Assembly (NCBI GenBank): GCA_024698145.1
Contig: JAILRO010000047.1
Span: forward strand, 27,162-91,161
Source: Lachnospiraceae bacterium
GTDB taxonomy: Bacteria > Bacillota > Clostridia > Lachnospirales > Lachnospiraceae
Reading direction: 5' to 3'
Length of the DNA stretch: 64,000 nucleotides
In this document: positions 1 through 64,000 of the stretch, one piece after another
Layout: each line of letters starts with the position of its first letter
How positions within the stretch are numbered: position 1 is the first letter of the stretch
Made by a program: the position numbers and the translations under genes
The notes under the pieces: generated by a model
Told to the model about the DNA's origin: nothing
The model's database searches: none
Seen by the model: the letters and a program-made list of their open reading frames with translations, nothing else

Positions 1-269
1 ATAAGGGCATCAATATGAGAAATTAATTCATCCGTCGAATACGAATCCTTATTCTCTAACCTCTTTCTAATCACATCAGAAAAAGATACCGCCTGCTGTT
101 GGTATAGTTCATCTATGCCCTCATCATTAATTGTGGCAAAAACCTGATATGCAACCATTATAAGCGTCAATGCCAATATCATAACAACCGTCATCACAAG
201 CACAACAACTATCATCGCCGCACCGCGGTTTCTACTCATATTAAGTTGTTGTTTCTTACAGGTATTCAT
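1..269 (-). CDS. Partial CDS running off the window edge; PilX-like/pilus-assembly-type protein with an N-terminal hydrophobic helix
   Basis: Own translation from ATG at 269 on the minus strand: MNTCKKQQLNMSRNRGAAMIVVVLVMTVVMILALTLIMVAYQVFATINDEGIDELYQQQAVSFSDVIRKRL...; no stop before position 1. RGAAMIVVVLV resembles PilX-type N-termini; lies just downstream of a prepilin-type gene. Confidence 0.6.
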   Translation of the reverse strand, partial: MNTCKKQQLNMSRNRGAAMIVVVLVMTVVMILALTLIMVAYQVFATINDEGIDELYQQQAVSFSDVIRKRLENKDSYSTDELISHIDAL

Positions 270-349
270 GATATTTGCCTCCCATTTCACACAGATCATG
301 TAGTAGCGTATTCTTCATAGCCTACATTCAATCAGAATTATCTTTTATA

Positions 350-3300
350 TCAAGGTATTGATACTCTACTTGTTCCTCTTACAAACGGGTAACCTTCTTT
401 AGCATCATAGAAAGCTCTCTCTAAGAAATATTTCTCATTGCCTACGCCGTTTGTATAATCAATCGTAACACCGGCTGTCGTCTTGTATGTATCAAACAAA
501 GCCTTGGTAAGTTCTAATTCCTCATACACAAATCCATCTGTGCATCCCGCAGCAGAACCTTCAGCACACGCTCCTGCATACCATATACACACATTAAGAT
601 TAGTATATTTTGAAAGATCAACTGACGCATCAACATTTAATGTGACGTTTATCTCTTTCGCCTGGTTAACTGTAAGCTTAATATATTGGTCAGGTGTCAT
701 TCTTGTAAGAATCACTTCCTGATCAAAGCCATCTATAGGGGTTACAGGTGTTCCTGTTAAAGCCACACAGAAGCACTGCTCACATACTGGTTTGTAACCT
801 GCATTTGTTTTAAATGAAACCTTGCCACTAAAGGTCACATTATTTCCCGAAATGCCGGCAGAAGCGTTCTCTACTTTAACGTTACGCATTTCGTTAGGTA
901 CTGCCTGTGTATAACTTGGCATATAAACCTTCTTGGTTATCATCTCACTTACAAAATCCGCTTCTCCACCGGTTCCCTTAATTACAGCATATGCTTTAAG
1001 AGTTGATAATTTTCCTCCGGTTGTCTGGTTCCTTCCACGAAGCACGCTGTACGGAATCGTAATTGCATACTTGGTAGTCCTAGGATACGACGTTCCACCA
1101 TTAAGTTTGATATTCTCAATTGTACAACCTTCAAGAGTAACCACTATTTCGGCATTCTCATCATAATCTTCAGGATTATCAAGTCTTACAAACTGTCCCT
1201 CGTCTCCGAGAAGCAATATTGAAAGTTCCGGTTTTTTGAGACTTTCAGATACTTTAACCAATACAGGTTCGGTATAAGCAGTATCATCTGTCATATTCTT
1301 ATCTTTAACTCTGACAAGTGCAACATAATTGTGATTATCCCAATCATACGTCTTGTTACCTATCGGTCTGACAAGATAAGAATCTTTCATCTCTACAACA
1401 TCCGAAACAAATGGCGTCGCACCCTGAAGTGATGCTACCGTCGGTGTATCAGACTTTGAAACCTCATAAATCTTGACATCAACGTCACATACATTTGACT
1501 TGTCATAGAAATCTTTATCAATATTCCAGCTTATTACCTTAACATCACCATCCGAAACCTTAATAAATGATCCATCGTCAAACGCCTTAAGTCCGGATAT
1601 TGTATCTTCCAACTCCCTATAGAGTACATACTTGTCGTAATCATTGGTTTTGTCCGTCAATGTCTGATATCTCTTATCTGCAAGCGGTGTAACGTAATAG
1701 TATTTCACATCCGTTCCACTCTTATCAATAAGGACACCCTTCTCTCTTGCATCAACATAATTGTCCTTGTCAGTATCATAAGCAAGCGCCTTTGCCTCTT
1801 CCTCTGTGATTTCAAAATACTGACGTACAAATCCATTCTTGTCGGCATTGCTGTAGGCACACTTTGAATACCAAACCGCAAAATGGAAGTCATGATAGCC
1901 ACTTACATCATCAATAGTTTCCGTCACAAACTTCTCTGTTTTGTATCCTGTGTTAACATTACCGCTATCCATCTTAATATCGTCACTTAACAAAAGTGTT
2001 ACCTGCTGGTCCTTATCATCAAGAGCATAAATCTCATATCTGTAATACTGATCTATGTCTCCATGCGAGTTGTATCTTATTCTACCCTTAAATGTTAACT
2101 TATTATTACCATCAAGAGCAAAACAACCATCAGAAGTAACGTTATTAGAATCCTTATAGGTATCGCAATCCACAGCAAGATTAACTTTTGTATTACCCGA
2201 AAGATTAGTCTGTAATACAATATTGCTGTTACTTAACGAACCCGTTGCAGAATCATAGAAACCATCTGCAATAGCCTTATAAGTATATTTTGCCGAACCA
2301 CTGTTAACCTTACATGCATAAGGAAGTACATTACCCACCTTATCCGTGCTGTTAACATCTATCGTGTACTTATTATTTATTCTAATCCCAGCTCCGGTTC
2401 CTTCATAATCTTCACGATTAAGAAGTCGTGCATACCACAAAGGCTCTCTGCCCATACATACAAGTTCAATATGCGGTGTGTTAAGTTTAACCGAATGGAA
2501 ATAATATGTTGGCTTTGAAGCATCAACCGATACATCCGTTATAAATCCTGTACTACGTGTTTTGTGCTCTGCCCATTTACGGTTAGTTTCGACGTAATTA
2601 TATACATCGCCCTGACCTGAAGCAGCATACCAGCAGTCAATTCCAAACGATTCGTATTTCGTAAGATCTGCACCGCTTTGTGAGGAATAGTATCCTATCT
2701 CAACAGGTACGCTCTCTCCAACATTTACCGCATATTCATCCATTGCGATAGTTTCATGCCATGTAATATCGTTATTCTCCGCATCTTTGCCCTTAACCAC
2801 GCCATAGAGTTCAACTCTGAAAACCTGTGGAACATTAGGTGTTATATCCGTGTTGTTCCATTTATCAAAATACGTATAACTTAAAGTTCCACTGTATGTC
2901 GGTTTGTCACTGTCTAAATGACTTTCCTTCGCCTGTAATTCGTATGCCATATTCTTGGCTGTCGCATTCTTAGGTATATAAACCATCATGCTGTTAACAT
3001 CGGCCTCCAAACAGCCCTCTGCCTTTGCATAACAGTATATAATCTCACCCTCTTTGCCGAGAGCAATATCTGTAGCCGGCACCGCATTTTGCATAATCTT
3101 ATCTTCGTAAGTAGCATCATCGGTAAATACTATATTATCCTTTGTAAGTTTAACTGTCTTGGAAATGGTCGTTGTATTGTCCTTATAGATATACACACCC
3201 ACTTCAAAATCAGCGTTGTTAACAAAGTCTTTGAAATCATCCGGATTAAGAAGATGCAACATCCATTTATCAGAATAAGATACAATCTCAAACTTAGGCT

Positions 3301-6300
3301 GTGGAAGCTTCGGCTCTAATGCAATATAACTCTTAATGCTTTCAGTATCCATAATCTCGCTGTAATAGTCATCAGCATTTGCTTTCTTCGAAGCTCTTGC
3401 ATCCCTTACGCGAACAACCGCATAGTACTTATTACCGGACGTCATAACATAATCATCAGGCACATTGAATAGTATTGTGGTTCCATAAGCCTTAGTATTC
3501 TCTGTACGCACACGATTGTTGCTCTCATACTCACCAAGCTTATCTTTGTCAAATGTCTCACTAATTGGAAGTTCAACATACCTTATTTCAACATCAAACT
3601 CTGTTGCCGTAGGAACATCGCTACCATCCGGAACAACTTCCCAGGACACACTGTATTTGCCCGATGTTTTGCTCTTTGTAACATCGACGTTCTTGATCTT
3701 ATCCGGTGTTTCATCCTGCTCGGCAATTCTCTTATCAATATATTTAATAAAATCACTGTCAAGTTTGAAATAATCAAGATCATACTCATCTGCCACCGGT
3801 GTTCTTGAACTATCAAGCTTATCATCAAGGTTTGCACCATTGTGATGATTTACCGCTATTGTCTTATAAGACTCATATTTCTTAGCTCTATCAAGATAGA
3901 AATGATTGAGTAACTTATTACTGTAAGGAGTAGCATTCTTATCCTCGGAAAACTTGTGCATTACCGGATATTTGAATACCCCATCAACAGTACTTATGTA
4001 GAAATCATCACCAACTATCCACGCATTTTTCTTGTTAAGCTTTGTAACATCATATCCATCCGGTTCCTTGACAATTGCATACTTTCCATCATCATATGTA
4101 ACAGTTATCAATCTGCTCGACTTAATATGTTTGCTAATCTTATCAACCTTATCAATGTATTTCTTGGAACTAATCTTTTCAGGTGATACAGGCTCTGCAT
4201 TAGCTATAAATGCATCAACTAACGAAGCAACACCCTTGATGTCTGTTGACACATTATTATTAACTCTTGCACGGAAACCGTCCGAACCGATAAGACCTGC
4301 CAGGTTACTGTATTGGAACGAATACTCATCCATGTAGTAATTATCGCCATATACCCTGTAAGGCTCTTCATTAAGTTCATACGAATCAGTTTTATAGTAA
4401 GCTATAGCTCCGCCTCTAAATGTATAATTACCGGAAGATTCATCATATCCCTGCATACGAACACTGAAGCAGTTCTTAACTGCTGTATATCCGATTTTGG
4501 GTGCACCTGCAGCGTATGGATCTCTACCTGAAAGAATTCCTCCATTCTTACCTGTATAGTATTCGTTAGTTTTTGCTCCCTGTGCACTTATTATATTTGA
4601 AGAATAATTACGACATTTATCTATGTTGACAAATATACTGTTAACAGTCTGTTTAACCTGGTTGCCTTCATTAGCATAACATCCGATTGTACCAAGTATT
4701 CCGGCACTCTTTGAATGCGCATATACACTCGCATTGTGACCGTTAATACAGTCCTTGATATTAACAACATAGAGCTTCATTATCTCCGGAGCTGAAATCT
4801 CACCTACAATTCCTCCGACATCATTAGCTGTATCATTACCGTATCGGCTTACAATCTTATTAGTGTAACTGTCAAATCCAAGTGCCGGCATTCCGACAAC
4901 ACCCTGGTTAACACAATGATATACATCATTGGTCTGACCTGACTTAAGTTCTGTATAATGAGACACAATTCCTCCGGCAGTACCACTGAATCCACCACCG
5001 TAGTTATTGGTATAACCGGCCATTAATTTTCCGTAATTGTAGCAATATCCGACATTTCCACCGTTACCCTTAACACGGCATATCACACCACCAACATTGT
5101 TACCAAAATAATTAACAACAGTTCCCACGTTAACACATTTCTCGATTGTCCAACCCGGATTGGTTAAGTTGTTCTGTGTTCCGACAACGCCGCCTACATA
5201 ATAGAAATTATGATTGTAATTCTTGTTATGCACCTGTCCATGATCATTCATTACCGAGTCATCATCCGGTATAAATGATAGTTCCGTTCTTACATATGCA
5301 AAATTGATATTATGATTAAATTGTTTGCCATCAGAAGCATTCTCGCCCACAACACCGCCGGTTGCGATGTATTTTACCTTTGGAAGATAATTCTCAACAA
5401 CCCATCTTCCGCTTGCACAGTTCTTAATAGTACCCGTAGAGGCATTGTAACCCGCAATACCACCGATACAGCCGACACCTTTGTTCATCGTAAGAATGAA
5501 ATCATTATCGCTTATATCGTATTCACTCTTTGACAAAGCATTCTTGTAATTATCCTTATCATCAGGAATATATCCGCACAATTTCTTAACGTCAGCTTTG
5601 AACCGTCCTGTCTTATCATTGATAACCAGCTTGTTAAGTTTCTTCTGTGCTGCCATAACTTTGTCTGTGTCATCAAGTGATACATCTGACAAAGAATCCA
5701 TTATCTGTCCTGCAAGCTGCATATCATCTTTGTCATCTATTACAGCAAACGTATTATCCTTTTCATAGAAATCCTTATCTGTATATCCACTATTCTTAAC
5801 GGTACCCTTGTTAACTGCGGCAATACCGCCTGCCATACCGTTAACAACCTTGATACTACTCTGACGAACACGCTCTGATTTGTTATTGCTCAAACATGTT
5901 ATGTAACATTTATCCACTGTTGAACCAACATTGTTAATAGCGCAGATTCCACCAACATAAGAACACTTTGTAATTTTAGTATTCTCATCTGCACTTTCAA
6001 GGAAACTTCCTGTTCCTATAACATCAAATGTAGCTCCTACAATATAGCATGACTCTATCTTGCCGTTGTTCATGCCGTTACCGTTTCTTGCAACAATACC
6101 TCCCACTGACATATCGGCAAAACTTCTTACTTTCTTGGTTATATCACCACCAAAGTAACATTTTCTAACTTCGCCTAAGTTCTCACCGACAACGCCACCT
6201 ACCGTATTGGCCTGCCCTTTATCAACAAAATCAAATGTTACGGTAACATTCTTAACAACCGCTTTGTTGGTACCTACTGCACCACCGATAACAAGCTTTG

Positions 6301-9058
6301 TTTTATTGGAACTGTAATTAAGATACTTGCCGGCTCTTCCTTTGTTGACAACACCATCATTCTCTCCGACAAGGAAGCCGAAAGTTTCCATATCATTACC
6401 GGTTATCTTAACGCAATCATCATTGCCTACCGAATTCGATACTGCACACAAACAATCGTATAAAACTGCATCCTCATGATTAACTGCTGTTATCGAACCT
6501 GCAACCGACATATTCCCGGAAATCTTAGGAATTAAAGTTTCACCGTTATCTACAACACGTTCCAGACTGCATTTATCAACGTATCCATGATTCTCCGCAA
6601 CTATACCTGCGGATACACCGGCAGACGCTTTAGGACTACCATAAGAAGTACATGAAGCTATTCTACTGTACTTACAGTTGACACCAACGATTCCTCCGAC
6701 ATAATCTTCACCTTTCGTATCTCCGTAATTGACACAGTTAATAAGACAAAGATATGCATTTCCATCAGGAACGTTGTTGTCCCCGTCTTTGTCATGTCCG
6801 TTATATTCATCGGCAGCGGGAACATCCATATAAATATTACCCGCAATACCACCTGTAAATGTAGTGCCTTCTACTTTTGCTTTGTTAACAACCGAATAAG
6901 TATTATTACTGTCTCCTATTCCCGGATGAGTAGAAGCAGCATCATATTGTCGGTATACGTAACCAAACACACCACCAACACCATACGAATAGTAATCGAT
7001 GTTAGTCTTGTTATTGGTATCTGCTGTATCAGAGTACAACTGCTTTCTGAGAGTCTTATCATTTGCCGACGGAGCGTCTTTGTAATTATTATCATCACCC
7101 TCTACGCTTCCTTTGACATTACCTTCTACATACAGTTTGTCAAATGTAGCGTCCTCGCCAAGAAATACCGTGCCTGCAACCATGCCGACTCCGGATGCAT
7201 AGCGTTGGTTAACACCTGCACTTCCGGGACCAAGCTTATTCTCCTTTTCCTCGCCGCTGTCATCAAGATTACAGAAAACATCCGCCTCTATCGCACTATC
7301 TTTATCAAACGAAACCTCTGCAATTCCGCCTTCACTTCTACCACATAAGATTCCTGCCGCCTGAACAGCGTCCGAATATATCGATACATCCGGATTATTG
7401 CCTGTTATATTTTTGTAATTCTTTCCGGACAAAACTTTGCTTTGCGCCTTAACAAACGAGATTCCCTTAATCGAGCCCTTGTTAATACCAATCATACCAT
7501 TAACAAAGGATTGGTTAACCGGTGACGCATCATATTCTCCCAACGCATTGCGCACGTATCTAACACTACTGTCGTTGCCTATTACAAGATTACTGATTTT
7601 CTTTCCATTCGATTCAAGCGCACAATCCTTGCCAAGTGATGGAATCATCGGAAATCCTGTAATAGTTGTGTCAAGACTGTCATAGGCCATTCCTGCTGCA
7701 GGATTTGAATTAAGACTTGAATAAATGATTCCGTCTGCCCAATCAAGATTATCGATTATCTTATATGTGTGTACCAGACCATTAACATCACTATACTGTT
7801 CTGTATATCTTATATTGGATAAATGTCTTATTTTAGCAACTTCGTATGTATCAGCCGGCACACTGTCATCACTTGTTGCAAAAAGCGAATTTTCCACATT
7901 TGAATCAAGCGAACCTCCGGTCGCATACTCAACAACAGCATCTTTAGGTTCTACCGATACGTTGGCATATATATCCATAGGACTGACGCCAATAAGCCTT
8001 GTAATACTGTAGCTTACCTTATCAGTTCTTCCGTTAACGTCTATTTCATCCATCAATGCATACGACTGCGAAGTATTAACAGCATCAAGCGTCAATGCTA
8101 ATTCATTCACTTCTTCTCCATGTGCATCTGTTCCCGAATTATAAGACATAACAAATGCATATTTGCCGAGTTTGACACCATTTTCATCAAAAACATCTGT
8201 CTCTATACGCTTTGGAGTATTGACAGGAACATCACTAACCATGCTTCTGTCAACTGCAAAGGAACAAAGCTTATCTCCTGTTTTATTATGAAGTTCAATA
8301 TTAAAACTCGTATCTATGTCATTATTAACAGAAGTACTGTTCATCGTAAGATACAGTTTTTCTTCGTTGTGAAGCTGCAAACTCTTGACTTTTAACTCTT
8401 TCATGTCATTAAGTTTAACAACATTGACCTGATCGGAATTATAATATCCCACCGTATATTTCTCACGGTAGGCCGCCTGTCTGTGGGCATCATTTATAGT
8501 AAACATACCTCTTTCCACACTCTCCGCATCAGAGTATTGGAGCGAAGTTTCCCAGCCGCTGTAGAAAGCAGAATATACCTTCTTGGCAGTAATATCAAAC
8601 TCTACAACAATGGAACCATTTAACTGTTCCTTATCACTAATATATGTTTCGAGTATATCGTACAAAAAGTTTGAAGACGTTCCGTATGCGCCCTTCTTAA
8701 CAGTAAGATATCCATACTTATGCTCAATACCTTCGTTATCTATCTTGGTAGTAATCCCGTATGCTGTCTTGCTAAGACCAGACTCACCGGATTGAGCAAA
8801 ATGTCCTCCATAGGTATCCATTGACTTCTCAATCTGATTCATATACTCATCAAGAACACCTCTGCTTTCAGCAGCAGATAGTGCCGACTGTGCAGCCATA
8901 TATACGGTTCTTGCTTTTTCTTCACTGCTTATGTATTCATAATGCTCTATCCAACCGGTTATTCCCCAGATAGCTGCACTCATCATAATTCCAATAATAA
9001 CCAAAACCGCTATCATCTCAACAAGTGTAAAACCGGTATTTATCTTCTTACGATTCAT
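350..9058 (-). CDS. Giant (2902 aa) prepilin-type N-terminal cleavage/methylation protein with GLUG-like repeats and repeated C-terminal modules
   Basis: N-terminus MNRKKINTG|FTLVEMIAVLVIIGIMMSAAIWGI is a class III (type IV pilin) signal with Glu at +5; many GGI(V/A)GxN-type GLUG-like repeats in the middle; RBS-like GGGGTGG upstream of the ATG. Confidence 0.9.
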   Translation of the reverse strand: MNRKKINTGFTLVEMIAVLVIIGIMMSAAIWGITGWIEHYEYISSEEKARTVYMAAQSALSAAESRGVLDEYMNQIEKSMDTYGGHFAQSGESGLSKTAYGITTKIDNEGIEHKYGYLTVKKGAYGTSSNFLYDILETYISDKEQLNGSIVVEFDITAKKVYSAFYSGWETSLQYSDAESVERGMFTINDAHRQAAYREKYTVGYYNSDQVNVVKLNDMKELKVKSLQLHNEEKLYLTMNSTSVNNDIDTSFNIELHNKTGDKLCSFAVDRSMVSDVPVNTPKRIETDVFDENGVKLGKYAFVMSYNSGTDAHGEEVNELALTLDAVNTSQSYALMDEIDVNGRTDKVSYSITRLIGVSPMDIYANVSVEPKDAVVEYATGGSLDSNVENSLFATSDDSVPADTYEVAKIRHLSNIRYTEQYSDVNGLVHTYKIIDNLDWADGIIYSSLNSNPAAGMAYDSLDTTITGFPMIPSLGKDCALESNGKKISNLVIGNDSSVRYVRNALGEYDASPVNQSFVNGMIGINKGSIKGISFVKAQSKVLSGKNYKNITGNNPDVSIYSDAVQAAGILCGRSEGGIAEVSFDKDSAIEADVFCNLDDSGEEKENKLGPGSAGVNQRYASGVGMVAGTVFLGEDATFDKLYVEGNVKGSVEGDDNNYKDAPSANDKTLRKQLYSDTADTNNKTNIDYYSYGVGGVFGYVYRQYDAASTHPGIGDSNNTYSVVNKAKVEGTTFTGGIAGNIYMDVPAADEYNGHDKDGDNNVPDGNAYLCLINCVNYGDTKGEDYVGGIVGVNCKYSRIASCTSYGSPKASAGVSAGIVAENHGYVDKCSLERVVDNGETLIPKISGNMSVAGSITAVNHEDAVLYDCLCAVSNSVGNDDCVKITGNDMETFGFLVGENDGVVNKGRAGKYLNYSSNKTKLVIGGAVGTNKAVVKNVTVTFDFVDKGQANTVGGVVGENLGEVRKCYFGGDITKKVRSFADMSVGGIVARNGNGMNNGKIESCYIVGATFDVIGTGSFLESADENTKITKCSYVGGICAINNVGSTVDKCYITCLSNNKSERVRQSSIKVVNGMAGGIAAVNKGTVKNSGYTDKDFYEKDNTFAVIDDKDDMQLAGQIMDSLSDVSLDDTDKVMAAQKKLNKLVINDKTGRFKADVKKLCGYIPDDKDNYKNALSKSEYDISDNDFILTMNKGVGCIGGIAGYNASTGTIKNCASGRWVVENYLPKVKYIATGGVVGENASDGKQFNHNINFAYVRTELSFIPDDDSVMNDHGQVHNKNYNHNFYYVGGVVGTQNNLTNPGWTIEKCVNVGTVVNYFGNNVGGVICRVKGNGGNVGYCYNYGKLMAGYTNNYGGGFSGTAGGIVSHYTELKSGQTNDVYHCVNQGVVGMPALGFDSYTNKIVSRYGNDTANDVGGIVGEISAPEIMKLYVVNIKDCINGHNASVYAHSKSAGILGTIGCYANEGNQVKQTVNSIFVNIDKCRNYSSNIISAQGAKTNEYYTGKNGGILSGRDPYAAGAPKIGYTAVKNCFSVRMQGYDESSGNYTFRGGAIAYYKTDSYELNEEPYRVYGDNYYMDEYSFQYSNLAGLIGSDGFRARVNNNVSTDIKGVASLVDAFIANAEPVSPEKISSKKYIDKVDKISKHIKSSRLITVTYDDGKYAIVKEPDGYDVTKLNKKNAWIVGDDFYISTVDGVFKYPVMHKFSEDKNATPYSNKLLNHFYLDRAKKYESYKTIAVNHHNGANLDDKLDSSRTPVADEYDLDYFKLDSDFIKYIDKRIAEQDETPDKIKNVDVTKSKTSGKYSVSWEVVPDGSDVPTATEFDVEIRYVELPISETFDKDKLGEYESNNRVRTENTKAYGTTILFNVPDDYVMTSGNKYYAVVRVRDARASKKANADDYYSEIMDTESIKSYIALEPKLPQPKFEIVSYSDKWMLHLLNPDDFKDFVNNADFEVGVYIYKDNTTTISKTVKLTKDNIVFTDDATYEDKIMQNAVPATDIALGKEGEIIYCYAKAEGCLEADVNSMMVYIPKNATAKNMAYELQAKESHLDSDKPTYSGTLSYTYFDKWNNTDITPNVPQVFRVELYGVVKGKDAENNDITWHETIAMDEYAVNVGESVPVEIGYYSSQSGADLTKYESFGIDCWYAASGQGDVYNYVETNRKWAEHKTRSTGFITDVSVDASKPTYYFHSVKLNTPHIELVCMGREPLWYARLLNREDYEGTGAGIRINNKYTIDVNSTDKVGNVLPYACKVNSGSAKYTYKAIADGFYDSATGSLSNSNIVLQTNLSGNTKVNLAVDCDTYKDSNNVTSDGCFALDGNNKLTFKGRIRYNSHGDIDQYYRYEIYALDDKDQQVTLLLSDDIKMDSGNVNTGYKTEKFVTETIDDVSGYHDFHFAVWYSKCAYSNADKNGFVRQYFEITEEEAKALAYDTDKDNYVDAREKGVLIDKSGTDVKYYYVTPLADKRYQTLTDKTNDYDKYVLYRELEDTISGLKAFDDGSFIKVSDGDVKVISWNIDKDFYDKSNVCDVDVKIYEVSKSDTPTVASLQGATPFVSDVVEMKDSYLVRPIGNKTYDWDNHNYVALVRVKDKNMTDDTAYTEPVLVKVSESLKKPELSILLLGDEGQFVRLDNPEDYDENAEIVVTLEGCTIENIKLNGGTSYPRTTKYAITIPYSVLRGRNQTTGGKLSTLKAYAVIKGTGGEADFVSEMITKKVYMPSYTQAVPNEMRNVKVENASAGISGNNVTFSGKVSFKTNAGYKPVCEQCFCVALTGTPVTPIDGFDQEVILTRMTPDQYIKLTVNQAKEINVTLNVDASVDLSKYTNLNVCIWYAGACAEGSAAGCTDGFVYEELELTKALFDTYKTTAGVTIDYTNGVGNEKYFLERAFYDAKEGYPFVRGTSRVSIP

Positions 9059-9153
9059 AATATTACCACCCCAAATACTTTAAATTCGCAAAAATAACAT
9101 AATCATCTGTATTTTATATCGGTTAATTAACTATAAAAATATATATGCAAAAA

Positions 9154-9182
9154 AGCCAGATATATATTATATATATCCGACT
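9154..9182 (-). terminator. Intrinsic terminator downstream of rho
   Basis: Minus strand AGTCGGATATATATAATATATATCTGGCTTTTTT: stem followed by T-run, just after the rho stop. Confidence 0.65.
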
Positions 9183-9252
9183 TTATTGTACATCTTATAA
9201 TTAGATTGTGCAACAATACCCTGTTGGAATCATATTCCATATTAATATATTG

Positions 9253-10617
9253 TCATTTTCTAAGTAAAGAACGTTTCATTAATTCGATAAACTCGTTATT
9301 ATCCTTAGTTCTTACGAACAGTTTGAGAATCTCTTCAATTCGTTCTTCCGCCCTGTTGCCGTTAAATTCCCTAGACATTGCATTGACTATTTCCTTCTCG
9401 ACAGGAGTAAGTAAAAGGTCATCACGTCTTGTACCCGATTTTGCTATATCTATTGCCGGGAATATTCTCCTTTCGGATAGTCTTCTATCAAGAACGAGTT
9501 CCATGTTACCGGTACCCTTAAACTCCTCAAATACAACATCATCCATCTTTGAACCTGTTTCAACAAGAGCAGTTGCAAGCACCGTAAGAGATCCGCCCTC
9601 TCTCATATTTCGTGCAGCACCAAAGAACTTCTTAGGCATGTGCAGCGCAGCGGGATCCAAACCACCAGTAAGTGTACGACCACTCGGTGGAACAGTAAGG
9701 TTATATGCTCTTGCAAGTCTTGTAATAGAATCAAGAAGAATAACAACATCCTCCTTGTGCTCGACAAGACGTTTTGCTCTCTCTAATACCATTTCCGCAA
9801 CACGTTTGTGATGTTCCGGAAGTTCATCAAAGGTTGAATATATTACTTCTACATTAGGACCTTCTATAGTTTCTCTTATGTCAGTAACCTCCTCCGGTCT
9901 TTCATCGATAAGCAAAACTATAAGATGCATGTCTCTGTATTTTCTGCTAATACTTACTGCAATCTGTTTGAGCAAAGTAGTCTTACCTGCCTTTGGTGGA
10001 GCAACAATCATACCACGTTGTCCTTTACCAATCGGTGCAAGCAAGTCCATTATTCTCATAGATACTGTTTTGGAATGCTCATTTTCAAGTTTTATTCTTT
10101 CATCCGGGAAAATTGGTGTAAGGTCTTCAAAGTTCTTTCTGCTCATAGCCTCCTCAACAGAATACCCGTTAATTGTTTTTATATATAGGAGAGCCGCAAA
10201 CTTCTCACGTTCTGTCTTAACCTTCTGATTACCAATAATAATATCACCGGTTTTTAAGTTAAACTTCTTAATCTGTGCAGGCGAAACGTATATATCGTTG
10301 TCACCGGGAAGATAATTCTCACATCTGATAAAGCCAAATCCATCAGGCATAACTTCCAATATACCATTGGCTTCTTTGCCACTATCAAGTTCAGAAACCG
10401 ATTGTTTGTCTGCTGTATTATCAGATTGTGCATTGTCCGATTGTGTTTTCTCGATTGTACGTGATTCTTCCTGCTCTTTTCTTCCGGCCTTCTGATGTCC
10501 CTTTACGGCATTTAACAAGTCAACAAGCTCGTTCTTCTTCATGCCTGAAATGCCTTTTATACCGAGCTCTTTCGCCGAATTCTTAAGCTCTGTAAGTGTC
10601 ATTTCTTCATAACTCAT
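9253..10617 (-). CDS. rho: Transcription termination factor Rho
   Basis: Rho N-terminal LTELKNSAKELGIKGISGMKKNELVDLL, RNA-binding GFGFIR, Walker A APPKAGKTTLL, SGRTLTGGLD. Confidence 0.97.
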   Translation of the reverse strand: MSYEEMTLTELKNSAKELGIKGISGMKKNELVDLLNAVKGHQKAGRKEQEESRTIEKTQSDNAQSDNTADKQSVSELDSGKEANGILEVMPDGFGFIRCENYLPGDNDIYVSPAQIKKFNLKTGDIIIGNQKVKTEREKFAALLYIKTINGYSVEEAMSRKNFEDLTPIFPDERIKLENEHSKTVSMRIMDLLAPIGKGQRGMIVAPPKAGKTTLLKQIAVSISRKYRDMHLIVLLIDERPEEVTDIRETIEGPNVEVIYSTFDELPEHHKRVAEMVLERAKRLVEHKEDVVILLDSITRLARAYNLTVPPSGRTLTGGLDPAALHMPKKFFGAARNMREGGSLTVLATALVETGSKMDDVVFEEFKGTGNMELVLDRRLSERRIFPAIDIAKSGTRRDDLLLTPVEKEIVNAMSREFNGNRAEERIEEILKLFVRTKDNNEFIELMKRSLLRK

Positions 10618-10730
10618 ACACAGAGTCCCCTTTCTATTCTATGTTTTGATATATATAGTGAAAAATTAGAAAATAACTGATGGATTCGAAAATAAATGAT
10701 ACTCATAATCTTTGTTATGAATAAAAGAAA

Positions 10731-10763
10731 AGACAGCATATGCACTCCTTACAAATGCTGTCT
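10731..10763 (-). terminator. Intrinsic terminator of rpsO
   Basis: AGACAGCAT/ATGCTGTCT arms followed on the minus strand by TTTCTTTT. Confidence 0.75.
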
Positions 10764-10771
10764 ATCTTTTT

Positions 10772-11038
10772 CTAGTGTCTTAAGCCAAGACTCTCAACAA
10801 GAGTTCTATATCTGTTGATATCAACCTTCTTTAAGTATGCAAGCATGTTCCTTCTCTGACCTACTAACTTAAGAAGACCTCTCTTTGAATGATGATCCTT
10901 TGGATGTGACTTAAAATGCTCCTGAAGGTCAAGGATTCTTGCTGTCAAAAGCGCAATCTGAACCTCCGGTGAACCTGTGTCGTTAGCACCTCTACCGTAC
11001 TTCTCAACGATCTCTTTTTTCTGCTCTGCTGTTACCAT
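10772..11038 (-). CDS. rpsO: 30S ribosomal protein S15
   Basis: 88 aa; [48 protein letters not shown] is characteristic. Confidence 0.98.
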
Positions 11039-11044
11039 AGCATT

Positions 11045-11110
11045 ACCTCCTATAATATAAATCTAATCGCCAACTACCCGGACTAAGGTCGGAGTTTCCT
11101 ATGTCTGAGT
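11045..11110 (-). promoter_or_regulatory. Candidate structured rpsO 5' leader (possible S15 autoregulatory element)
   Basis: Minus strand GGAAACTCCGACCTTAGTCCGGGTAGTTGGCGATTAG can fold (CCGAC/GTCCGG with a bulge) directly upstream of the S15 RBS; S15 leaders are commonly autoregulatory. Confidence 0.35.
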
Positions 11111-11237
11111 AATGGTTAATACTTTGGTATAATAACATAGCACCTATAATTTGTAAACATTTTTTTGTATCATTGCGCAAAAATTGATTATATGCTATCA
11201 TTTATTGTCACAAACAGTATTACAAGGAGATAAATTC

Positions 11238-12338
11238 ATGGCAGGTTCAACATTCGGAACAATTTTTCGTGTTACAACATGGGGAGAGTCACATGGAAAA
11301 GCTTTGGGTGTCGTTATAGACGGCTGTCCCGCGGGATTAGAGCTTTCAGAAAGCGATATAACGCCATATATGAATCGTAGGAAACCCGGGCAATCAAGAT
11401 TTGCCACACCTCGAAAGGAAGACGATTCTGTCGAGATTCTTTCAGGCGTATTTGAGGGCAAAACAACAGGAACTCCTATATCGATGATTGTTTACAATAC
11501 ATCACAGAAGTCTCACGATTACAGTGAGATTGCAACTTACTATAGACCCGGACACGCAGATTTCACCTTTGATGAAAAATACGGTTTCAGGGATTACAGA
11601 GGTGGCGGTCGTTCATCAGGAAGAGAAACTGCTGCAAGAGTTGCCGCAGGTGCTGTTGCTTGCAAGATTCTGAAACAACTTAATATAACCGTATCGGCTT
11701 ACACTGCTTCTATCGGTGATATTAGTATTGACTATGACAAATTTGACGAAGACGAAATATTCAACAATAGTCTATATATGCCTGACAAAGAGGCTGCTGC
11801 ACTTGCAAGTGAATATCTTCAGAACGTTTCAAAAGATGGTGATTCCGCAGGTGGAATTATAGAATGCGTTGTAAATGGTACTCCGGCTGGACTGGGGGAT
11901 CCGGTATTTGACAAGCTTGATGCAAATCTTGCAAAAGCAATCACATCAATCGGTGCAGTTAAAGGCTTTGAAGTTGGAGATGGTTTCAAAGTCGCCCACT
12001 CAAACGCTTCTGCTAACAACGATGCGTTTGTCTTAAGCGATACCGGAAAGATTGTCAAATCAACCAATCATGCAGGCGGAATACTTGGCGGAATAAGCGA
12101 CGGTGATACCATTATACTAAGAGCAGGTTTTAAGCCAACCCCTTCAATTACAAAGGAACAACAGACAGTCAACAAAGATAATGAAGAAATCAATATATCC
12201 GTAAAAGGAAGACATGATCCGATTATCGTACCAAGAGCTGTTGTAGTTGTTGAAGCTATGACCGCCATCACCGTGTTAGATTCACTTCTCATGAATATGA
12301 CATCTCGACTTGATAACATCATAAAGTTTTACAAGTAA
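11238..12338 (+). CDS. aroC: Chorismate synthase
   Basis: [33 protein letters not shown]...[15 protein letters not shown]; start moved from 11184 to ATG 11238, preceded by AAGGAGA. Confidence 0.97.
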
Positions 12339-12341
12339 TAC

Positions 12342-12380
12342 AAAATAACTGCTACCGTTATATTGGGTAGCAGTTATTTT
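12342..12380. terminator. Bidirectional terminator shared by aroC and the convergent cell-wall-binding gene
   Basis: AAAATAACTGCTACC...GGTAGCAGTTATTTT perfect arms with A-run and T-run flanks. Confidence 0.85.
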
Positions 12381-13321
12381 TGTATAAACAATATGTCATA
12401 ATAATATACATTATCAATCATATAAGAACCAAGTCCTACACAGTTAATATCCTCTCTGTTCAACACACCTATGAAATTATTATCAAGCTTGATATGTCCC
12501 GTCAACATATCAATACTATAATCCGGTTGGCCTCCATACGAAAACTCATAACCCTTCTCGCATTTTATTCCACAATCCTGAATCAATCTTTTGACATCAC
12601 CATCGTCTGCAAAACCATTAACCAAAGATGACGCCCTAAGGACTGCGCATGCTGATACTTTGGTATCTAGGGATATTTCTGAAAGTCCATGCTCTTTCCT
12701 GTAATCATTAATATAGACAAATACCGGATAAAGCATTGTAGCATTCTCATCAATACTTCCATCTGAATTGAAGATATATGTAGTATCATCAATTGTCATG
12801 ATAGTATCATGAACTCTCGCACCATTCTCATCGAAATAATACCTGTATCCATTGATGGTTTCAAATCCTATTACTACTCTTCCCTTTTCACCACCGTAGA
12901 ACCAGTCATCACCGTTTTTGTACCAGCCGACTACATACTCTGCATTCGTATTAAAATAATACTTAACACCTTCATAATCTACGAGGCCGGTCTTAATTCT
13001 TCCGTCATCTTCCGTAATGAAAAAAACATCTTCTGTGTCAATTACACCTATCTGTATTACACCATTCTCGTCAGCGTAATAATATGCATCTTTGTCTTCT
13101 ACATAAAACTTTCCGGTCTTAAGATATCCATCTTCGTCAAAATAGTACAAACATTCATCAATATCAGTAAAACCAATCGAATATTCGCCATCCTCATTGG
13201 TATAACGTCGTCCATTCTCGTCCTCGTCCCAATACGCACGAACCGAATTATTAATACTGAAGAATATTCCTATGACTGCAATGAATACAACCGAAAAAAT
13301 AATCAATACTCTTTTATTCAT
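12374..13321 (-). CDS. Secreted cell-wall/glucan-binding repeat protein with a C-terminal CAP/SCP-like domain
   Basis: Signal/anchor N-terminus; serial YYFDENG/YYFNTN-type binding repeats; C-terminal INDYRKEHGLSEISLDTKVSACAVLRASSL resembles the CAP domain. Confidence 0.7.
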   Translation of the reverse strand: MNKRVLIIFSVVFIAVIGIFFSINNSVRAYWDEDENGRRYTNEDGEYSIGFTDIDECLYYFDEDGYLKTGKFYVEDKDAYYYADENGVIQIGVIDTEDVFFITEDDGRIKTGLVDYEGVKYYFNTNAEYVVGWYKNGDDWFYGGEKGRVVIGFETINGYRYYFDENGARVHDTIMTIDDTTYIFNSDGSIDENATMLYPVFVYINDYRKEHGLSEISLDTKVSACAVLRASSLVNGFADDGDVKRLIQDCGIKCEKGYEFSYGGQPDYSIDMLTGHIKLDNNFIGVLNREDINCVGLGSYMIDNVYYYDILFIQK

Positions 13322-13329
13322 AATCCTAC

Positions 13330-14220
13330 CTATATGTTAGCCCTAGGATGCGTCTTGTTGTAAACTTCCTTAAGCTTTGTATTAGCATTAGCCTTAGCAT
13401 AAATCTGTGTCGTAGAAATATCAGAATGTCCAAGCATTTCCTGAACAGACTTAAGATCAGCTCCATTGTTAACAAGATGCATTGCAAATGAATGTCTTAT
13501 AGTATGAGGAGTTATGTCTTTCTTAATTCCTGCTTTTCCCGAATAATACTTAATAATCTTCCAAAAACCTTGTCTTGTCATAGGCGCACCCTGACAATTT
13601 GTAAACAAATACTCCTGCTCCTGGGTGCATAATGCACCTCTGGCATCCTTAATGTATTTCTCCAATGCGAGCTTGGTTTCCTTTGTAAAAGGTATAACTC
13701 TGTCCTTGTTACCGTCTTTGCATTCAATATAATCTAACGACAAATTGACATCTGTAATTTTGAGCGTGATAAGCTCTGAAACTCTTATACCTGTTGCATA
13801 AAGCAATTCTAACATTGCCTTATCTCTAATATCTTTGGGTGTTGTTCCTCCCGGTTGTTCAAGCAAAAGACTTACTTCATCCATGGTAAGAATAACAGGA
13901 AGTTTCTTCTCGATTTTGGGCGGTTTTAATACCTCACTCGGATCTTCAGTAATAACACCCTGCTTAGCCAAAAAAATAAAAAAGGCCTTGATAGATGCTA
14001 TGTTTCTTGACACAGTTGCTGATGACATACCCTGCTTCTCAATCTGCAAAACATACGAATTCAAATTAGTTCCTGTAATTTGATTAACGTCATCTATACC
14101 GATGGCTGATAAGTAATTATACAGCTTTTTCAAGTCTCTTCGGTATGATGCAACGGTATTCGCACTTGCTCGTTTCACATTCGTTAAGTAGTCAACGAAC
14201 TGGTCAATCTTTTGTAACAT
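13330..14220 (-). CDS. xerD: Tyrosine recombinase XerD
   Basis: ELLYATGIRVSELITL, HTIRHSFAMHLVNNGADLKSVQEMLGHSDISTTQIY active-site motifs. Confidence 0.93.
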   Translation of the reverse strand: MLQKIDQFVDYLTNVKRASANTVASYRRDLKKLYNYLSAIGIDDVNQITGTNLNSYVLQIEKQGMSSATVSRNIASIKAFFIFLAKQGVITEDPSEVLKPPKIEKKLPVILTMDEVSLLLEQPGGTTPKDIRDKAMLELLYATGIRVSELITLKITDVNLSLDYIECKDGNKDRVIPFTKETKLALEKYIKDARGALCTQEQEYLFTNCQGAPMTRQGFWKIIKYYSGKAGIKKDITPHTIRHSFAMHLVNNGADLKSVQEMLGHSDISTTQIYAKANANTKLKEVYNKTHPRANI

Positions 14221-14357
14221 TTCAAGTCCCCTTAAATAAAAAATAACATACTCACATTATAAATGCTAATTTACATAAAATCAAACATTATTTTTTCACA
14301 AATATCTTGTATTTACTGTATTTTCAACGTTTTATACAATTAGTGGTGTTAACATAA

Positions 14358-14936
14358 TCAACTCACACTACATATTGAAAAAAATAATTTAAAAAAATTA
14401 TGTAAATATAGTTCCAATCCTACTCCTAAAGCCAATAAAACAATAATTACAAATGTTTTAAATAATAAAAACAACTTGTTAACATTATTACAATTACATG
14501 TATTCTCCCGCACAAAAAATACTCCAAAAAGATATATACACCAAAAATACGATAATAAAAATGGCAAAAACAAAACAAAATTGATACCTATTCCCTTCAA
14601 GAAATATAAAACAAAAAAATGAGAGTATAGGAACCCATAAGCCGTTCCAAAAAAGCCACAAAATAATATTGCCGAGAAATAATACGATATTACACAGGCT
14701 ATAAATACAAATAAGCATATTTGAACCAAGCGTTCTTTTACTATATACAAAATATAATTATGGGAAATATTTGACATAAGACTATTATCAAAATAAGCGA
14801 AAAAATCGTTGTGACAAACAACATATATCAGGACACCGAAAAGCATGCCGACAAACAATGGTAAAAAAGTAACTAATTTTATATTGTTATCATCTTTTTG
14901 CAAATAAATCACCCCTGATAACAATATATGAGTCAT
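14358..14936 (-). CDS. Polytopic membrane protein, candidate divergent SpoIIM (stage II sporulation protein M)
   Basis: 192 aa, strongly hydrophobic, several TM segments, FCGFFGTAYGFLYSHF resembles the SpoIIM/DUF95 core; lies directly upstream of xerD as spoIIM does near xerD in Bacillus. Confidence 0.5.
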   Translation of the reverse strand: MTHILLSGVIYLQKDDNNIKLVTFLPLFVGMLFGVLIYVVCHNDFFAYFDNSLMSNISHNYILYIVKERLVQICLFVFIACVISYYFSAILFCGFFGTAYGFLYSHFFVLYFLKGIGINFVLFLPFLLSYFWCIYLFGVFFVRENTCNCNNVNKLFLLFKTFVIIVLLALGVGLELYLHNFFKLFFSICSVS

Positions 14937-14967
14937 GAATAAATAATATATCCTGATAAAAAAGAAA

Positions 14968-14992
14968 GAGTCCGAAATATAATTTCGGACTC
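14968..14992 (-). terminator. Intrinsic terminator of rny
   Basis: GAGTCCGAAAT/ATTTCGGACTC arms; minus-strand tail TTTCTTTTTTATC. Confidence 0.85.
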
Positions 14993-15012
14993 AGAACTCG
15001 CATCGATCAAGT

Positions 15013-16563
15013 CTATTTTGCGTAATCCGTTACACGTGATTCTCTGATAATATTAACCTTAATCTGACCCGGATACTTAAGCTCATCTTCAATTCGCTTA
15101 GAAATATCTCTAGCCATGAGAACCATGTCGGCATCACTCACCTGCTCAGGAACTACCATAATACGAATCTCTCTACCTGCCTGAATTGCAAAAGATTTAT
15201 CAACGCCCTTAAAGTCGTTGGCAATGTCCTCTAACTGTTTTAATCGTGTTGTATAAGTCTCTAATGTCTCACGTCTTGCACCCGGTCTTGCAGCTGAAAT
15301 AGCATCTGCAGCCTGTACAATACATGCAATAAGTGACTCAGGTTCCACATCTCCATGATGTGCCTCAACAGCATTAATGATAAGCGGTGTCTCTTTATAT
15401 TTTCTACAAAGATCTACACCAATCTGTACATGAGATCCTTCCATCTCGTGGTCAACAGATTTACCAATGTCGTGAAGAAGTCCTGCTCGTTTGGCCAAAC
15501 GGACATCCTCTCCAACTTCTGCTGCAAGTAAACCACACAACAAAGATACTTCCATAGAATGCTTTAACGCATTCTGTCCGTAACTTGTTCTGTACTTCAT
15601 CTTACCAAGTAAGCGCACAAGCTCCGGATGAATTCCCTGAACACCAACTTCAAATGTGGCATTCTCTCCTTCTTCCTTCATAGTCTGCTCGACTTCTTTC
15701 TGCGCCTTCTCGACCATTTCTTCAATTCTTGCCGGATGAATTCTTCCATCAAGAATTAATTTTTCAAGAGCAATTCTCGCAACTTCACGTCTTACCGTAT
15801 CAAAACTTGATAAGATAACCGCTTCCGGAGTATCATCAATAATAAGATCTACTCCTGTCATTGTTTCAAGAGTACGAATGTTTCTACCCTCTCTACCAAT
15901 AATACGTCCCTTCATCTCGTCATTAGGTAACTGTACCAATGAGATTGTGGACTCTGCGACATGATCAACTGCACATTTCTGTATAGCTGTCACTACATAC
16001 TCTTTAGCCTTCTTTCCGGCTTCTTCCTTGGCTCTGTTCTCCATCTCTTTGATAAGAACAGCTGTTTCATGTTTTACATCTTCTTCAACAGTTTTTAATA
16101 AATATTCTTTTGCTTGTTCAGAGGTTAATCCAGAGATTCTCTCCAGTTCCTGTAGTTTCTTTGATTCAAGCTCTTCAACTTTTGCTTTCTGCTTTTCCAA
16201 AGATGATTCTCTAGATGCAAGGCTTGCTTCTTTCTTCTCTATCGCTTCTGTCTTACGATCAAGATTCTCCTCACGGGAAAGTAATCTCTTTTCCATTCGC
16301 TGAACCTCGTTGCGACGATCTTTAATTTCTTTATCAAGATCATTCTTGGTCTTGATTGAATCTTCCTTAGCTTCTAGGAGAATCTCCTTCTTCTTGGCTT
16401 CAGCATTTTTAACGGCTTCATCTATAATCTCTCTCGATCTGTCCATTGCATCACGGTTCTTCTTCTCAACAACATTCTTACGATATGCGTTGCAAATAAC
16501 CCATGTGACAACAACAGCTACGATTAAAATAATAGCAAAAGCAATCAAATAGCTTGGTTCCAC
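15013..16563 (-). CDS. rny: Ribonuclease Y
   Basis: N-terminal TM, long coiled coil, KH ([34 protein letters not shown]) and HD ([12 protein letters not shown]) domains. Confidence 0.97.
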
Positions 16564-16683
16564 AGGAGCACCTCCTTATTTAATTATAGTGTACTTTACA
16601 TAAGCACACTAATAAAGTGTATCTTTTTTTGTACATAATGTCAAGTAAAAGAATAATATTATTGGCATTTTATCAAATTTTCA

Positions 16684-17709
16684 CTATTCCTGTTCAGCAA
16701 CTTCATCCTTTTTGATGAGTCCGGCTGCCTCACGAACCTTAACTTCTATTTCTTTGGTAATTTCCGGATTATCTTCAAGATATACTTTCGTATTCTCTCT
16801 ACCCTGTCCTATCTTCTCTCCGTTATATGAGAACCACGCACCGGATTTGTTGATAATATCCATCTTAACAGCAAGATCAAGAATATCTCCAACCTTAGAT
16901 ATACCCTTACCAAACATAATATCAAACTCTGCCTCTCTAAAAGGTGGCGCAACCTTATTCTTAACAATCTTAACTCTTGTTCTGTTACCAATAACTTCAC
17001 CGTTCTGCTTCAACGTCTCGATTCTTCTAACATCAAGTCTAACAGAAGAATAGAACTTAAGCGCACGACCACCTGTAGTTGTCTCAGGGTTACCAAACAT
17101 TACACCAACCTTCTCACGAAGCTGATTGATAAATATTACAACACAATTAGATCTGCTTATAACAGCAGTAAGTTTCCTAAGTGCCTGTGACATAAGTCTT
17201 GCCTGAAGCCCTACATGAGAATCTCCCATCTCGCCATCTATCTCGGCCTTAGGAACAAGAGCTGCTACCGAATCGACAATTATAACGTCAACCGCACCGG
17301 AACGAACCATTGTCTCTGTAATCTCTAACGCCTGCTCTCCGTTATCAGGCTGCGAAATATATAAATTATTAATATCAACACCTATATTGCCGGCATATAC
17401 AGGATCAAGTGCATGCTCTGCATCGATAAATCCTGCGATACCACCCTGCTTCTGAACTTCTGCAACTATATGAAGTGCAACTGTTGTCTTACCACTCGAC
17501 TCCGGACCATAAACTTCTATAATTCTTCCCTTAGGAACTCCGCCTATTCCAAGTGCAAGATCAAGACTTAAAGAACCTGTAGGAATTGCTTCAACATTCA
17601 TGCTTGCTGCTGAATCACCAAGCTTCATAACCGTACCTTTACCAAACTGTTTCTCAATATTAGCAAGTGCTGCATCAAGTGCTCTCATCTTATCTTCATT
17701 ACCAGCCAT
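16684..17709 (-). CDS. recA: Recombinase RecA
   Basis: [43 protein letters not shown]; start set to ATG 17709 ([11 protein letters not shown]) with GGAGGT 7-8 nt upstream rather than the ORF-track start 17730. Confidence 0.98.
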
Positions 17710-17723
17710 TAAATCATACCTCC

Positions 17724-17737
17724 TGAACATCTGTTCG
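17724..17737 (-). promoter_or_regulatory. LexA/SOS box upstream of recA
   Basis: Minus strand CGAACAGATGTTCA matches the Gram-positive consensus CGAACRNRYGTTYC at 13 of 14 positions; lies between a TATAAT and the recA RBS. Confidence 0.85.
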
Positions 17738-17955
17738 TTTTTTTATTATACTAATATAAAATATTTCTTTTGTCAACAAAAAATCGAATGTATTTTCGAT
17801 TTTTAAATAACTAATTATAAAATTCAATATAAATAAGGGAAAAAATAAGATACATTCCAGACATGCTTTAATTTATCATACTTCCACAAACTTGTAAAGA
17901 AAAACAATATATATTATAATCTTCATTAATAAAACGACGAAAAGAGAGAACTATA

Positions 17956-19188
17956 ATGAAGCATGTAGGTATCATTGCCGAATACAATCCCTTTCATAAC
18001 GGTCACTTTTACCAGATTTCTAAGGTAAAAGCTATGTTTCCCGACAAGAAAATAATCGTATGTATGAGTGGTGATTATGTTCAACGTGGTGAACCTGCAC
18101 TCATTTCCAAAACCATACGATGCGATATGGCACTTCATGGCGGATGCGACGTCGTCCTTTCTTTCCCGCCAATGTTTTCATCTGCTTCATCGGAACATTT
18201 TGCCGCAGCAGGTGTCCTTATGCTGGCAAAAACCGGCGTAATAGACACCCTTTGTTTTGGTGCTGAATGCGACGACTTAACAACATTAAGTACTATTGCA
18301 GACATTTTTGTAAATGAGCCAATCTCCTTCAAGGAAGCCTTGAAAAAAGGGATCTCAAACGGGCTCTCATTTCCAAAAGCACGTGCAAATGCCTTAAAAG
18401 AATGTTATCCGGACTGTGACTATGAAAGTATCATTAATCAACCCAATAATATTTTGGCAATAGAATATATCAAAACAATCAAACGTTATTCCCTTCCGAT
18501 TACACCGGTGGTTATCAAACGATCAAGCTCAAATTACAATGATTTATCGCTTAACGACTCTATTTGTTCAGCATCGGCACTTAGAAATGCCACAGCAAAA
18601 GACAATGATTTTAATGTATGGAAAGAGCATATTCCCGAGGCCTCATACAATGTTCTTGAAAAATATCCTTACTTCAAGCCACTGTTTTTCTCTGATATGT
18701 ACGCGCTTTTGCAGTATCGAATTATAAGCGAGAAGAAAAACCTCAACCAATATCATGAGTGTAGTGAATTTGTAGCTAACCAATTGGATAAGCTTTCGTA
18801 TCTTCCTACATCTTTCAATGAACTTATCGATAGTTTGACAGGCAAGCACATTACCGAATCCAGACTTCGAAGAATAATGCTTAACATTTTACTTATGCGA
18901 ACAAACGAGAAAATAAAACCTTTGATTGACAAGGAATACGTTCCATATATAAGAATCTTGGGATTTAACGAAGAAAGTGCATTTATTCTTAAAGAAATGA
19001 AAGAACATACAGAACTTCCAATAATCAATAAAACAGCCAATGCTTCCGCTGTCTTATCGGAACATGCACACGAAGCATTCCTGCAAGACGTTTACGAAAG
19101 TTCGCTGTACAGACAAATCTTTCATAACAAATACGGCATTCTTATTCCGTCAGAATACGAGCAGTCTGTAATAATTCATCGCAAATAA
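17956..19188 (+). CDS. tmcAL: tRNA(Met) cytidine acetate ligase (TmcAL/YlbM family nucleotidyltransferase)
   Basis: MKHVGIIAEYNPFHNGHFYQISKVK; CMSGDYVQRGEPAL; 410 aa. Confidence 0.9.
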   Translation: MKHVGIIAEYNPFHNGHFYQISKVKAMFPDKKIIVCMSGDYVQRGEPALISKTIRCDMALHGGCDVVLSFPPMFSSASSEHFAAAGVLMLAKTGVIDTLCFGAECDDLTTLSTIADIFVNEPISFKEALKKGISNGLSFPKARANALKECYPDCDYESIINQPNNILAIEYIKTIKRYSLPITPVVIKRSSSNYNDLSLNDSICSASALRNATAKDNDFNVWKEHIPEASYNVLEKYPYFKPLFFSDMYALLQYRIISEKKNLNQYHECSEFVANQLDKLSYLPTSFNELIDSLTGKHITESRLRRIMLNILLMRTNEKIKPLIDKEYVPYIRILGFNEESAFILKEMKEHTELPIINKTANASAVLSEHAHEAFLQDVYESSLYRQIFHNKYGILIPSEYEQSVIIHRK

Positions 19189-19224
19189 CCATAATATTTA
19201 TAAAACCGTTTTTCCGGTTATTTT

Positions 19225-20106
19225 ATGAAACGATTATTTTTCTTCTGCTCTCTTATTGTCTTGTTACTTATTTTTCACGACAATGTGATTTCCGGCGCAG
19301 CAGACGGTCTTATGCTATGGTATCGCGTCATAATACCGACTCTCCTACCATTTATTCTAATAACAAATGCCATGTCGGAAAGTCATTCTTACGATGTTCT
19401 GACTTCGTATAATCCCAAAACCTATTGCATCACAGCAATACTTATCGGTAATCTGTGTGGATATCCAATCGGCGCGAAAATACTTAATGATTTTGTTCAC
19501 GATAAGAAAATCCCCAACTCTGTATCATTATCAATGCTTTCTGTTTCCAGTCAGGCAAGCCCCATGTTTCTTATTGGTTACGTTTACAACAGAGTGCTTG
19601 AAAAAACAATACCTCTTTTCTCATTCCTTATACTGATATACCTTCCAACAATTCTCTTTTCAGCAATAAAGATAAGAAAAATAAAACAAAACAGCTATAC
19701 CATTCTTACACCAAAAACAAACAAAAGCTCCAACAACTATCAGAAAAGTTTTCTTAATTCCGTACGAATAATCGTTGTTATCGGTGTCTATATAATGATT
19801 TTTTCAATTATTTTACGTATCATTCTAACGCATACCAAGTACTTATACCTTAAATGTTGCCTTTCTTTTTTGGAAATCACAACCGGACTTAACCTTATTA
19901 AATCGTTAAAGATTAATACTTCTTTAAAACTGCCATTAATAATGAGCCTGTCATCTTTCGGTGGTCTATGCACCGCATTCCAGATAAAAAGTGTATTGAC
20001 TTACGAAAAGCCAACAATAAAAAAATACCTGCTTGATAAATTATTATTATCAGCAGGTACTTTCTTACTTACTTGTCTATATCATATTTTCTTTTCCATT
20101 GTGTAA
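19225..20106 (+). CDS. ylbJ: YlbJ-like sporulation integral membrane protein (nucleoside-recognition fold)
   Basis: Polytopic; LMLWYRVIIPTLLPFILI, GNLCGYPIGAKI...LSVSSQASPMFLIG; downstream of tmcAL (ylbM). Confidence 0.75.
   Translation: MKRLFFFCSLIVLLLIFHDNVISGAADGLMLWYRVIIPTLLPFILITNAMSESHSYDVLTSYNPKTYCITAILIGNLCGYPIGAKILNDFVHDKKIPNSVSLSMLSVSSQASPMFLIGYVYNRVLEKTIPLFSFLILIYLPTILFSAIKIRKIKQNSYTILTPKTNKSSNNYQKSFLNSVRIIVVIGVYIMIFSIILRIILTHTKYLYLKCCLSFLEITTGLNLIKSLKINTSLKLPLIMSLSSFGGLCTAFQIKSVLTYEKPTIKKYLLDKLLLSAGTFLLTCLYHIFFSIV
20026..20059 (-). terminator. Intrinsic-terminator-like hairpin (minus strand) embedded in the ylbJ coding sequence
   Basis: Minus strand TACCTGCTGATAATAATAATTTATCAAGCAGGTATTTTTTTATTG; 23 nt past the stop of the 20082 gene. 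Confidence 0.75.
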
Positions 20107-21269
20107 TCATCAATAGTTCCTACAGATTTGGCCGGTTTTGCAGGTTGCTCACCGTTTCCTGATGCTTTGTCCTCTACAACAGGTCGTCCCATTCTCGGAC
20201 CTCTTTTCACATTCCCCTCCATAGGTGGAACTTCTCTATCCTGAATACCGTTTGCCTTGATTGAAGCCTTATCAACCTTGTTAGCCTGTGCAACCTCTAA
20301 AGTCTTTGCAACCGTTTCCTGTGCTGTCTGTGGTGTATGAACTACCGGGTTACGTCTTCTAACAACTTTCTTAACCTTCTTTTCAGAAGCCTCCTGCTCA
20401 TTAACAGGTGTTGCCTCTTTTGCTGCCTGTGCCGGTGCTACATTGTTAGGCACTGTTGCCTCAAGAGGGATATCATTAGGAACAACATCAACTCCTGTAG
20501 CTACAAGATCAGGAACATTTATTTCAGGCTTCTCCTTAGCAGGTGCCTCCTCCGGTCTTACCGGCTTGTCTTCCTTGCCACCCACAGCCTGCTTAACCTT
20601 ATCCATCATGCTCTGCTTTGCCTTTGGTGAAGGTGGAACCGCCTTACCGTTAGCTGCTGTTTTCATCTGAGGAGCTCTTGTTACACTTGCAGGGTCGCCT
20701 GTAAATGCTACTATCTGTCCCTGAATCTCTTCAACATTGGAATTAGCTATCATAAGATCATTCTGAAGTGTAGAAAGCAAATTCTCATAGTTGGCACGTT
20801 CTGCATTAGCAGTAGCCTCAATGTAATTCTTAAGCCCCATCATTATGTCATTTGTATACTGCATAGCACCAAGTCGAAGCTCATTTGCTTCTGCTGTAGC
20901 ATTTGCCAAAATCTCATTAGCCTGTACTCTTGCCATTTCAACAGTCTCATACGCCTGCTGGTTAGCCTGATGCATAATCTCCGTCTCTGATATCATCTGA
21001 TTGGCACGTGTTGTTGCCTCTGCCATAATTCCATCTGCAGTATTTCTCGCATCCATAAGAATTGCTTCTTTGTTACGCATAATCTTCTTACATCTGTCTA
21101 TCTCTGCAGGTATTTTAACCTTAAGATCTCCAAACAACTCATCAAACTCGTCTCTTGGAACAACTACTTTATTGGAAGACAATGCTGTTGTTTTACAGCT
21201 GTTCATAAAATCCTCAATCTCATTCATTACATCTTCAATACTTTTTCTTGCCAATGTTTCTTCCTCCAT
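20082..21269 (-). CDS. Coiled-coil, DivIVA-like protein with a disordered P/A/K-rich C-terminal half
   Basis: Heptad-rich region IMRNKEAILMDARNTADGIMAEATTRANQMISETEIMHQANQQAYETVEMARVQANEILANATAEANEL; low-complexity tail. Confidence 0.45.
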   Translation of the reverse strand: MEEETLARKSIEDVMNEIEDFMNSCKTTALSSNKVVVPRDEFDELFGDLKVKIPAEIDRCKKIMRNKEAILMDARNTADGIMAEATTRANQMISETEIMHQANQQAYETVEMARVQANEILANATAEANELRLGAMQYTNDIMMGLKNYIEATANAERANYENLLSTLQNDLMIANSNVEEIQGQIVAFTGDPASVTRAPQMKTAANGKAVPPSPKAKQSMMDKVKQAVGGKEDKPVRPEEAPAKEKPEINVPDLVATGVDVVPNDIPLEATVPNNVAPAQAAKEATPVNEQEASEKKVKKVVRRRNPVVHTPQTAQETVAKTLEVAQANKVDKASIKANGIQDREVPPMEGNVKRGPRMGRPVVEDKASGNGEQPAKPAKSVGTIDDYTMEKKI

Positions 21270-21283
21270 TCATAAAATTAATA

Positions 21284-21772
21284 TTAGTAGTTATTATTGA
21301 ACTTTTCCTTAAGCATTTCTGCCACGTGCTTCGGAACAAAATCAGTTACATCTGTACCATAACTTGCATACTCTCTTACAATACTTGAACTTAAATATGC
21401 ATACTCTATACTAGTTGTCAAAAAGACGGTATCTATCGTATCACAACTAACCTTACGATTACTTTGAGCAATCTGTAGTTCATAATCAAAATCTGTAATA
21501 GCACGCAATCCTCTTACTATAACCGAGATATCATGTGCTTTCATATAATCTATAAGCAAACCGTCAAATGTGATAACCGAAACGTTAGGAATATCACTAA
21601 CGGCCTTTTCCAGCATTTCTTTTCTTTCCTCTACTGTAAACAAAGGATGCTTTGCGTTGTTGGAAAGTATTCCCACAACAACTTCTTCAAACATAGACGA
21701 TGAACGTTTGATTACATCTAAATGTCCGAATGTAACCGGATCAAAACTTCCGGGATATATAGCTATACTCAA
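21284..21772 (-). CDS. coaD: Pantetheine-phosphate adenylyltransferase
   Basis: MSIAIYPGSFDPVTFGHLDVIKRSS; VRGLRAITDFDYELQIAQSNR; SSIVRE. Confidence 0.97.
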   Translation of the reverse strand: MSIAIYPGSFDPVTFGHLDVIKRSSSMFEEVVVGILSNNAKHPLFTVEERKEMLEKAVSDIPNVSVITFDGLLIDYMKAHDISVIVRGLRAITDFDYELQIAQSNRKVSCDTIDTVFLTTSIEYAYLSSSIVREYASYGTDVTDFVPKHVAEMLKEKFNNNY

Positions 21773-21798
21773 AGCCCTGTCCTCATTTCTGTATATAA

Positions 21799-22350
21799 TT
21801 ACGCCTTTTCAAGAAAAACGTGTTTGTTTGTCTTATATGTTTTCTCCTTGAGAAACCTAAAGCCTCTGTAGTCTTCTTCAGAAAAATCCGTCTTAATATC
21901 AGCTTCTATTATAATCAATGCTTTCTCCTCAAGCACCTCACTAAATGAAGGAAGCAATAATATCTCTTTCTCCAACCCTGTGTTGTATGGTGGATCCATA
22001 AATACTACAGAAAACTTCTCTTTACATGCAAGTTTTTCAATTGCAGAAACTGCACTACAACACATCAACGACGACTTGTCAGTAAAATGTGTAGTCTCCA
22101 AGTTCTGTCTGATAATATCACACGCTTCCTTGTTCTTCTCTACAAAAACCGCATGCGACGCACCACGACTTAACGCCTCAATTCCTATACCGCCGCTTCC
22201 GCTAAACAAATCTAAGAATGACACATCATACAGTTCCTGCCAAATCATATTAAATAATGTCTCTTTAATACGGTCTGTAGTCGGTCTTGTATCCATGCCC
22301 TTCGGCGCTTTAAGTTGTAAACTTTTTGCTGTTCCCGCGATAACTCTCAT
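21799..22350 (-). CDS. rsmD: 16S rRNA (guanine(966)-N(2))-methyltransferase RsmD
   Basis: MRVIAGTAKSLQLKAPKGMDTRPTTDRIKETLFNMI; FSGSGGIGIEALSRGA; FMDPPY. Confidence 0.95.
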   Translation of the reverse strand: MRVIAGTAKSLQLKAPKGMDTRPTTDRIKETLFNMIWQELYDVSFLDLFSGSGGIGIEALSRGASHAVFVEKNKEACDIIRQNLETTHFTDKSSLMCCSAVSAIEKLACKEKFSVVFMDPPYNTGLEKEILLLPSFSEVLEEKALIIIEADIKTDFSEEDYRGFRFLKEKTYKTNKHVFLEKA

Positions 22351-22410
22351 AAAAAAACTCCTCTATTATTGTAGTAGAAAAACAGGAATTGTCAAGGACT
22401 TATTATACAT

Positions 22411-24435
22411 CTACAACGAAATACCAACATCATCCGTTTCCGGCAATATAATGTCATAATTTTCCTTTATTGCATAATCCACAGCATCATTTGCCATTTT
22501 AAGAATGTCCGCATTATTATAAATGTCGCCTAACTCAAATAACACTTCTCCACTCTGTCTGACGCCAAAGAAATCACCCGGACCTCTAAGCTTCAAATCC
22601 TCATTTGCAATATGAAATCCGTCGTTGGATTTGTTAAGTATTTCCAATCTGTCTTTCGCCTGCTTACTGTCACTGCCACATAAGAAAATACAATACGACT
22701 GTGCATCGCCTCGTCCAACTCTTCCTCTCAACTGATGAAGCTGAGCCAAACCGTATTTCTCCGCATTTTCTATCATCATTACTGTCGCATTGGGATTATC
22801 TATCCCAACCTCTATTACAGTTGTTGACACAAGTATATCCGTTTTCTTTTCCGCAAAGTCAGCCATTATCATGTTCTTCTCTTCTGCTGACATTTTTCCG
22901 TGCATATATACAACCTTTGCCGTATCGCCAAAGTATTCTTCTAACTGGCCGGCGTAATCGATAACATTCTCTGCCTCAACATTCTCACTTGCCTCGATCA
23001 TAGGACAAATAATATATATCTGATGTCCCATTGCAATCTGCTTTGCCATAAACTTGTAAGCCGTAGGCCTGTAATTTGGTCCGACAACGCAGTTCTTAAT
23101 TGGTTTTCTGTTAGCCGGCATATCTTTCATTACGGAAATGTCAAGATCACCATACATAATTATGGCAAGCGTTCGTGGAATCGGTGTCGCACTCATTACG
23201 ATTACATGAGGCTCTTCACCCTTTTGTGCAAGAACTGTTCTTTGTCTGACTCCGAATCTGTGCTGTTCATCGGTAATAACAAGTGCAAGATTATTGTATA
23301 CTACTTTATCCTGAATAAGCGCATGAGTACCTACTACTACATCAATCTCACCTGCAGCAAGCAATTCATATATCCTTCTCTTCTCCGAAAGTTTTGTTGA
23401 ACCTACAAGTAGTGCGACCTTGATATTATGCTTTTCAAAATCTTTACACAACGTCGCATAGTGCTGCGTTGCAAGTACTTCTGTCGGTGCCATAAATGCT
23501 GCCTGATAACCACATCCCACAACTGATAAAATTGCAATCTCTGCCACCGCAGTTTTACCCGAACCTACATCTCCCTGAATAAGTCGATTCATTACTGTAT
23601 CACCGGATATATCCTGCCATATGTTATCAACTGCTTCCAGCTGTCCTTTGGTAAGTTCAAAAGGCAGGTTACCAATAAATTCTTTTGCAAGTGAGAACTC
23701 ATTTACAACATATCTGTTTTGCGATTTTATTGTTTTCTCACGTATTCTTCTCATTCTGGCAATAAAGAAAAAGAACTCATCAAATATAATTCTTTTTCTG
23801 CATACCATTACCGCATCCATACTTTCCGGAAAATGCAGACCTCTTATAGCTTCCTTACGTGGCATAAGCTCGTATTTTTTAAGTATCTGCTCCGGCAATG
23901 ATTCCTTCATGTCATCCAGCAAAGGAAATGCACTTTTAACGGCCTTTGTAACGGTCTTATTGCTAAGTCCTTCTGTAAGCGGATATATCGGCCATAGTGT
24001 ACTTGTAAGCATTTCATATTGCTGCTTTGTATAATATTCCGGATGCTCCATCGAAAGTTGTCCATTTCTTGACGATATTGTTCCTACAAACACATAAGTC
24101 TGTCCAATATGAAATACATTTTTCAAAAAAGGAGAATTAAACCAGACAAGCTTAACACTTCCGGTAAAATCTTTGACGACACATGTAACAAGAGTAAGTT
24201 TTCTTATCTTTCTCACATCTACATAAGACTGCACAACTGCCTCGATGGCAACTCTGCTTCCAATAACCGCATCCTTAATATCAACCGGCTCGTCGTAACT
24301 CAAATATCCCCTAGGAACAAGAGCAAGTACATCTTCTATTGTATTAACTTTGATTTTTGAAAACAAATCAGCCGTTTTAGGTCCAACACCCTTAAGCGTT
24401 TTTACGGGATCATTTAAAGTCATCTCATTCTCCAA
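22411..24435 (-). CDS. recG: ATP-dependent DNA helicase RecG
   Basis: GDVGSGKTAVAEIA, TDEQHRFGVRQR, MSATPIPRTLAI, HQLRGRVGRGDAQSYC. Confidence 0.97.
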   Translation of the reverse strand: MENEMTLNDPVKTLKGVGPKTADLFSKIKVNTIEDVLALVPRGYLSYDEPVDIKDAVIGSRVAIEAVVQSYVDVRKIRKLTLVTCVVKDFTGSVKLVWFNSPFLKNVFHIGQTYVFVGTISSRNGQLSMEHPEYYTKQQYEMLTSTLWPIYPLTEGLSNKTVTKAVKSAFPLLDDMKESLPEQILKKYELMPRKEAIRGLHFPESMDAVMVCRKRIIFDEFFFFIARMRRIREKTIKSQNRYVVNEFSLAKEFIGNLPFELTKGQLEAVDNIWQDISGDTVMNRLIQGDVGSGKTAVAEIAILSVVGCGYQAAFMAPTEVLATQHYATLCKDFEKHNIKVALLVGSTKLSEKRRIYELLAAGEIDVVVGTHALIQDKVVYNNLALVITDEQHRFGVRQRTVLAQKGEEPHVIVMSATPIPRTLAIIMYGDLDISVMKDMPANRKPIKNCVVGPNYRPTAYKFMAKQIAMGHQIYIICPMIEASENVEAENVIDYAGQLEEYFGDTAKVVYMHGKMSAEEKNMIMADFAEKKTDILVSTTVIEVGIDNPNATVMMIENAEKYGLAQLHQLRGRVGRGDAQSYCIFLCGSDSKQAKDRLEILNKSNDGFHIANEDLKLRGPGDFFGVRQSGEVLFELGDIYNNADILKMANDAVDYAIKENYDIILPETDDVGISL

Positions 24436-24505
24436 ATATCATCATATACACAAGAAATCGAGCAGAAAAACTGCCCGATTCTTATAATCACTCAATAATT
24501 AAATA

Positions 24506-26308
24506 TTACTCAACCGATAAAATGTAATAGTAGATTGGCTGACCGCCGTAGTTAAACTCTACATCACAGTCCTCGTAAGTTTCCTCAACATAATCAAGGA
24601 ATTCCTTTGCATCTTCTTCTTTGACTTCAGCACCATAGTATATGCTAATAAGTTCTGAGTCATCATCAATCATTGTTGCAAGAAGTTCCTTTGTTGTTTC
24701 AAAAAGATCAGTGGAAACAGCCTGGATGCCGTTATCGTCTATTCCCATTATATCTCCTGCATTGATACTCTTTCCATCTATGCTCGTATCTCTTACAGCA
24801 TATGTAACCTGACCGGTCTTGACATTGCCCATGTCTTCAGTCATTTTAGCAAGGTTATCTTCTCCGCTTGCTGATGCATCAAATGCAATCATAGCAGCAA
24901 CACCTTGAGGCGCTGTCTTTGAAGGAACTACGATTATTTCTTTATCCTCTGTCAAATCTCTTGCCTGATTAGCAGCAAGAATAATATTCTTATTATTAGG
25001 AAGGATATAAATCGTCTTTGCATTAACGCTGTCGATGGCATTAAGCATATCCTCGGTACTTGGGTTCATTGTCTGACCACCTTCAATTAAATGGTCAACT
25101 CCCAGGTCTTTGAATATATCATTCATTCCCTGTCCAACAGATACAGCGATAAAACCATATTCTTTCTGCTTTTCAGGTTCTTTGTTCTTATCTTCTTTCT
25201 TCTCATCATTTGACCAGCTTACATTCTGTCCGGCTATCTCAACTGTTTCTAACTTCTGATTCGAAGTTGCAACACCTGCTGCAGCCTTTTCAGCTTCAGT
25301 TATAACCTTCTCGCGATGTTCCTCACGCATGTTATCAACCTTCATGCTGGTAAGCTGTCCATACTCTAACGCCTTTTCAAATGCCTGACCCGGATGATTG
25401 GTATGCACATGCACCTTACAAATCGTGTCATCTGCAACAACTACAAGAGAATCACCTATAGAAAGAAGGAACTCTTTAAACTTCTCTTCTGTCTTTTTAG
25501 GAAAATCCTTCTCTAATATAATGATAAACTCTGTACAATATCCATATTTGATATGTGATGTATCAATTGAGTTTCTGTCAATTCCAACTGAATTGGTAAG
25601 ACGAAGTCCTGAGGCATCAGGTGCAGGTCTGCTTGATGAAGCACCTGAAAGTTCACCTTCATATCCATTAGAAAAATCATAGGTTACCTTACCCGTGAGT
25701 GCATCAAATGCACCCTCAAGAATTGTCATAAGACCTTCTCCACCGGAATCCACAACTCCCGCCTCTTTAAGAACTGGTAACATATCCGGAGTCTTATTAA
25801 GCACCTCTCTACCATATTCAAGAACACCTGTTGCAAACTCAAGCGGTGATTTCTTTGTCTTCGAAAGTTCAGTTGCCTTATCAGAAAGTCCTTTTGCAAC
25901 CGTGAGGATTGTACCCTCTTTCGGCTTCATAACGGCCTTATATGCAGTTGCAACTGCTTTCTCAAATGCCTGTGCAACATCTTCTATTGTAATCTCTTCC
26001 TTACCCTCAAGTCCTTTGCAAAGACCTCTTATAAGCTGTGAAAGAATAACACCCGAGTTACCTCTGGCTCCTCTTAAAGAACCGGTCGACATTGCCTTAG
26101 TCACATTGGCAAATGTAGGATCTTTGATGGCTGCAACTTCTTTGGCAGCGGAAGTGATTGTAAGAGTCATATTAGTTCCGGTGTCTCCATCAGGAACCGG
26201 AAATACATTAAGTTCATTAATATACTCTTTTTTGTTTTCAATACTTTTGGCACCCGCAAGGAACGCATACTGCAATCCTTTAGCGTCAAGACTAAGCTTC
26301 TGACTCAT
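24506..26308 (-). CDS. fakA: DAK2 domain protein (YloV/FakA-like fatty-acid kinase)
   Basis: DAK2 domain NVFPVPDGDTGTNMTLT...GARGNSGVILSQ plus a DegV-like C-terminal region; partnered with an Asp23 gene. Confidence 0.85.
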   Translation of the reverse strand: MSQKLSLDAKGLQYAFLAGAKSIENKKEYINELNVFPVPDGDTGTNMTLTITSAAKEVAAIKDPTFANVTKAMSTGSLRGARGNSGVILSQLIRGLCKGLEGKEEITIEDVAQAFEKAVATAYKAVMKPKEGTILTVAKGLSDKATELSKTKKSPLEFATGVLEYGREVLNKTPDMLPVLKEAGVVDSGGEGLMTILEGAFDALTGKVTYDFSNGYEGELSGASSSRPAPDASGLRLTNSVGIDRNSIDTSHIKYGYCTEFIIILEKDFPKKTEEKFKEFLLSIGDSLVVVADDTICKVHVHTNHPGQAFEKALEYGQLTSMKVDNMREEHREKVITEAEKAAAGVATSNQKLETVEIAGQNVSWSNDEKKEDKNKEPEKQKEYGFIAVSVGQGMNDIFKDLGVDHLIEGGQTMNPSTEDMLNAIDSVNAKTIYILPNNKNIILAANQARDLTEDKEIIVVPSKTAPQGVAAMIAFDASASGEDNLAKMTEDMGNVKTGQVTYAVRDTSIDGKSINAGDIMGIDDNGIQAVSTDLFETTKELLATMIDDDSELISIYYGAEVKEEDAKEFLDYVEETYEDCDVEFNYGGQPIYYYILSVE

Positions 26309-26316
26309 AATTCCTC

Positions 26317-26676
26317 CTAATCAATAACACGAACACCTTCGACATACACATTGATATTCTCAACCTGCATTCCGGTGAACTCTTCTACTTTATAACGTAC
26401 TGTGGACATAAGATTCTCTGCGACTGTAGAAATACTTACACCATAAGCCACTATAATATGAAAGTCAATTGCTATTGCATTATTGTCACCGATTGTAACA
26501 TTAACACCCTTTGAAACACTGTCACCACGAAGAAGTTTTACAAGACCATCCTTCATATTGACCGTAGCCATACCTACGATACCAAAACATTCAATTGCAG
26601 AAAGTCCAGCGAATTGTGCTATAACTTCACTCTCAATTACAACATCGCCATTGCCTGTTTCAAGTTCGATTTTCAT
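26317..26676 (-). CDS. Asp23/Gls24 family envelope stress protein (YloU-like)
   Basis: GDVVIESEVIAQFAGLSAIECFGIVGMA...IDFHIIVAYGVSISTVAENLMSTVRYKVEEFTGMQVENINVYVEGVRV. Confidence 0.92.
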   Translation of the reverse strand: MKIELETGNGDVVIESEVIAQFAGLSAIECFGIVGMATVNMKDGLVKLLRGDSVSKGVNVTIGDNNAIAIDFHIIVAYGVSISTVAENLMSTVRYKVEEFTGMQVENINVYVEGVRVID

Positions 26677-26817
26677 ACAATCCCTCCTATCAAATATCTT
26701 GTTTTTTCCTTATATATTATATAGATTGCTAACCAATATCTCGCGTACATAATAATACCATTATGGCACATCTTACGCAAGTATAAATCAAAAATTGCTA
26801 TTTTTTAAAATTAATGC

Positions 26818-26846
26818 TTGCATTTAAGAATAAGTTCTGTTAGAAT
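26818..26846 (+). promoter_or_regulatory. Sigma-A-type promoter for rpmB
   Basis: TTGCAT - 17 nt - TAGAAT, ~50 nt upstream of the rpmB start. Confidence 0.6.
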
Positions 26847-26895
26847 TGACGTGTTGCGAACCGCTATGGTTAATATTGTCAAGGAGGTGTTATAC

Positions 26896-27081
26896 ATGGC
26901 AAAGTGTGCAGTATGCGATAAGGCAGCTCATTTCGGAATCAAGGTGAGTCATTCTCATAGAAGATCTAACAAGATGTGGAAGTCAAACATTAAGAAGGTT
27001 AAAGCTAACGTTAATGGTACTCCTAAGAGAATCTACGTTTGTACTTCATGTTTACGTTCCGGCAAGATTGAAAGAGCTTAA
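26896..27081 (+). CDS. rpmB: 50S ribosomal protein L28
   Basis: MAKCAVCDKAAHFGIKVSHSHRRSNKMWKSNIKKV; start corrected to ATG 26896 after AAGGAGG. Confidence 0.96.
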   Translation: MAKCAVCDKAAHFGIKVSHSHRRSNKMWKSNIKKVKANVNGTPKRIYVCTSCLRSGKIERA

Positions 27082-27107
27082 TTACTAGGTTAATGATACA
27101 CGGAATT

Positions 27108-27138
27108 AATTGGCACATATTTATGTGCCAATTTTTTT
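27108..27138 (+). terminator. Intrinsic terminator of rpmB
   Basis: AATTGGCACAT/ATGTGCCAATT followed by T-run. Confidence 0.85.
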
Positions 27139-27144
27139 GCGCAT

Positions 27145-27282
27145 TTAACACTTACAAAACAAAAGGTACGCTATAATTAAAGAAACCAACAGTACTAAAA
27201 AGTTCCAAAAACCTTTCAATATAAAATCTGCAATCATCCCTATACTAAACCAAAAAAAGGCAAAACCCCATACTCTCTTCAT
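27145..27282 (-). CDS. Small hydrophobic membrane protein (about 45 aa), downstream of gerW
   Basis: MKRVWGFAFFWFSIGMIADFILKGFWNFLVLLVSLIIAYLLFCKC; internal ATG at 27282 has AGGTG upstream. ORF-track start 27357 would overlap gerW by 14 nt. Confidence 0.55.
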   Translation of the reverse strand: MKRVWGFAFFWFSIGMIADFILKGFWNFLVLLVSLIIAYLLFCKC

Positions 27283-27343
27283 TACACACCTAAAAAAAAA
27301 CAATGCTATAAAAAAGTATATTCGGGTCTTGCCAAAAAAGTTC

Positions 27344-27742
27344 TTAATTATTTTCAAGAATCTCGTCTACTGCATTATCAATCTCTTCCGAATTAAGATC
27401 CTCACCATCTTTTTTCTTAAATCTGTCCATTAAATCAGGTACCATGTCAATAAGTTTTGTTATCGTATCCTGGTTCTTAACATTAACAAGTCTGATCTGA
27501 TCTCCTCTTATAACCAATACAGCGCTCGCAGACATCTTACCGCCCATACCGCCGGCTCCGTTATTCTTATGCTCTCCTGTAAATGCTCCGGCAGCAACAC
27601 CAAAGGAAACATCAACAAGCGGAACAAGAATCGTATCTCCCAGATGCTGTGGTTCTCCGACAACCGTTTTGGTTGTTAAAAATTTATCCATACCCTGAAA
27701 TAAAGAACTAACCGTCGTGTTTAAATCATTTGCCATTTTCAT
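27344..27742 (-). CDS. gerW: GerW family sporulation protein (YtfJ-like)
   Basis: TVVGEPQHLGDTILVPLVDVSFGVAAGAF...GGMGGKMSASAVLVI; 132 aa. Confidence 0.92.
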   Translation of the reverse strand: MKMANDLNTTVSSLFQGMDKFLTTKTVVGEPQHLGDTILVPLVDVSFGVAAGAFTGEHKNNGAGGMGGKMSASAVLVIRGDQIRLVNVKNQDTITKLIDMVPDLMDRFKKKDGEDLNSEEIDNAVDEILENN

Positions 27743-27749
27743 AGCCCTC

Positions 27750-28673
27750 CTACGCTTCTATAATAGTTTGTACTTTCTTTGTCACTTTTATAAGATTTTT
27801 ATTGAAAAATACTTTTAATCCAATTTTCACTATTGAACCCAAACGTATTTTGCCGTTCCCTTTGAGTATTCCGTCAAAACATTGCTTTTCAAAATCCGGA
27901 TTGATATCAAGAAACTCATCATATAAAGGAAGTAGTAACGAAGCTCCTCCGAGAATCTCTCCGGTAAGTGCCGGATCATCCATTCCAAAATGAATCCTGC
28001 CTTCAAGGTGCTTCGGCTTGATTGCCTTTAACAATTCTTTTACATATCTGATAGTGTCCTTTTTGGCCACCTCAAATCTCTTACTGTTATACACCCTAAG
28101 AAGTTCTTCTCTTTTCTTATTAATCTTAGCAAGCTTTGATTTGATTTCTTTGAGTTTTTCAACAATACCGTCAAACTTTTCTTTTATTTTCTCAAACAAG
28201 CTCTTCTTTTTTTCTGCCTTAACTTGCCCTGCGTCATCAAGCGAGTCGTTTTTGGTGTTTATTTCATCACTCGTATCTTCTGTTTTATCTGTTTGCAAAT
28301 ATGTATCTACACTGTCATCATTATTAACAATCATAGGCAAATCTTCCGAGACACTTTCAGAATAGTTCTCCTCTTCTGAATCATTTGATCCCAACTTTCT
28401 GCCAAGCCATGAAAGCTTTGCACCGGTGTTAGTCATTATAACGCCACCCAAAAGTCTTACCGTGTATTCCAGTTTGTCCTGCCTATATTTAACAAAAACT
28501 TTCAAGGCTACAGGTGCATATCTGACAACCGCTTCCGCATCGGGCTTTTCAAAGTACTCTCCCGAGAACCTATATCTTATGGGAACAAACAGCAGCAACG
28601 ACAATATGAAAATGATAAGCGCAAGGATTACAAGAAGAATAATCCCAATAACCTTTAATACTGTCAGTATCAT
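27750..28673 (-). CDS. DUF2953-type membrane protein (YtfI-like)
   Basis: N-terminal TM then FVPIRYRFSG...VRYAPVALKVFVKYRQDKLEYTVRLLGG; C-terminal HFGMDDPALTGEILGGASLLLPLYD; adjacent to gerW as ytfI-ytfJ. Confidence 0.75.
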   Translation of the reverse strand: MILTVLKVIGIILLVILALIIFILSLLLFVPIRYRFSGEYFEKPDAEAVVRYAPVALKVFVKYRQDKLEYTVRLLGGVIMTNTGAKLSWLGRKLGSNDSEEENYSESVSEDLPMIVNNDDSVDTYLQTDKTEDTSDEINTKNDSLDDAGQVKAEKKKSLFEKIKEKFDGIVEKLKEIKSKLAKINKKREELLRVYNSKRFEVAKKDTIRYVKELLKAIKPKHLEGRIHFGMDDPALTGEILGGASLLLPLYDEFLDINPDFEKQCFDGILKGNGKIRLGSIVKIGLKVFFNKNLIKVTKKVQTIIEA

Positions 28674-28996
28674 ATGCTCTCCTTAAAATAATCCGCAACG
28701 GGAATGTTACCGTTGCTACATCCGACATCTTTGACTATTCGTTCAACAAGGGAATACGCATCCTCACGGCTTTTGGCAATACCAACGACACAAACCTCTT
28801 GTTGTATCTTTCTGTAAACCGGTTGCAGCAATTCAGGATACCAGTATATTTCCAATAGTCCTTCTTCGACAAGCGGTAAAGTTATAAGAAATATTCCCAG
28901 TTTGATTTTGCCCTTTTGTACCTGTTTGCAAATACTTTTTATCTTTCTTTCAGATAAACCGTCCGTATATAAATTGTCATGAAATCTATATGTCAC
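28670..28996 (-). CDS. Uncharacterised 108-aa protein
   Basis: ORF ends in a 4-nt ATGA overlap with the DUF2953 gene, indicating translational coupling; no family recognised. Confidence 0.6.
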   Translation of the reverse strand: MTYRFHDNLYTDGLSERKIKSICKQVQKGKIKLGIFLITLPLVEEGLLEIYWYPELLQPVYRKIQQEVCVVGIAKSREDAYSLVERIVKDVGCSNGNIPVADYFKESI

Positions 28997-29010
28997 GCTT
29001 TCACCCGCTT

Positions 29011-30411
29011 TTATTCTTCTTCCATCATTTCATCAAGAATTTTGGCGCATGCCATAAGCTCGCTATCATTACCGCAAGCTGTTATACTATGCTCGATATA
29101 ATCTTTTGTTTCCTGCATAGAATTAAAGAGCACCGGCATATTTGAGAAAACAGCACCCATCACAGCTCTGTTAACATCCTTTGTGTGCTCTGCAAAAAAT
29201 GCGGTAAACTCATTAACAAGTTCATCTCTCTTTTTGTTAATGTACTCCACATCACTTGCACTCAAATCAAGACTTTCTTTATCAAGATCAATGAATAAAC
29301 TGTTACCCATAAGTTTTGATATCATAGAAAGATTATTGAATATCTTCTCTGCCATCATCCATGATATTTCATCGGTCTTTTCAAGAGCATCCGGAAGAAT
29401 GCTTTCAAATTGTAAAATATCCTCACCTAATATCTCCTGACGACCTTCTATTACATAAAACTCATCATCTACTTCAGAAAGAATATCCGACTCTGATATA
29501 AATGCACCGTGGAGACTTTTTATCATATTTTCACAAGACTTGATACTATCCTGCTCATTGTGCTGGTAACCAATTGAAAGCAATACGCTGTACAACGCAT
29601 TCACAATCTCCATTGCAAGAAGGTGGTTACTTACCAATTCCGTCAAACGGCTTGTAGTCATTCCAAACTGTTCCATCACGGAACCGAATGTATCTGCCTC
29701 CATTTTCTTATAATCAGTTGTCTCTAACAAATTAATCAATTTGTAGATTTCCGGATACAACGTCTCGTACTCCGCCGGCTTCTTGAGAAGTGCAGTCGAG
29801 CGAAGCATGTCCACAAAATCATCAACAGCCTCTACATCCGAACCAATATAAATGTTAAGCGTAGCATTAAGATAATCAAAGAACTTGCTTTTGGTCATTC
29901 GAACCGGAAGCTGCGCCGTAACCATCTGAATCTTGCTGTTAATAACCATTTTATCATTATCGCTGAACAAATACTTAAATACTCGTTCACACAAGTCATT
30001 GGCATCAACCTCATAATTGTCACCGGTAATACCATACTCTATACGATTAAGAATATACTCATATATCTGAAGTGCGTCCGTATATGCGGTAAGCACAAAC
30101 ATTCTGTCTGTAAGCTTCTTTCTGATATCATGAAGTTTGCCAATTGCTTCAGATACATCTTCGCTTTTGTTGATAAGTGTTACAAATATTATAGAATGAA
30201 CATCTTCAAGTAATGAAAGTAATGCCTCATCCTCATGTATCACTCCACCCTCATCCACAACTTCTTTCATTGTGTAATAATTGAGTGTAAGTCTTATCAT
30301 ATTGTATTCATACACAGCATTCATATACGAATTGCCGTATATAGGTAAGTTTGTCTCTATATCCTTATTCTTCGAAATATTCTTAATTGCGCTTCTTTCT
30401 TCTGATTTCAT
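29011..30411 (-). CDS. Uncharacterised 466-aa helical protein
   Basis: Long ORF tightly spaced in a same-strand gene run; no motif recognised. Confidence 0.7.
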   Translation of the reverse strand: MKSEERSAIKNISKNKDIETNLPIYGNSYMNAVYEYNMIRLTLNYYTMKEVVDEGGVIHEDEALLSLLEDVHSIIFVTLINKSEDVSEAIGKLHDIRKKLTDRMFVLTAYTDALQIYEYILNRIEYGITGDNYEVDANDLCERVFKYLFSDNDKMVINSKIQMVTAQLPVRMTKSKFFDYLNATLNIYIGSDVEAVDDFVDMLRSTALLKKPAEYETLYPEIYKLINLLETTDYKKMEADTFGSVMEQFGMTTSRLTELVSNHLLAMEIVNALYSVLLSIGYQHNEQDSIKSCENMIKSLHGAFISESDILSEVDDEFYVIEGRQEILGEDILQFESILPDALEKTDEISWMMAEKIFNNLSMISKLMGNSLFIDLDKESLDLSASDVEYINKKRDELVNEFTAFFAEHTKDVNRAVMGAVFSNMPVLFNSMQETKDYIEHSITACGNDSELMACAKILDEMMEEE

Positions 30412-30427
30412 TGTTAACTCTCATTTC

Positions 30428-31288
30428 TTATTTTTTGTGTTCATGTGTAAATAAATGATTCTGGCAATACTCATAGTTGCCCTTACATCTTGAACAGTAA
30501 CGGAACTCAAGCGTCGGATCGTCCTCCTCTGTTTGTCCGCATATTGCACATTTATGTCTTGTAAGCAGCTGTGTCTGCCTTACCTCCTGCTTATAACGTC
30601 TCTTTCTTTTCTTATGTGCCGGCGTCACACGACCTTTACCCTTAAGCATCGCATAGAAAATAATGAAATTAAGCACAGACATAATAACCGTGACCATTCC
30701 GGTATAATATCGCATCAGGCCAAACCTTATTATCTCCACCAATAAATATGCTATATCAAGATAGCCGAGCCATTTTACCTTAATCGGAATTATAAAGTAC
30801 AAAAGCACCTGCATATTCGGAAAAAGAAATGCATATGCCAAAAACATACTCATGCAAAGATAATATGTCGATGCACCATACAAACCATATTCAATATACA
30901 AACCGGCAAGTTCAGACTGACCTGTCAAAACCATAAACGCATATGTGAGCATTATACCGATATCCGTGAAAATGATTCCGGAAAGAATATACACTGTATA
31001 TCTGAAATCTCCCATTACATTTTCAAGAGTTCGTCCCACATAAAAATAAAACATCAATGTAATTATTACAAAAATACTTACCGAAGACGGTGGGATAACC
31101 ACCCATGTTATAAGACGATATACCTGTCCATGCATTACCTTTGAAGGATCTAACGATATAAGCATCAATGAATCAGGTGCAAATATCTCGAGCAGATATC
31201 CTATCGCAAAACATGTCACAAGTATTAACGTAAGATTCGGAATAGAAAACTTTCCAAACTTTCTTTCTAATTTCGTCATAAAATCCAT
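30428..31288 (-). CDS. Rhomboid-like membrane protein with a C-terminal zinc-ribbon-like Cys cluster
   Basis: Multi-TM with VMHGQVYRLITWVVIPP and GLYGASTYYL; C-terminus CAICGQTEEDDPTLEFRYCSRCKGNYEYCQNH. Confidence 0.7.
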   Translation of the reverse strand: MDFMTKLERKFGKFSIPNLTLILVTCFAIGYLLEIFAPDSLMLISLDPSKVMHGQVYRLITWVVIPPSSVSIFVIITLMFYFYVGRTLENVMGDFRYTVYILSGIIFTDIGIMLTYAFMVLTGQSELAGLYIEYGLYGASTYYLCMSMFLAYAFLFPNMQVLLYFIIPIKVKWLGYLDIAYLLVEIIRFGLMRYYTGMVTVIMSVLNFIIFYAMLKGKGRVTPAHKKRKRRYKQEVRQTQLLTRHKCAICGQTEEDDPTLEFRYCSRCKGNYEYCQNHLFTHEHKK

Positions 31289-31309
31289 TGCAAAATCATT
31301 CCTTTATAA

Positions 31310-32032
31310 TTATTCTTCAATAATGCCCGTATCATCAAGAGCTTCCTGCGTATCTTCAGTGTTCTCATCAGAAGCTTCACCTGCTTCTTCTGTCGCGGTC
31401 TCTTCCGTAGGCGTTTCCGCATCCTGCGAACTTGCCTCCGTGCTTTCCGTTGTAACCTGTGGTTCGAGTACTTCCGGAACGATTCTTATTTCGTAAGAAT
31501 CTCCTTCAAACTTATCTTCATAGTATTCCTTATAGCACAATATATACTCCGCTCTGTCGGGAACTGTGAAAAGAATGGATTTCTTAATAGTTTCACCCTG
31601 CTTCAAGGTAAACACATTATCCATAAAATCATTCGAGCCAAGCTCGCTGTTTCCGTAACCGGTTACAATAGTCTTGTCCTCTTTTTCGCTGTAATCAAGA
31701 GTAAAATCCGTAATACTCATAGGAAGATCTTTATCGTAAGTATTGGTAATCTCAAGAGTTACAACAAGATATGTCTTGCCATCTCCCGCCATATAAAGAC
31801 CGTCCTGAAACTGGTAGGTTCCGCATTTTTGGGATTGGGTAACCGTACAATCAAAGAATACGGTGCTTACCTTGTCTCCAGCCTGCGCCTCAACAAGCCC
31901 ACCGTAGCTTCTACCATCCTCAGCCTTCTGGGAACCGTTTTTGTCTACGCGATTCCCACATCCTGTCATCGTTACACACACTAGAATTGCAACAATCAAG
32001 CATGCGCATGTCTTTTTTATTATTGTATTCAT
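31310..32032 (-). CDS. Lipoprotein with DUF4352-like immunoglobulin-type domain and acidic T/E-rich tail
   Basis: Lipobox-like VTMTGC; DGKTYLVVTLEITNTYDKDLPMSITDFTL; ATGA overlap with the upstream GNAT gene. Confidence 0.7.
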   Translation of the reverse strand: MNTIIKKTCACLIVAILVCVTMTGCGNRVDKNGSQKAEDGRSYGGLVEAQAGDKVSTVFFDCTVTQSQKCGTYQFQDGLYMAGDGKTYLVVTLEITNTYDKDLPMSITDFTLDYSEKEDKTIVTGYGNSELGSNDFMDNVFTLKQGETIKKSILFTVPDRAEYILCYKEYYEDKFEGDSYEIRIVPEVLEPQVTTESTEASSQDAETPTEETATEEAGEASDENTEDTQEALDDTGIIEE

Positions 32033-32460
32033 GAATTAACAACTCCATTCAAATATTGAATCATTCCGGGACCTAATGCACTTGTCGGCCTTGCAATAAA
32101 TCCATGTTTTTCATAGAATTGCTCTCTGCCTTTGGCACACATGAGTCCAAACATCATTTCCGTGCCTGGTTCAGTTATGCTTTTCACATATTCCGTAAGA
32201 GCTTTTAATACCATTGAACCTACACCGCGTCCCTGATAATCAGGTAAAACAATCAAATCCTGAACATAGCATATAACCGCACCATCACCTACGACTCTAC
32301 CCATGCCGATTAATCTGCCATCTTCATATGCACCCATTAGGTAAAGGCTGTTTTTAAGTGCCGCTGATGCCTGCGTCTTTGATAATTGTTTCCAATTCAC
32401 AGCACTTCTTATAGAAAGATACTCATCAAGAGTAATCTTATTAGCAATATATTCTATCAT
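32029..32460 (-). CDS. GNAT family N-acetyltransferase
   Basis: RLIGMGRVVGDGAVICYVQDLIVLPDYQGRGVGSMVLKALTEYV. Confidence 0.92.
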   Translation of the reverse strand: MIEYIANKITLDEYLSIRSAVNWKQLSKTQASAALKNSLYLMGAYEDGRLIGMGRVVGDGAVICYVQDLIVLPDYQGRGVGSMVLKALTEYVKSITEPGTEMMFGLMCAKGREQFYEKHGFIARPTSALGPGMIQYLNGVVNS

Positions 32461-32462
32461 CG

Positions 32463-33224
32463 TTACAATCTGACCGAAACATCCTTGCTGCTTAAGTAGT
32501 TCTTCAACTCGTTTATCTCGAGTTCCTTGTAATGAAACAGGGAAGCTGCAAGGGCTGCATCTGCTTTTCCTTTCGTAAGGGCTTCATAAAAATGTTCCAT
32601 GGTTCCGGCTCCGCCTGACGCGATAACCGGTATTGAAACTGCTTCACTTACTTGTCTCGTAAGTTCAACATCATAACCCGCCTTCGTGCCATCGCAATCC
32701 ATACTCGTAAGTAATATCTCTCCTGCTCCAAGTTTTTCCGCCTCAATCGCCCATGAAACTGCATCTAACCCCACATCAATTCGTCCGCCATGCTTGTACA
32801 CATTCCAGCCCGAACCATCATTTCTTCTCTTTGCATCTATTGCTACAACCACACACTGACTTCCAAACTTGTCAGCCGCATCGCTTATCAACTGTGGATT
32901 ATCAATAGCTGCTGAATTAACAGATATCTTATCTGCCCCTTCTCTAAGTATCGCTTTAAAATCTTCAACGGTTCTGATTCCACCGCCAACAGTAAAAGGA
33001 ATAAAAACCGTTTCTGCAACTCGTCTTACCATATCAATAACAATATTTCTGGCATCAGAAGAAGCAGTTATATCAAGAAATACAAGTTCGTCCGCGCCTG
33101 CTTTGTCATACGCCTTCGCAACCTCTACCGGATCACCGGCATCTCTTAAATTAACAAAATTAACTCCTTTGACAACCCTGCCGCCGGTTACATCAAGACA
33201 AGGTATGATTCTTTTTGTATGCAT
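32463..33224 (-). CDS. hisF: Imidazole glycerol phosphate synthase subunit HisF
   Basis: [34 protein letters not shown]; start likely 33224 rather than 33239. Confidence 0.97.
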
Positions 33225-33265
33225 TATTCTATCCTCCAAAAATCAAGGCTTTGTAGTCAAGCTTA

Positions 33266-33871
33266 TTATAAGTCAATAAAGTTCTTAAGTATTGCAAGTC
33301 CAACCTCGCCACTTTTTTCCGGATGAAACTGACAAGCGAACACATTGTCTTTCTCAACACTGGCATGAATGTGTGTTGAATACTCGGTAGTCGCAGCCAC
33401 CTCGTTCTCATTATCAGCCTTCAAATAATAGGAATGAACAAAATATACATAAGAGTTCTGAGGTATACCTTTAAATAACTTTGCTCCCTCACTTATATTT
33501 AAAGAATTCCAACCCATGTGCGGTATCTTAAGTTCCGGTGCATCCGGAATCCTCAAAATCTTACCTTTTAAAACTCCAAGGCCTTCAACACCCGGTGCTT
33601 CGTCACTACTTTCATAAAGCAGTTGCAATCCAAGACATATTCCAAGAAATGGTATCTTTTTATCAACAATTTCATATATCACTTCATCAAGCTTATAATC
33701 CTTAAGTTTACCCATAGCATCTCCAAAACTTCCAACACCCGGAAGAATTACCTTATTGCTATGTAATATTGTTTCTCTGTCTCTTGTTATAACTGCTTCC
33801 TGTCCAAGATACTGCAATGCCTTTTCAACACTTTTGATGTTGCCTGCATCATAATCTAAAATTGAAATCAT
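33266..33871 (-). CDS. hisH: Imidazole glycerol phosphate synthase subunit HisH
   Basis: LDYDAGNIKSVEKAL; GICLGLQLLYESSDE; FACQFHPEKS. Confidence 0.97.
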   Translation of the reverse strand: MISILDYDAGNIKSVEKALQYLGQEAVITRDRETILHSNKVILPGVGSFGDAMGKLKDYKLDEVIYEIVDKKIPFLGICLGLQLLYESSDEAPGVEGLGVLKGKILRIPDAPELKIPHMGWNSLNISEGAKLFKGIPQNSYVYFVHSYYLKADNENEVAATTEYSTHIHASVEKDNVFACQFHPEKSGEVGLAILKNFIDL

Positions 33872-33882
33872 ATTGTGTCACC

Positions 33883-35754
33883 TTACTCTTCCGAAAATCC
33901 TTCTGTATAACTGTCTATCGTCTTCATGTATTCGTAATCGTCGAGTTCATTAATCGCAATGGCCTGTTCCAAAGTAATTCCATATTGATTCTGTAGCGCA
34001 GTCTGTATCTGCGCAAATGAATAATCCAAATCACTTACAATATCCAACTCCTGCGCTTCATCATAATTGTCATAATACTTTTGAACACCGCGAAGAAGTG
34101 AATCAAGAGCCTTCCTTTGTCTTCCAAGAGAAATATTATTCTCATATGATTCATACAAACGTTCAACATACATTACTGTGTAAATACGTTCCTTGAGCTC
34201 TTTATCCTTCTCTTTGACCTCTACACCTTTGATCTCGTCATAAGCCTTATGATACTTCTGCTTTGCAAAGTAATTAGCAGCATGCTGTATTGCAAGCTTA
34301 TAATTAAAATCTACAGATGATAGATATACAAATGCCGCGCCACCCAAGAACAACGAAAAAACAAATATAACCATAGGCTTATTAAGTTTCTTCTCCGGTT
34401 CAGCATTGGCAGCCTCAGCTTCAAGCGCCGCCTTCTTCTTTGCCTTCTTCTCAGCTTTTATACGCTTTTTATCTGCATCCGCTCTTTTCTTATCAGCATC
34501 TTTTTTGCTCTTGGCTTCTTTATTCTTTTCTGCCTTAGCAGCTTTTTTCTCTTTTGCCGCTTCTTTCGCAGCAGCTTTTGCAGCTTTTTTGGCTTCCTTT
34601 GCTTTGATTTCTTCTTCTGTCGGGAAATCATCTTCATCAGGCTCACCAAAAAGAATCTCCATAAAACTTCTCTTTTTCTTTTTTGGCTTACCGTCTTCCG
34701 GAAGTTCTGTAATGTCGTCCATTCCATCTACTAGCGATGTATCGACGCCATCTGTCGAAGATGCAACACTTGGCTGTTCATCTAATTCAAGCAGTGAGAG
34801 CAAATCATCATCAAGTGGCTCCAAATCCTCACCACCGGAAGTTGCATCGCTGTTGGAATCACTACCCTCTGTATCAGGTTCTTCCGCCAAAAGATCATCA
34901 AGAGAGAACTCCTCAAGCGGATCAAGTTCTTCTGTTGCACTGCTTTCTTCCGCAGTATCTTCCTGATTCTCACCAGACTCTTCTAATGCTGCCTCTAACA
35001 TATCCTCCAGAGATGCTTCCTGTTCCTCTTCAGGAGCAGCATCACTTTCTTCCGTTTTGTTCTCTTCATCTTTGTTCTCATCGGAGCCGTCCTTGTCAAC
35101 AGGAATAGAATCCTCTTCCAAAAGACTATCCAAAAATGAATCAGCATCAAAACTGTCTTCATTCAAATCAGCATTATCTCTCAATTCTTCCTGTATCTCG
35201 CTGCTTGATTCCTCACTGGCGTTATCGCCGGCATCACTCTCATCAGCCGAACCAATAATCGCTTCCAAATCCTCAAGATCCTGCTCTGTAGAATCTCCTG
35301 AACTTTCTGATGAATCTTCGCCGTCATCACTTTCTTTCTTTGATGATCCTTCCGACATGAAATCGGGAATTGACAAATCCCCCTCAAAATCTTTGAGAAG
35401 TTCGTCTATATCCTCATCAGAAACATCACCGCTCAACTTGGTAACATCAAGATCATCGAAATCAATATCCGAGAAATCCATATCACCGATATCCAAATCA
35501 GCCAGATTGTCTAACTTATCAAGTTCGTCAATCTGATCCTCAGAAAATGTTAAATCTATATCCGGCATTCCACCGAGAGCATCATTCTCAAGATCAAGAT
35601 CAAATGCCTCATCACGAGACATAGCTTGCCCGTCTTGAAACTTCTTCTTCTCGTTGGTTATCTGTTCGTCCAATTCGTTTTCTATGTTGTAATCGATATC
35701 ATTATCCAGAGAAAATTCATTCAATAGATTGTCAAGATAATTCTCGTCCATCAT
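33883..35754 (-). CDS. Highly acidic, low-complexity single-TM protein with K/A-rich segment and C-terminal domain
   Basis: 623 aa; long D/E/S-rich N-terminal half, AKKAAKAAAKEAAKEKKAAKAEKNKEAKSKK block, TM (MVIFVFSLFLGGAAFVYL), then ordered C-terminus. Confidence 0.65.
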   Translation of the reverse strand: MMDENYLDNLLNEFSLDNDIDYNIENELDEQITNEKKKFQDGQAMSRDEAFDLDLENDALGGMPDIDLTFSEDQIDELDKLDNLADLDIGDMDFSDIDFDDLDVTKLSGDVSDEDIDELLKDFEGDLSIPDFMSEGSSKKESDDGEDSSESSGDSTEQDLEDLEAIIGSADESDAGDNASEESSSEIQEELRDNADLNEDSFDADSFLDSLLEEDSIPVDKDGSDENKDEENKTEESDAAPEEEQEASLEDMLEAALEESGENQEDTAEESSATEELDPLEEFSLDDLLAEEPDTEGSDSNSDATSGGEDLEPLDDDLLSLLELDEQPSVASSTDGVDTSLVDGMDDITELPEDGKPKKKKRSFMEILFGEPDEDDFPTEEEIKAKEAKKAAKAAAKEAAKEKKAAKAEKNKEAKSKKDADKKRADADKKRIKAEKKAKKKAALEAEAANAEPEKKLNKPMVIFVFSLFLGGAAFVYLSSVDFNYKLAIQHAANYFAKQKYHKAYDEIKGVEVKEKDKELKERIYTVMYVERLYESYENNISLGRQRKALDSLLRGVQKYYDNYDEAQELDIVSDLDYSFAQIQTALQNQYGITLEQAIAINELDDYEYMKTIDSYTEGFSEE

Positions 35755-35854
35755 TACACCTCATTTATCAACTTAATACACAAACAAAGTTATTCTACCA
35801 TATCTTTCGGATTTTAACAAGGAACTTCCATTATTAAAGAAAGATTTTGGGGAA

Positions 35855-35883
35855 TTGATTTTTTTACGAAAATTTATTATAAT
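35855..35883 (+). promoter_or_regulatory. Sigma-A-type promoter of the 66-aa DUF6465-like gene
   Basis: TTGATT - 17 nt - TATAAT, ~30 nt upstream of the start codon. Confidence 0.7.
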
Positions 35884-35913
35884 AAGAGCATCATCTAGGA
35901 GGAGGATATATAT

Positions 35914-36114
35914 ATGAAATCAACATTATATGTTGAATATCAGGAGAAACAGTTATCTGAAAAGGATTTGATCGCAAACGCAAAGAAACTCTGGACTTCA
36001 GAAGGAAAGAAGGCTTCTGAGCTTTCTTCATTAGATCTTTACGTAAAGCCTGAAGAAAGTACTGTTTACTGTGTATTCAACGAAGACATCACAAGCTCTT
36101 ATAGCTTAGATTAA
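35914..36114 (+). CDS. Small DUF6465-like protein (66 aa)
   Basis: MKSTLYVEYQEKQLSEKDLIANAKKLWTSEGKKASELSSLDLYVKPEESTVYCVFNED; AGGAGGAGG RBS, own promoter and terminator. Confidence 0.75.
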   Translation: MKSTLYVEYQEKQLSEKDLIANAKKLWTSEGKKASELSSLDLYVKPEESTVYCVFNEDITSSYSLD

Positions 36115-36136
36115 TCAGTATTGGTATAACAACCAC

Positions 36137-36163
36137 AAAAGGACTGCCCAAGGCAGTCCTTTT
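36137..36163. terminator. Bidirectional intrinsic terminator
   Basis: AAAAGGACTGCCCAAGGCAGTCCTTTT between convergent genes. Confidence 0.9.
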
Positions 36164-36179
36164 CGTGTATAATCAATTA

Positions 36180-37106
36180 TTATATTTCTTCATCATACGG
36201 CTTTCTTCCGTTAATGATAAGGTCATCAATAGTCGCTACCAACTGACCAATCTCCGGCTTGGAAATCTGTGCATCAGCACCAAGTTTCTCACCTTTACGC
36301 TTCATATCATCATTGATAAGTGATGAGAAAATGACAATCGGAAGGTGTAACAATGCTTCATCGTTACGCACCAGCCTAATCAATCTATGACCATCCATCT
36401 GAGGCATCTCAATATCTGTAATGATACATTTGACACCGTAATCAACACCGTTATTCTTCTTAAGTTCTCTAAGCTTATCCCATGCTTCCTCACCATTTGA
36501 ACAAACATTAATATTAACATATCCGGCCTGTGTAAGAGCATCTGTAACAAGTTTTTGAAGCATCGGTGAATCCTCTGCAAATATAATAGGTGAATTGTTA
36601 CGTTCTCTTTCACCAAGCTTTGCAACCTCTGACATCTTAAGACTTGTCTCCGGACATATCTCCTCAACAATACGCTCAAAATCAAGTACTATAATAAGAT
36701 TCTCAAGCTTCTTTATGATACCTGTTGCAATACCTACTCCCGGAGCGTTAACCGTATTATCCGGCTTAACAATATCACTCCATGATACACGATGTATGCC
36801 CAATACCTGATCAACCTCAAACGCAATATTCAAGTTGTTGAAGTTGGTAATTATAAGCATCTGACCTTTTTGGCCTACTTCCCCAAAACCTAATGCTCTA
36901 CCCAAATTAATTACAGTAATAATCGTATCTCTTGGCATAAAAATACCTTCAATACATGGGTGTGAATTAGGAATCGGTGTAATGTCTGTCATTGAAAGAA
37001 TCTCTCTTACCTTAGCAACATTAATCCCGTAATGGTTACCGTTAATGGTAAACTCAAGAACTTCCAGCTCATTTGTTCCACTTTCCAGCAAAATATTTGT
37101 GTCCAT
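36180..37106 (-). CDS. cheV: Chemotaxis coupling protein CheV (CheW + receiver domain)
   Basis: CheW-like N-terminus (LEVLEFTINGNHYGINVAKVREIL) and REC C-terminus (PIIFAEDSPMLQKLV...CIITDIEMPQMDG...SKPEI). Confidence 0.9.
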   Translation of the reverse strand: MDTNILLESGTNELEVLEFTINGNHYGINVAKVREILSMTDITPIPNSHPCIEGIFMPRDTIITVINLGRALGFGEVGQKGQMLIITNFNNLNIAFEVDQVLGIHRVSWSDIVKPDNTVNAPGVGIATGIIKKLENLIIVLDFERIVEEICPETSLKMSEVAKLGERERNNSPIIFAEDSPMLQKLVTDALTQAGYVNINVCSNGEEAWDKLRELKKNNGVDYGVKCIITDIEMPQMDGHRLIRLVRNDEALLHLPIVIFSSLINDDMKRKGEKLGADAQISKPEIGQLVATIDDLIINGRKPYDEEI

Positions 37107-37124
37107 AAATCAAGAACCCCCTTA

Positions 37125-37934
37125 TTATAGTATCGTGATAATATTTTCTTGGTTATTATAGTTGACCTTCAAATCCATAGATTGAAGCTTACTCTTCATG
37201 TCTTCCGATATTTGAAATACAAGAACACCCTCTTGAGTCTCCCCATTAGACAAGGTTGTCTGCATTGTACCAAGATCATTAAGTAGTATCGTCAACATAG
37301 GCTTTGCAGCATTCTTGCTGTTACAAACAAGTTTGTAATCAACATCCTTATCAAGTAATGAAACATTGATATCATCCTGCGTCCCATTAGATACATCAAA
37401 CCGCAAAACCAATAATTGGTAACCTTCTGCGGCATCAAGCGATAAAAACTGTCCTTCTTCATCAGTAGCCGGATAATGATCAGTCACCACGTAATCTTTG
37501 TATGTGATTGACACCCCTTCAACACCCAAAATCTGTGCAATATCGGAAACCCCTGCCGATACCTCTTCGGATGTTTGTTCGTCGACTACACCATCTTCAT
37601 CAGAACCGTCTATATTGCTATCAACAAAATTATCTTCCTGCGTGTCAGCTTCTGTTGTCGCTTCCGTATCTCCAAGATTTTCTTCCGGTAACGCCTCTGT
37701 AGTCTGAGGTTCATTCATCTCATCCTCCAGCGCTTCCTCTTCCATCTCGGTTTCAATCTTATCTCCTTCAGACAACTTGTCATTGTAATTAGGATTATAC
37801 TTAAGCAACATCTCTCCGGCATACTCGGCAATTAATCTTGTTTCATTCTCCGTAAGATCTATAACCTCTGTGCATCCGGTAAGCATTAAGCATGCAAGGA
37901 ACAGTAAAACCAAAGGTAAAAATCTTTTAAGCAT
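37125..37934 (-). CDS. Lipoprotein with DUF4352-like C-terminal domain
   Basis: Lipobox-like LMLTGC; acidic T/E/D linker; GYQLLVLRFDVSNGTQDDINVSL domain. Confidence 0.65.
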   Translation of the reverse strand: MLKRFLPLVLLFLACLMLTGCTEVIDLTENETRLIAEYAGEMLLKYNPNYNDKLSEGDKIETEMEEEALEDEMNEPQTTEALPEENLGDTEATTEADTQEDNFVDSNIDGSDEDGVVDEQTSEEVSAGVSDIAQILGVEGVSITYKDYVVTDHYPATDEEGQFLSLDAAEGYQLLVLRFDVSNGTQDDINVSLLDKDVDYKLVCNSKNAAKPMLTILLNDLGTMQTTLSNGETQEGVLVFQISEDMKSKLQSMDLKVNYNNQENIITIL

Positions 37935-37998
37935 ACCCTTCCCTCTAATCTGATTATAATATTAGATGTTGACATTATACCACGAATTCAAAGATTCT

Positions 37999-39522
37999 TC
38001 AACATTTTTCGGTAATACAATTTTGTTTCGATTTTTCCAATTCAAAATAAAAAACGACTCCGTTATCAACATTATAAACACCATAATCTCTGCCGTGAAG
38101 CTTCATTGTAGCCGCTACAATCGAGAGTCCGATACCACTTCCTCCATACTCTCGTGTTCTTGCTTTATCAACCTTGTAGAACTTTATCCAAATCTTAGAA
38201 ATCTCATCCTCCGGAATATTATCCCCCTCATTGAACACATTGATTCTGATAACGTCCTCTTTCTCCTCTATTCCGACTTTGACGTGTCCGTTTTCCGGTG
38301 CATAGTGAATTGCATTGGTAAGATAGTTCGAATAAACCTCTTCTATCATAAACTCATCTCCCCATACGCAAACTGCATTTTCGTATAGGAAATCTAAATT
38401 AATATTCTTCTGTTGCAACAAAATATCAGAGGACTGATTAATGTTACTCATAAGCTCAACTATATCAAAGCGCTCAAGAGTTATCTTATCTGTACCAAAC
38501 TCAAGTTCATTAAGAGCCATCAACTTCTTAACCATCATGTTCATGCGGTCAGCCTCATCCATGATAACCTCGCAATAGAAGTCTCTGCTTTCAGGATCAT
38601 CAGAAATATTCTCCTTAAGTCCTTCCGCATATCCCTGAATAAGGGCAATAGGAGTCTTTAGTTCATGCGAAACATGAGAAAGAAACTCTTTTCTCATTTC
38701 ATCAATTTGATTCTTTTTCTCAATATCCTTCGCTAATTTGACATTGGCGGTTTTAAGTTCCGATATTGTAGCTTCTAACTCTTTTGACATAGAGTTTATG
38801 CTGTTTCCAAGTTCGCCAATCTCATCCTGTGAATTGGTTGTAACCCTCGTATCAAAATCAAGTTGCGACATTTTCTTGGCAGCAACTGCCATTTCATGAA
38901 TGGGTTTCACATAATAATTGCTTGCCACAAACATTGCAATGCAACCAATAATAATTGAAAAAACACCAACATACGAATAAAGTGCAAGCGTTATCTTAAC
39001 GTTATCATCAAGTCTCGCTCCCGAAGAACGCAAAGCAATCAGACTGCCATCATCCAAGACACCGGTCAAATCATAAAACTCTCCATTCATTGTGGAATCG
39101 TAATTTTTCGTAAATTGATATCTTCCCTTGTTACCGTCAATTAGCAACTCACTAAGTCCGAGCTCATCCTGTCCCTGTAAAAGAGATGCTAGTGATTGCA
39201 TGCTCTCAAGCATTTTGTTCTCTTCATTAATATTGGTGTATCTTGTACCATCACTCACATCAAGGATAAATACGGAAATATCACCTCGTGACATTATCGT
39301 ATTGAGTAAGTCCGTCGTCTGTTGTCTGTCTTTTCTTTCTGTCGAAAAAACAACATTTACATCATCATAAATACCAATCATTCTCTGTTTTAATCGTCCT
39401 ACAAAGAAATGTCTGATACTAAGCCACGTAATCGCTACCGAACCGAATATGGTAAGCGCCATAAGCACCATCAAAAGCATTGTAAGTTTAAATCTTAATG
39501 AATGTTTGATTTTCTTTTTCAT
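37999..39522 (-). CDS. Sensor histidine kinase (HAMP, HisKA, HATPase)
   Basis: FLSHVSHELKTPIALIQGYAEGLKE; SNYLTNAIHYAPENG; GGSGIGLSIV. Confidence 0.95.
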   Translation of the reverse strand: MKKKIKHSLRFKLTMLLMVLMALTIFGSVAITWLSIRHFFVGRLKQRMIGIYDDVNVVFSTERKDRQQTTDLLNTIMSRGDISVFILDVSDGTRYTNINEENKMLESMQSLASLLQGQDELGLSELLIDGNKGRYQFTKNYDSTMNGEFYDLTGVLDDGSLIALRSSGARLDDNVKITLALYSYVGVFSIIIGCIAMFVASNYYVKPIHEMAVAAKKMSQLDFDTRVTTNSQDEIGELGNSINSMSKELEATISELKTANVKLAKDIEKKNQIDEMRKEFLSHVSHELKTPIALIQGYAEGLKENISDDPESRDFYCEVIMDEADRMNMMVKKLMALNELEFGTDKITLERFDIVELMSNINQSSDILLQQKNINLDFLYENAVCVWGDEFMIEEVYSNYLTNAIHYAPENGHVKVGIEEKEDVIRINVFNEGDNIPEDEISKIWIKFYKVDKARTREYGGSGIGLSIVAATMKLHGRDYGVYNVDNGVVFYFELEKSKQNCITEKC

Positions 39523-39523
39523 A

Positions 39524-40210
39524 CTATTCCTCTTCTACAGAAAACTTATATCCCATTCCCCATATGGTTTTGATGTAATCTCCACACTCACCTAATTTGC
39601 TGCGAAGCTTTTTGACATGCGTGTCAATCGTTCTTGCATCGCCAAAATAATCATAGTTCCACACATTATTGAGAATCTTTTCTCTTGAAAGTGCCACACC
39701 TTGATTAACAACAAAATAATTAAGAAGTTCAAACTCCTTGTAACTTAAGTCAACAAACTTGCCACAAACCTTAACCGTATGGGCTGATATATCCATTTCA
39801 ATATCACCCGCAGTCAAACATTCTTCTTTTGCAATTCCTGATGTTCTTCTAAGTATCGCATCAACTCTTGCAACAAGTATTTTAGGACTGAACGGCTTTG
39901 AAATATATTCATCAACACCAAGTTCAAAGCCTAAAAGTTCGTCACTCTCATCCCCCTTTGCAGTAAGCATTATGATTGGAACATTAGAAAGCGCTCTAAT
40001 CTCCTTACAGACCTGCCAGCCATCCATTTTAGGCATCATTACGTCCAATATAATCAAGGCGATATCTTTGTCTTCAACAAACATATCAACGGCCTGCTCG
40101 CCGTCTGCCGCCTCTAAAACAATATAATCTTTTTTTACAAGAAAGTCTCTGACAAGTTTTCTCATTCTACTCTCATCATCGACTACAAGTATTTTTATAC
40201 GATTCATCAT
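39524..40210 (-). CDS. OmpR/PhoB-family response regulator
   Basis: KILVVDDESRMRKLV, LDVMMPKMDGWQV, winged-helix C-terminus; 1-nt gap to the kinase gene. Confidence 0.95.
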   Translation of the reverse strand: MMNRIKILVVDDESRMRKLVRDFLVKKDYIVLEAADGEQAVDMFVEDKDIALIILDVMMPKMDGWQVCKEIRALSNVPIIMLTAKGDESDELLGFELGVDEYISKPFSPKILVARVDAILRRTSGIAKEECLTAGDIEMDISAHTVKVCGKFVDLSYKEFELLNYFVVNQGVALSREKILNNVWNYDYFGDARTIDTHVKKLRSKLGECGDYIKTIWGMGYKFSVEEE

Positions 40211-40239
40211 ACACCTCCAAATAAACGAAAAATAAATCA

Positions 40240-40264
40240 GGGGACAAGATTAATCCATGTCCCC
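40240..40264 (-). terminator. Intrinsic terminator downstream of the 40298 gene
   Basis: GGGGACA...TGTCCCC followed on the minus strand by TGATTTATTTTT. Confidence 0.6.
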
Positions 40265-40297
40265 TTAATATAGCACTTATTTATGGTAAAAATGTGT

Positions 40298-40846
40298 CTA
40301 TTCTTTGATATTAAGTTCTTTTTCTTTCTCTTTTACGGCAGCCTCTCTGGCTTCTAACTCCTCCGCCCAACCGGAATACTTATTAAGGAGCTTATTCTCC
40401 GTATTAACGTAATGCACATCCGGGTTAACAAATGCAATAACAAACATACCTACAATCATTACAACAAGCGCAATAATAACTATAGCCATTTTCTTGCGAC
40501 TCAACATTAAGTTGTTAACCTTTTCTTCTAACGCTTCTCTCTTGATATCTTCAAAGATAGTTTTGGACGATTTTGTAGAAAATGTTATTGGCGGCAATTC
40601 TTCTTCTGCATATCCGAAGTCATTGATAAGATGGGTTCTTAACTCATGCAGAAAATTGACACCAACAAGTGTCTTGAACATATCCCTTTCTATCAACTTA
40701 CTGTAAAGAGAAAAAGATGCATTCGCATCTGTCAAGGGTGTCTTCTGTTTGATAATTTCAATATTCTTTTGTTCTTTGGCTGCTAACTCGGCATCAGCCT
40801 TATTAGAAAAAACAAAGCCGTCAACAACAAATGAATTCTCTTCCAT
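40298..40846 (-). CDS. Uncharacterised 182-aa protein with one C-terminal TM segment
   Basis: MAIVIIALVVMIVGMFVIAFV TM and coiled-coil tail; no family recognised. Confidence 0.65.
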   Translation of the reverse strand: MEENSFVVDGFVFSNKADAELAAKEQKNIEIIKQKTPLTDANASFSLYSKLIERDMFKTLVGVNFLHELRTHLINDFGYAEEELPPITFSTKSSKTIFEDIKREALEEKVNNLMLSRKKMAIVIIALVVMIVGMFVIAFVNPDVHYVNTENKLLNKYSGWAEELEAREAAVKEKEKELNIKE

Positions 40847-40876
40847 AAGACATCTTCCTTCATTACTTAATAAAAA

Positions 40877-41218
40877 TGGAGCTGGGGGGAATCGAACCCC
40901 CGTCCGAAAACTCTTCCATCATGGCATCTCCCATTACAGTCGATTTACAGACATTCCCTCAACCAATTGCCAACCGACAGGCTATCAGTCTTGGTAGCTT
41001 CATAATTCTTTTGATGTGTCAAAGCTTTCACAACAAAGTTCCCCGCTGTTTTGATGCCTTATCCTAAGCCACGAGCTAACTTAGGTAAGACAGCTGCCAT
41101 TAGGCAGCGTACGCTAACTTATTGTCTGCGTTTATATTTAATTCCGAGTTTTTAGATGGTCCCGGACCATCAATGGCTTCCATGATTTCTAAATCCCCGT
41201 CGAAACCAGTACAACCCC
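40877..41218 (-). ncRNA. ssrA: Transfer-messenger RNA (tmRNA)
   Basis: 5' GGGGUUGUACUGGUUUCGACGGGGAUU; 3' GGACGGGGGUUCGAUUCCCCCCAGCUCCA; 7-bp acceptor stem GGGGUUG/CAGCUCC; tag ORF GCA GAC AAT AAG TTA GCG TAC GCT GCC TAA = ADNKLAYAA; CCA not encoded. Confidence 0.96.
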
Positions 41219-41262
41219 TTAGATTGACTGATTTGAAACTTATGTTTCATTATATATATCGT

Positions 41263-41289
41263 AACCACTTTACAAAATGTAAAGTGGTT
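41263..41289. repeat. Perfect 12-bp inverted repeat with 3-nt loop upstream of ssrA
   Basis: AACCACTTTACA AAA TGTAAAGTGGTT; no adjacent T-tract on the minus strand. Confidence 0.8.
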
Positions 41290-41302
41290 GATATCAAAAC
41301 AA

Positions 41303-41704
41303 TTATTTTTCTGACGCTGCTTCTGTATCTGCCTCTGTAGTATCTTCAGAAGTCTCTTCTGAAGTAGCCTCTGCTTCTGAAGTATCCTCACTTGATTCCT
41401 CTGATGACTCTTCAGACGTATCATCTGCAGCTGCCTGCTTTGCAGCATCTATCAACTTAACTGTAGTAAGTTCTTCACTGTGATTCTCTTCAATATAGTC
41501 ACCTACAAACGACTGTAATGTTGAATCACCTACGAACTTAGGTATCTTTCTGTATATATTGATTCCGAGTGGCACACCGATAATTACACCGATAACAATT
41601 GCTGCTGTAACACATTTTGCTGCAATTCTTGCTTTTCTCTTCTTCTCGAGTGCTTTTCTGTTTTTCTTTTCGTACTTTCTTCTGTCAACTTTCTCCTGAC
41701 TCAT
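41303..41704 (-). CDS. Small TM protein with Ser/Glu/Thr-rich low-complexity C-terminal tail
   Basis: Basic N-terminus, TM CVTAAIVIGVIIGVPLGI, tail DDTSEESSEESSEDTSEAEATSEETSEDTTEADTEAASEK. Confidence 0.7.
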   Translation of the reverse strand: MSQEKVDRRKYEKKNRKALEKKRKARIAAKCVTAAIVIGVIIGVPLGINIYRKIPKFVGDSTLQSFVGDYIEENHSEELTTVKLIDAAKQAAADDTSEESSEESSEDTSEAEATSEETSEDTTEADTEAASEK

Positions 41705-41794
41705 AATTGCCTCCTGATTATTTCAAAGTCTAGTATAGAATACCACATTTCAATCAAAAATGAAATACTAATTTTACTAATTATCGGTTGTTCA

Positions 41795-42268
41795 TCAACC
41801 TTTCACATTTCGTATTTTAAACTCTTTTTCTGCTTCGCGCTTCATATCCTTCTTGGCTATATCCTTGCGCTTATCATAGAGTTTCTTACCTCTTGCAAGA
41901 CCTATTTCAACCTTAACAAGACTGTCTTTAAAATACACGCGAAGCGGAACAATGGTATAACCTTTCATCTTGGCCTGTCCCATAATTTTGTTGATCTCAT
42001 ATTTGTGAAGCAACAGTTTTCGCGGTCTTAAAGGATCTTTGTTAAATATATTACCCTTTTCATACGGCGAAATATGCATCTGACGAATTATAACCTCTCC
42101 GTTTTCAACCGCAACAAATGCTTCCTTTATGCTACACTGTCCCATTCGAAGAGACTTCACTTCTGTTCCGGCAAGCGAAATCCCAGCCTCAAACTTCTCG
42201 TCTATAAAATAATCAAAATATGCTTTTTTGTTGTTAGCAATCAATCGTTCACCTTTTTGCTTCGGCAT
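41795..42268 (-). CDS. smpB: SsrA-binding protein SmpB
   Basis: [75 protein letters not shown]. Confidence 0.98.
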
Positions 42269-42279
42269 TTTCTCACCTC

Positions 42280-44433
42280 TTATTCCACATATAGTTCAAA
42301 ATCTATTGTCCTTAGCTGTTTATCAACTCTCACAGCCTGCACCACAACCTTCTGTCCGATTCTGTAAGTCGTACCTGTCTGCTTTCCGACAATAATCATA
42401 TTGTGTTCATCGTACAGATAAAAATCATCCGGAATGGATGCCATACGAACCAGACCTTCAACCGTATTAGGCAATTCCACAAAGAAACCATAATCCGTAA
42501 CACCTGAAATGATTCCTTCAAAAACCTCACCCAAATGCTTCGTCATATATTGAACTTTCTTTAATTTTTCAACTTCCCTTTCAGTCTCTTGCGCAATTCT
42601 TTCTCTTCTGGAATTGTCAAAAGAAACCTCCGGCAAAAGGTTATTATAATGCATTATTCGTTTGTCCGTCAATTCACCGTGAAGATTCTCTTTGATAATC
42701 CTATGAATCTGCAAATCCGGATAACGCCTTATAGGCGATGTAAAATGACAATAGTACTTTGCAGCAAGTCCAAAATGTCCTGAACACTCTGTTGAATACT
42801 TTGCACGCTGCATACTTCTTAAAGTCATTCTGCTTATAAAGCCTTCTTCCTCTGTTCCCTCTATTTTTTTGAGCAATTTCTGTATTTCTTTCGGATAAAT
42901 CTTTTCGCTATTAAACTTCAAATTATACCCAAAACCACTTATTACCTTAACAAGCTTCTCGTACTTTTCTTTGTCAGGTTCTTCATGAACACGAAACTCA
43001 AAAGGAAGCTCCTGCCAGTAAAAGTCCTCGGCAACGGTTTCATTTGCAAGAAGCATAAAATCCTCAATTATCATATGCGCAAGATTTCTCTGTCTTACAC
43101 CAATTTCAATCGGCACACCGTCATCTGACAAAGTAATGCTTGCTTCCGGAAAATCAAAATCTATCGAGCCTCTCTTCATTCTCTTTTCCCTGATTAACCC
43201 TGACAGAGAAAGCATATTCTCAAACATCTCAATATAATCATCATATTCCGGCTCTTCCTCTATAGTCTCCGGATTGATGTCGCAATCTTTAATCGCACCG
43301 GATTTTACCAGAAGTTCGTAAACCTTATCATACGTCATACGCTTATCAACGCGAATAACCGTTTCCGCAATCTTATGCCCTGTAACATTACCTTCTTTGT
43401 CGACATCCATAATACATGAAAGCGCAAATCTGTCACAACCGGCATTTAATGAACATATGCCGTTAGAAAGCTTATGTGGAAGCATTGGAATAACACGGTC
43501 AGCCAGATACACACTCGTACCACGCTTTAATGCTTCCCTATCAAGTGCCGAATATTCCTTAACATAGTGCGATACATCCGCGATATGCACGCCAAGCGTA
43601 TATCCGTCACTTTTCTTTTCTATAGAAACCGCATCATCAAGGTCTTTTGCATCTGCACCATCGATAGTTACCATCTTAACATTCCTAAGATCAAGTCGGT
43701 TATCGCATCCACTTACATCAATCTCATCAGGCACGGCTGCAACTTCATTCATAACCTCTTGTGAGAACTCGACATCCAATCCGTATGCTCTTATAATCGA
43801 GAGAATATCTACACCGGGATCATTTACATGACCAAGCACCTCAATAATTTCTCCCTCCGGCTTATGATTCTTATCGCCGTAATTGGTTATCTTTGCAACA
43901 ACCTTGTGTCCTGTTACCGCATCCATCGATTTTCTTTTTGGAATGTAAATGTCTTCCCCAAGTTTTCTGTCATCGGCAACGACAAAACCAAAGTTCTTTC
44001 GTTTTTGAAAATATCCAACAACATAAGAATTGGCGCGTTCTACTATATTAACAACCTCCGCCTCTTTTCTCTTGCCATAGGACGAAACAAGCGGTTTTAT
44101 AACAACTTTGTCTCCATTCATTGCACCTTTTGAAAAACGAGCGGATATGTAATAATCATCCTTCTCGCCCTCAACGGCAACAAATCCAAAGCCTTTTTGA
44201 TTTCCTGTGTAGGTACCGATAAATGTGTGACCTGACGTCGACTCGTATTTGCCTCGCTTTGACAAAAACACTTTTCCCTCATCAACAAGTTCCTTAAGCA
44301 TCTGCCTAAACTCATCCCTGTTTTCCTTCGGCACCTGCAACAAAAAAGCAAGTTCCTTCTGCTTTAACGGCTTGTAGTGCTTGTCATTTATCAATTGTAA
44401 TATTTTATTTTTGTTCTTTTCGTAATCTGACAT
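42280..44433 (-). CDS. rnr: Ribonuclease R
   Basis: RNB motif [19 protein letters not shown]1 domain at the C-terminus; adjacent to smpB. Confidence 0.97.
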
Positions 44434-44483
44434 AATCCTTCACCAATATAAACTTCCCACATCTTATGCGTAACAAAAAAATA

Positions 44484-44506
44484 GCTGCTACATAGTATGT
44501 AGCAGC
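44484..44506 (-). terminator. Intrinsic terminator of secG
   Basis: GCTGCTACATAGTATGTAGCAGC followed on the minus strand by TATTTTTTTG. Confidence 0.8.
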
Positions 44507-44518
44507 AGTCATTATCTA

Positions 44519-44761
44519 TTAGTTCAATACCTTAGAACTTATAAGCAATGCAATTCCCAAGAATAAAATAACAAGAATCGTTGTAGCTAAAACAAGATAT
44601 GCTTCCTTGGAACGACCTTTGTTCTTGCTCCAGTAAGTATCACCTGCTGCAGCTCCACCGGCCAAACTACCCAATCCGTTATCCTTAGACTCCTGAGCTA
44701 ATACTATTATAGTTATTATTACACATATTATCATAAACACAATTGTTAATGCTGTTTTCAT
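44519..44761 (-). CDS. secG: Preprotein translocase subunit SecG
   Basis: ALTIVFMIICVIITIIVLAQESKDNGLGSLAGGAAAGDTYWSKNKGRSKE; 80 aa. Confidence 0.93.
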   Translation of the reverse strand: MKTALTIVFMIICVIITIIVLAQESKDNGLGSLAGGAAAGDTYWSKNKGRSKEAYLVLATTILVILFLGIALLISSKVLN

Positions 44762-44872
44762 TACAAACTTTCCTCCTTATCTCAAAACTCACTATTCCGT
44801 ATGATACCACAATAAAATCATATTGGCAAGGACAAATTTATTTTCCTTAAGTTGAGTTTTCAAGATTCATAA

Positions 44873-45745
44873 TTATTGTTTGTTAGTTGCCGCCTTATAA
44901 TCATTTCTGATCATATCTTTAAGCTTCAGTGATAACTTCTTAATAGTAGGCGATATATTCTTATTGGCTATAATTGGGTATATGTATTTGGCAGCCTCTT
45001 TGTACTTACCCTTTCTGTAGGCAAGATATGAAAGAAGGTACTCGACAGTAGTCTCCTCCATTCCACAAATTGGATAATCCTCACTTGTATTAGCCATAGA
45101 AAAACCTTCGTAAGCGTTATCAAGGCACTCATCTTCATCAGCCTCTAACTGCTTCTTTTGCTCCTCGGTAAGCGACTCACCCTCTGACTCAAGTTTTCCT
45201 CTGATTACCCATGCAAGTTTCAAACAAGTGTAGGCTTTCTTACTATTCTTAGCCTGTGTTACAACATCGCAAAGCAAAGCCATCTTATATCTGACAATCG
45301 CTTCATCATAACTGTACACCAACCCGTCAGTTTCAAGTCCCACGAATTGAGGTGTAATCTTGTCCTGAACCTTGACCACCTGCATAGTATCAATATCATT
45401 AAATGATGTAGCAAGGGAAGCATATCCGCATATAGGGCAAACAAGCGCCTCATACTTAATAGGATCAATACCCTCGTATTTGGGTCTTAAATCAATCCCC
45501 TGTCCGAGCGGTCTCATTTTAGATGCAAAAATTGCAGGTGCATCAAAATCAAGCCCGCAACACGGACACTCAATATTCTTCTCATAGAGATAGTCTTCTT
45601 CTTCAGGGATTTTCTCTTTCTCTTCAAAATCTTCTATCTCTTCGGTCTCGTCAACCATTTCAAGATCCTTCTTTTTGAACACTTCGATATCGTCTTCGTT
45701 TTCAAAACCAAGAGAACTCAAATCCGAAAATAAACCCATAGCCAA
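44873..45745 (-). CDS. DUF2225-family protein with Cys-pair zinc-binding motifs
   Basis: ECPCCGLDFDAPAIFASKMRP...YEALVCPICGYASLATSF. Confidence 0.85.
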   Translation of the reverse strand: MAMGLFSDLSSLGFENEDDIEVFKKKDLEMVDETEEIEDFEEKEKIPEEEDYLYEKNIECPCCGLDFDAPAIFASKMRPLGQGIDLRPKYEGIDPIKYEALVCPICGYASLATSFNDIDTMQVVKVQDKITPQFVGLETDGLVYSYDEAIVRYKMALLCDVVTQAKNSKKAYTCLKLAWVIRGKLESEGESLTEEQKKQLEADEDECLDNAYEGFSMANTSEDYPICGMEETTVEYLLSYLAYRKGKYKEAAKYIYPIIANKNISPTIKKLSLKLKDMIRNDYKAATNKQ

Positions 45746-45784
45746 TACCCCACAATCGCAAAAAGTTTCCGGGTTACAATAAAC

Positions 45785-47317
45785 TTATCTTACAATAAGG
45801 CTCTTTCCTGTCATTTCAGCAGGCTGCTCCATTCCCATTATATCTAAAAGAGTAGGAACTATATCTGCAAGACATCCGCCTTCTCTAAGCTTAACATCGT
45901 CATAATTAACGAGTATAAATGGTACCGGATTAGTTGTATGAGCTGTGTGTGGCTCACCGGTCTCATAATCAATCATCTTCTCTGCATTACCGTGGTCTGC
46001 ACAGATGAACATTACGCCGCCAACTTCTTTGACAGCCTCAACAGCGCTTCCAACACACTGATCGACTCTCTCAACAGCCTTGACAGCAGCATCAATAACG
46101 CCTGTGTGTCCAACCATATCCGGGTTAGCAAAGTTGATTACGATAACATCATACTTGTCACTTTTAATTGCAGCATTTAACTTCTCAGAAACCTCGGGTG
46201 CGCTCATCTCAGGCTGAAGATCGTAAGTTGCTACTGCAGGTGACTTAACAAGTATTCTCTCCTCGTTCTCATTAGGATCCTCAATACCGCCATTGAAGAA
46301 GAATGTAACGTGAGCATACTTCTCTGTCTCTGCAAGACGAAGCTGTGTCTTGCCATTCTTTGCAAGATACTCACCAAATGTATTAACAATCGACTGCTTC
46401 TTAAATGCAACAAGCTTATTAGGAATAGTCTCATCATAATCCTTGAAACATACATATGTAAGAGGCACGCGACCATTCTTCCTCTCAAATCCTGTAAACT
46501 CATCATCACAGAAAGCTCTTGTAATCTCTCTTGCACGGTCAGGACGGAAGTTGAAGAAAATAACTGAATCATTAGCTTCAACAACTGAAACCGGCTTACC
46601 GTTCTCTGTAATAACAGTAGGAAGAACGAACTCATCTGTTACATCGTTAGCATATGACTCTTCCATTGCCTTAACAGGATCTTCAGCCATAACACCCTCA
46701 CCGTAAACAAGTGAAGCGTATGCCTTCTCTACTCTATCCCATCTGTTATCTCTGTCCATTGCATAGTATCTTCCTGAAAGGGAAGCAACTTTACCGACAC
46801 CGATTTCTTCAGTCTTCTTGATAAGCTCTACAAGATAATCTTTTCCTGATGCAGGAGGTGTATCTCTTCCGTCAAAGAACGGATGAATGAATACTTTCTC
46901 CAAGCCCTGCTTCTTACAAAGCTCAAGAATTCCGTATAAGTGTGTATTGTGGCTGTGTACACCACCATCTGATAAAAGTCCCCATAAATGAAGGCTTGTA
47001 TTATTCTTCTTACAATTGTTGATTGCTTCAAGCATAGCCTCGTTCTCGAAGAAATCACCATCTTCGATAGCCTTGGTAATTGAAGTAAGATCCTGATAAA
47101 TGATACGACCTGCGCCCATATTCATATGTCCTACCTCTGAGTTACCCATCTGTCCGTCTGGAAGACCTACAGCAAGACCTGAAGCATTACCCTTAACAAA
47201 AGGGCACTCCTTCATAAGTTTGTCCATAACAGGAGTATTAGCCATTGCAATGGCATTACCCTCAGTCTTATCATTTAATCCATAACCATCAAGTATCATT
47301 AAAACAACCGGTTTCAT
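45785..47317 (-). CDS. gpmI: 2,3-bisphosphoglycerate-independent phosphoglycerate mutase
   Basis: LMILDGYGLN; GNSEVGHMNMGAGRIIYQDLTSI; DNRWDRVEKAY; ADHGNAEKM. Confidence 0.98.
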   Translation of the reverse strand: MKPVVLMILDGYGLNDKTEGNAIAMANTPVMDKLMKECPFVKGNASGLAVGLPDGQMGNSEVGHMNMGAGRIIYQDLTSITKAIEDGDFFENEAMLEAINNCKKNNTSLHLWGLLSDGGVHSHNTHLYGILELCKKQGLEKVFIHPFFDGRDTPPASGKDYLVELIKKTEEIGVGKVASLSGRYYAMDRDNRWDRVEKAYASLVYGEGVMAEDPVKAMEESYANDVTDEFVLPTVITENGKPVSVVEANDSVIFFNFRPDRAREITRAFCDDEFTGFERKNGRVPLTYVCFKDYDETIPNKLVAFKKQSIVNTFGEYLAKNGKTQLRLAETEKYAHVTFFFNGGIEDPNENEERILVKSPAVATYDLQPEMSAPEVSEKLNAAIKSDKYDVIVINFANPDMVGHTGVIDAAVKAVERVDQCVGSAVEAVKEVGGVMFICADHGNAEKMIDYETGEPHTAHTTNPVPFILVNYDDVKLREGGCLADIVPTLLDIMGMEQPAEMTGKSLIVR

Positions 47318-47343
47318 ATTATCTCTCCTTATCCTATATTATT

Positions 47344-47838
47344 CTATAAATCATAGACTTTGTGATGAAGAAAACGCTTCATGTGCTCTATACATCTCTC
47401 ATTGAGTTCTAAAAGCACGAGTTCTTTCTTATCATTGTTTTCTATAATAACCGCAACACTTTTTGCATCCGCCTGTTTAGAGGTGTAATTATATTGTTTT
47501 GCAAACTTTTCTCCGGATATTCTATTAGAATCCGAAGGACAAATATAATTAATCTGTGATGCATCAAACTGTTTCTTAAGCGCACGCCTGCTTGCAGCGT
47601 ATATTGCCGACACTTCAACGCTTCCGTTGGTTATCGTATATTCGTACTCGACATTCTTTTCCTTACTGAAGAAAACGATAAGTGCAATACCACCTGCAAT
47701 GAGCAATATTCCCACCAGATCAAAAAGCAATGCTACAACGCCTAATACGATACATAAAATGCCACCAAACACGCCAACATAAAAGTTTGCCTCAGCCTTT
47801 GATTTCACGGCATATTCAACGTAATCATCTTTTAACAT
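47344..47838 (-). CDS. Uncharacterised membrane protein, probably DUF6106 family
   Basis: 164 aa, two TM segments, NVEYEYTITNGSVEVSAIYAASRRALKKQFD. Confidence 0.55.
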   Translation of the reverse strand: MLKDDYVEYAVKSKAEANFYVGVFGGILCIVLGVVALLFDLVGILLIAGGIALIVFFSKEKNVEYEYTITNGSVEVSAIYAASRRALKKQFDASQINYICPSDSNRISGEKFAKQYNYTSKQADAKSVAVIIENNDKKELVLLELNERCIEHMKRFLHHKVYDL

Positions 47839-47872
47839 CGTGTTCGTCCTTTCAACATTTACAAATAATTAC

Positions 47873-49249
47873 TTATGCTAAATACTCATCAATAGCAGCA
47901 GCAGCCTTCTTACCGGCACCCATTGCAAGAATAACTGTAGCAGCACCTGTAACGGCATCTCCACCGGCATATACGCCCGGCTTAGAAGTTGCACCGACCT
48001 CATCAGCTTTGATACCGCCAAATGATTCCGTATCAAGACCTTCTGTTGTGTCTTTGATAAGCGGATTAGGTGATGTACCGATTGACATTATCATACAATC
48101 ACACTCTATATCAGTAAACTGACCTCCCAATGCAACAGGTCTTCTTCTTCCTGATTCATCAGGCTCTGAAAGTTCCATCTTCTGACAATGGATAGACTTA
48201 ACCCATCCATCCTCACCAACAACCTCTAAAGGATTGGTAAGTAGTTCGAACTTAATTCCCTCTTCCATTGCATGCTCAACTTCCTCTGCACGTGCAGGAA
48301 GCTCTTCCATAGAACGACGATATACGATTGTAACGTCAGAACCAAGACGCTTAGCACATCTTGCAGCATCCATAGCAACGTTACCACCACCGACAACAAC
48401 TGTCTTTTGTGGACGCTTAATAGGAGTTGAAGAATCCTCCTTATATGCTTTCATAAGATTAATTCTTGTAAGGAACTCATTTGCTGAATATACACCATTT
48501 AAGTTCTCGCCGGGAATTCTCATAAATCTAGGAAGTCCGGCACCTGAACCAATAAATACAGACTCGAAACCGTAATCCTTCATAAGCTCATCTATTGAAA
48601 TAGTCTTACCAATAACTACGTTAGTCTCAATCTTAACTCCAAGTTCCTTAAGTCCGTCAACTTCCTTCTGAACAATTGCTTTAGGAAGACGGAACTCAGG
48701 AATACCATACGCAAGAACACCACCTGCAACATGCAATGCCTCAAATACAGTAACTTCATAACCCTTCTTAGCAAGATCACTTGCACATGCAAGACCTGAA
48801 GGACCTGAACCGATAACTGCTACTTTATGTCCATTAGACTCAGGCTTTTTAGCAGCCTCTTTGCAGTTAGCATTATGATAATCTGCAACAAAACGCTCAA
48901 GACGTCCGATTGCAACAGGCTCTCCCTTGATTCCTCTGACACATTTTGACTCACACTGTGTCTCCTGTGGACATACACGACCACAAACAGCAGGAAGCGA
49001 ACTGCTCTCATTTATAACCTGATAAGCACCTTCAAAATCGCCCTCTGCAACCTTTGCTATAAACTCAGGTATGTTAATCTGAACAGGACATCCTGTAACA
49101 CATGGTTTGTTCTTACAGTTAAGACAACGTCCTGCCTCGTCTATTGCCATCTCTTTTGTATAACCGAGAGTTACCTCGTCAAAGTTTTTATTTCTAACAT
49201 CCGGTTCCTGTGCAGGCATCGGATTCTTATTCATGCTCATATTAGGCAT
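47873..49249 (-). CDS. nfnB: NfnB / GltA-like FAD-dependent pyridine nucleotide oxidoreductase (NADPH-binding large subunit)
   Basis: CLNCKNKPCVTGCPVQINIPEFI; CGRVCPQETQCESKC; VAVIGSGPSGLACASDLAKKGYEVTVFE; paired with an NfnA-like gene. Confidence 0.85.
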   Translation of the reverse strand: MPNMSMNKNPMPAQEPDVRNKNFDEVTLGYTKEMAIDEAGRCLNCKNKPCVTGCPVQINIPEFIAKVAEGDFEGAYQVINESSSLPAVCGRVCPQETQCESKCVRGIKGEPVAIGRLERFVADYHNANCKEAAKKPESNGHKVAVIGSGPSGLACASDLAKKGYEVTVFEALHVAGGVLAYGIPEFRLPKAIVQKEVDGLKELGVKIETNVVIGKTISIDELMKDYGFESVFIGSGAGLPRFMRIPGENLNGVYSANEFLTRINLMKAYKEDSSTPIKRPQKTVVVGGGNVAMDAARCAKRLGSDVTIVYRRSMEELPARAEEVEHAMEEGIKFELLTNPLEVVGEDGWVKSIHCQKMELSEPDESGRRRPVALGGQFTDIECDCMIMSIGTSPNPLIKDTTEGLDTESFGGIKADEVGATSKPGVYAGGDAVTGAATVILAMGAGKKAAAAIDEYLA

Positions 49250-49289
49250 CTTTGTTGTTCCTCCTTGTTATCCTTTTATTAACGGTTGA

Positions 49290-50126
49290 TTATCCCTGCT
49301 TTAACAGGTTACATGTTTCTTCACGTGCTTTCTGCTCAAACGGCTTATATACGGCACCTCTTGACATTGCCTCATCAAAATCAACGAGGAAACCATCAAA
49401 ATCAGGTCCATCAACACACGCAAACTTTGTTTCTCCTCCAACCGTAAGACGACAACCACCGCACATTCCGGTTCCGTCAACCATAATCGGATTCATACTA
49501 ACAACTGTTTTAACATCATATTTCTTTGTTGTTGCAACAACAAACTTCATCATAATAAGCGGTCCGATTGCTATAACTTCATCAAACTCTTCACCTGACT
49601 TGAGCAATTCGTCAAGGGGTGTTGTAACAAGTCCCTTTTCACCCGCCGAACCATCATCTGTCATCAATATGTATTTTGAACTAACTGCTTCAAACTCATC
49701 TTTAAGGATAATCAAATCCTCACTTCTGAAACCTACAATTGAAGTAACTTCAGCTCCCTGCTCGTGAAGTGCCTTTGCTACCGGATATGCGATTGCACAA
49801 CCAACACCACCACCAACAACAGCAACCTTCTTAAGTCCTTCTATCTCTGTTGCTTTACCGAGCGGACCTACAAAATCATGAATGAAATCGCCCTCATTTA
49901 ATGAGTTTAAAATCTCTGTTCCTGCGCCGACAATCTGGAATATTATGTCAACTGTTCCCTTCTCACGATCATAACCTGCAATCGTAAGTGGAATACGCTC
50001 GCTGTCTTCCTTTGCGCGGAATATTATGAACTGTCCTGCCTTTGCCTTTTTAGCAACCAAAGGTGCTTCTACGGACATAAATGTTACCGTAGGATTAAGT
50101 TCCTTCTTCTTAACAATTTTGTACAT
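49290..50126 (-). CDS. nfnA: NfnA-like FAD/NAD-binding subunit (sulfide dehydrogenase / PyrK-like)
   Basis: FRAKEDSERIPLTIAGYD; VGGGVGCAIAYPVAKAL; [2Fe-2S]-type GTGMCGGCRLTVGGETKFACVDGPDFDG. Confidence 0.87.
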   Translation of the reverse strand: MYKIVKKKELNPTVTFMSVEAPLVAKKAKAGQFIIFRAKEDSERIPLTIAGYDREKGTVDIIFQIVGAGTEILNSLNEGDFIHDFVGPLGKATEIEGLKKVAVVGGGVGCAIAYPVAKALHEQGAEVTSIVGFRSEDLIILKDEFEAVSSKYILMTDDGSAGEKGLVTTPLDELLKSGEEFDEVIAIGPLIMMKFVVATTKKYDVKTVVSMNPIMVDGTGMCGGCRLTVGGETKFACVDGPDFDGFLVDFDEAMSRGAVYKPFEQKAREETCNLLKQG

Positions 50127-50221
50127 ATTGATACCTCTTTCTTAATTAAAATCCAGCGCACAATGCGTCAAACAGAATACATTATAACTTCTTTCTGTTA
50201 ATATGAAAAGTCTTTTTTTTA

Positions 50222-51490
50222 TCATGTTCCGAAATAAGAAAAATGCATATAGTCTTTTCTGTTGCCCCAGAAGCCTCTTGAAAAACCATATCTGTTCATA
50301 ATTCTAACAAAATCGCACTCCAAAGGAATTGAATAAGCACTCTTTTTCGGCTTCCAGAAACTGCCCGACATTACCTTCTTGCCATCAATCATATAATTCT
50401 CGTTAGGATTAACATCTATAGCAAGACCGTACATATGCTCACCGGTTCTATACGAATAGCAACCAATGTCGTGAATTACCTGTTTCTCTTCACTTTCATA
50501 TACTTCTTTGAAAATCTGTTTTACTGTAGGTGCAAGGTTCTTATTCACGGTAAGGTATTTGACTCTTGTAATTTTCTTTCCTTTTCTTCCGTTCTTAAAA
50601 TCCCACACCTTAATCTTGATTGTTTTCATCTGACGTCTTGCTTTCGCCTCTGTCTTAAAGTTCTTATTCCTCTTTTTTTCGGAACCGAAAGCTCTTTTCG
50701 TCTTTTGAAAATAATCTTCCGAAGCATAAGCATAATAATCCATAGCGATATTCTTAACATCTGATGAAAAACTCATAACCCTTTTACCATCAATTGTCTT
50801 ATATGCATATACTCTGTAATAATATGTAACACCATTTGTAAGTTTCTTGTAAGAAGCATTAAGTGTTGTAGCAGTAAAATCAGATATTTGCGTATATAAC
50901 TGCTCATTACTTGTATCCGGCCATAACACATTGCCATTTTCATCAATATCCGTAAGAAGACATACTACATAACCTTCTGCTCCATCAACCGGTGACCAAC
51001 TGATTGTCGAGCCGTTCTTCCCCTTCCGTTTACCGGATGTGATAACCGGACCTGCACCCGGATATAACACTTCTATTTCTTTTGCATTAAGTATTGTTTT
51101 CTCATCTGTTGTATAACCATACTCATCTTTTGCATATGTAAATGCAGAAACTTTGTAATAGTATGTTGTGTATGGTGACAACACACTACTATCAGAATAA
51201 GTAGTCAAATTATTATCATACGAGTAATCATCATAGTAATAACGATATGTGGAATAACTTGTTTTACTGCAAGTTCCTACATTCTCGTACGGACCGGATT
51301 TTGCTGATGCTCTTTCTATTATGTATCCGTCAAATTCAAAACCGGCTTCATTAGTCATTTTAAGTCTTACCATATGGTCACTTGTAAAATCATATTCAAG
51401 TGTAAAATCATTTTGTGCATATGCCTTTATTGGCATGAGTATCATCAAAAGTGCAAACACCAAAAAGGGCAATAATAATCTTTTGTACAT
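50222..51490 (-). CDS. Secreted D-Ala-D-Ala carboxypeptidase-like (VanY/M15-type) protein with fibronectin-III-like domains
   Basis: Signal peptide; FnIII-like STISWSPVDGAEGYVV...TYYYRVYAYKTIDGK; M15 motif HMYGLAID...HFSY; start at 51490 after AAGGAG. Confidence 0.75.
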   Translation of the reverse strand: MYKRLLLPFLVFALLMILMPIKAYAQNDFTLEYDFTSDHMVRLKMTNEAGFEFDGYIIERASAKSGPYENVGTCSKTSYSTYRYYYDDYSYDNNLTTYSDSSVLSPYTTYYYKVSAFTYAKDEYGYTTDEKTILNAKEIEVLYPGAGPVITSGKRKGKNGSTISWSPVDGAEGYVVCLLTDIDENGNVLWPDTSNEQLYTQISDFTATTLNASYKKLTNGVTYYYRVYAYKTIDGKRVMSFSSDVKNIAMDYYAYASEDYFQKTKRAFGSEKKRNKNFKTEAKARRQMKTIKIKVWDFKNGRKGKKITRVKYLTVNKNLAPTVKQIFKEVYESEEKQVIHDIGCYSYRTGEHMYGLAIDVNPNENYMIDGKKVMSGSFWKPKKSAYSIPLECDFVRIMNRYGFSRGFWGNRKDYMHFSYFGT

Positions 51491-51607
51491 ACAACGTCTC
51501 CTTTGTGATAAAATCTTCATTATCAAACAACAACACTAAATTTTATGATAACACATAAATGAGTTATTCTCAACGCAAAATATAACGATATCTTCACAAC
51601 AAAAAAA

Positions 51608-51629
51608 CAGCCGGCATAAAAGCCGGCTG
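51608..51629 (-). terminator. Intrinsic terminator of tpiA
   Basis: CAGCCGGC ATAAAA GCCGGCTG with TTTTTTT tail on the minus strand. Confidence 0.9.
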
Positions 51630-51654
51630 CAAAATTTACATATAGCAGTAAAAA

Positions 51655-52407
51655 TTATTTGTTGTAGTTAACAATCTGACCGAAGTCTGCCTTAAGAGAA
51701 GCTCCTCCTACAAGACCACCATCGATGTCAGGTTTTGCAAGAAGCTCTGCAGCATTACCTGCATTCATAGATCCACCGTACTGGATACGTACTGCATCAG
51801 CTGTTGCAGCATCATATATTTCAGCGATACAATCACGGATTCCCTTACATACTTCCTGTGCCTGATCAGATGTTGCAGTCTTACCTGTACCGATTGCCCA
51901 GATTGGCTCGTAAGCGATAACAAGCTTCTTAACATCATCAGCTGCCACACCATCAAGGTCTGACTTAATCTGAAGACGAATCCAATCCATAGTAACACCC
52001 ATCTCTCTCTGCTCTAAAGACTCGCCACAGCAAAGAATTGGTGTAAGACCGGCTTCGATTGCCTTCTTAACCTTCTTATTAAGAAGAACATCATCCTCCT
52101 TAAAGTAATCACGACGCTCAGAATGACCGATGATAACATACTTAACACCTGCATCAACAAGCATTGCAGCAGATACCTCTCCGGTATAAGCTCCGCTCTC
52201 TTCGAAGTACATGTTCTCTGCACCAATCTCAACATTAGTTCCCTTAACTGCCTCAACAACAGGAACGATATCTACAGCAGGTACGCAATATACTACATCT
52301 ACTTCATCATTAGCAACTAAAGGTTTCAACTCTTCAACAAGCTTAACAGCCTCTGAAGGAGTCTTGTTCATTTTCCAGTTTCCTGCAATAATTTTCTTTC
52401 TTGCCAT
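51655..52407 (-). CDS. tpiA: Triosephosphate isomerase
   Basis: [45 protein letters not shown]; start 52407 after GGAG. Confidence 0.98.
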
Positions 52408-52438
52408 CTCTAATCTCCATTCATTTTTTAATGTATCC

Positions 52439-52618
52439 ATAATTACGAAGTTCTTTTCACATGCATGTTTTATAGTTCCAACGCAGACACGTTCTCACTC
52501 GATTATTCACGTAGCGGTACTAAGTTCATGCTTCGCATTCACTAAGTACCGACGTTCATAAACGGTCTGCTTATGGACTCTACAAAACATGCATATACAA
52601 AATGAACTTCGCAATTAT
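52439..52618. repeat. ~180-nt imperfect full-length inverted repeat (MITE-like or structured RNA element) between pgk and tpiA
   Basis: Ends ATAATTACGAAGTTC...GAACTTCGCAATTAT; arms share ATGCATGTTTT(A/G)TAG and CAGAC/GTCTG; centre GGTACTAAGTTCATGC-TTC-GCATTCACTAAGTACC. Confidence 0.85.
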
Positions 52619-52654
52619 TACTTTCACAAATAAATTATAGGTTAATCAATATAA

Positions 52655-53866
52655 TTATCGATTATTAGCCGCAGCAACACCCGGAAGTTCCTTACCCTCT
52701 AAGAACTCAAGTGAAGCTCCACCACCTGTTGAAATGTGGCTCATCTTGTCACCGAATCCAAGCTGGTTACAAGCTGCTGCTGAATCACCACCACCGATGA
52801 TTGTTGTAGCATCTGTATCAGCCAATGCCTGAGCTACAGCGATTGTACCTGCAGCAAGTGTAGGGTTCTCAAATACTCCCATAGGTCCGTTCCAAACAAC
52901 AGTCTTAGCTGTCTTAGCTGCATCTGCGAAGAGCTCTCTTGTCTTCTCACCGATATCAAGACCTTCCATATCAGCAGGAATTGAATCTGAAGGTACTGTT
53001 GAAACTTCGATAGGTCCATCGATTGGATCAGGGAATCCCTTAGCAATAACTGTATCGATAGGAAGAAGAAGCTTCTTACCAAGTTTATCAGCCTTATCAA
53101 GCATCTCCTTACAGTAGTCAAGCTTTGTATCATCTACAAGTGAAAGTCCAACTTCTTTACCCTGAGCCTTTAAGAATGTGTAAGCCATACCACCACCGAT
53201 GATAAGAGTGTCACACTTCTCAAGAAGGTTAGAGATAACGTTTAACTTGTCAGCAACCTTAGCACCACCAAGGATTGCAACGAAAGGACGAACAGGATTC
53301 TCTACGGCATTACCGAGGAAGTCGATCTCCTTCTGCATAAGGTATCCAACTACAGCTGTGTCAACAAGTGAAGCAACACCTACGTTTGAGCAGTGAGCTC
53401 TGTGAGCTGTACCGAATGCATCGTTAACGAACACATCACAAAGAGAAGCAAGATCCTTTGAGAAAGCCTCTCCGTTCTTTGTCTCTTCTGCACGGAAACG
53501 TGTATTCTCAAGTAAGATTACATCTCCGTCATTCATAGCCTCTACAGCAGCCTTTGCGTTAGGACCAACAACCTCAGGATCAGCAGCAAACTTAACATCC
53601 TGACCAAGGAGCTCTGAAAGTCTCTTAGCTACAGGAGCAAGTGTCTTAGTCTGCTTGTCCTCTTCTGTCTTAACCTTTCCAAGGTGTGAGCAAAGGATAA
53701 CCTTACCACCATCAGCGATAAGCTTCTTGATTGTAGGAAGTGCAGCTACAAGACGATTCTCATCTGTAATCTGACCATCCTTTAAAGGTACGTTGAAATC
53801 ACAACGGCAAAGTACTCTCTTGCCTTTTACGTTGATATCATCTACTGATTTCTTGTTTAATGACAT
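52655..53866 (-). CDS. pgk: Phosphoglycerate kinase
   Basis: [53 protein letters not shown]. Confidence 0.98.
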
Positions 53867-53900
53867 TATAAAATCCTCCTATTAAATAAATGTTTTAAAT

Positions 53901-53936
53901 GAAACAAAAGAAGGTCCGGTCCAATAAGACCGGACC
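53901..53936 (-). terminator. Intrinsic terminator between gapA and pgk
   Basis: GGTCCGGTC CAATAA GACCGGACC perfect 9-bp stem; minus-strand tail TTCTTTTGTTTC. Confidence 0.85.
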
Positions 53937-53969
53937 CCCGTTAGGTCAAGTTATTAACTAAAGTTAAAA

Positions 53970-55007
53970 TCAACCAAGCTCAGCGAAGTACTTAATTGTA
54001 CGAACCATCTGAGATGTGTATGAGTTCTCGTTATCATACCAAGAAACTACCTGTACCTCATAGAGATCATCAGCGATCTGGCTAACCATTGTCTGAGTTG
54101 CATCGAACAATGAACCAAATCTCATACCGATAACGTCTGAAGATACGATAGGATCCTCATTGTATCCGAATGACTCGCTTGCAGCAGCCTTCATTGCAGC
54201 ATTGATTCCGTCAGCTGTAACACCAGCCTTCTTAACAACTGCTGTAAGGATTGTTGTAGAACCTGTAGGAACAGGAACACGCTGTGCAGAACCGATTAAC
54301 TTACCATTCAACTCAGGGATAACAAGACCGATAGCCTTAGCAGCACCTGTTGAGTTAGGAACGATGTTAGCAGCACCTGCACGTGCACGACGAAGGTCAC
54401 CCTTTCTGTGAGGACCATCAAGGATCATCTGGTCACCTGTGTAAGCATGGATTGTGCTCATGATACCACTCTGGATAGGAGCGTACTTGTTAAGAGCATC
54501 TGCCATAGGTGCAAGACAGTTTGTTGTACATGAAGCTGCAGAGATAATCTTATCATCTGTTGTCAATGTCTTCTCGTTAACTGAGAATACGATAGTCTTA
54601 AGATCGTTACCAGCTGGAGCTGAGATAACTACCTTCTTAGCACCTGCATCGATATGAGCCTGTGACTTATCCTTTGAGCAGTAGAAACCTGTACACTCAA
54701 GTACAACGTCTACATCAAGCTCGCCCCAAGGACAGTTCTTAGCGTCTGCCTCTGCGTAGATCTTAAGTGTCTTACCGTCAACTGTAATTGTATTAGCATC
54801 GTCATCTGCTGAAACTGTGTGAGCACCCTCACCGATCTTTCCGCAATATCCGCCCTGAGCTGTATCATACTTGAGCAAATGTGCAAGCATAGAAGGCTTT
54901 GTTAAATCGTTGATTGCAACTACCTCATAACCTGCTGCGTCAAACATCTGACGAAATGCAAGACGTCCGATACGTCCGAATCCATTAATCGCTACTTTTA
55001 CTGCCAT
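53970..55007 (-). CDS. gapA: Glyceraldehyde-3-phosphate dehydrogenase (type I)
   Basis: [35 protein letters not shown]; start 55007 (RBS AGGAGG) instead of 55082. Confidence 0.98.
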
Positions 55008-55190
55008 AGTAAAAATCCTCCTAATAATGTAAATTTCTTTTGTGGTGCCCTCTGTTTTGACACCCATGCCCCTATCATACATTTTTTGATATTAAAATTC
55101 AAGAGGAAATTAACAATTTATGGACGTTATTTTCCTCGTATGGTAAAATAGCCATATAATAACGTATTTATAAGGAAGGAAGGGCATTAT

Positions 55191-56015
55191 ATGATTACGG
55201 CAGACTTACACGTCCACTCATCATTTTCATCAGATTCTAATGAATCTCCCGTATCTATAATAGAAGAATGTATCAAAAAGGGCTTTTCTTATGTATATTT
55301 CACCGATCATCACGATATGGATTTCCCCGTAAGTCCTGAAAATCCGGATATGGACTTTCAGCTTGATTTTGATTCGTACATAAAAACTCTTACCAAACTC
55401 AAAGAAGAATACAGGGATAAAATCGAAGTATTATTCGGTGTCGAGCAGGGAATCTGTCCTGACGTTGCGCCCAGGATATCAGAATTATCCAACAGTTATC
55501 CTTTTGATTTTATAATAGGTTCATCACATCTTACATGCCTGTCGGTAACAAAAGGTGACCCTTACTACCCAACTTATTATGAAGGCATGACATTTGTTGA
55601 AGCTTACAGAAAGTATTTCGAATCAGAGGTGACAAATGTACGCACAACTGACGGCTTTGATGTGTATGGTCATCTTGATTACGCAGTACGCTACTGTCCC
55701 GACCAATCTTTTGTATATAACTTTGATGATTACAGAGATATCTTTGAAGTGTTATTAAAGGAACTGATTTCGCGTGGTAAAGGTATCGAGATTAATACCG
55801 CCGGCATCACGAAAATCGGATATCCTCACCCTCACATCGAAGCACTTAAATTATACAAGGAATTAGGTGGCGAGATAATCACCATAGGAAGCGACGCTCA
55901 CGTCAAAGAAAACATCGGCTATGGCTTTGATAAGGCCGAAGATATATTGAAATCATTAGGCTATAACTACTACACGATATTTAAGAACAGAAAACCGGAG
56001 TTTTTACCACTCTAG
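55191..56015 (+). CDS. PHP-domain histidinol-phosphatase (HisJ/HisK family)
   Basis: DLHVHSSFSSDSNES; YFTDHHDMDFPV; GHLDYAVRY; ITIGSDAHVKENIGYGF. Confidence 0.88.
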   Translation: MITADLHVHSSFSSDSNESPVSIIEECIKKGFSYVYFTDHHDMDFPVSPENPDMDFQLDFDSYIKTLTKLKEEYRDKIEVLFGVEQGICPDVAPRISELSNSYPFDFIIGSSHLTCLSVTKGDPYYPTYYEGMTFVEAYRKYFESEVTNVRTTDGFDVYGHLDYAVRYCPDQSFVYNFDDYRDIFEVLLKELISRGKGIEINTAGITKIGYPHPHIEALKLYKELGGEIITIGSDAHVKENIGYGFDKAEDILKSLGYNYYTIFKNRKPEFLPL

Positions 56016-56038
56016 ACTAACAATATGGAGGAGTTACA

Positions 56039-56767
56039 ATGAAAGAACAGTTATACACCATACCCGTCAATGAGGTTTTTGAAAGCGATTGCGAATGTCC
56101 TTTGTGCAAAATGAAGGAGCAGCTTGAAAGAAATGCCATCGAATACACACTAGGTCCCAGTTATATGGAAGACGACAATCGTGCAATGACCGACGAGGCA
56201 GGCTTTTGCGAGAAACATATCCAAGCACTTTACGGCGAGAAAAACCGCCTGGGACTTGCACTTATATTAAGTACTCACATGCAAAAGATCAACAAAGACC
56301 TTAAAGCCATGACGGATAAGTCTGCGCCTACAGCAACTTCTCTTTTCAAGAAAAAAGAGACCACGCCAATCGGTTCTTATGTGGACAAATTAAAAAACCA
56401 TTGTTTCATATGCGAGCGCATTAATGACACATTTGACAGATATGTAGATACTATATTCCATTTATACAAAAAAGACCCTGCCTTTGCAGGCAAGGTCCGT
56501 AATTCAAAAGGTTTCTGCACTTATCACTTTGCTCTTTTATATGATAAAGCACCTGACTTTCTATCAAAAGAAGCACTTGATAATTTCATTGCAGACATCA
56601 AAAACGTATATTTCTCAAACATGGAACGTATGCAGGAAGATATCGAATGGTTCATTAACAAGTTCGATTATCGTTACCAGAACGAGCCTTGGAAAAACTC
56701 CAAAGACGCTCTTCCTCGTGCCATATTGAAAACTCACAGCACAATCACTCCGGACTCAAAGGAATGA
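56039..56767 (+). CDS. DUF6062-like Cys-containing protein (242 aa)
   Basis: MKEQLYTIPVNEVFESDCECPLCKMKEQLERNAIEYTLGPSYMEDDNRAMTDEAGFCEKH; repeated CxxC and CxxH-like motifs. Confidence 0.65.
   Translation: MKEQLYTIPVNEVFESDCECPLCKMKEQLERNAIEYTLGPSYMEDDNRAMTDEAGFCEKHIQALYGEKNRLGLALILSTHMQKINKDLKAMTDKSAPTATSLFKKKETTPIGSYVDKLKNHCFICERINDTFDRYVDTIFHLYKKDPAFAGKVRNSKGFCTYHFALLYDKAPDFLSKEALDNFIADIKNVYFSNMERMQEDIEWFINKFDYRYQNEPWKNSKDALPRAILKTHSTITPDSKE
56468..56497 (-). terminator. Intrinsic-terminator-like hairpin (minus strand) embedded in the DUF6062-like coding sequence
   Basis: Minus strand GACCTTGCC TGCAAA GGCAGGGTC TTTTTTG: 9-bp stem, T6 tail, downstream of the glnS stop. Confidence 0.75.
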
Positions 56768-58462
56768 TTACTTGTTTGGCTTATATGAACTCTTAAGCGA
56801 CACTATTCTGTTAAACACAAGGTTGTCCTCTGTGGAATCCTTCATGTCTGTACAGAAGAAGCCGTTTCTCAAGAACTGGAAGCGTTCACCCTTCTTGGTA
56901 CCTGCAAATGCAGCCTCTAACTTACAATTCTTAAGTTCCTTAAGAGAATCAGGATTGAGATTGGAGTAGTCTTCATTCAAGACCTCCTCTCCTTCCTTGA
57001 TGAGGTTCTCATATAATCTTACAGTTGCATCTACACAAGTTGCAGCATCTACCCAATGGATAGTTCCCTTAACCTTGCGTCCCTCAAAACCTGAACCCGA
57101 CTTGGTCGCAGGATCATAAGTACAATGAACCTCAACAACTTTGCCGTCAGCATCCTTAACAAAATCAGTACAAGTTACAAAATATGCATTCTTAAGTCTT
57201 ACTTCATTGCCCGGGAACAATCTGAAATACTTTTTAGGTGGTTCCTCCATGAAGTCATCTCTTTCTATATATAACTCTTTGCTAAATGATACCTGTCTGC
57301 TTCCAAGCTCCTCATTCTCCTGATTGTTCTCAACCTCAAGAAGTTCAGACTCTCCTTCCGGATAGTTATCAATTACAAGCTTGATAGGATCAAGTACTGC
57401 CATCATACGAGGAGCTTTCATCTTAAGATCCTCTCTTATACAATACTCAAGCATAGCCATATCTGAAACAGAATTAGCTTTAGATATACCGGAAAGTTCG
57501 ATAAACATACGGATTGCTTCAGGTGTTACACCCTTTCTTCTAAGTGCACTTATTGAGACAAGTCTTGGATCATCCCATCCGTCAACAACGCCATCCTCAA
57601 CAAGCTTCTTGATATATCTTTTTCCTGTAATAACATTTTGAAGATAAAGCTTTGCAAACTCAATCTGCTTTGGCGGGAACTCAAACTCAAGTTCCTTAAC
57701 AACCCAGTCATACAAAGGTCTGTGATCCTCAAACTCAAGTGTACATATAGAATGTGTCACACCTTCAACCGCATCCTCGATAGGATGTGCAAAATCATAC
57801 ATCGGATAAATGCACCATTTATCTCCTGTTCTGTGATGACTCATTCTTGCAATTCTGTATATAACAGGGTCACGCATATTCATGTTAGGTGACGCCATAT
57901 CAATCTTGGCACGAAGCACTTTGGTGCCGTCAGCGAACTCGCCGTTTTTCATTCTCTCAAAAAGATCAAGGTTCTCCTCGACACTTCTGTTTCTGTAAGG
58001 ACTCTCCTTACCCGGCTCCTTAAGTGTTCCTCTATACTCTCTTATCTCATCGGCTGTAAGATCACATACATATGCCTTACCCTTCTTGATAAGCTTGATT
58101 GCACCTTCATACATTGCATCAAAATAATCAGATGCATAATATATCTTATCGCCAAAATCAGCGCCCAACCACTTAACATCCTCAAGAATAGAGTCAACGA
58201 ACTCTGATTTCTCCTTGGTTGGATTGGTATCATCAAATCTTAAATTAAATGTTCCCTTGTATTCTTCTGCTAATCCCGAATTAAGAATTATTGACTTAGC
58301 ATGTCCGATATGAAGATATCCATTAGGTTCAGGTGGGAATCTTGTCACGATTTCTTTGTATTTCCCCTCTGACAAATCCTTATCAATAATCTGCTCGATA
58401 AAGTTTCTCGATACTACTTCTTCGTTATTATCTGTAGTGTTTTTTTCTATTTCACTCATCAT
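56768..58462 (-). CDS. glnS: Glutaminyl-tRNA synthetase
   Basis: [76 protein letters not shown]. Confidence 0.97.
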
Positions 58463-58501
58463 TCATTCTCCTTTTTTCTATAAAATTCTAAAAAAAAAGA
58501 A

Positions 58502-58574
58502 AGCTAGCGACGGGAATCGAACCCGTGACCTCCTCACTACCAATGAGGTGCGCTACCGACTGTGCCACGCCAGC
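58502..58574 (-). tRNA. tRNA-Thr (GGT anticodon)
   Basis: GCTGGCGTGGCACAGTCGGTAGCGCACCTCATTGGTAGTGAGGAGGTCACGGGTTCGATTCCCGTCGCTAGCT; anticodon loop TTGGTAG; no encoded CCA. Confidence 0.95.
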
Positions 58575-58593
58575 TTGTCTTTGCGACTTGTCT

Positions 58594-58622
58594 ATAATAT
58601 CAAAATAAGCCTTGTTTGTAAA
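58594..58622 (-). promoter_or_regulatory. Sigma-A-type promoter of tRNA-Thr (and probably glnS)
   Basis: TTTACA - 17 nt - TATTAT, 20 nt upstream of the mature tRNA 5' end. Confidence 0.7.
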
Positions 58623-58641
58623 GAATATTTTTCAATTATAT

Positions 58642-59256
58642 TTATTTTTCTGTGACGGGATAAAATGTCTTTAATTTATCCCTAATTCTCGATATTGCAT
58701 TATCGATTGACTTGGTCGGTTTATCAAGTTTTTTTGCAATATCATTGTACGAAAGACCATCAAGATATAACGGCAAAACCGTCTGCTCCATTTTGCTTAA
58801 TTTCGACGATAAAAGTTCATTTACTCTAAGGATATTCTCACGGCTAAGAATTATGTGTTCCGGGTCAGTACTTCTGTCCGCCTCGAGATTCTCAATAAGC
58901 TCTATATCACTTTCCCCGGTAGAAGCATAGAGTGAAATGTAGCTGTTAAGTGGGCTGTGCTTTTCTCTGTTTGAAGCTTTGATTGCGGTATATATCTGTC
59001 TCTTGATACAAAGCTGCGCAAATGTGAAAAAAGACGCATTGTTATCAGGCTTGTAACTTTGTATAGCCTTAAACAAACCTATCATTCCTTCTTGTGTAAG
59101 GTCTTCTGTATCAGCACCTATTAAGAAAAGCGTTCTCGTTGATTTCATAACGAGTGGCGAGTATTTCTTAATAAGATATTCCGTTGCTTCTTCATCACCG
59201 TTTCTTATTTCATCTATTAACTGTTCATCCGTTAAGATATCATAGTTTGAAGTCAT
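58642..59256 (-). CDS. sigH: RNA polymerase sporulation sigma factor SigH
   Basis: DLTQEGMIGLFKAIQSYKPDNNASFFTFAQLCIKRQI; LSYNDIAKKLDKPTKSIDNAISRIRDKL; position near rlmB-mrnC; start 59256 after AAAGGAA. Confidence 0.9.
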   Translation of the reverse strand: MTSNYDILTDEQLIDEIRNGDEEATEYLIKKYSPLVMKSTRTLFLIGADTEDLTQEGMIGLFKAIQSYKPDNNASFFTFAQLCIKRQIYTAIKASNREKHSPLNSYISLYASTGESDIELIENLEADRSTDPEHIILSRENILRVNELLSSKLSKMEQTVLPLYLDGLSYNDIAKKLDKPTKSIDNAISRIRDKLKTFYPVTEK

Positions 59257-59269
59257 AATTAGTTTTCCT

Positions 59270-59842
59270 TTACTCAACAGGTGTTGCGTCTATAGGTATC
59301 TCCTCTGTTGGTGCTTGCGTTGTTTCTTCTGTTACCGGAGCCTCCGTTGGGGCTTCTGTTGGTGCCTCTGTAGCCGGAGCTTGTGTATCCGGTGCTTGAG
59401 TATCCGGTGCTTGAGTTGTCTCTTCTTTCTGCTCTTCTGTAGCTTTTTTATCCTTTTTCTTCTTTTTCGAAGAGTCTTCATTTACCTTCTTGGTAATATC
59501 CTCAATACTCTCCTCAAGCTGTTGTTGCTCTGTCGTCTGAGTTGTTTTATCAGCCTTTTTCTCTGTGCTCTCTTCTTTCTTAAAAAAGCTTTCTGCTGTT
59601 GTTGCCTCTGTTCTCTTTTCTTTCTTACTTGTACCACCGACACTGTTAGCTATTATTGTTATGAATCCCAAAAGCAAACATGCTATGGCAATAACAAATA
59701 AAATCATAAGAATGGTCTTAAGCATATCTCTTGGTGGAATACTGTTATCAACTGAAGCGCTGTTTTCCAAATCAATACCCTTCAGTTCTTTCTTTTCTTC
59801 CTTTTGATTACCCTTTTTGTTTTCCTTTTTCATATATATCAA
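59270..59842 (-). CDS. Single-TM protein with K-rich N-terminus and T/E/A/P-rich repetitive tail
   Basis: TM TILMILFVIAIACLLLGFITIIA; tail APDTQAPDTQAPATEAPTEAPTEAPVTEETTQAPTEE. Confidence 0.65.
   Translation of the reverse strand: MIYMKKENKKGNQKEEKKELKGIDLENSASVDNSIPPRDMLKTILMILFVIAIACLLLGFITIIANSVGGTSKKEKRTEATTAESFFKKEESTEKKADKTTQTTEQQQLEESIEDITKKVNEDSSKKKKKDKKATEEQKEETTQAPDTQAPDTQAPATEAPTEAPTEAPVTEETTQAPTEEIPIDATPVE
59325..59425. repeat. Short in-frame tandem repeats encoding APDTQ/APTE units
   Basis: Repeated tgtatccggtgcttgag / gagtatccggtgcttgag and gcttctgttggtgcctctgt units. Confidence 0.7.
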
Positions 59843-59859
59843 GTCCTTAAAATTGTATT

Positions 59860-60606
59860 CTATTTCACGTTAAGTCTCTGCCTTACAATCTCGTAGGCCA
59901 AAACTCCCGCTGCCACGGAAGCATTCAACGAATCGATATCGCCCTTCATCGGAATTGAAGCTATGTAATCACACTTCTCCTTCACGAGTCGGCTTACTCC
60001 GTTGCCTTCGTTACCGATAACAAGTCCGATTGGTCCGGTAAGATTGTGTCTATACATAACATCGCCATCCATATCCGCACAGACAAACCATATTCCTTCG
60101 TCCTTAAGTTCCTCGATTGTCTTCGCTATATTGGTAACCTTCGCAACAGGTGTATAGTTAATAGCTCCGGCAGATGCTTTGACAACTGTAGCCGTAAGAC
60201 CTGCCGCACGACGCTTTGGAATAATAACACCATGCGCTCCGCACAGGTTAGCGGTACGGATTATCGCTCCAAGATTATGCGGATCTTCTATCTCATCAAG
60301 CACAAAGATAAATGGTGGCTCATCCTTGTCTTTTGCAGCCTGCAATATATCTGACACTTCTGCGTAGTCATACGCTGCTGCCTGTGCAATGACACCCTGA
60401 TGCTTGCCGGTCTCCGACATTTGATCAAGTCTCTCCTTTGTTACATAATTAACAATCGTGTCCTGCTTTCTGGCAAGTGTCTTGATGGTATTAACCGCTC
60501 CGTCATGACAACCATCTAACACATAAAGCTTATCTATTGTTTTGCCGGAACGAAATGCTTCCGTTACGGCATTTCTGCCCTCTATTGTATATTCCTCGTA
60601 TCGCAC
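59860..60606 (-). CDS. rlmB: 23S rRNA (guanosine(2251)-2'-O)-methyltransferase RlmB (TrmH/SpoU family)
   Basis: IEGRNAVTEAFRSG; LDEIEDPHNLGAIIRTANLCGAHGVI; GNEGNGVSRLVKEKCD; SLNASVAAGVLAYE. Confidence 0.95.
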   Translation of the reverse strand: MRYEEYTIEGRNAVTEAFRSGKTIDKLYVLDGCHDGAVNTIKTLARKQDTIVNYVTKERLDQMSETGKHQGVIAQAAAYDYAEVSDILQAAKDKDEPPFIFVLDEIEDPHNLGAIIRTANLCGAHGVIIPKRRAAGLTATVVKASAGAINYTPVAKVTNIAKTIEELKDEGIWFVCADMDGDVMYRHNLTGPIGLVIGNEGNGVSRLVKEKCDYIASIPMKGDIDSLNASVAAGVLAYEIVRQRLNVK

Positions 60607-60620
60607 AACATCACCTCATG

Positions 60621-61058
60621 TTATTTCTTTTCTAAAACCTCAAGTCCCATCTGCACTACATCAACAAGTCTTTTGTAGTCCTCTTTCAAATACAGATATC
60701 CAAGCACTGCTTCAAAAGCCGTTGCATTTCTATACTCGCTTCGGGTAGCATTTTTTGCCTTGGAATTAAAGTTAGCATTACGTCCACGCTTGTATATTGC
60801 ATGTTCTTCTTCCGTAAGACTGTCTCTGATTCCTTTCATCATCTTGGCCTGTGCACCTGCACTTACGATTGACGTAACTTTCTTGTGATACTTCTCAACC
60901 TGTTTGTTGGATTTTGAAACAACCATACTTCTTATCATCAAATCAAAAATAGCATCACCTATATATGCAAGGGCAAGCGGAGAATAACTCCCCGGTTTCT
61001 TCTGCTCAATATTAAATGTATCCTTGAAATACTTTAAAAAGTCTACACTCTCTTCCAT
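60621..61058 (-). CDS. mrnC: Mini-ribonuclease III
   Basis: YSPLALAYIGDAIFDLMIRS; RGRNANFNSKAKNATRSEYRNATAFEAVLGYLYL; overlaps cysS by 16 nt. Confidence 0.95.
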   Translation of the reverse strand: MEESVDFLKYFKDTFNIEQKKPGSYSPLALAYIGDAIFDLMIRSMVVSKSNKQVEKYHKKVTSIVSAGAQAKMMKGIRDSLTEEEHAIYKRGRNANFNSKAKNATRSEYRNATAFEAVLGYLYLKEDYKRLVDVVQMGLEVLEKK

Positions 61059-62461
61059 TTTACGCCTTCTCTTGTATCTTCTAACACAATTCCTTCAGCA
61101 GCTAACATATCTCTGATTTCATCAGCTCTTGCAAAGTTTTTGTCTTTTCTTGCCTGCTGTCTTTCATTGATAAGCGCTTCTATCTCATCATCAAGTTTTT
61201 CTTTCTTAACTTCGGTTATAATACCAAGGATATCGCAAAGCTTCTTAACCATATCAAGAGAAGCTTTAACCAAATCACTGCTGTTATCTCCGCTTACATT
61301 AGAGTTGGTGTATTTAACCAATTCAAATATTGCCGAGATTGCATCTGCTGTATTAAGGTCATCCTCCATAGCATCATCAAACTTCTTCTCGAAGTCAGAT
61401 AATCCTTCTTTTATCTTAAGTTCCTCTGCAGTAAGTTCGGCATCTTTCGCATTCTGTGCTGCTTCCTCAAGTCTGTTAACTGCAGTTAATATTCTCTCAA
61501 GTGATGCCTTAGCCGACTCTACAAGCTGGTCAGAGAAATTAAGCGGACTTCTGTAATGAGCAGAAAGGATGAAGAAACGTATTACCTGCAAAGGATATTT
61601 CTCACCAATCTCTCTTATTGTAAAGAAATTACCAAGCGACTTTGACATCTTCTCTCCGTCTATACGAAGGAAACCATTATGCATCCAGTATCTTGCAAAC
61701 TCTACATCATTAGCAGCCTCCGACTGCGCAATCTCATTCTCATGATGTGGGAATATAAGATCCTCTCCACCTGCATGTATATCAATAATATCACCAATAT
61801 ATTTCTTACTCATAACCGAGCACTCAAGATGCCAGCCCGGTCTTCCCTCACCCCAAGGTGATGGCCATGAAGGCTCGCCCTCTTTCTTAGGTTTCCAAAG
61901 AACGAAATCAAGGAAATCCTCTTTCTCATCTTCACCGGATACCTTAAGTGCATGTTTCTCATCTCTGTGTCCTGCCTCAAGGTCATCAATATTCTTCTTG
62001 GAAAGCTTACCGTAATCCTTAAAGCTTCTTGTTCTAAAATATACGGTACCATTTACTTCGTATGCATGACCTTTATCTATAAGTACCTTAATCATTTCAA
62101 TCATATCCGGAATCTCTTCCGTTGCCTTTGGATGTGTTGTAGCCTCCATAACATTAAGGTCTTTCATGTCTTTCTTAACTTCAGCGATAAAACGCTCGGA
62201 AATCTCTGACGAAGGCACACCTTCTTCGTTGGCACGTTTGATTATCTTGTCATCAACATCTGTAAAGTTGGATACATAGTTAACATCATAACCCTTATAG
62301 AGAAGGTAACGTCTTAATGTGTCAAAAACAATCATCGGACGTGCGTTACCAATATGAATGTAGTCATAAACTGTAGGTCCACACACGTATATACCGACCT
62401 TTCCGTCATTAATCGGAACGAAGTCCTGTTTTGTTCTCGTCAAAGTGTTATAGATTTTCAT
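61043..62461 (-). CDS. cysS: Cysteinyl-tRNA synthetase
   Basis: VYVCGPTVYDYIHIGNARPMIVFDTLRRYL; GWHLECSVMS; HHENEIAQSEA; GEKMSKSLGNF. Confidence 0.98.
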   Translation of the reverse strand: MKIYNTLTRTKQDFVPINDGKVGIYVCGPTVYDYIHIGNARPMIVFDTLRRYLLYKGYDVNYVSNFTDVDDKIIKRANEEGVPSSEISERFIAEVKKDMKDLNVMEATTHPKATEEIPDMIEMIKVLIDKGHAYEVNGTVYFRTRSFKDYGKLSKKNIDDLEAGHRDEKHALKVSGEDEKEDFLDFVLWKPKKEGEPSWPSPWGEGRPGWHLECSVMSKKYIGDIIDIHAGGEDLIFPHHENEIAQSEAANDVEFARYWMHNGFLRIDGEKMSKSLGNFFTIREIGEKYPLQVIRFFILSAHYRSPLNFSDQLVESAKASLERILTAVNRLEEAAQNAKDAELTAEELKIKEGLSDFEKKFDDAMEDDLNTADAISAIFELVKYTNSNVSGDNSSDLVKASLDMVKKLCDILGIITEVKKEKLDDEIEALINERQQARKDKNFARADEIRDMLAAEGIVLEDTREGVKWKRV

Positions 62462-62509
62462 TTACTATTATCCTCCAAATTGTTCTTAATAATATCTTCT
62501 ATTTCGTAT

Positions 62510-63058
62510 TCATCCGTTAGTTTTCGGACAACCTTTGCAACCCGCACAATTAACGCCTTGCGCCATCGGGTCGTAATTGTAATTCTCAACCGTCTCAAGC
62601 AGACATATCGCCTGCGAACTGATTCCCTCTCCGCTTCCGGTAAATCCAAGTCCTTCCTCGGTTGTTGCCTTGATATTAACCTGATTCTCCGAAAGAGAAA
62701 GCGCCTCGGCAATCGTTGTTACCATATCAGGAATAAAATCCTTAAGCTTTGGTCTCTGTGCGATAACCGTTGCATCTATATTACTGATAATAAACATTTT
62801 CTCATCAAGAAGCTTCTTGACATGTCTAAGAAGTTCTATGCTATCCGCACCTTTATACTTTTCGTCCGTATCCGGAAAATGTCGTCCTATATCACCAAGT
62901 GCAGCAGCTCCAAGTAACGCATCCATAATGGCATGCGTAAGCACATCCGCATCCGAATGACCGAGAAGTCCCTTCTCATAAGGAACATTAACGCCTCCAA
63001 GTATAAGCTTTCTGCCCTCAACCAATTTGTGGACATCGTATCCCATTCCTACTCTCAT
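62510..63058 (-). CDS. ispF: 2-C-methyl-D-erythritol 2,4-cyclodiphosphate synthase
   Basis: [65 protein letters not shown]; unusual Cys-rich C-terminus [12 protein letters not shown]. Confidence 0.95.
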
Positions 63059-63109
63059 ATAAACCTCCTGCAAACAAAAGCACAGTCAATATTATGTAAA
63101 CAACCTTGT

Positions 63110-64000
63110 TTATGATCTGTAATCTCCGTTAATCTTAACGTAATCATACGTAAGATCACAGCCCCATGCTGTAGCCTTTGCATCGCCGTCATTTAATGTT
63201 ATGTTAACCATTATCTCGTCTTCAGAAAGTACTTCCTTCGCAAATTCCTCTGAAAAATCAACACCGTATCCGCCACGACATACTTCCAAAGTTCCTTTAG
63301 CCGATACCATATCAACGTCTATTTTCTCAATTACAACATCACAATCAGCATATCCGATTGCACACGCAATACGTCCCCAGTTAGCATCCTCTCCGAATAT
63401 TGCACATTTAAATAACGAAGAAGCAACAACGCTCTTTGCAACAGTAATTGCAGTATCCAAATCCTTTGCCTTATCTACTGTACACTCGATAAGCTTGGTT
63501 GCACCCTCGCCATCCTTTGCAAGCATTCTTGTGAGATTCATCATTACAATATATAATGCCTGTTTAAATGTTTCATAGCCGGAGTCCTCGGCAACAATTT
63601 CTGCATTACCGGAAAGTCCGTTAGCCATTACGCATACCATATCGTTAGTGGATGTATCACCATCAATCGAGAGACAGTTGTATGTAATCTTTGTCACTTC
63701 AGAAAGAGCCTTCTGCATAAGTTCTGCATTTATCGCCACGTCAGAAGTTATGAAGTTAAGTGTAGTTGCCATGTTCGGATGAATCATTCCACTACCTTTT
63801 GCCATGCCTCCAAGTGTACATTTTGTTCCATTAATATCAAATGTTACAGCAACCTCCTTAGGCACTGTGTCTGTTGTCATTATAGCATTAACAACCTTGG
63901 CATTTCCCTCATAAGAAAGGCCGTCTGCAAGCTCATTAATATGATCACTTATAGGTTTTATAGGAAGCGGAATACCAATTACTCCGGTTGAAGCAACAAC
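63110..64000 (-). CDS. argJ: Partial ArgJ (glutamate N-acetyltransferase / amino-acid acetyltransferase), running off the window end
   Basis: Frame is open upstream of the ORF-track start: VVASTGVIGIPLPIKPISDHINELADGLSYEGNAKVVNAIMTTDTVPKEVAV, then GGMAKGSGMIHPNMATTL. Confidence 0.95.
   Translation of the reverse strand, partial: VVASTGVIGIPLPIKPISDHINELADGLSYEGNAKVVNAIMTTDTVPKEVAVTFDINGTKCTLGGMAKGSGMIHPNMATTLNFITSDVAINAELMQKALSEVTKITYNCLSIDGDTSTNDMVCVMANGLSGNAEIVAEDSGYETFKQALYIVMMNLTRMLAKDGEGATKLIECTVDKAKDLDTAITVAKSVVASSLFKCAIFGEDANWGRIACAIGYADCDVVIEKIDVDMVSAKGTLEVCRGGYGVDFSEEFAKEVLSEDEIMVNITLNDGDAKATAWGCDLTYDYVKINGDYRS

Follow-up and report, generated by a model that had tools for sequence, protein, structure and literature searches.

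The window, the whole 64,000-nucleotide stretch that we analysed (C45:27162-91161), comes from a Lachnospiraceae genome of 2.9 Mb in 71 contigs and carries a single uninterrupted frame of 2,902 codons on the minus strand (Table 1). The predicted product has a computed mass of 319 kDa and a pI of 4.95. The frame opens with an ATG at 9058, placed 7 nt behind a ribosome-binding site (GGGGTGG, ~9066-9072), which is a good start context. The closest relative found, a member of another genus in the same family, has a collinear orthologue of 2,835 aa, which rules out an assembly artefact confined to the present genome.

Table 1. Features of the giant prepilin gene and its surroundings (positions in the window, unless given on contig C45)
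Feature	Position	Strand	Basis or remark
Giant modular prepilin, 2,902 aa	350..9058	minus	Single frame, leader and orthologues; stop codon 350-352
Class III leader peptide (predicted), residues 1-9 (MNRKKINTG)	9032..9058	minus	PF07963 and TIGR02532 above cut-off
Pilin module (predicted), residues 10-215, helix and beta-sheet head	8414..9031	minus	AlphaFold; PilE1 match
Beta-sandwich (predicted, Ig-like in shape), residues 216-330	8069..8413	minus	Strands 224-325, pLDDT mostly 62-84
Conserved connector with SN...RHLxNxR signature, residues 331-430	7769..8068	minus	Invariant residues
GLUG-type beta-solenoid (predicted), ~residues 470-1600	4259..7651	minus	19 Gly-Gly core motifs (regular expression)
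C-terminal all-beta module array (predicted), residues 1785-2902	353..3706	minus	All-beta, low-confidence model; fastest diverging part
Tripled module (~125 aa), copy 1, residues 2052-2185	2504..2905	minus	Alignment against shuffles
Tripled module, copy 2, residues 2319-2440	1739..2104	minus	Alignment against shuffles
Tripled module, copy 3, residues 2739-2880	419..844	minus	Alignment against shuffles
K-like prepilin, no Glu5 (NRG/AAMIVVVLVM), at most 174 aa	1..269, on to C45:26936 (26936-27460)	minus	ATG at 269, GGGAGG site
Prepilin, 130 aa, GMTMVEILVAF	C45:26534-26926	same as giant	Contig reading
Prepilin, 280 aa, GVTMVELIITF	C45:25695-26537	same as giant	Contig reading
Signalling block: hybrid kinase with Hpt domain, two more kinases, receiver-GGDEF protein	C45:17397-25249	same as giant	
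Response regulator	C45:16574-17359	same as giant	
Presumed rho, upstream neighbour	9253..10617	minus	Translation; context only
tmRNA gene	40874-41218	minus	Rfam RF00023; ordinary

An earlier note on this DNA had read the frame as a 2902-aa protein with a complete class III prepilin signal, and our analysis bears this out. The leader, MNRKKINTG/FTLVEMIAVLVIIGIMMSAA (with its downstream residues, MNRKKINTG/FTLVEMIAVLVIIG), is short and runs into a hydrophobic helix, with G at -1, F at +1 and E at +5. It exceeds the curated cut-offs of both Pfam N_methyl (PF07963, 24.4 bits against 21.2) and TIGR02532 (24.0 bits against 16.3). Furthermore, G-1 (G9), T+2 (T11) and E+5 (E14) are invariant in 19 homologous giants whose mean column identity is 28%, so the signal is better than chance, and cleavage by PilD is predicted after G9. 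Prepilin-like motifs taken alone are common by chance (PMC3244431), and one could imagine such an N-terminus arising by coincidence on an ordinary secreted repeat protein. We discarded this reading, to which we attach a negligible probability, on the strength of the curated models, the residues invariant in 19 homologues, the pilin-like fold predicted for the chain and the operon in which the gene stands.

The left flank, read from the same contig, shows what this operon contains. Downstream (3') of the giant and on the same strand lie, in this order, a K-like prepilin, two further prepilins, a signalling block, the major pilin and then the assembly genes. A second pilus-like ORF at 1..269 had been taken in the earlier note as the possible edge of an accessory-pilin locus. 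This proved correct: the ORF has its own start codon and ribosome-binding site, its product extends beyond the window, and it is the first of three more minor pilins that, with the major pilin, are encoded directly to the left. The assembly block comprises the major pilin (166 aa), a 156-aa protein, PilD, PilC, a PilM-like protein, a GspM/PilO-like protein and PilB, and Pfam and NCBIfam models confirm PilB, PilC, PilD, the GspM/PilO-like and PilM-like proteins and the pilins beside the giant. The leftward extension that had been advised for pil genes thus found PilB, PilC and PilD adjoining the giant, with a PilT-like ATPase elsewhere in the genome; a genome devoid of prepilin peptidase or pilus ATPase would have spoken against the reading in the note, and here PilD and PilB are encoded in the locus itself.

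The minor pilins of the cassette are adjacent and one of them lacks Glu5, as in an HIJK-type set. Against models of the H, I, J and K pilins they gave sub-cut-off matches only (GspH, XpsI and GspK, the last matched weakly by the K-like pilin), and the labels K-, I- and J-like are used here for gene order and Glu5 pattern, with no homology above cut-off.

The minor-pilin genes are separated from the major pilin by a phosphorelay block (C45:16574-25249; L004:575-9250). The PilB of the giant locus has an MshEN domain and an NCBIfam c-di-GMP motif, both above cut-off, and on this basis we infer a plausible link from the phosphorelay through c-di-GMP to pilus extension. Four T2SSE-family matches were found in the genome, including the PilB of the locus, a second PilB on contig C67 and one on contig C17. 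The PilB on C67 belongs to a second type IV pilus (T4P) locus (G000:C67, L178:4808-19001) that also encodes a PilT-like ATPase, PilC, a small pilin, PilM-/PilO-like proteins and a 982-aa frame, and contains no giant of this family; the PilT-like ATPase is thus encoded outside the giant locus, next to the second PilB.

The earlier note had left a choice between a tip-located giant adhesin and one anchored in a secretion pseudopilus. At the giant locus we saw neither a secretin nor a type II substrate context, and its gene content is T4P-like; the secretion pseudopilus was rejected on these grounds, while the idea of a pilin-anchored adhesin holds. By its gene neighbourhood, we assign the giant to a type IVa-like pilus locus. 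On its other side, the gene at 9253..10617 is presumably rho, a name that rests on its translation and on general knowledge of Rho, and does not belong to the pilus system; the genes preceding giants in other genomes differ from it. No Rfam riboswitch match was found near the giant locus, and a promoter and terminator scan of the rho-giant gap gave nothing beyond shuffle level.

Structure prediction of the chain was another step that had been proposed. An AlphaFold model of residues 1-1150, for which 12 sequences were supplied, shows a pilin module, a beta-sandwich and a solenoid (mean pLDDT 64, pTM 0.59). At moderate confidence, the pilin module shows the long N-terminal helix (residues 12-65 and 69-83) packed on a beta-sheet head (strands 103-207) that is typical of the pilin fold. 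The N-terminal profile of the giant matched S. sanguinis PilE1 (8pfb; E 4.6e-11) in an alignment that covers the helix and continues past it; this was the best of its matches to solved structures, all of which were confined to the pilin end. The beta-sandwich that follows is alignable across relatives. The connector behind it is poorly modelled by AlphaFold, and its residues R411, H412, L413, N415 and R417 are invariant in 17 full-length giants.

The predicted solenoid starts at ~470 and reaches at least 1090, close to where the modelled part stops (pLDDT mostly 70-94, with many blocks at 85-94), and the Gly-Gly motifs run on to ~residue 1,550. Taking each turn as roughly 25 residues and 0.48 nm, we estimate a solenoid length of ~20 nm. 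On the window giant, PF07581 (Glug) scores 14.9 bits, below its gathering score of 20.5, whereas 7 of 17 giants match Glug with E <= 0.01 and relatives reach E 6.6e-8, so that the window giant behaves as a GLUG-repeat protein despite its low score; we take IPR011493 to be the GLUG entry.

For the C-terminal array the model is unreliable (mean pLDDT 36, two input sequences). A BLAST search of the whole giant found no internal repeats at E <= 1. Targeted alignment resolved three copies of one module (pairwise z 5.3-7.8, 0/300 shuffles), and for the FN3-like pair and the X modules the repeat signal was unconvincing (z at most 2.3). Foldseek searches of the PDB with residues 1-1150 returned 0 matches at E <= 0.001. 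Given this lack of a significant structural match and the unreliable C-terminal model, a ligand-binding fold was not identified. The giant does carry a non-T4P-specific module behind an N-terminal pilin module, which makes it a modular pilin in the sense of PMC8179133, and precedent suggests that its extra modules may serve pilus function directly. Besides the N-terminal helix, a sequence scan found no second strongly hydrophobic or membrane segment in the giant, and a motif search found no LPXTG. A sortase-anchored or C-terminally membrane-anchored adhesin was rejected, as the protein has neither an LPXTG-type motif nor a C-terminal membrane segment.

The GLUG solenoid resembles part of the M26 IgA1 proteases, and the giant might accordingly be imagined as a tip-mounted enzyme, for example a peptidase or a glycan-active protein, rather than a passive adhesin. 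IgA1 protease chains are among the best, non-significant Foldseek ranks (probability up to 0.99, 11-14% identity), a hint only, and one relative matches Peptidase_M26_N. The survey of modular pilins also mentions an IPR012902-IPR011493 pilin architecture, interpreted there as M26 (PMC8179133), so that GLUG pilins may already be in its dataset. On the other hand, a motif search found HExxH in none of the 19 giants, which led us to reject an M26 IgA1 protease identity, and no catalytic Pfam domain was found in the giants scanned. We therefore regard a tip enzyme as very improbable.

The giant has many relatives. A plain protein search found them in 19 of 299 family genomes, the present one included, and nearly all are very long open frames; most relatives come from draft genomes or MAGs. 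A profile (A1) covering the first 450 residues, searched against 397 family genomes, matched 51 loci over at least 150 model positions at E < 1e-20 (44 of them at least 1,000 aa; median 2,857, maximum 7,664 as an open frame), whereas ordinary pilins of 140-300 aa match A1 over only about the first 45-145 positions. These counts refer to samples of genomes, and E-values are per genome. The longest giant read directly has 7,662 aa and starts GFTITELAVVLGVL; its frame lies on one long contig (C19, joined L167+L166) of G179, a genome with 7% contamination. Other outsize prepilins have 4,537 aa (G026, L168:3933-17546) and 4,429 aa (G052, L169:1166-14455). In a class-wide draw of 391 genomes, giants were also found in two other families, f5 and f45, and within one f45 genus two genomes encode short members of the same pilin family (498-511 aa) and two others long ones (2,449-2,780 aa). 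By these sequence comparisons, the giant is part of a family-wide class and not a singular protein.

Gene order, read at the loci of 18 relatives, is largely conserved. At most loci a K-like pilin without Glu5, an I-like and a J-like pilin come after the giant (1,542-3,735 aa) on the same strand, and behind them, with variation, stand the major pilin, PilD, PilC, PilM, PilO and PilB. Small pilins stand upstream of the giant in L042 and L043, and PilB and PilT in L036 and L045; in L041 and L047 minor pilins were seen and assembly genes were not seen within the 20 kb read. In L034, L037 and L040 the reading frames of the giant and of the K-like pilin overlap. At one locus (L046, G172) the giant is a 226-aa remnant with a TAA stop beside K-, I- and J-like genes, possibly a case in which the arm was lost in nature.

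Growth in size recurs within the cassette, since its I-like and J-like pilins are enlarged at other loci: the closest relative (G002) has an I-like pilin of 579 aa and a J-like pilin of 629 aa (L031:13065-16702), and in the small-form genomes the J-like pilin reaches 1,637 aa in L170 (L170:2944-7857) and at least 624 aa in L172, where the stretch ends within the frame. It looks as if the arm could move between cassette subunits. The association with the machine is regular as well. A PilM gene was found in 19 of 150 genomes, 15 of which have a giant, and a close PilM (E < 1e-40) was accompanied by a giant in 13 of 13; G019, G033, G046 and G149 have a distant PilM and no giant, and partial stretches of their loci show only small pilins and a different T4P subtype.

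Some genomes encode more than one giant. An extra one stands directly upstream of the cassette giant in Lachnospiraceae bacterium AC2029 (L088:3720-9953 and 9962-17275) and at L102 (3662-9910 and 9977-16012), and at L044 and L049 the stretch ends within a long frame that precedes the cassette giant. The extra giant of AC2029 has a major-pilin-like N-terminus followed by DUF285 repeats. In G184, two giants of 3,220 aa (L038:3950-13612) and 3,165 aa (L038:14053 into L039:3550) lie in tandem; their identity is 81-87% across the first 1,300 residues, falls to 51-65% in the middle and rises again to 67-82% near the end, a pattern of kept ends and diversified middle that suggests duplication and diversification of tips.

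Base and arm differ in their divergence. Identity to the closest relative is 52% in the pilin module, 42-46% in most of the solenoid and ~33% or undetectable at the C-terminus, and the C-terminal region was found in one other genome among 200, namely that relative. List_Bact repeats occur in the giant of L173, DUF285 in the extra giant of AC2029. The distal modules diverge fastest and are swapped between genera, and a conserved base with a fast outer part is what would be expected of a displayed ligand-binding arm. The N-terminal module, in turn, co-diverges with PilC across 14 loci (Mantel r 0.79, 0/5,000 permutations), a correlation of which shared genome ancestry could give part.

These observations bear on whether the giant enters a filament at all. 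It could instead be a cell-surface adhesin whose pilin helix, processed or unprocessed, is a membrane anchor only: the N-terminal helix is its sole strongly hydrophobic segment, and its great size and length would suit a wall-spanning surface protein. However, features that serve assembly (the pilin sheet region and Glu5) are conserved, the gene has a recurrent place in a minor-pilin cassette, and its base co-diverges with PilC. We consider a pure surface anchor unlikely, and a free membrane-anchored form of the giant possible.

Modular pilins are already known. PilB and PilC of S. sanguinis are adhesins with a module grafted behind the pilin part and have been placed at the tip by modelling (PMC8179133, PMC9934059, PMC10628169); these one-module pilins attach to host ligands, and the cap is the subunit that lacks Glu5 (PMC8179133, PMC9934059, PMC10628169, PMC10191384). 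With PilB (vWA) and PilC (lectin) the giant shares the class III signal, the N-terminal pilin module with a functional module behind it, and the context of a monoderm type IVa pilus with a partner minor pilin without Glu5 at the tip (PMC8179133, PMC10628169). In contrast, PilB is of ~50 kDa, compared with 319 kDa for the giant, and both streptococcal proteins carry one globular module where the giant has a solenoid and a module array. Adhesion is experimentally established for PilB and PilC, whereas for the giant we infer it, like the tip location, from architecture, divergence pattern and the known modular pilins.

Other systems resemble the giant in part. As in the HIJK minor pilins (GspH-K / PilHIJK), four prepilins are encoded together and one lacks Glu5, but in the giant cassette one of the four has either been replaced by the giant or grown into it. 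PilY1/PilC of diderm type IVa pili are likewise large modular tip effectors with variable modules (PMC8179133, PMC10191384); they are non-pilins with a beta-propeller, whereas the giant has its own pilin module and no propeller was found in it. GLUG-repeat proteins and, as a hint only, M26 IgA1 proteases share the GLUG-type solenoid, which in the giant comes without HExxH or a sortase signal and is attached to a pilin module.

ComZ of Thermus thermophilus is a large minor pilin whose beta-solenoid has been proposed to bind DNA (PMC8179133). By analogy, the giant could be a pilus-borne DNA receptor acting in transformation and not in adhesion. Yet the solenoid of ComZ is inserted into the pilin sheet, while that of the giant comes after the pilin module and sandwich and is far longer, and all giants (19/19) are acidic, with a pI of 4.5-5.4. 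A DNA receptor of this kind is, in our estimation, quite improbable.

Considering all the above results, we think it probable that the protein is a modular minor pilin of giant size that belongs to a type IVa-like pilus in a monoderm Lachnospiraceae, held in the tip complex under a K-like cap and acting as a retractable adhesive arm. PilD would cut the chain after G9, and PilB and PilC would build the pilin module (residues 10 to ~215) into a filament together with the three partner minor pilins. As T4P assembly starts at the tip and so bulky a C-terminal part is unlikely to be accommodated within the shaft, the giant would most likely sit in the tip complex, just under the K-like cap without Glu5. 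The K-like prepilin is non-acidic at +5 in the cassettes read and Glu5 of the giant is invariant, and by the Glu5 rule the neighbouring K-like pilin is the more likely apical cap. Some I-like partners have Ser at +5 (L037, L039, L041 and L048), so this rule does not point to a single cap in every genome. The solenoid rod and the lineage-specific beta modules would then bind a surface, fibre, mucus or cell ligand, and extension followed by PilT-driven retraction would turn the giant, possibly under c-di-GMP control, into a retractable grappling arm. Export of a 319-kDa chain across the cell wall would be demanding, for which passage as an elongated rod is plausible.

For the family as a whole, we lean towards one Lachnospiraceae T4P subtype, with outliers elsewhere in the class, in which a giant pilin of ~1,500-7,700 residues is a fixed tip component and, in monoderms, the functional counterpart of PilY1, incorporated into a pilin. 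It would provide every pilus with an adhesive arm of tens of nm, with outer modules that are swapped, duplicated and diversified and a base that co-evolves with the machine.

The most extreme multi-domain modular pilin named in the InterPro survey has 860 aa, and that survey needs a recognised extra domain (PMC8179133); it would miss the window giant, whose Glug match falls short of the threshold. In a published pilin finder, the upper limit is set at < 350 aa (PMC3244431). In the open-access literature, we found no paper on giant pilins or on a Lachnospiraceae cassette with a giant. What is new here is the scale, the base-module family, the recurrent cassette and the regular association with one T4P subtype, and the size range assumed for pilins is too small by an order of magnitude.

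Lachnospiraceae are common in gut and rumen. To our knowledge, their means of attachment to mucus, to fibre and to one another are poorly understood. The giants may provide a concrete candidate family for this role, with a recognisable base module, a conserved cassette and a representative, Lachnospiraceae bacterium AC2029, that is not labelled a metagenome assembly. They also make testable the way in which a pilus machine would export and assemble a subunit of 300-800 kDa.

Follow-up and report, generated by a model that had tools for sequence, protein, structure and literature searches.

MITEs with IS helpers are short elements without an open reading frame that share their TIRs with an autonomous IS, generate target-site duplications, occupy AT-rich intergenic sites, and yield transcripts with stable stem-loops (PMC10969869). 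The element described here resembles them in these respects. It differs by an elaborate core that covaries across many genera within different terminal chassis, a property for which ordinary MITE interiors are not known. Effects of MITEs on mRNA include the cleavage of Correia elements by RNase III and the provision of RNase E sites by ERIC (PMC10969869). ERIC and Correia/NEMIS are likewise palindromic repeats that reside in operons, with some transcripts cut by RNases, but their hosts, ends, and structure differ from those of the present element.

The bcr1-bcr18 repeats of the Bacillus cereus group offer a second point of comparison, as lineage-restricted intergenic repeats that often occur in mRNAs and operon gaps (PMC3446304). 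Among them, bcr1-3 are MITE-like, bcr10 and bcr18 show conserved secondary structure, and the decay rate of B. cereus transcripts correlated with the presence of bcr3 (PMC3446304). Compared by description, the present element shares both the MITE-like and the structural traits. It belongs to a different lineage, however, and here a single element is at once MITE-like and covarying, with a family-wide distribution.

Two further systems touch parts of the element. The IS1182 family, which includes IS1272, comprises one-ORF insertion sequences of about 1.75 kb with TIRs and the domains DUF772 and DDE_Tnp_1_6, as does the autonomous relative described below. According to one report, IS1272 targets stem-loops and replaces them (PMC5678879). 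In contrast, the transposase found here scores far under the family cut-off, and its elements generate direct target-site duplications of 9-13 bp without stem-loop replacement. TwoAYGGAY RNA (RF01731) is, like the putative RNA of the core, a structured RNA of Clostridiales and adjoins it in some composite repeats of about 550 bp; it does not match the core and represents a neighboring module only.

An inverted repeat between pgk and tpiA

The window, meaning the whole stretch of 64,000 nucleotides analyzed from contig JAILRO010000047.1 of a Lachnospiraceae bacterium, contains a near end-to-end inverted repeat that the preliminary description had placed at 52439-52618, 36 nt from the end of pgk and 31 nt ahead of tpiA. 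Sequence, coordinates, and spacing are as claimed, and alignment to the family sets slightly wider limits (about 52436-52621; Table 1). An ATG at 52440 in the list of open reading frames falls within the element and was set aside as the tpiA start for the one at 52407, which opens MARKKII.

Both strands fold more stably than shuffled sequence. The plus strand (52400-52650) reaches -66.8 kcal/mol, compared with -32.6 +/- 4.0 in shuffled sequence (z -8.6), and the minus strand, which is the sense strand of pgk and tpiA, reaches -83.2 kcal/mol across the element against -39.5 +/- 3.9, a value attained by 0 of 200 shuffles. The family covariance model assigns 151 bits to the minus strand and 27 to the plus strand. 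A GNRA loop on the side hairpin and a tandem G.A in the arm appear when the minus strand is read; the tip hairpin motif occurs once in the window, where 0.01 matches are expected. Old and degenerate, the repeat belongs to a MITE family; no target-site duplication is recognizable around it.

Table 1. Features of the pgk-tpiA element and its flanking genes, in window coordinates
Feature	Coordinates	Strand	Evidence
Whole MITE copy, degenerate ends	52436..52621	- (strand of core = pgk-tpiA sense)	alignment to intact 211-bp copies; fold z -11.2
TIR, pgk side: GTAATAATTGCGAAGT, degenerate form of TAGGYRATTGCGAAAC	52606..52621	-	
TIR, tpiA side: CTTCGTAATTATGGA region, degenerate form of GTTTCGCAATYRCCTA	52436..52451	-	
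Conserved structured core, 139-position covariance model R1	52458..52596	-	151.2 bits, E 6e-33
Tip hairpin CUUAGUGA-AUGCGAAGCAU-GAACUUAG, U.U mismatch and tandem G.A pairs	52520..52546	-	motif match and covariation
Small side hairpin GU-GAGA-AC, GNRA tetraloop	52491..52498	-	
pgk, upstream gene	52655..53866	-	
tpiA, downstream gene, start at MARKKII..	51655..52407	-	

A MITE family and its autonomous relative

A DNA search of the same genome (2.89 Mb, 71 contigs) returned 42 rows, one of them the reverse hit of the element to itself, which corresponds to about 40 places. The true copy number may be higher, because many contigs end within copies. Of the 23 other species in the genus, 16 have copies detected by BLAST; the 16 genomes searched from other families have none. 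The element is too short to code for a protein and contains no open reading frame of transposase size.

Intact young copies in the sister species G012, G005, and G013 measure 210-212 bp (about 211 bp). They are bounded by 16-bp TIRs (TAGGYRATTGCGAAAC / GTTTCGCAATYRCCTA), with direct repeats of 9-13 bp, mostly 11-12, on either side. Exact target-site duplications of 9-13 bp accompany 15 of 32 TIR pairs, or 21 when one mismatch is allowed; when left and right flanks were paired at random, 0 of 1947 combinations showed a duplication of at least 8 bp. TIR-bounded elements vary in length between 51 and 264 bp, the smallest (51-54 bp) consisting of TIRs alone, without the core. Multiple copies, TIRs, target-site duplications, and an autonomous relative are thus all present for the family, the TIRs of the window copy being degenerate. 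A single copy without covariation had been named in the preliminary description as the outcome that would argue against both of its readings, and counting copies and looking for duplications had been proposed. The element proved to be multi-copy in its own genome and in relatives (about 40 places in the former), with duplications around young copies and strong covariation.

The autonomous relative was found by a TIR pattern search. In the closest relative, G002, a 1753-bp element (locus L157) encodes one ORF of 491 aa, and an 86% identical IS in G007 (L159) shares its TIRs and is flanked by a perfect 11-bp duplication, TCATTTTAACC. These sister-species insertion sequences span 1.75-1.78 kb, produce duplications of the same size as those of the MITE, and carry a single IS1182-like DDE transposase with DUF772 and a weak DDE_Tnp_1_6 domain. 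Against the curated IS1182 model, the transposase scores 77.5 bits, where the cut-off is 270. It is therefore described as IS1182-like and not filed as a member of IS1182.

A homologue of this transposase was sought in the genome of the window, and none was found. The transposase of the sister-species IS would have moved the MITE in trans. Because its outer ends are degenerate and no transposase homologue was found in its own genome, the window copy is probably immobile now. Neither the autonomous IS nor the 51-54 bp elements made up of TIRs alone contains the core, which indicates that the core is not needed for transposition.

The pgk-tpiA gap across relatives

The preliminary description had offered, as an alternative to a MITE, a dedicated cis-regulatory RNA conserved at pgk-tpiA that controls readthrough or processing. 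The sense orientation of the element, its occupation of the gap, and the lack of any predicted terminator in that gap fit such a role. Moreover, about half of the species have sense-strand hairpins in the gap, unrelated to the element, with the motif CUUARYGA..GARYUUAG that also occurs in the tip of the MITE core. Nevertheless, this explanation is very improbable. The element is multi-copy, no core lies between pgk and tpiA in any of the 21 relatives whose gap could be read (lengths of 20 to about 380 nt), and the other half or so of the species have a short, plain gap without a hairpin. Since none of the 21 relatives carries the element there, the insertion is private to this genome and is not a conserved regulator of pgk-tpiA; a locus-specific RNA is largely refuted.

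The closest relative, G002, has an identical PGK protein and a 160-nt gap with two small hairpins directly after the stop codon. Homology between the two genomes ends at the end of pgk and restarts about 19 nt ahead of the tpiA start. No empty site with a target-site duplication was found for the window copy, because the spacer in G002 is wholly different. A change from a spacer with such hairpins to a MITE bearing the same motif recalls stem-loop replacement of the IS1272 type, which is only suggestive at this locus and not demonstrable because the surrounding spacer differs as well. Replacement of an inverted repeat without direct duplication is not what young copies display; they make direct duplications, and for this reason an IS1272-type mechanism is not claimed.

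Stand-alone CUUARYGA..GARYUUAG hairpins were recorded in pgk-tpiA gaps (L062-L065, L068-L071, L074, and L079) and elsewhere in the genome of the window (L177, L180, L183, L186, L189, and L192). They often form tandem pairs 3-10 nt past a stop codon, inside operons, and are mostly sense, with 19 sense and 4 antisense cases in non-coding gaps between codirectional genes.

Architecture and covariation of the core

The plan of the core is constant in an alignment of 44 non-redundant copies read on the minus strand. A long outer stem leads through an internal loop to a GCAGAC/GUCUGC helix and a three-way junction, from which a small hairpin and a long arm emerge. Along the long arm lie a CU bulge of 2 nt, a U.U mismatch, and a tandem G.A, and a short hairpin closes its end. 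The loops of the small hairpin are of GNRA type (GAAA, GAGA, GCAA, GCGA, GGAA, and GGGA), its stems alternate among GC/GC, GU/AC, and AC/GU, and a GNRA loop is present in 29 of 30 copies from other genera.

Covariation, proposed as a check in the preliminary description, was assessed against a null based on a parsimony tree, with our own script in the manner of R-scape. Nine of 50 consensus pairs are significant at E<0.05, and no significant pair lies off the structure, so that the core covaries beyond phylogeny, as a structured RNA does. Of all cells in the alignment of 44 distinct other-genus copies, 93.9% pair, and both sides have changed in 49 of 51 pairs. Their covariation score is 0.81, compared with 0.20 for shuffled and 0.10-0.15 for slid alignments; this alignment was fitted to the model and hence leans towards it. 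Of the choice originally posed between a MITE and a conserved cis-RNA, the MITE part is supported by about 40 copies, TIRs, duplications around young copies, and an autonomous IS that shares those ends. The RNA part holds by half: covariation and RNA-type motifs support it for the core, and its absence at this site in 21 relatives contradicts it as a regulator specific to pgk-tpiA.

Variants of the architecture were also observed. In L036, L009, L025, L033, and L034, the small GNRA hairpin gives way to a duplicate of the tip hairpin (AAGCTC-CATGC..GCATTCGCTAAG), which produces a two-armed structure. Copies in G012 (e.g., L089, L091, and L095) form a young subfamily with a plain stem, CUUAUGCACC..GGUGCAUUAG, in which the tandem G.A tip is lost. 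Because this tip-less subfamily has amplified, the tip is not essential for spread.

Probable selection on the core, as RNA or DNA

The core is likely under selection as a folded RNA and less likely as single-stranded DNA. The GNRA loops, the sheared-type tandem G.A, and the U.U mismatch all fall on one strand, which favors an RNA read from the minus strand. In the core of the genus set, G-U outnumbers A-C by 34 to 5. The alternative is that the core is selected as DNA, as an extruded cruciform or single-stranded hairpin recognized by the transposition or replication machinery, with no RNA function. Wobble pairs are indeed few for an RNA family (52 G-U, or 2.5%, with 32 A-C and 2027 Watson-Crick in other genera overall), clean changes from one Watson-Crick pair to another are many, and long, copy-specific, perfect outer arms occur in other genera. 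Relative to genes, copies occur on either strand, and the reported stem-loop targeting and replacement by IS1272, of the IS1182 family, would also suit a DNA structure (PMC5678879). We regard selection as DNA as unlikely all the same, because the autonomous IS and the TIR-only elements lack the core, so that transposition does not depend on it. In the well-paired inner helices of other genera, G-U is commoner than A-C, which is unexpected for a two-strand cruciform. GNAB is the loop pattern that is stable in DNA. The loops observed here fit the RNA pattern GNRA instead, with A or G as the third base and always A as the last.

Paired changes without wobble intermediates, along with near-perfect and copy-specific outer arms, could also arise by mutation without selection, if template switching between the arms of a quasi-palindrome copied changes across. 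As an account of the covariation, this has little probability. Arm correction would erase mismatches and asymmetries, yet the U.U mismatch, the tandem G.A, the 2-nt CU bulge, and the one-sided GNRA hairpin persist across genera. In the outer arms, template switching may contribute.

Orientation was counted in gaps between codirectional genes, with genes taken from simple ORF calls. Sense and antisense copies number 14 and 3 in the genome of the window, 8 and 15 in its genus relatives, and 11 and 6 in other genera. The initial bias towards sense was dropped as evidence, since the genus relatives do not repeat it and the counts in other genera are not decisive. As copies lie both ways relative to genes, a general role in mRNA is unsupported.

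Distribution and carriers

At a threshold of E<=1e-4, the covariance model R1, built from 31 copies, recovers the core from 88 of the 200 Lachnospiraceae genomes screened and from 87 of 199 genera; copy numbers of 10 or more are frequent. Among the named carriers is Pseudobutyrivibrio ruminis DSM 9787. A sampling of the class that comprised 288 genomes yielded seven with a match, all of them Lachnospiraceae; the roughly 278 from other families gave none. A search of Rfam 15 at E<=1 with the window, copies from the same genome, and copies from other genera returned no family over the element. A 26-bit overlap with a miRNA family in L036 was discarded as chance, the gathering score being 100.

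The termini around the core vary. In G172, which belongs to another genus, the core lies within the same TIRs and is flanked by duplications of about 10 bp. In G127 and G092, it lies within other, long inverted repeats. This combination of shared and foreign ends indicates that the core outlasts its carriers. The outer arms of the G127 copies (L238-L244) are strongly unlike between copies and near-perfectly complementary within each copy (e.g., GCCCGTCTGGCGG/CCGCCAGACGGGC). In G092 (L251, L252, and L253), the inverted repeats GGGGTGGGGAAA..TTTCCCCACCCC are surrounded by copy-specific palindromic sequence (CTTTTCAT/ATGAAAAG and TACTGTTTAT/ATAAACAGTA), as if the element had inserted mid-way into pre-existing palindromes.

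A recently amplified composite repeat of about 550 bp in the genome of the window joins the core to TwoAYGGAY RNA and ends in AAATTGCTGTTTA / TTAAACAGCAATTT. It occurs at L017 1587-2019 and L040 1241-1654, as well as in L022, L026, L027, L032, L034, L038, L039, L041, and L009, and many contigs end in it. TwoAYGGAY itself may be a mobile-repeat module. Separately, a sub-threshold match to Clostridiales-1 RNA (RF01699; 40.9 bits against 48) lies at L228 1243-1359, about 140 nt from a copy of the core.

Implications for the locus and the family

We consider it quite probable that the pgk-tpiA element is an old, immobile MITE copy carrying a structured-RNA passenger, that its core has been selected as a folded RNA, and that it would form a folded spacer in a gap-pgk-tpiA transcript. 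The passenger would correspond to the core of about 139 nt between the TIRs. As no terminator is predicted in the gap, a gap-pgk-tpiA transcript would carry the element as a long folded spacer, which may be processed or may stabilize transcript ends; this local effect is the least certain step. The function of the core RNA, and any effect of the window copy on tpiA expression, are speculative. A broader reading, which we advance tentatively, treats the core as an undescribed class of structured RNA, present in tens of copies per genome in much of Lachnospiraceae. It could have a molecular function of its own, for example, protein binding via the tandem G.A and the GNRA loop, and could spread as cargo enclosed by the ends of inverted-repeat mobile elements that are different and unrelated.

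Members of the Lachnospiraceae are dominant in the gut communities of humans and ruminants. The element, a high-copy structured sequence of 87 of the 199 genera sampled, is absent from RNA databases. Its copies are also a common reason why contigs break in metagenome assemblies of the family. The covariation is strong enough to make the structure, its partner, and its effect directly testable. More broadly, the element crosses the usual divide between MITEs, in which structure is a by-product, and functional RNAs, which are single-copy and lie near the genes they regulate.
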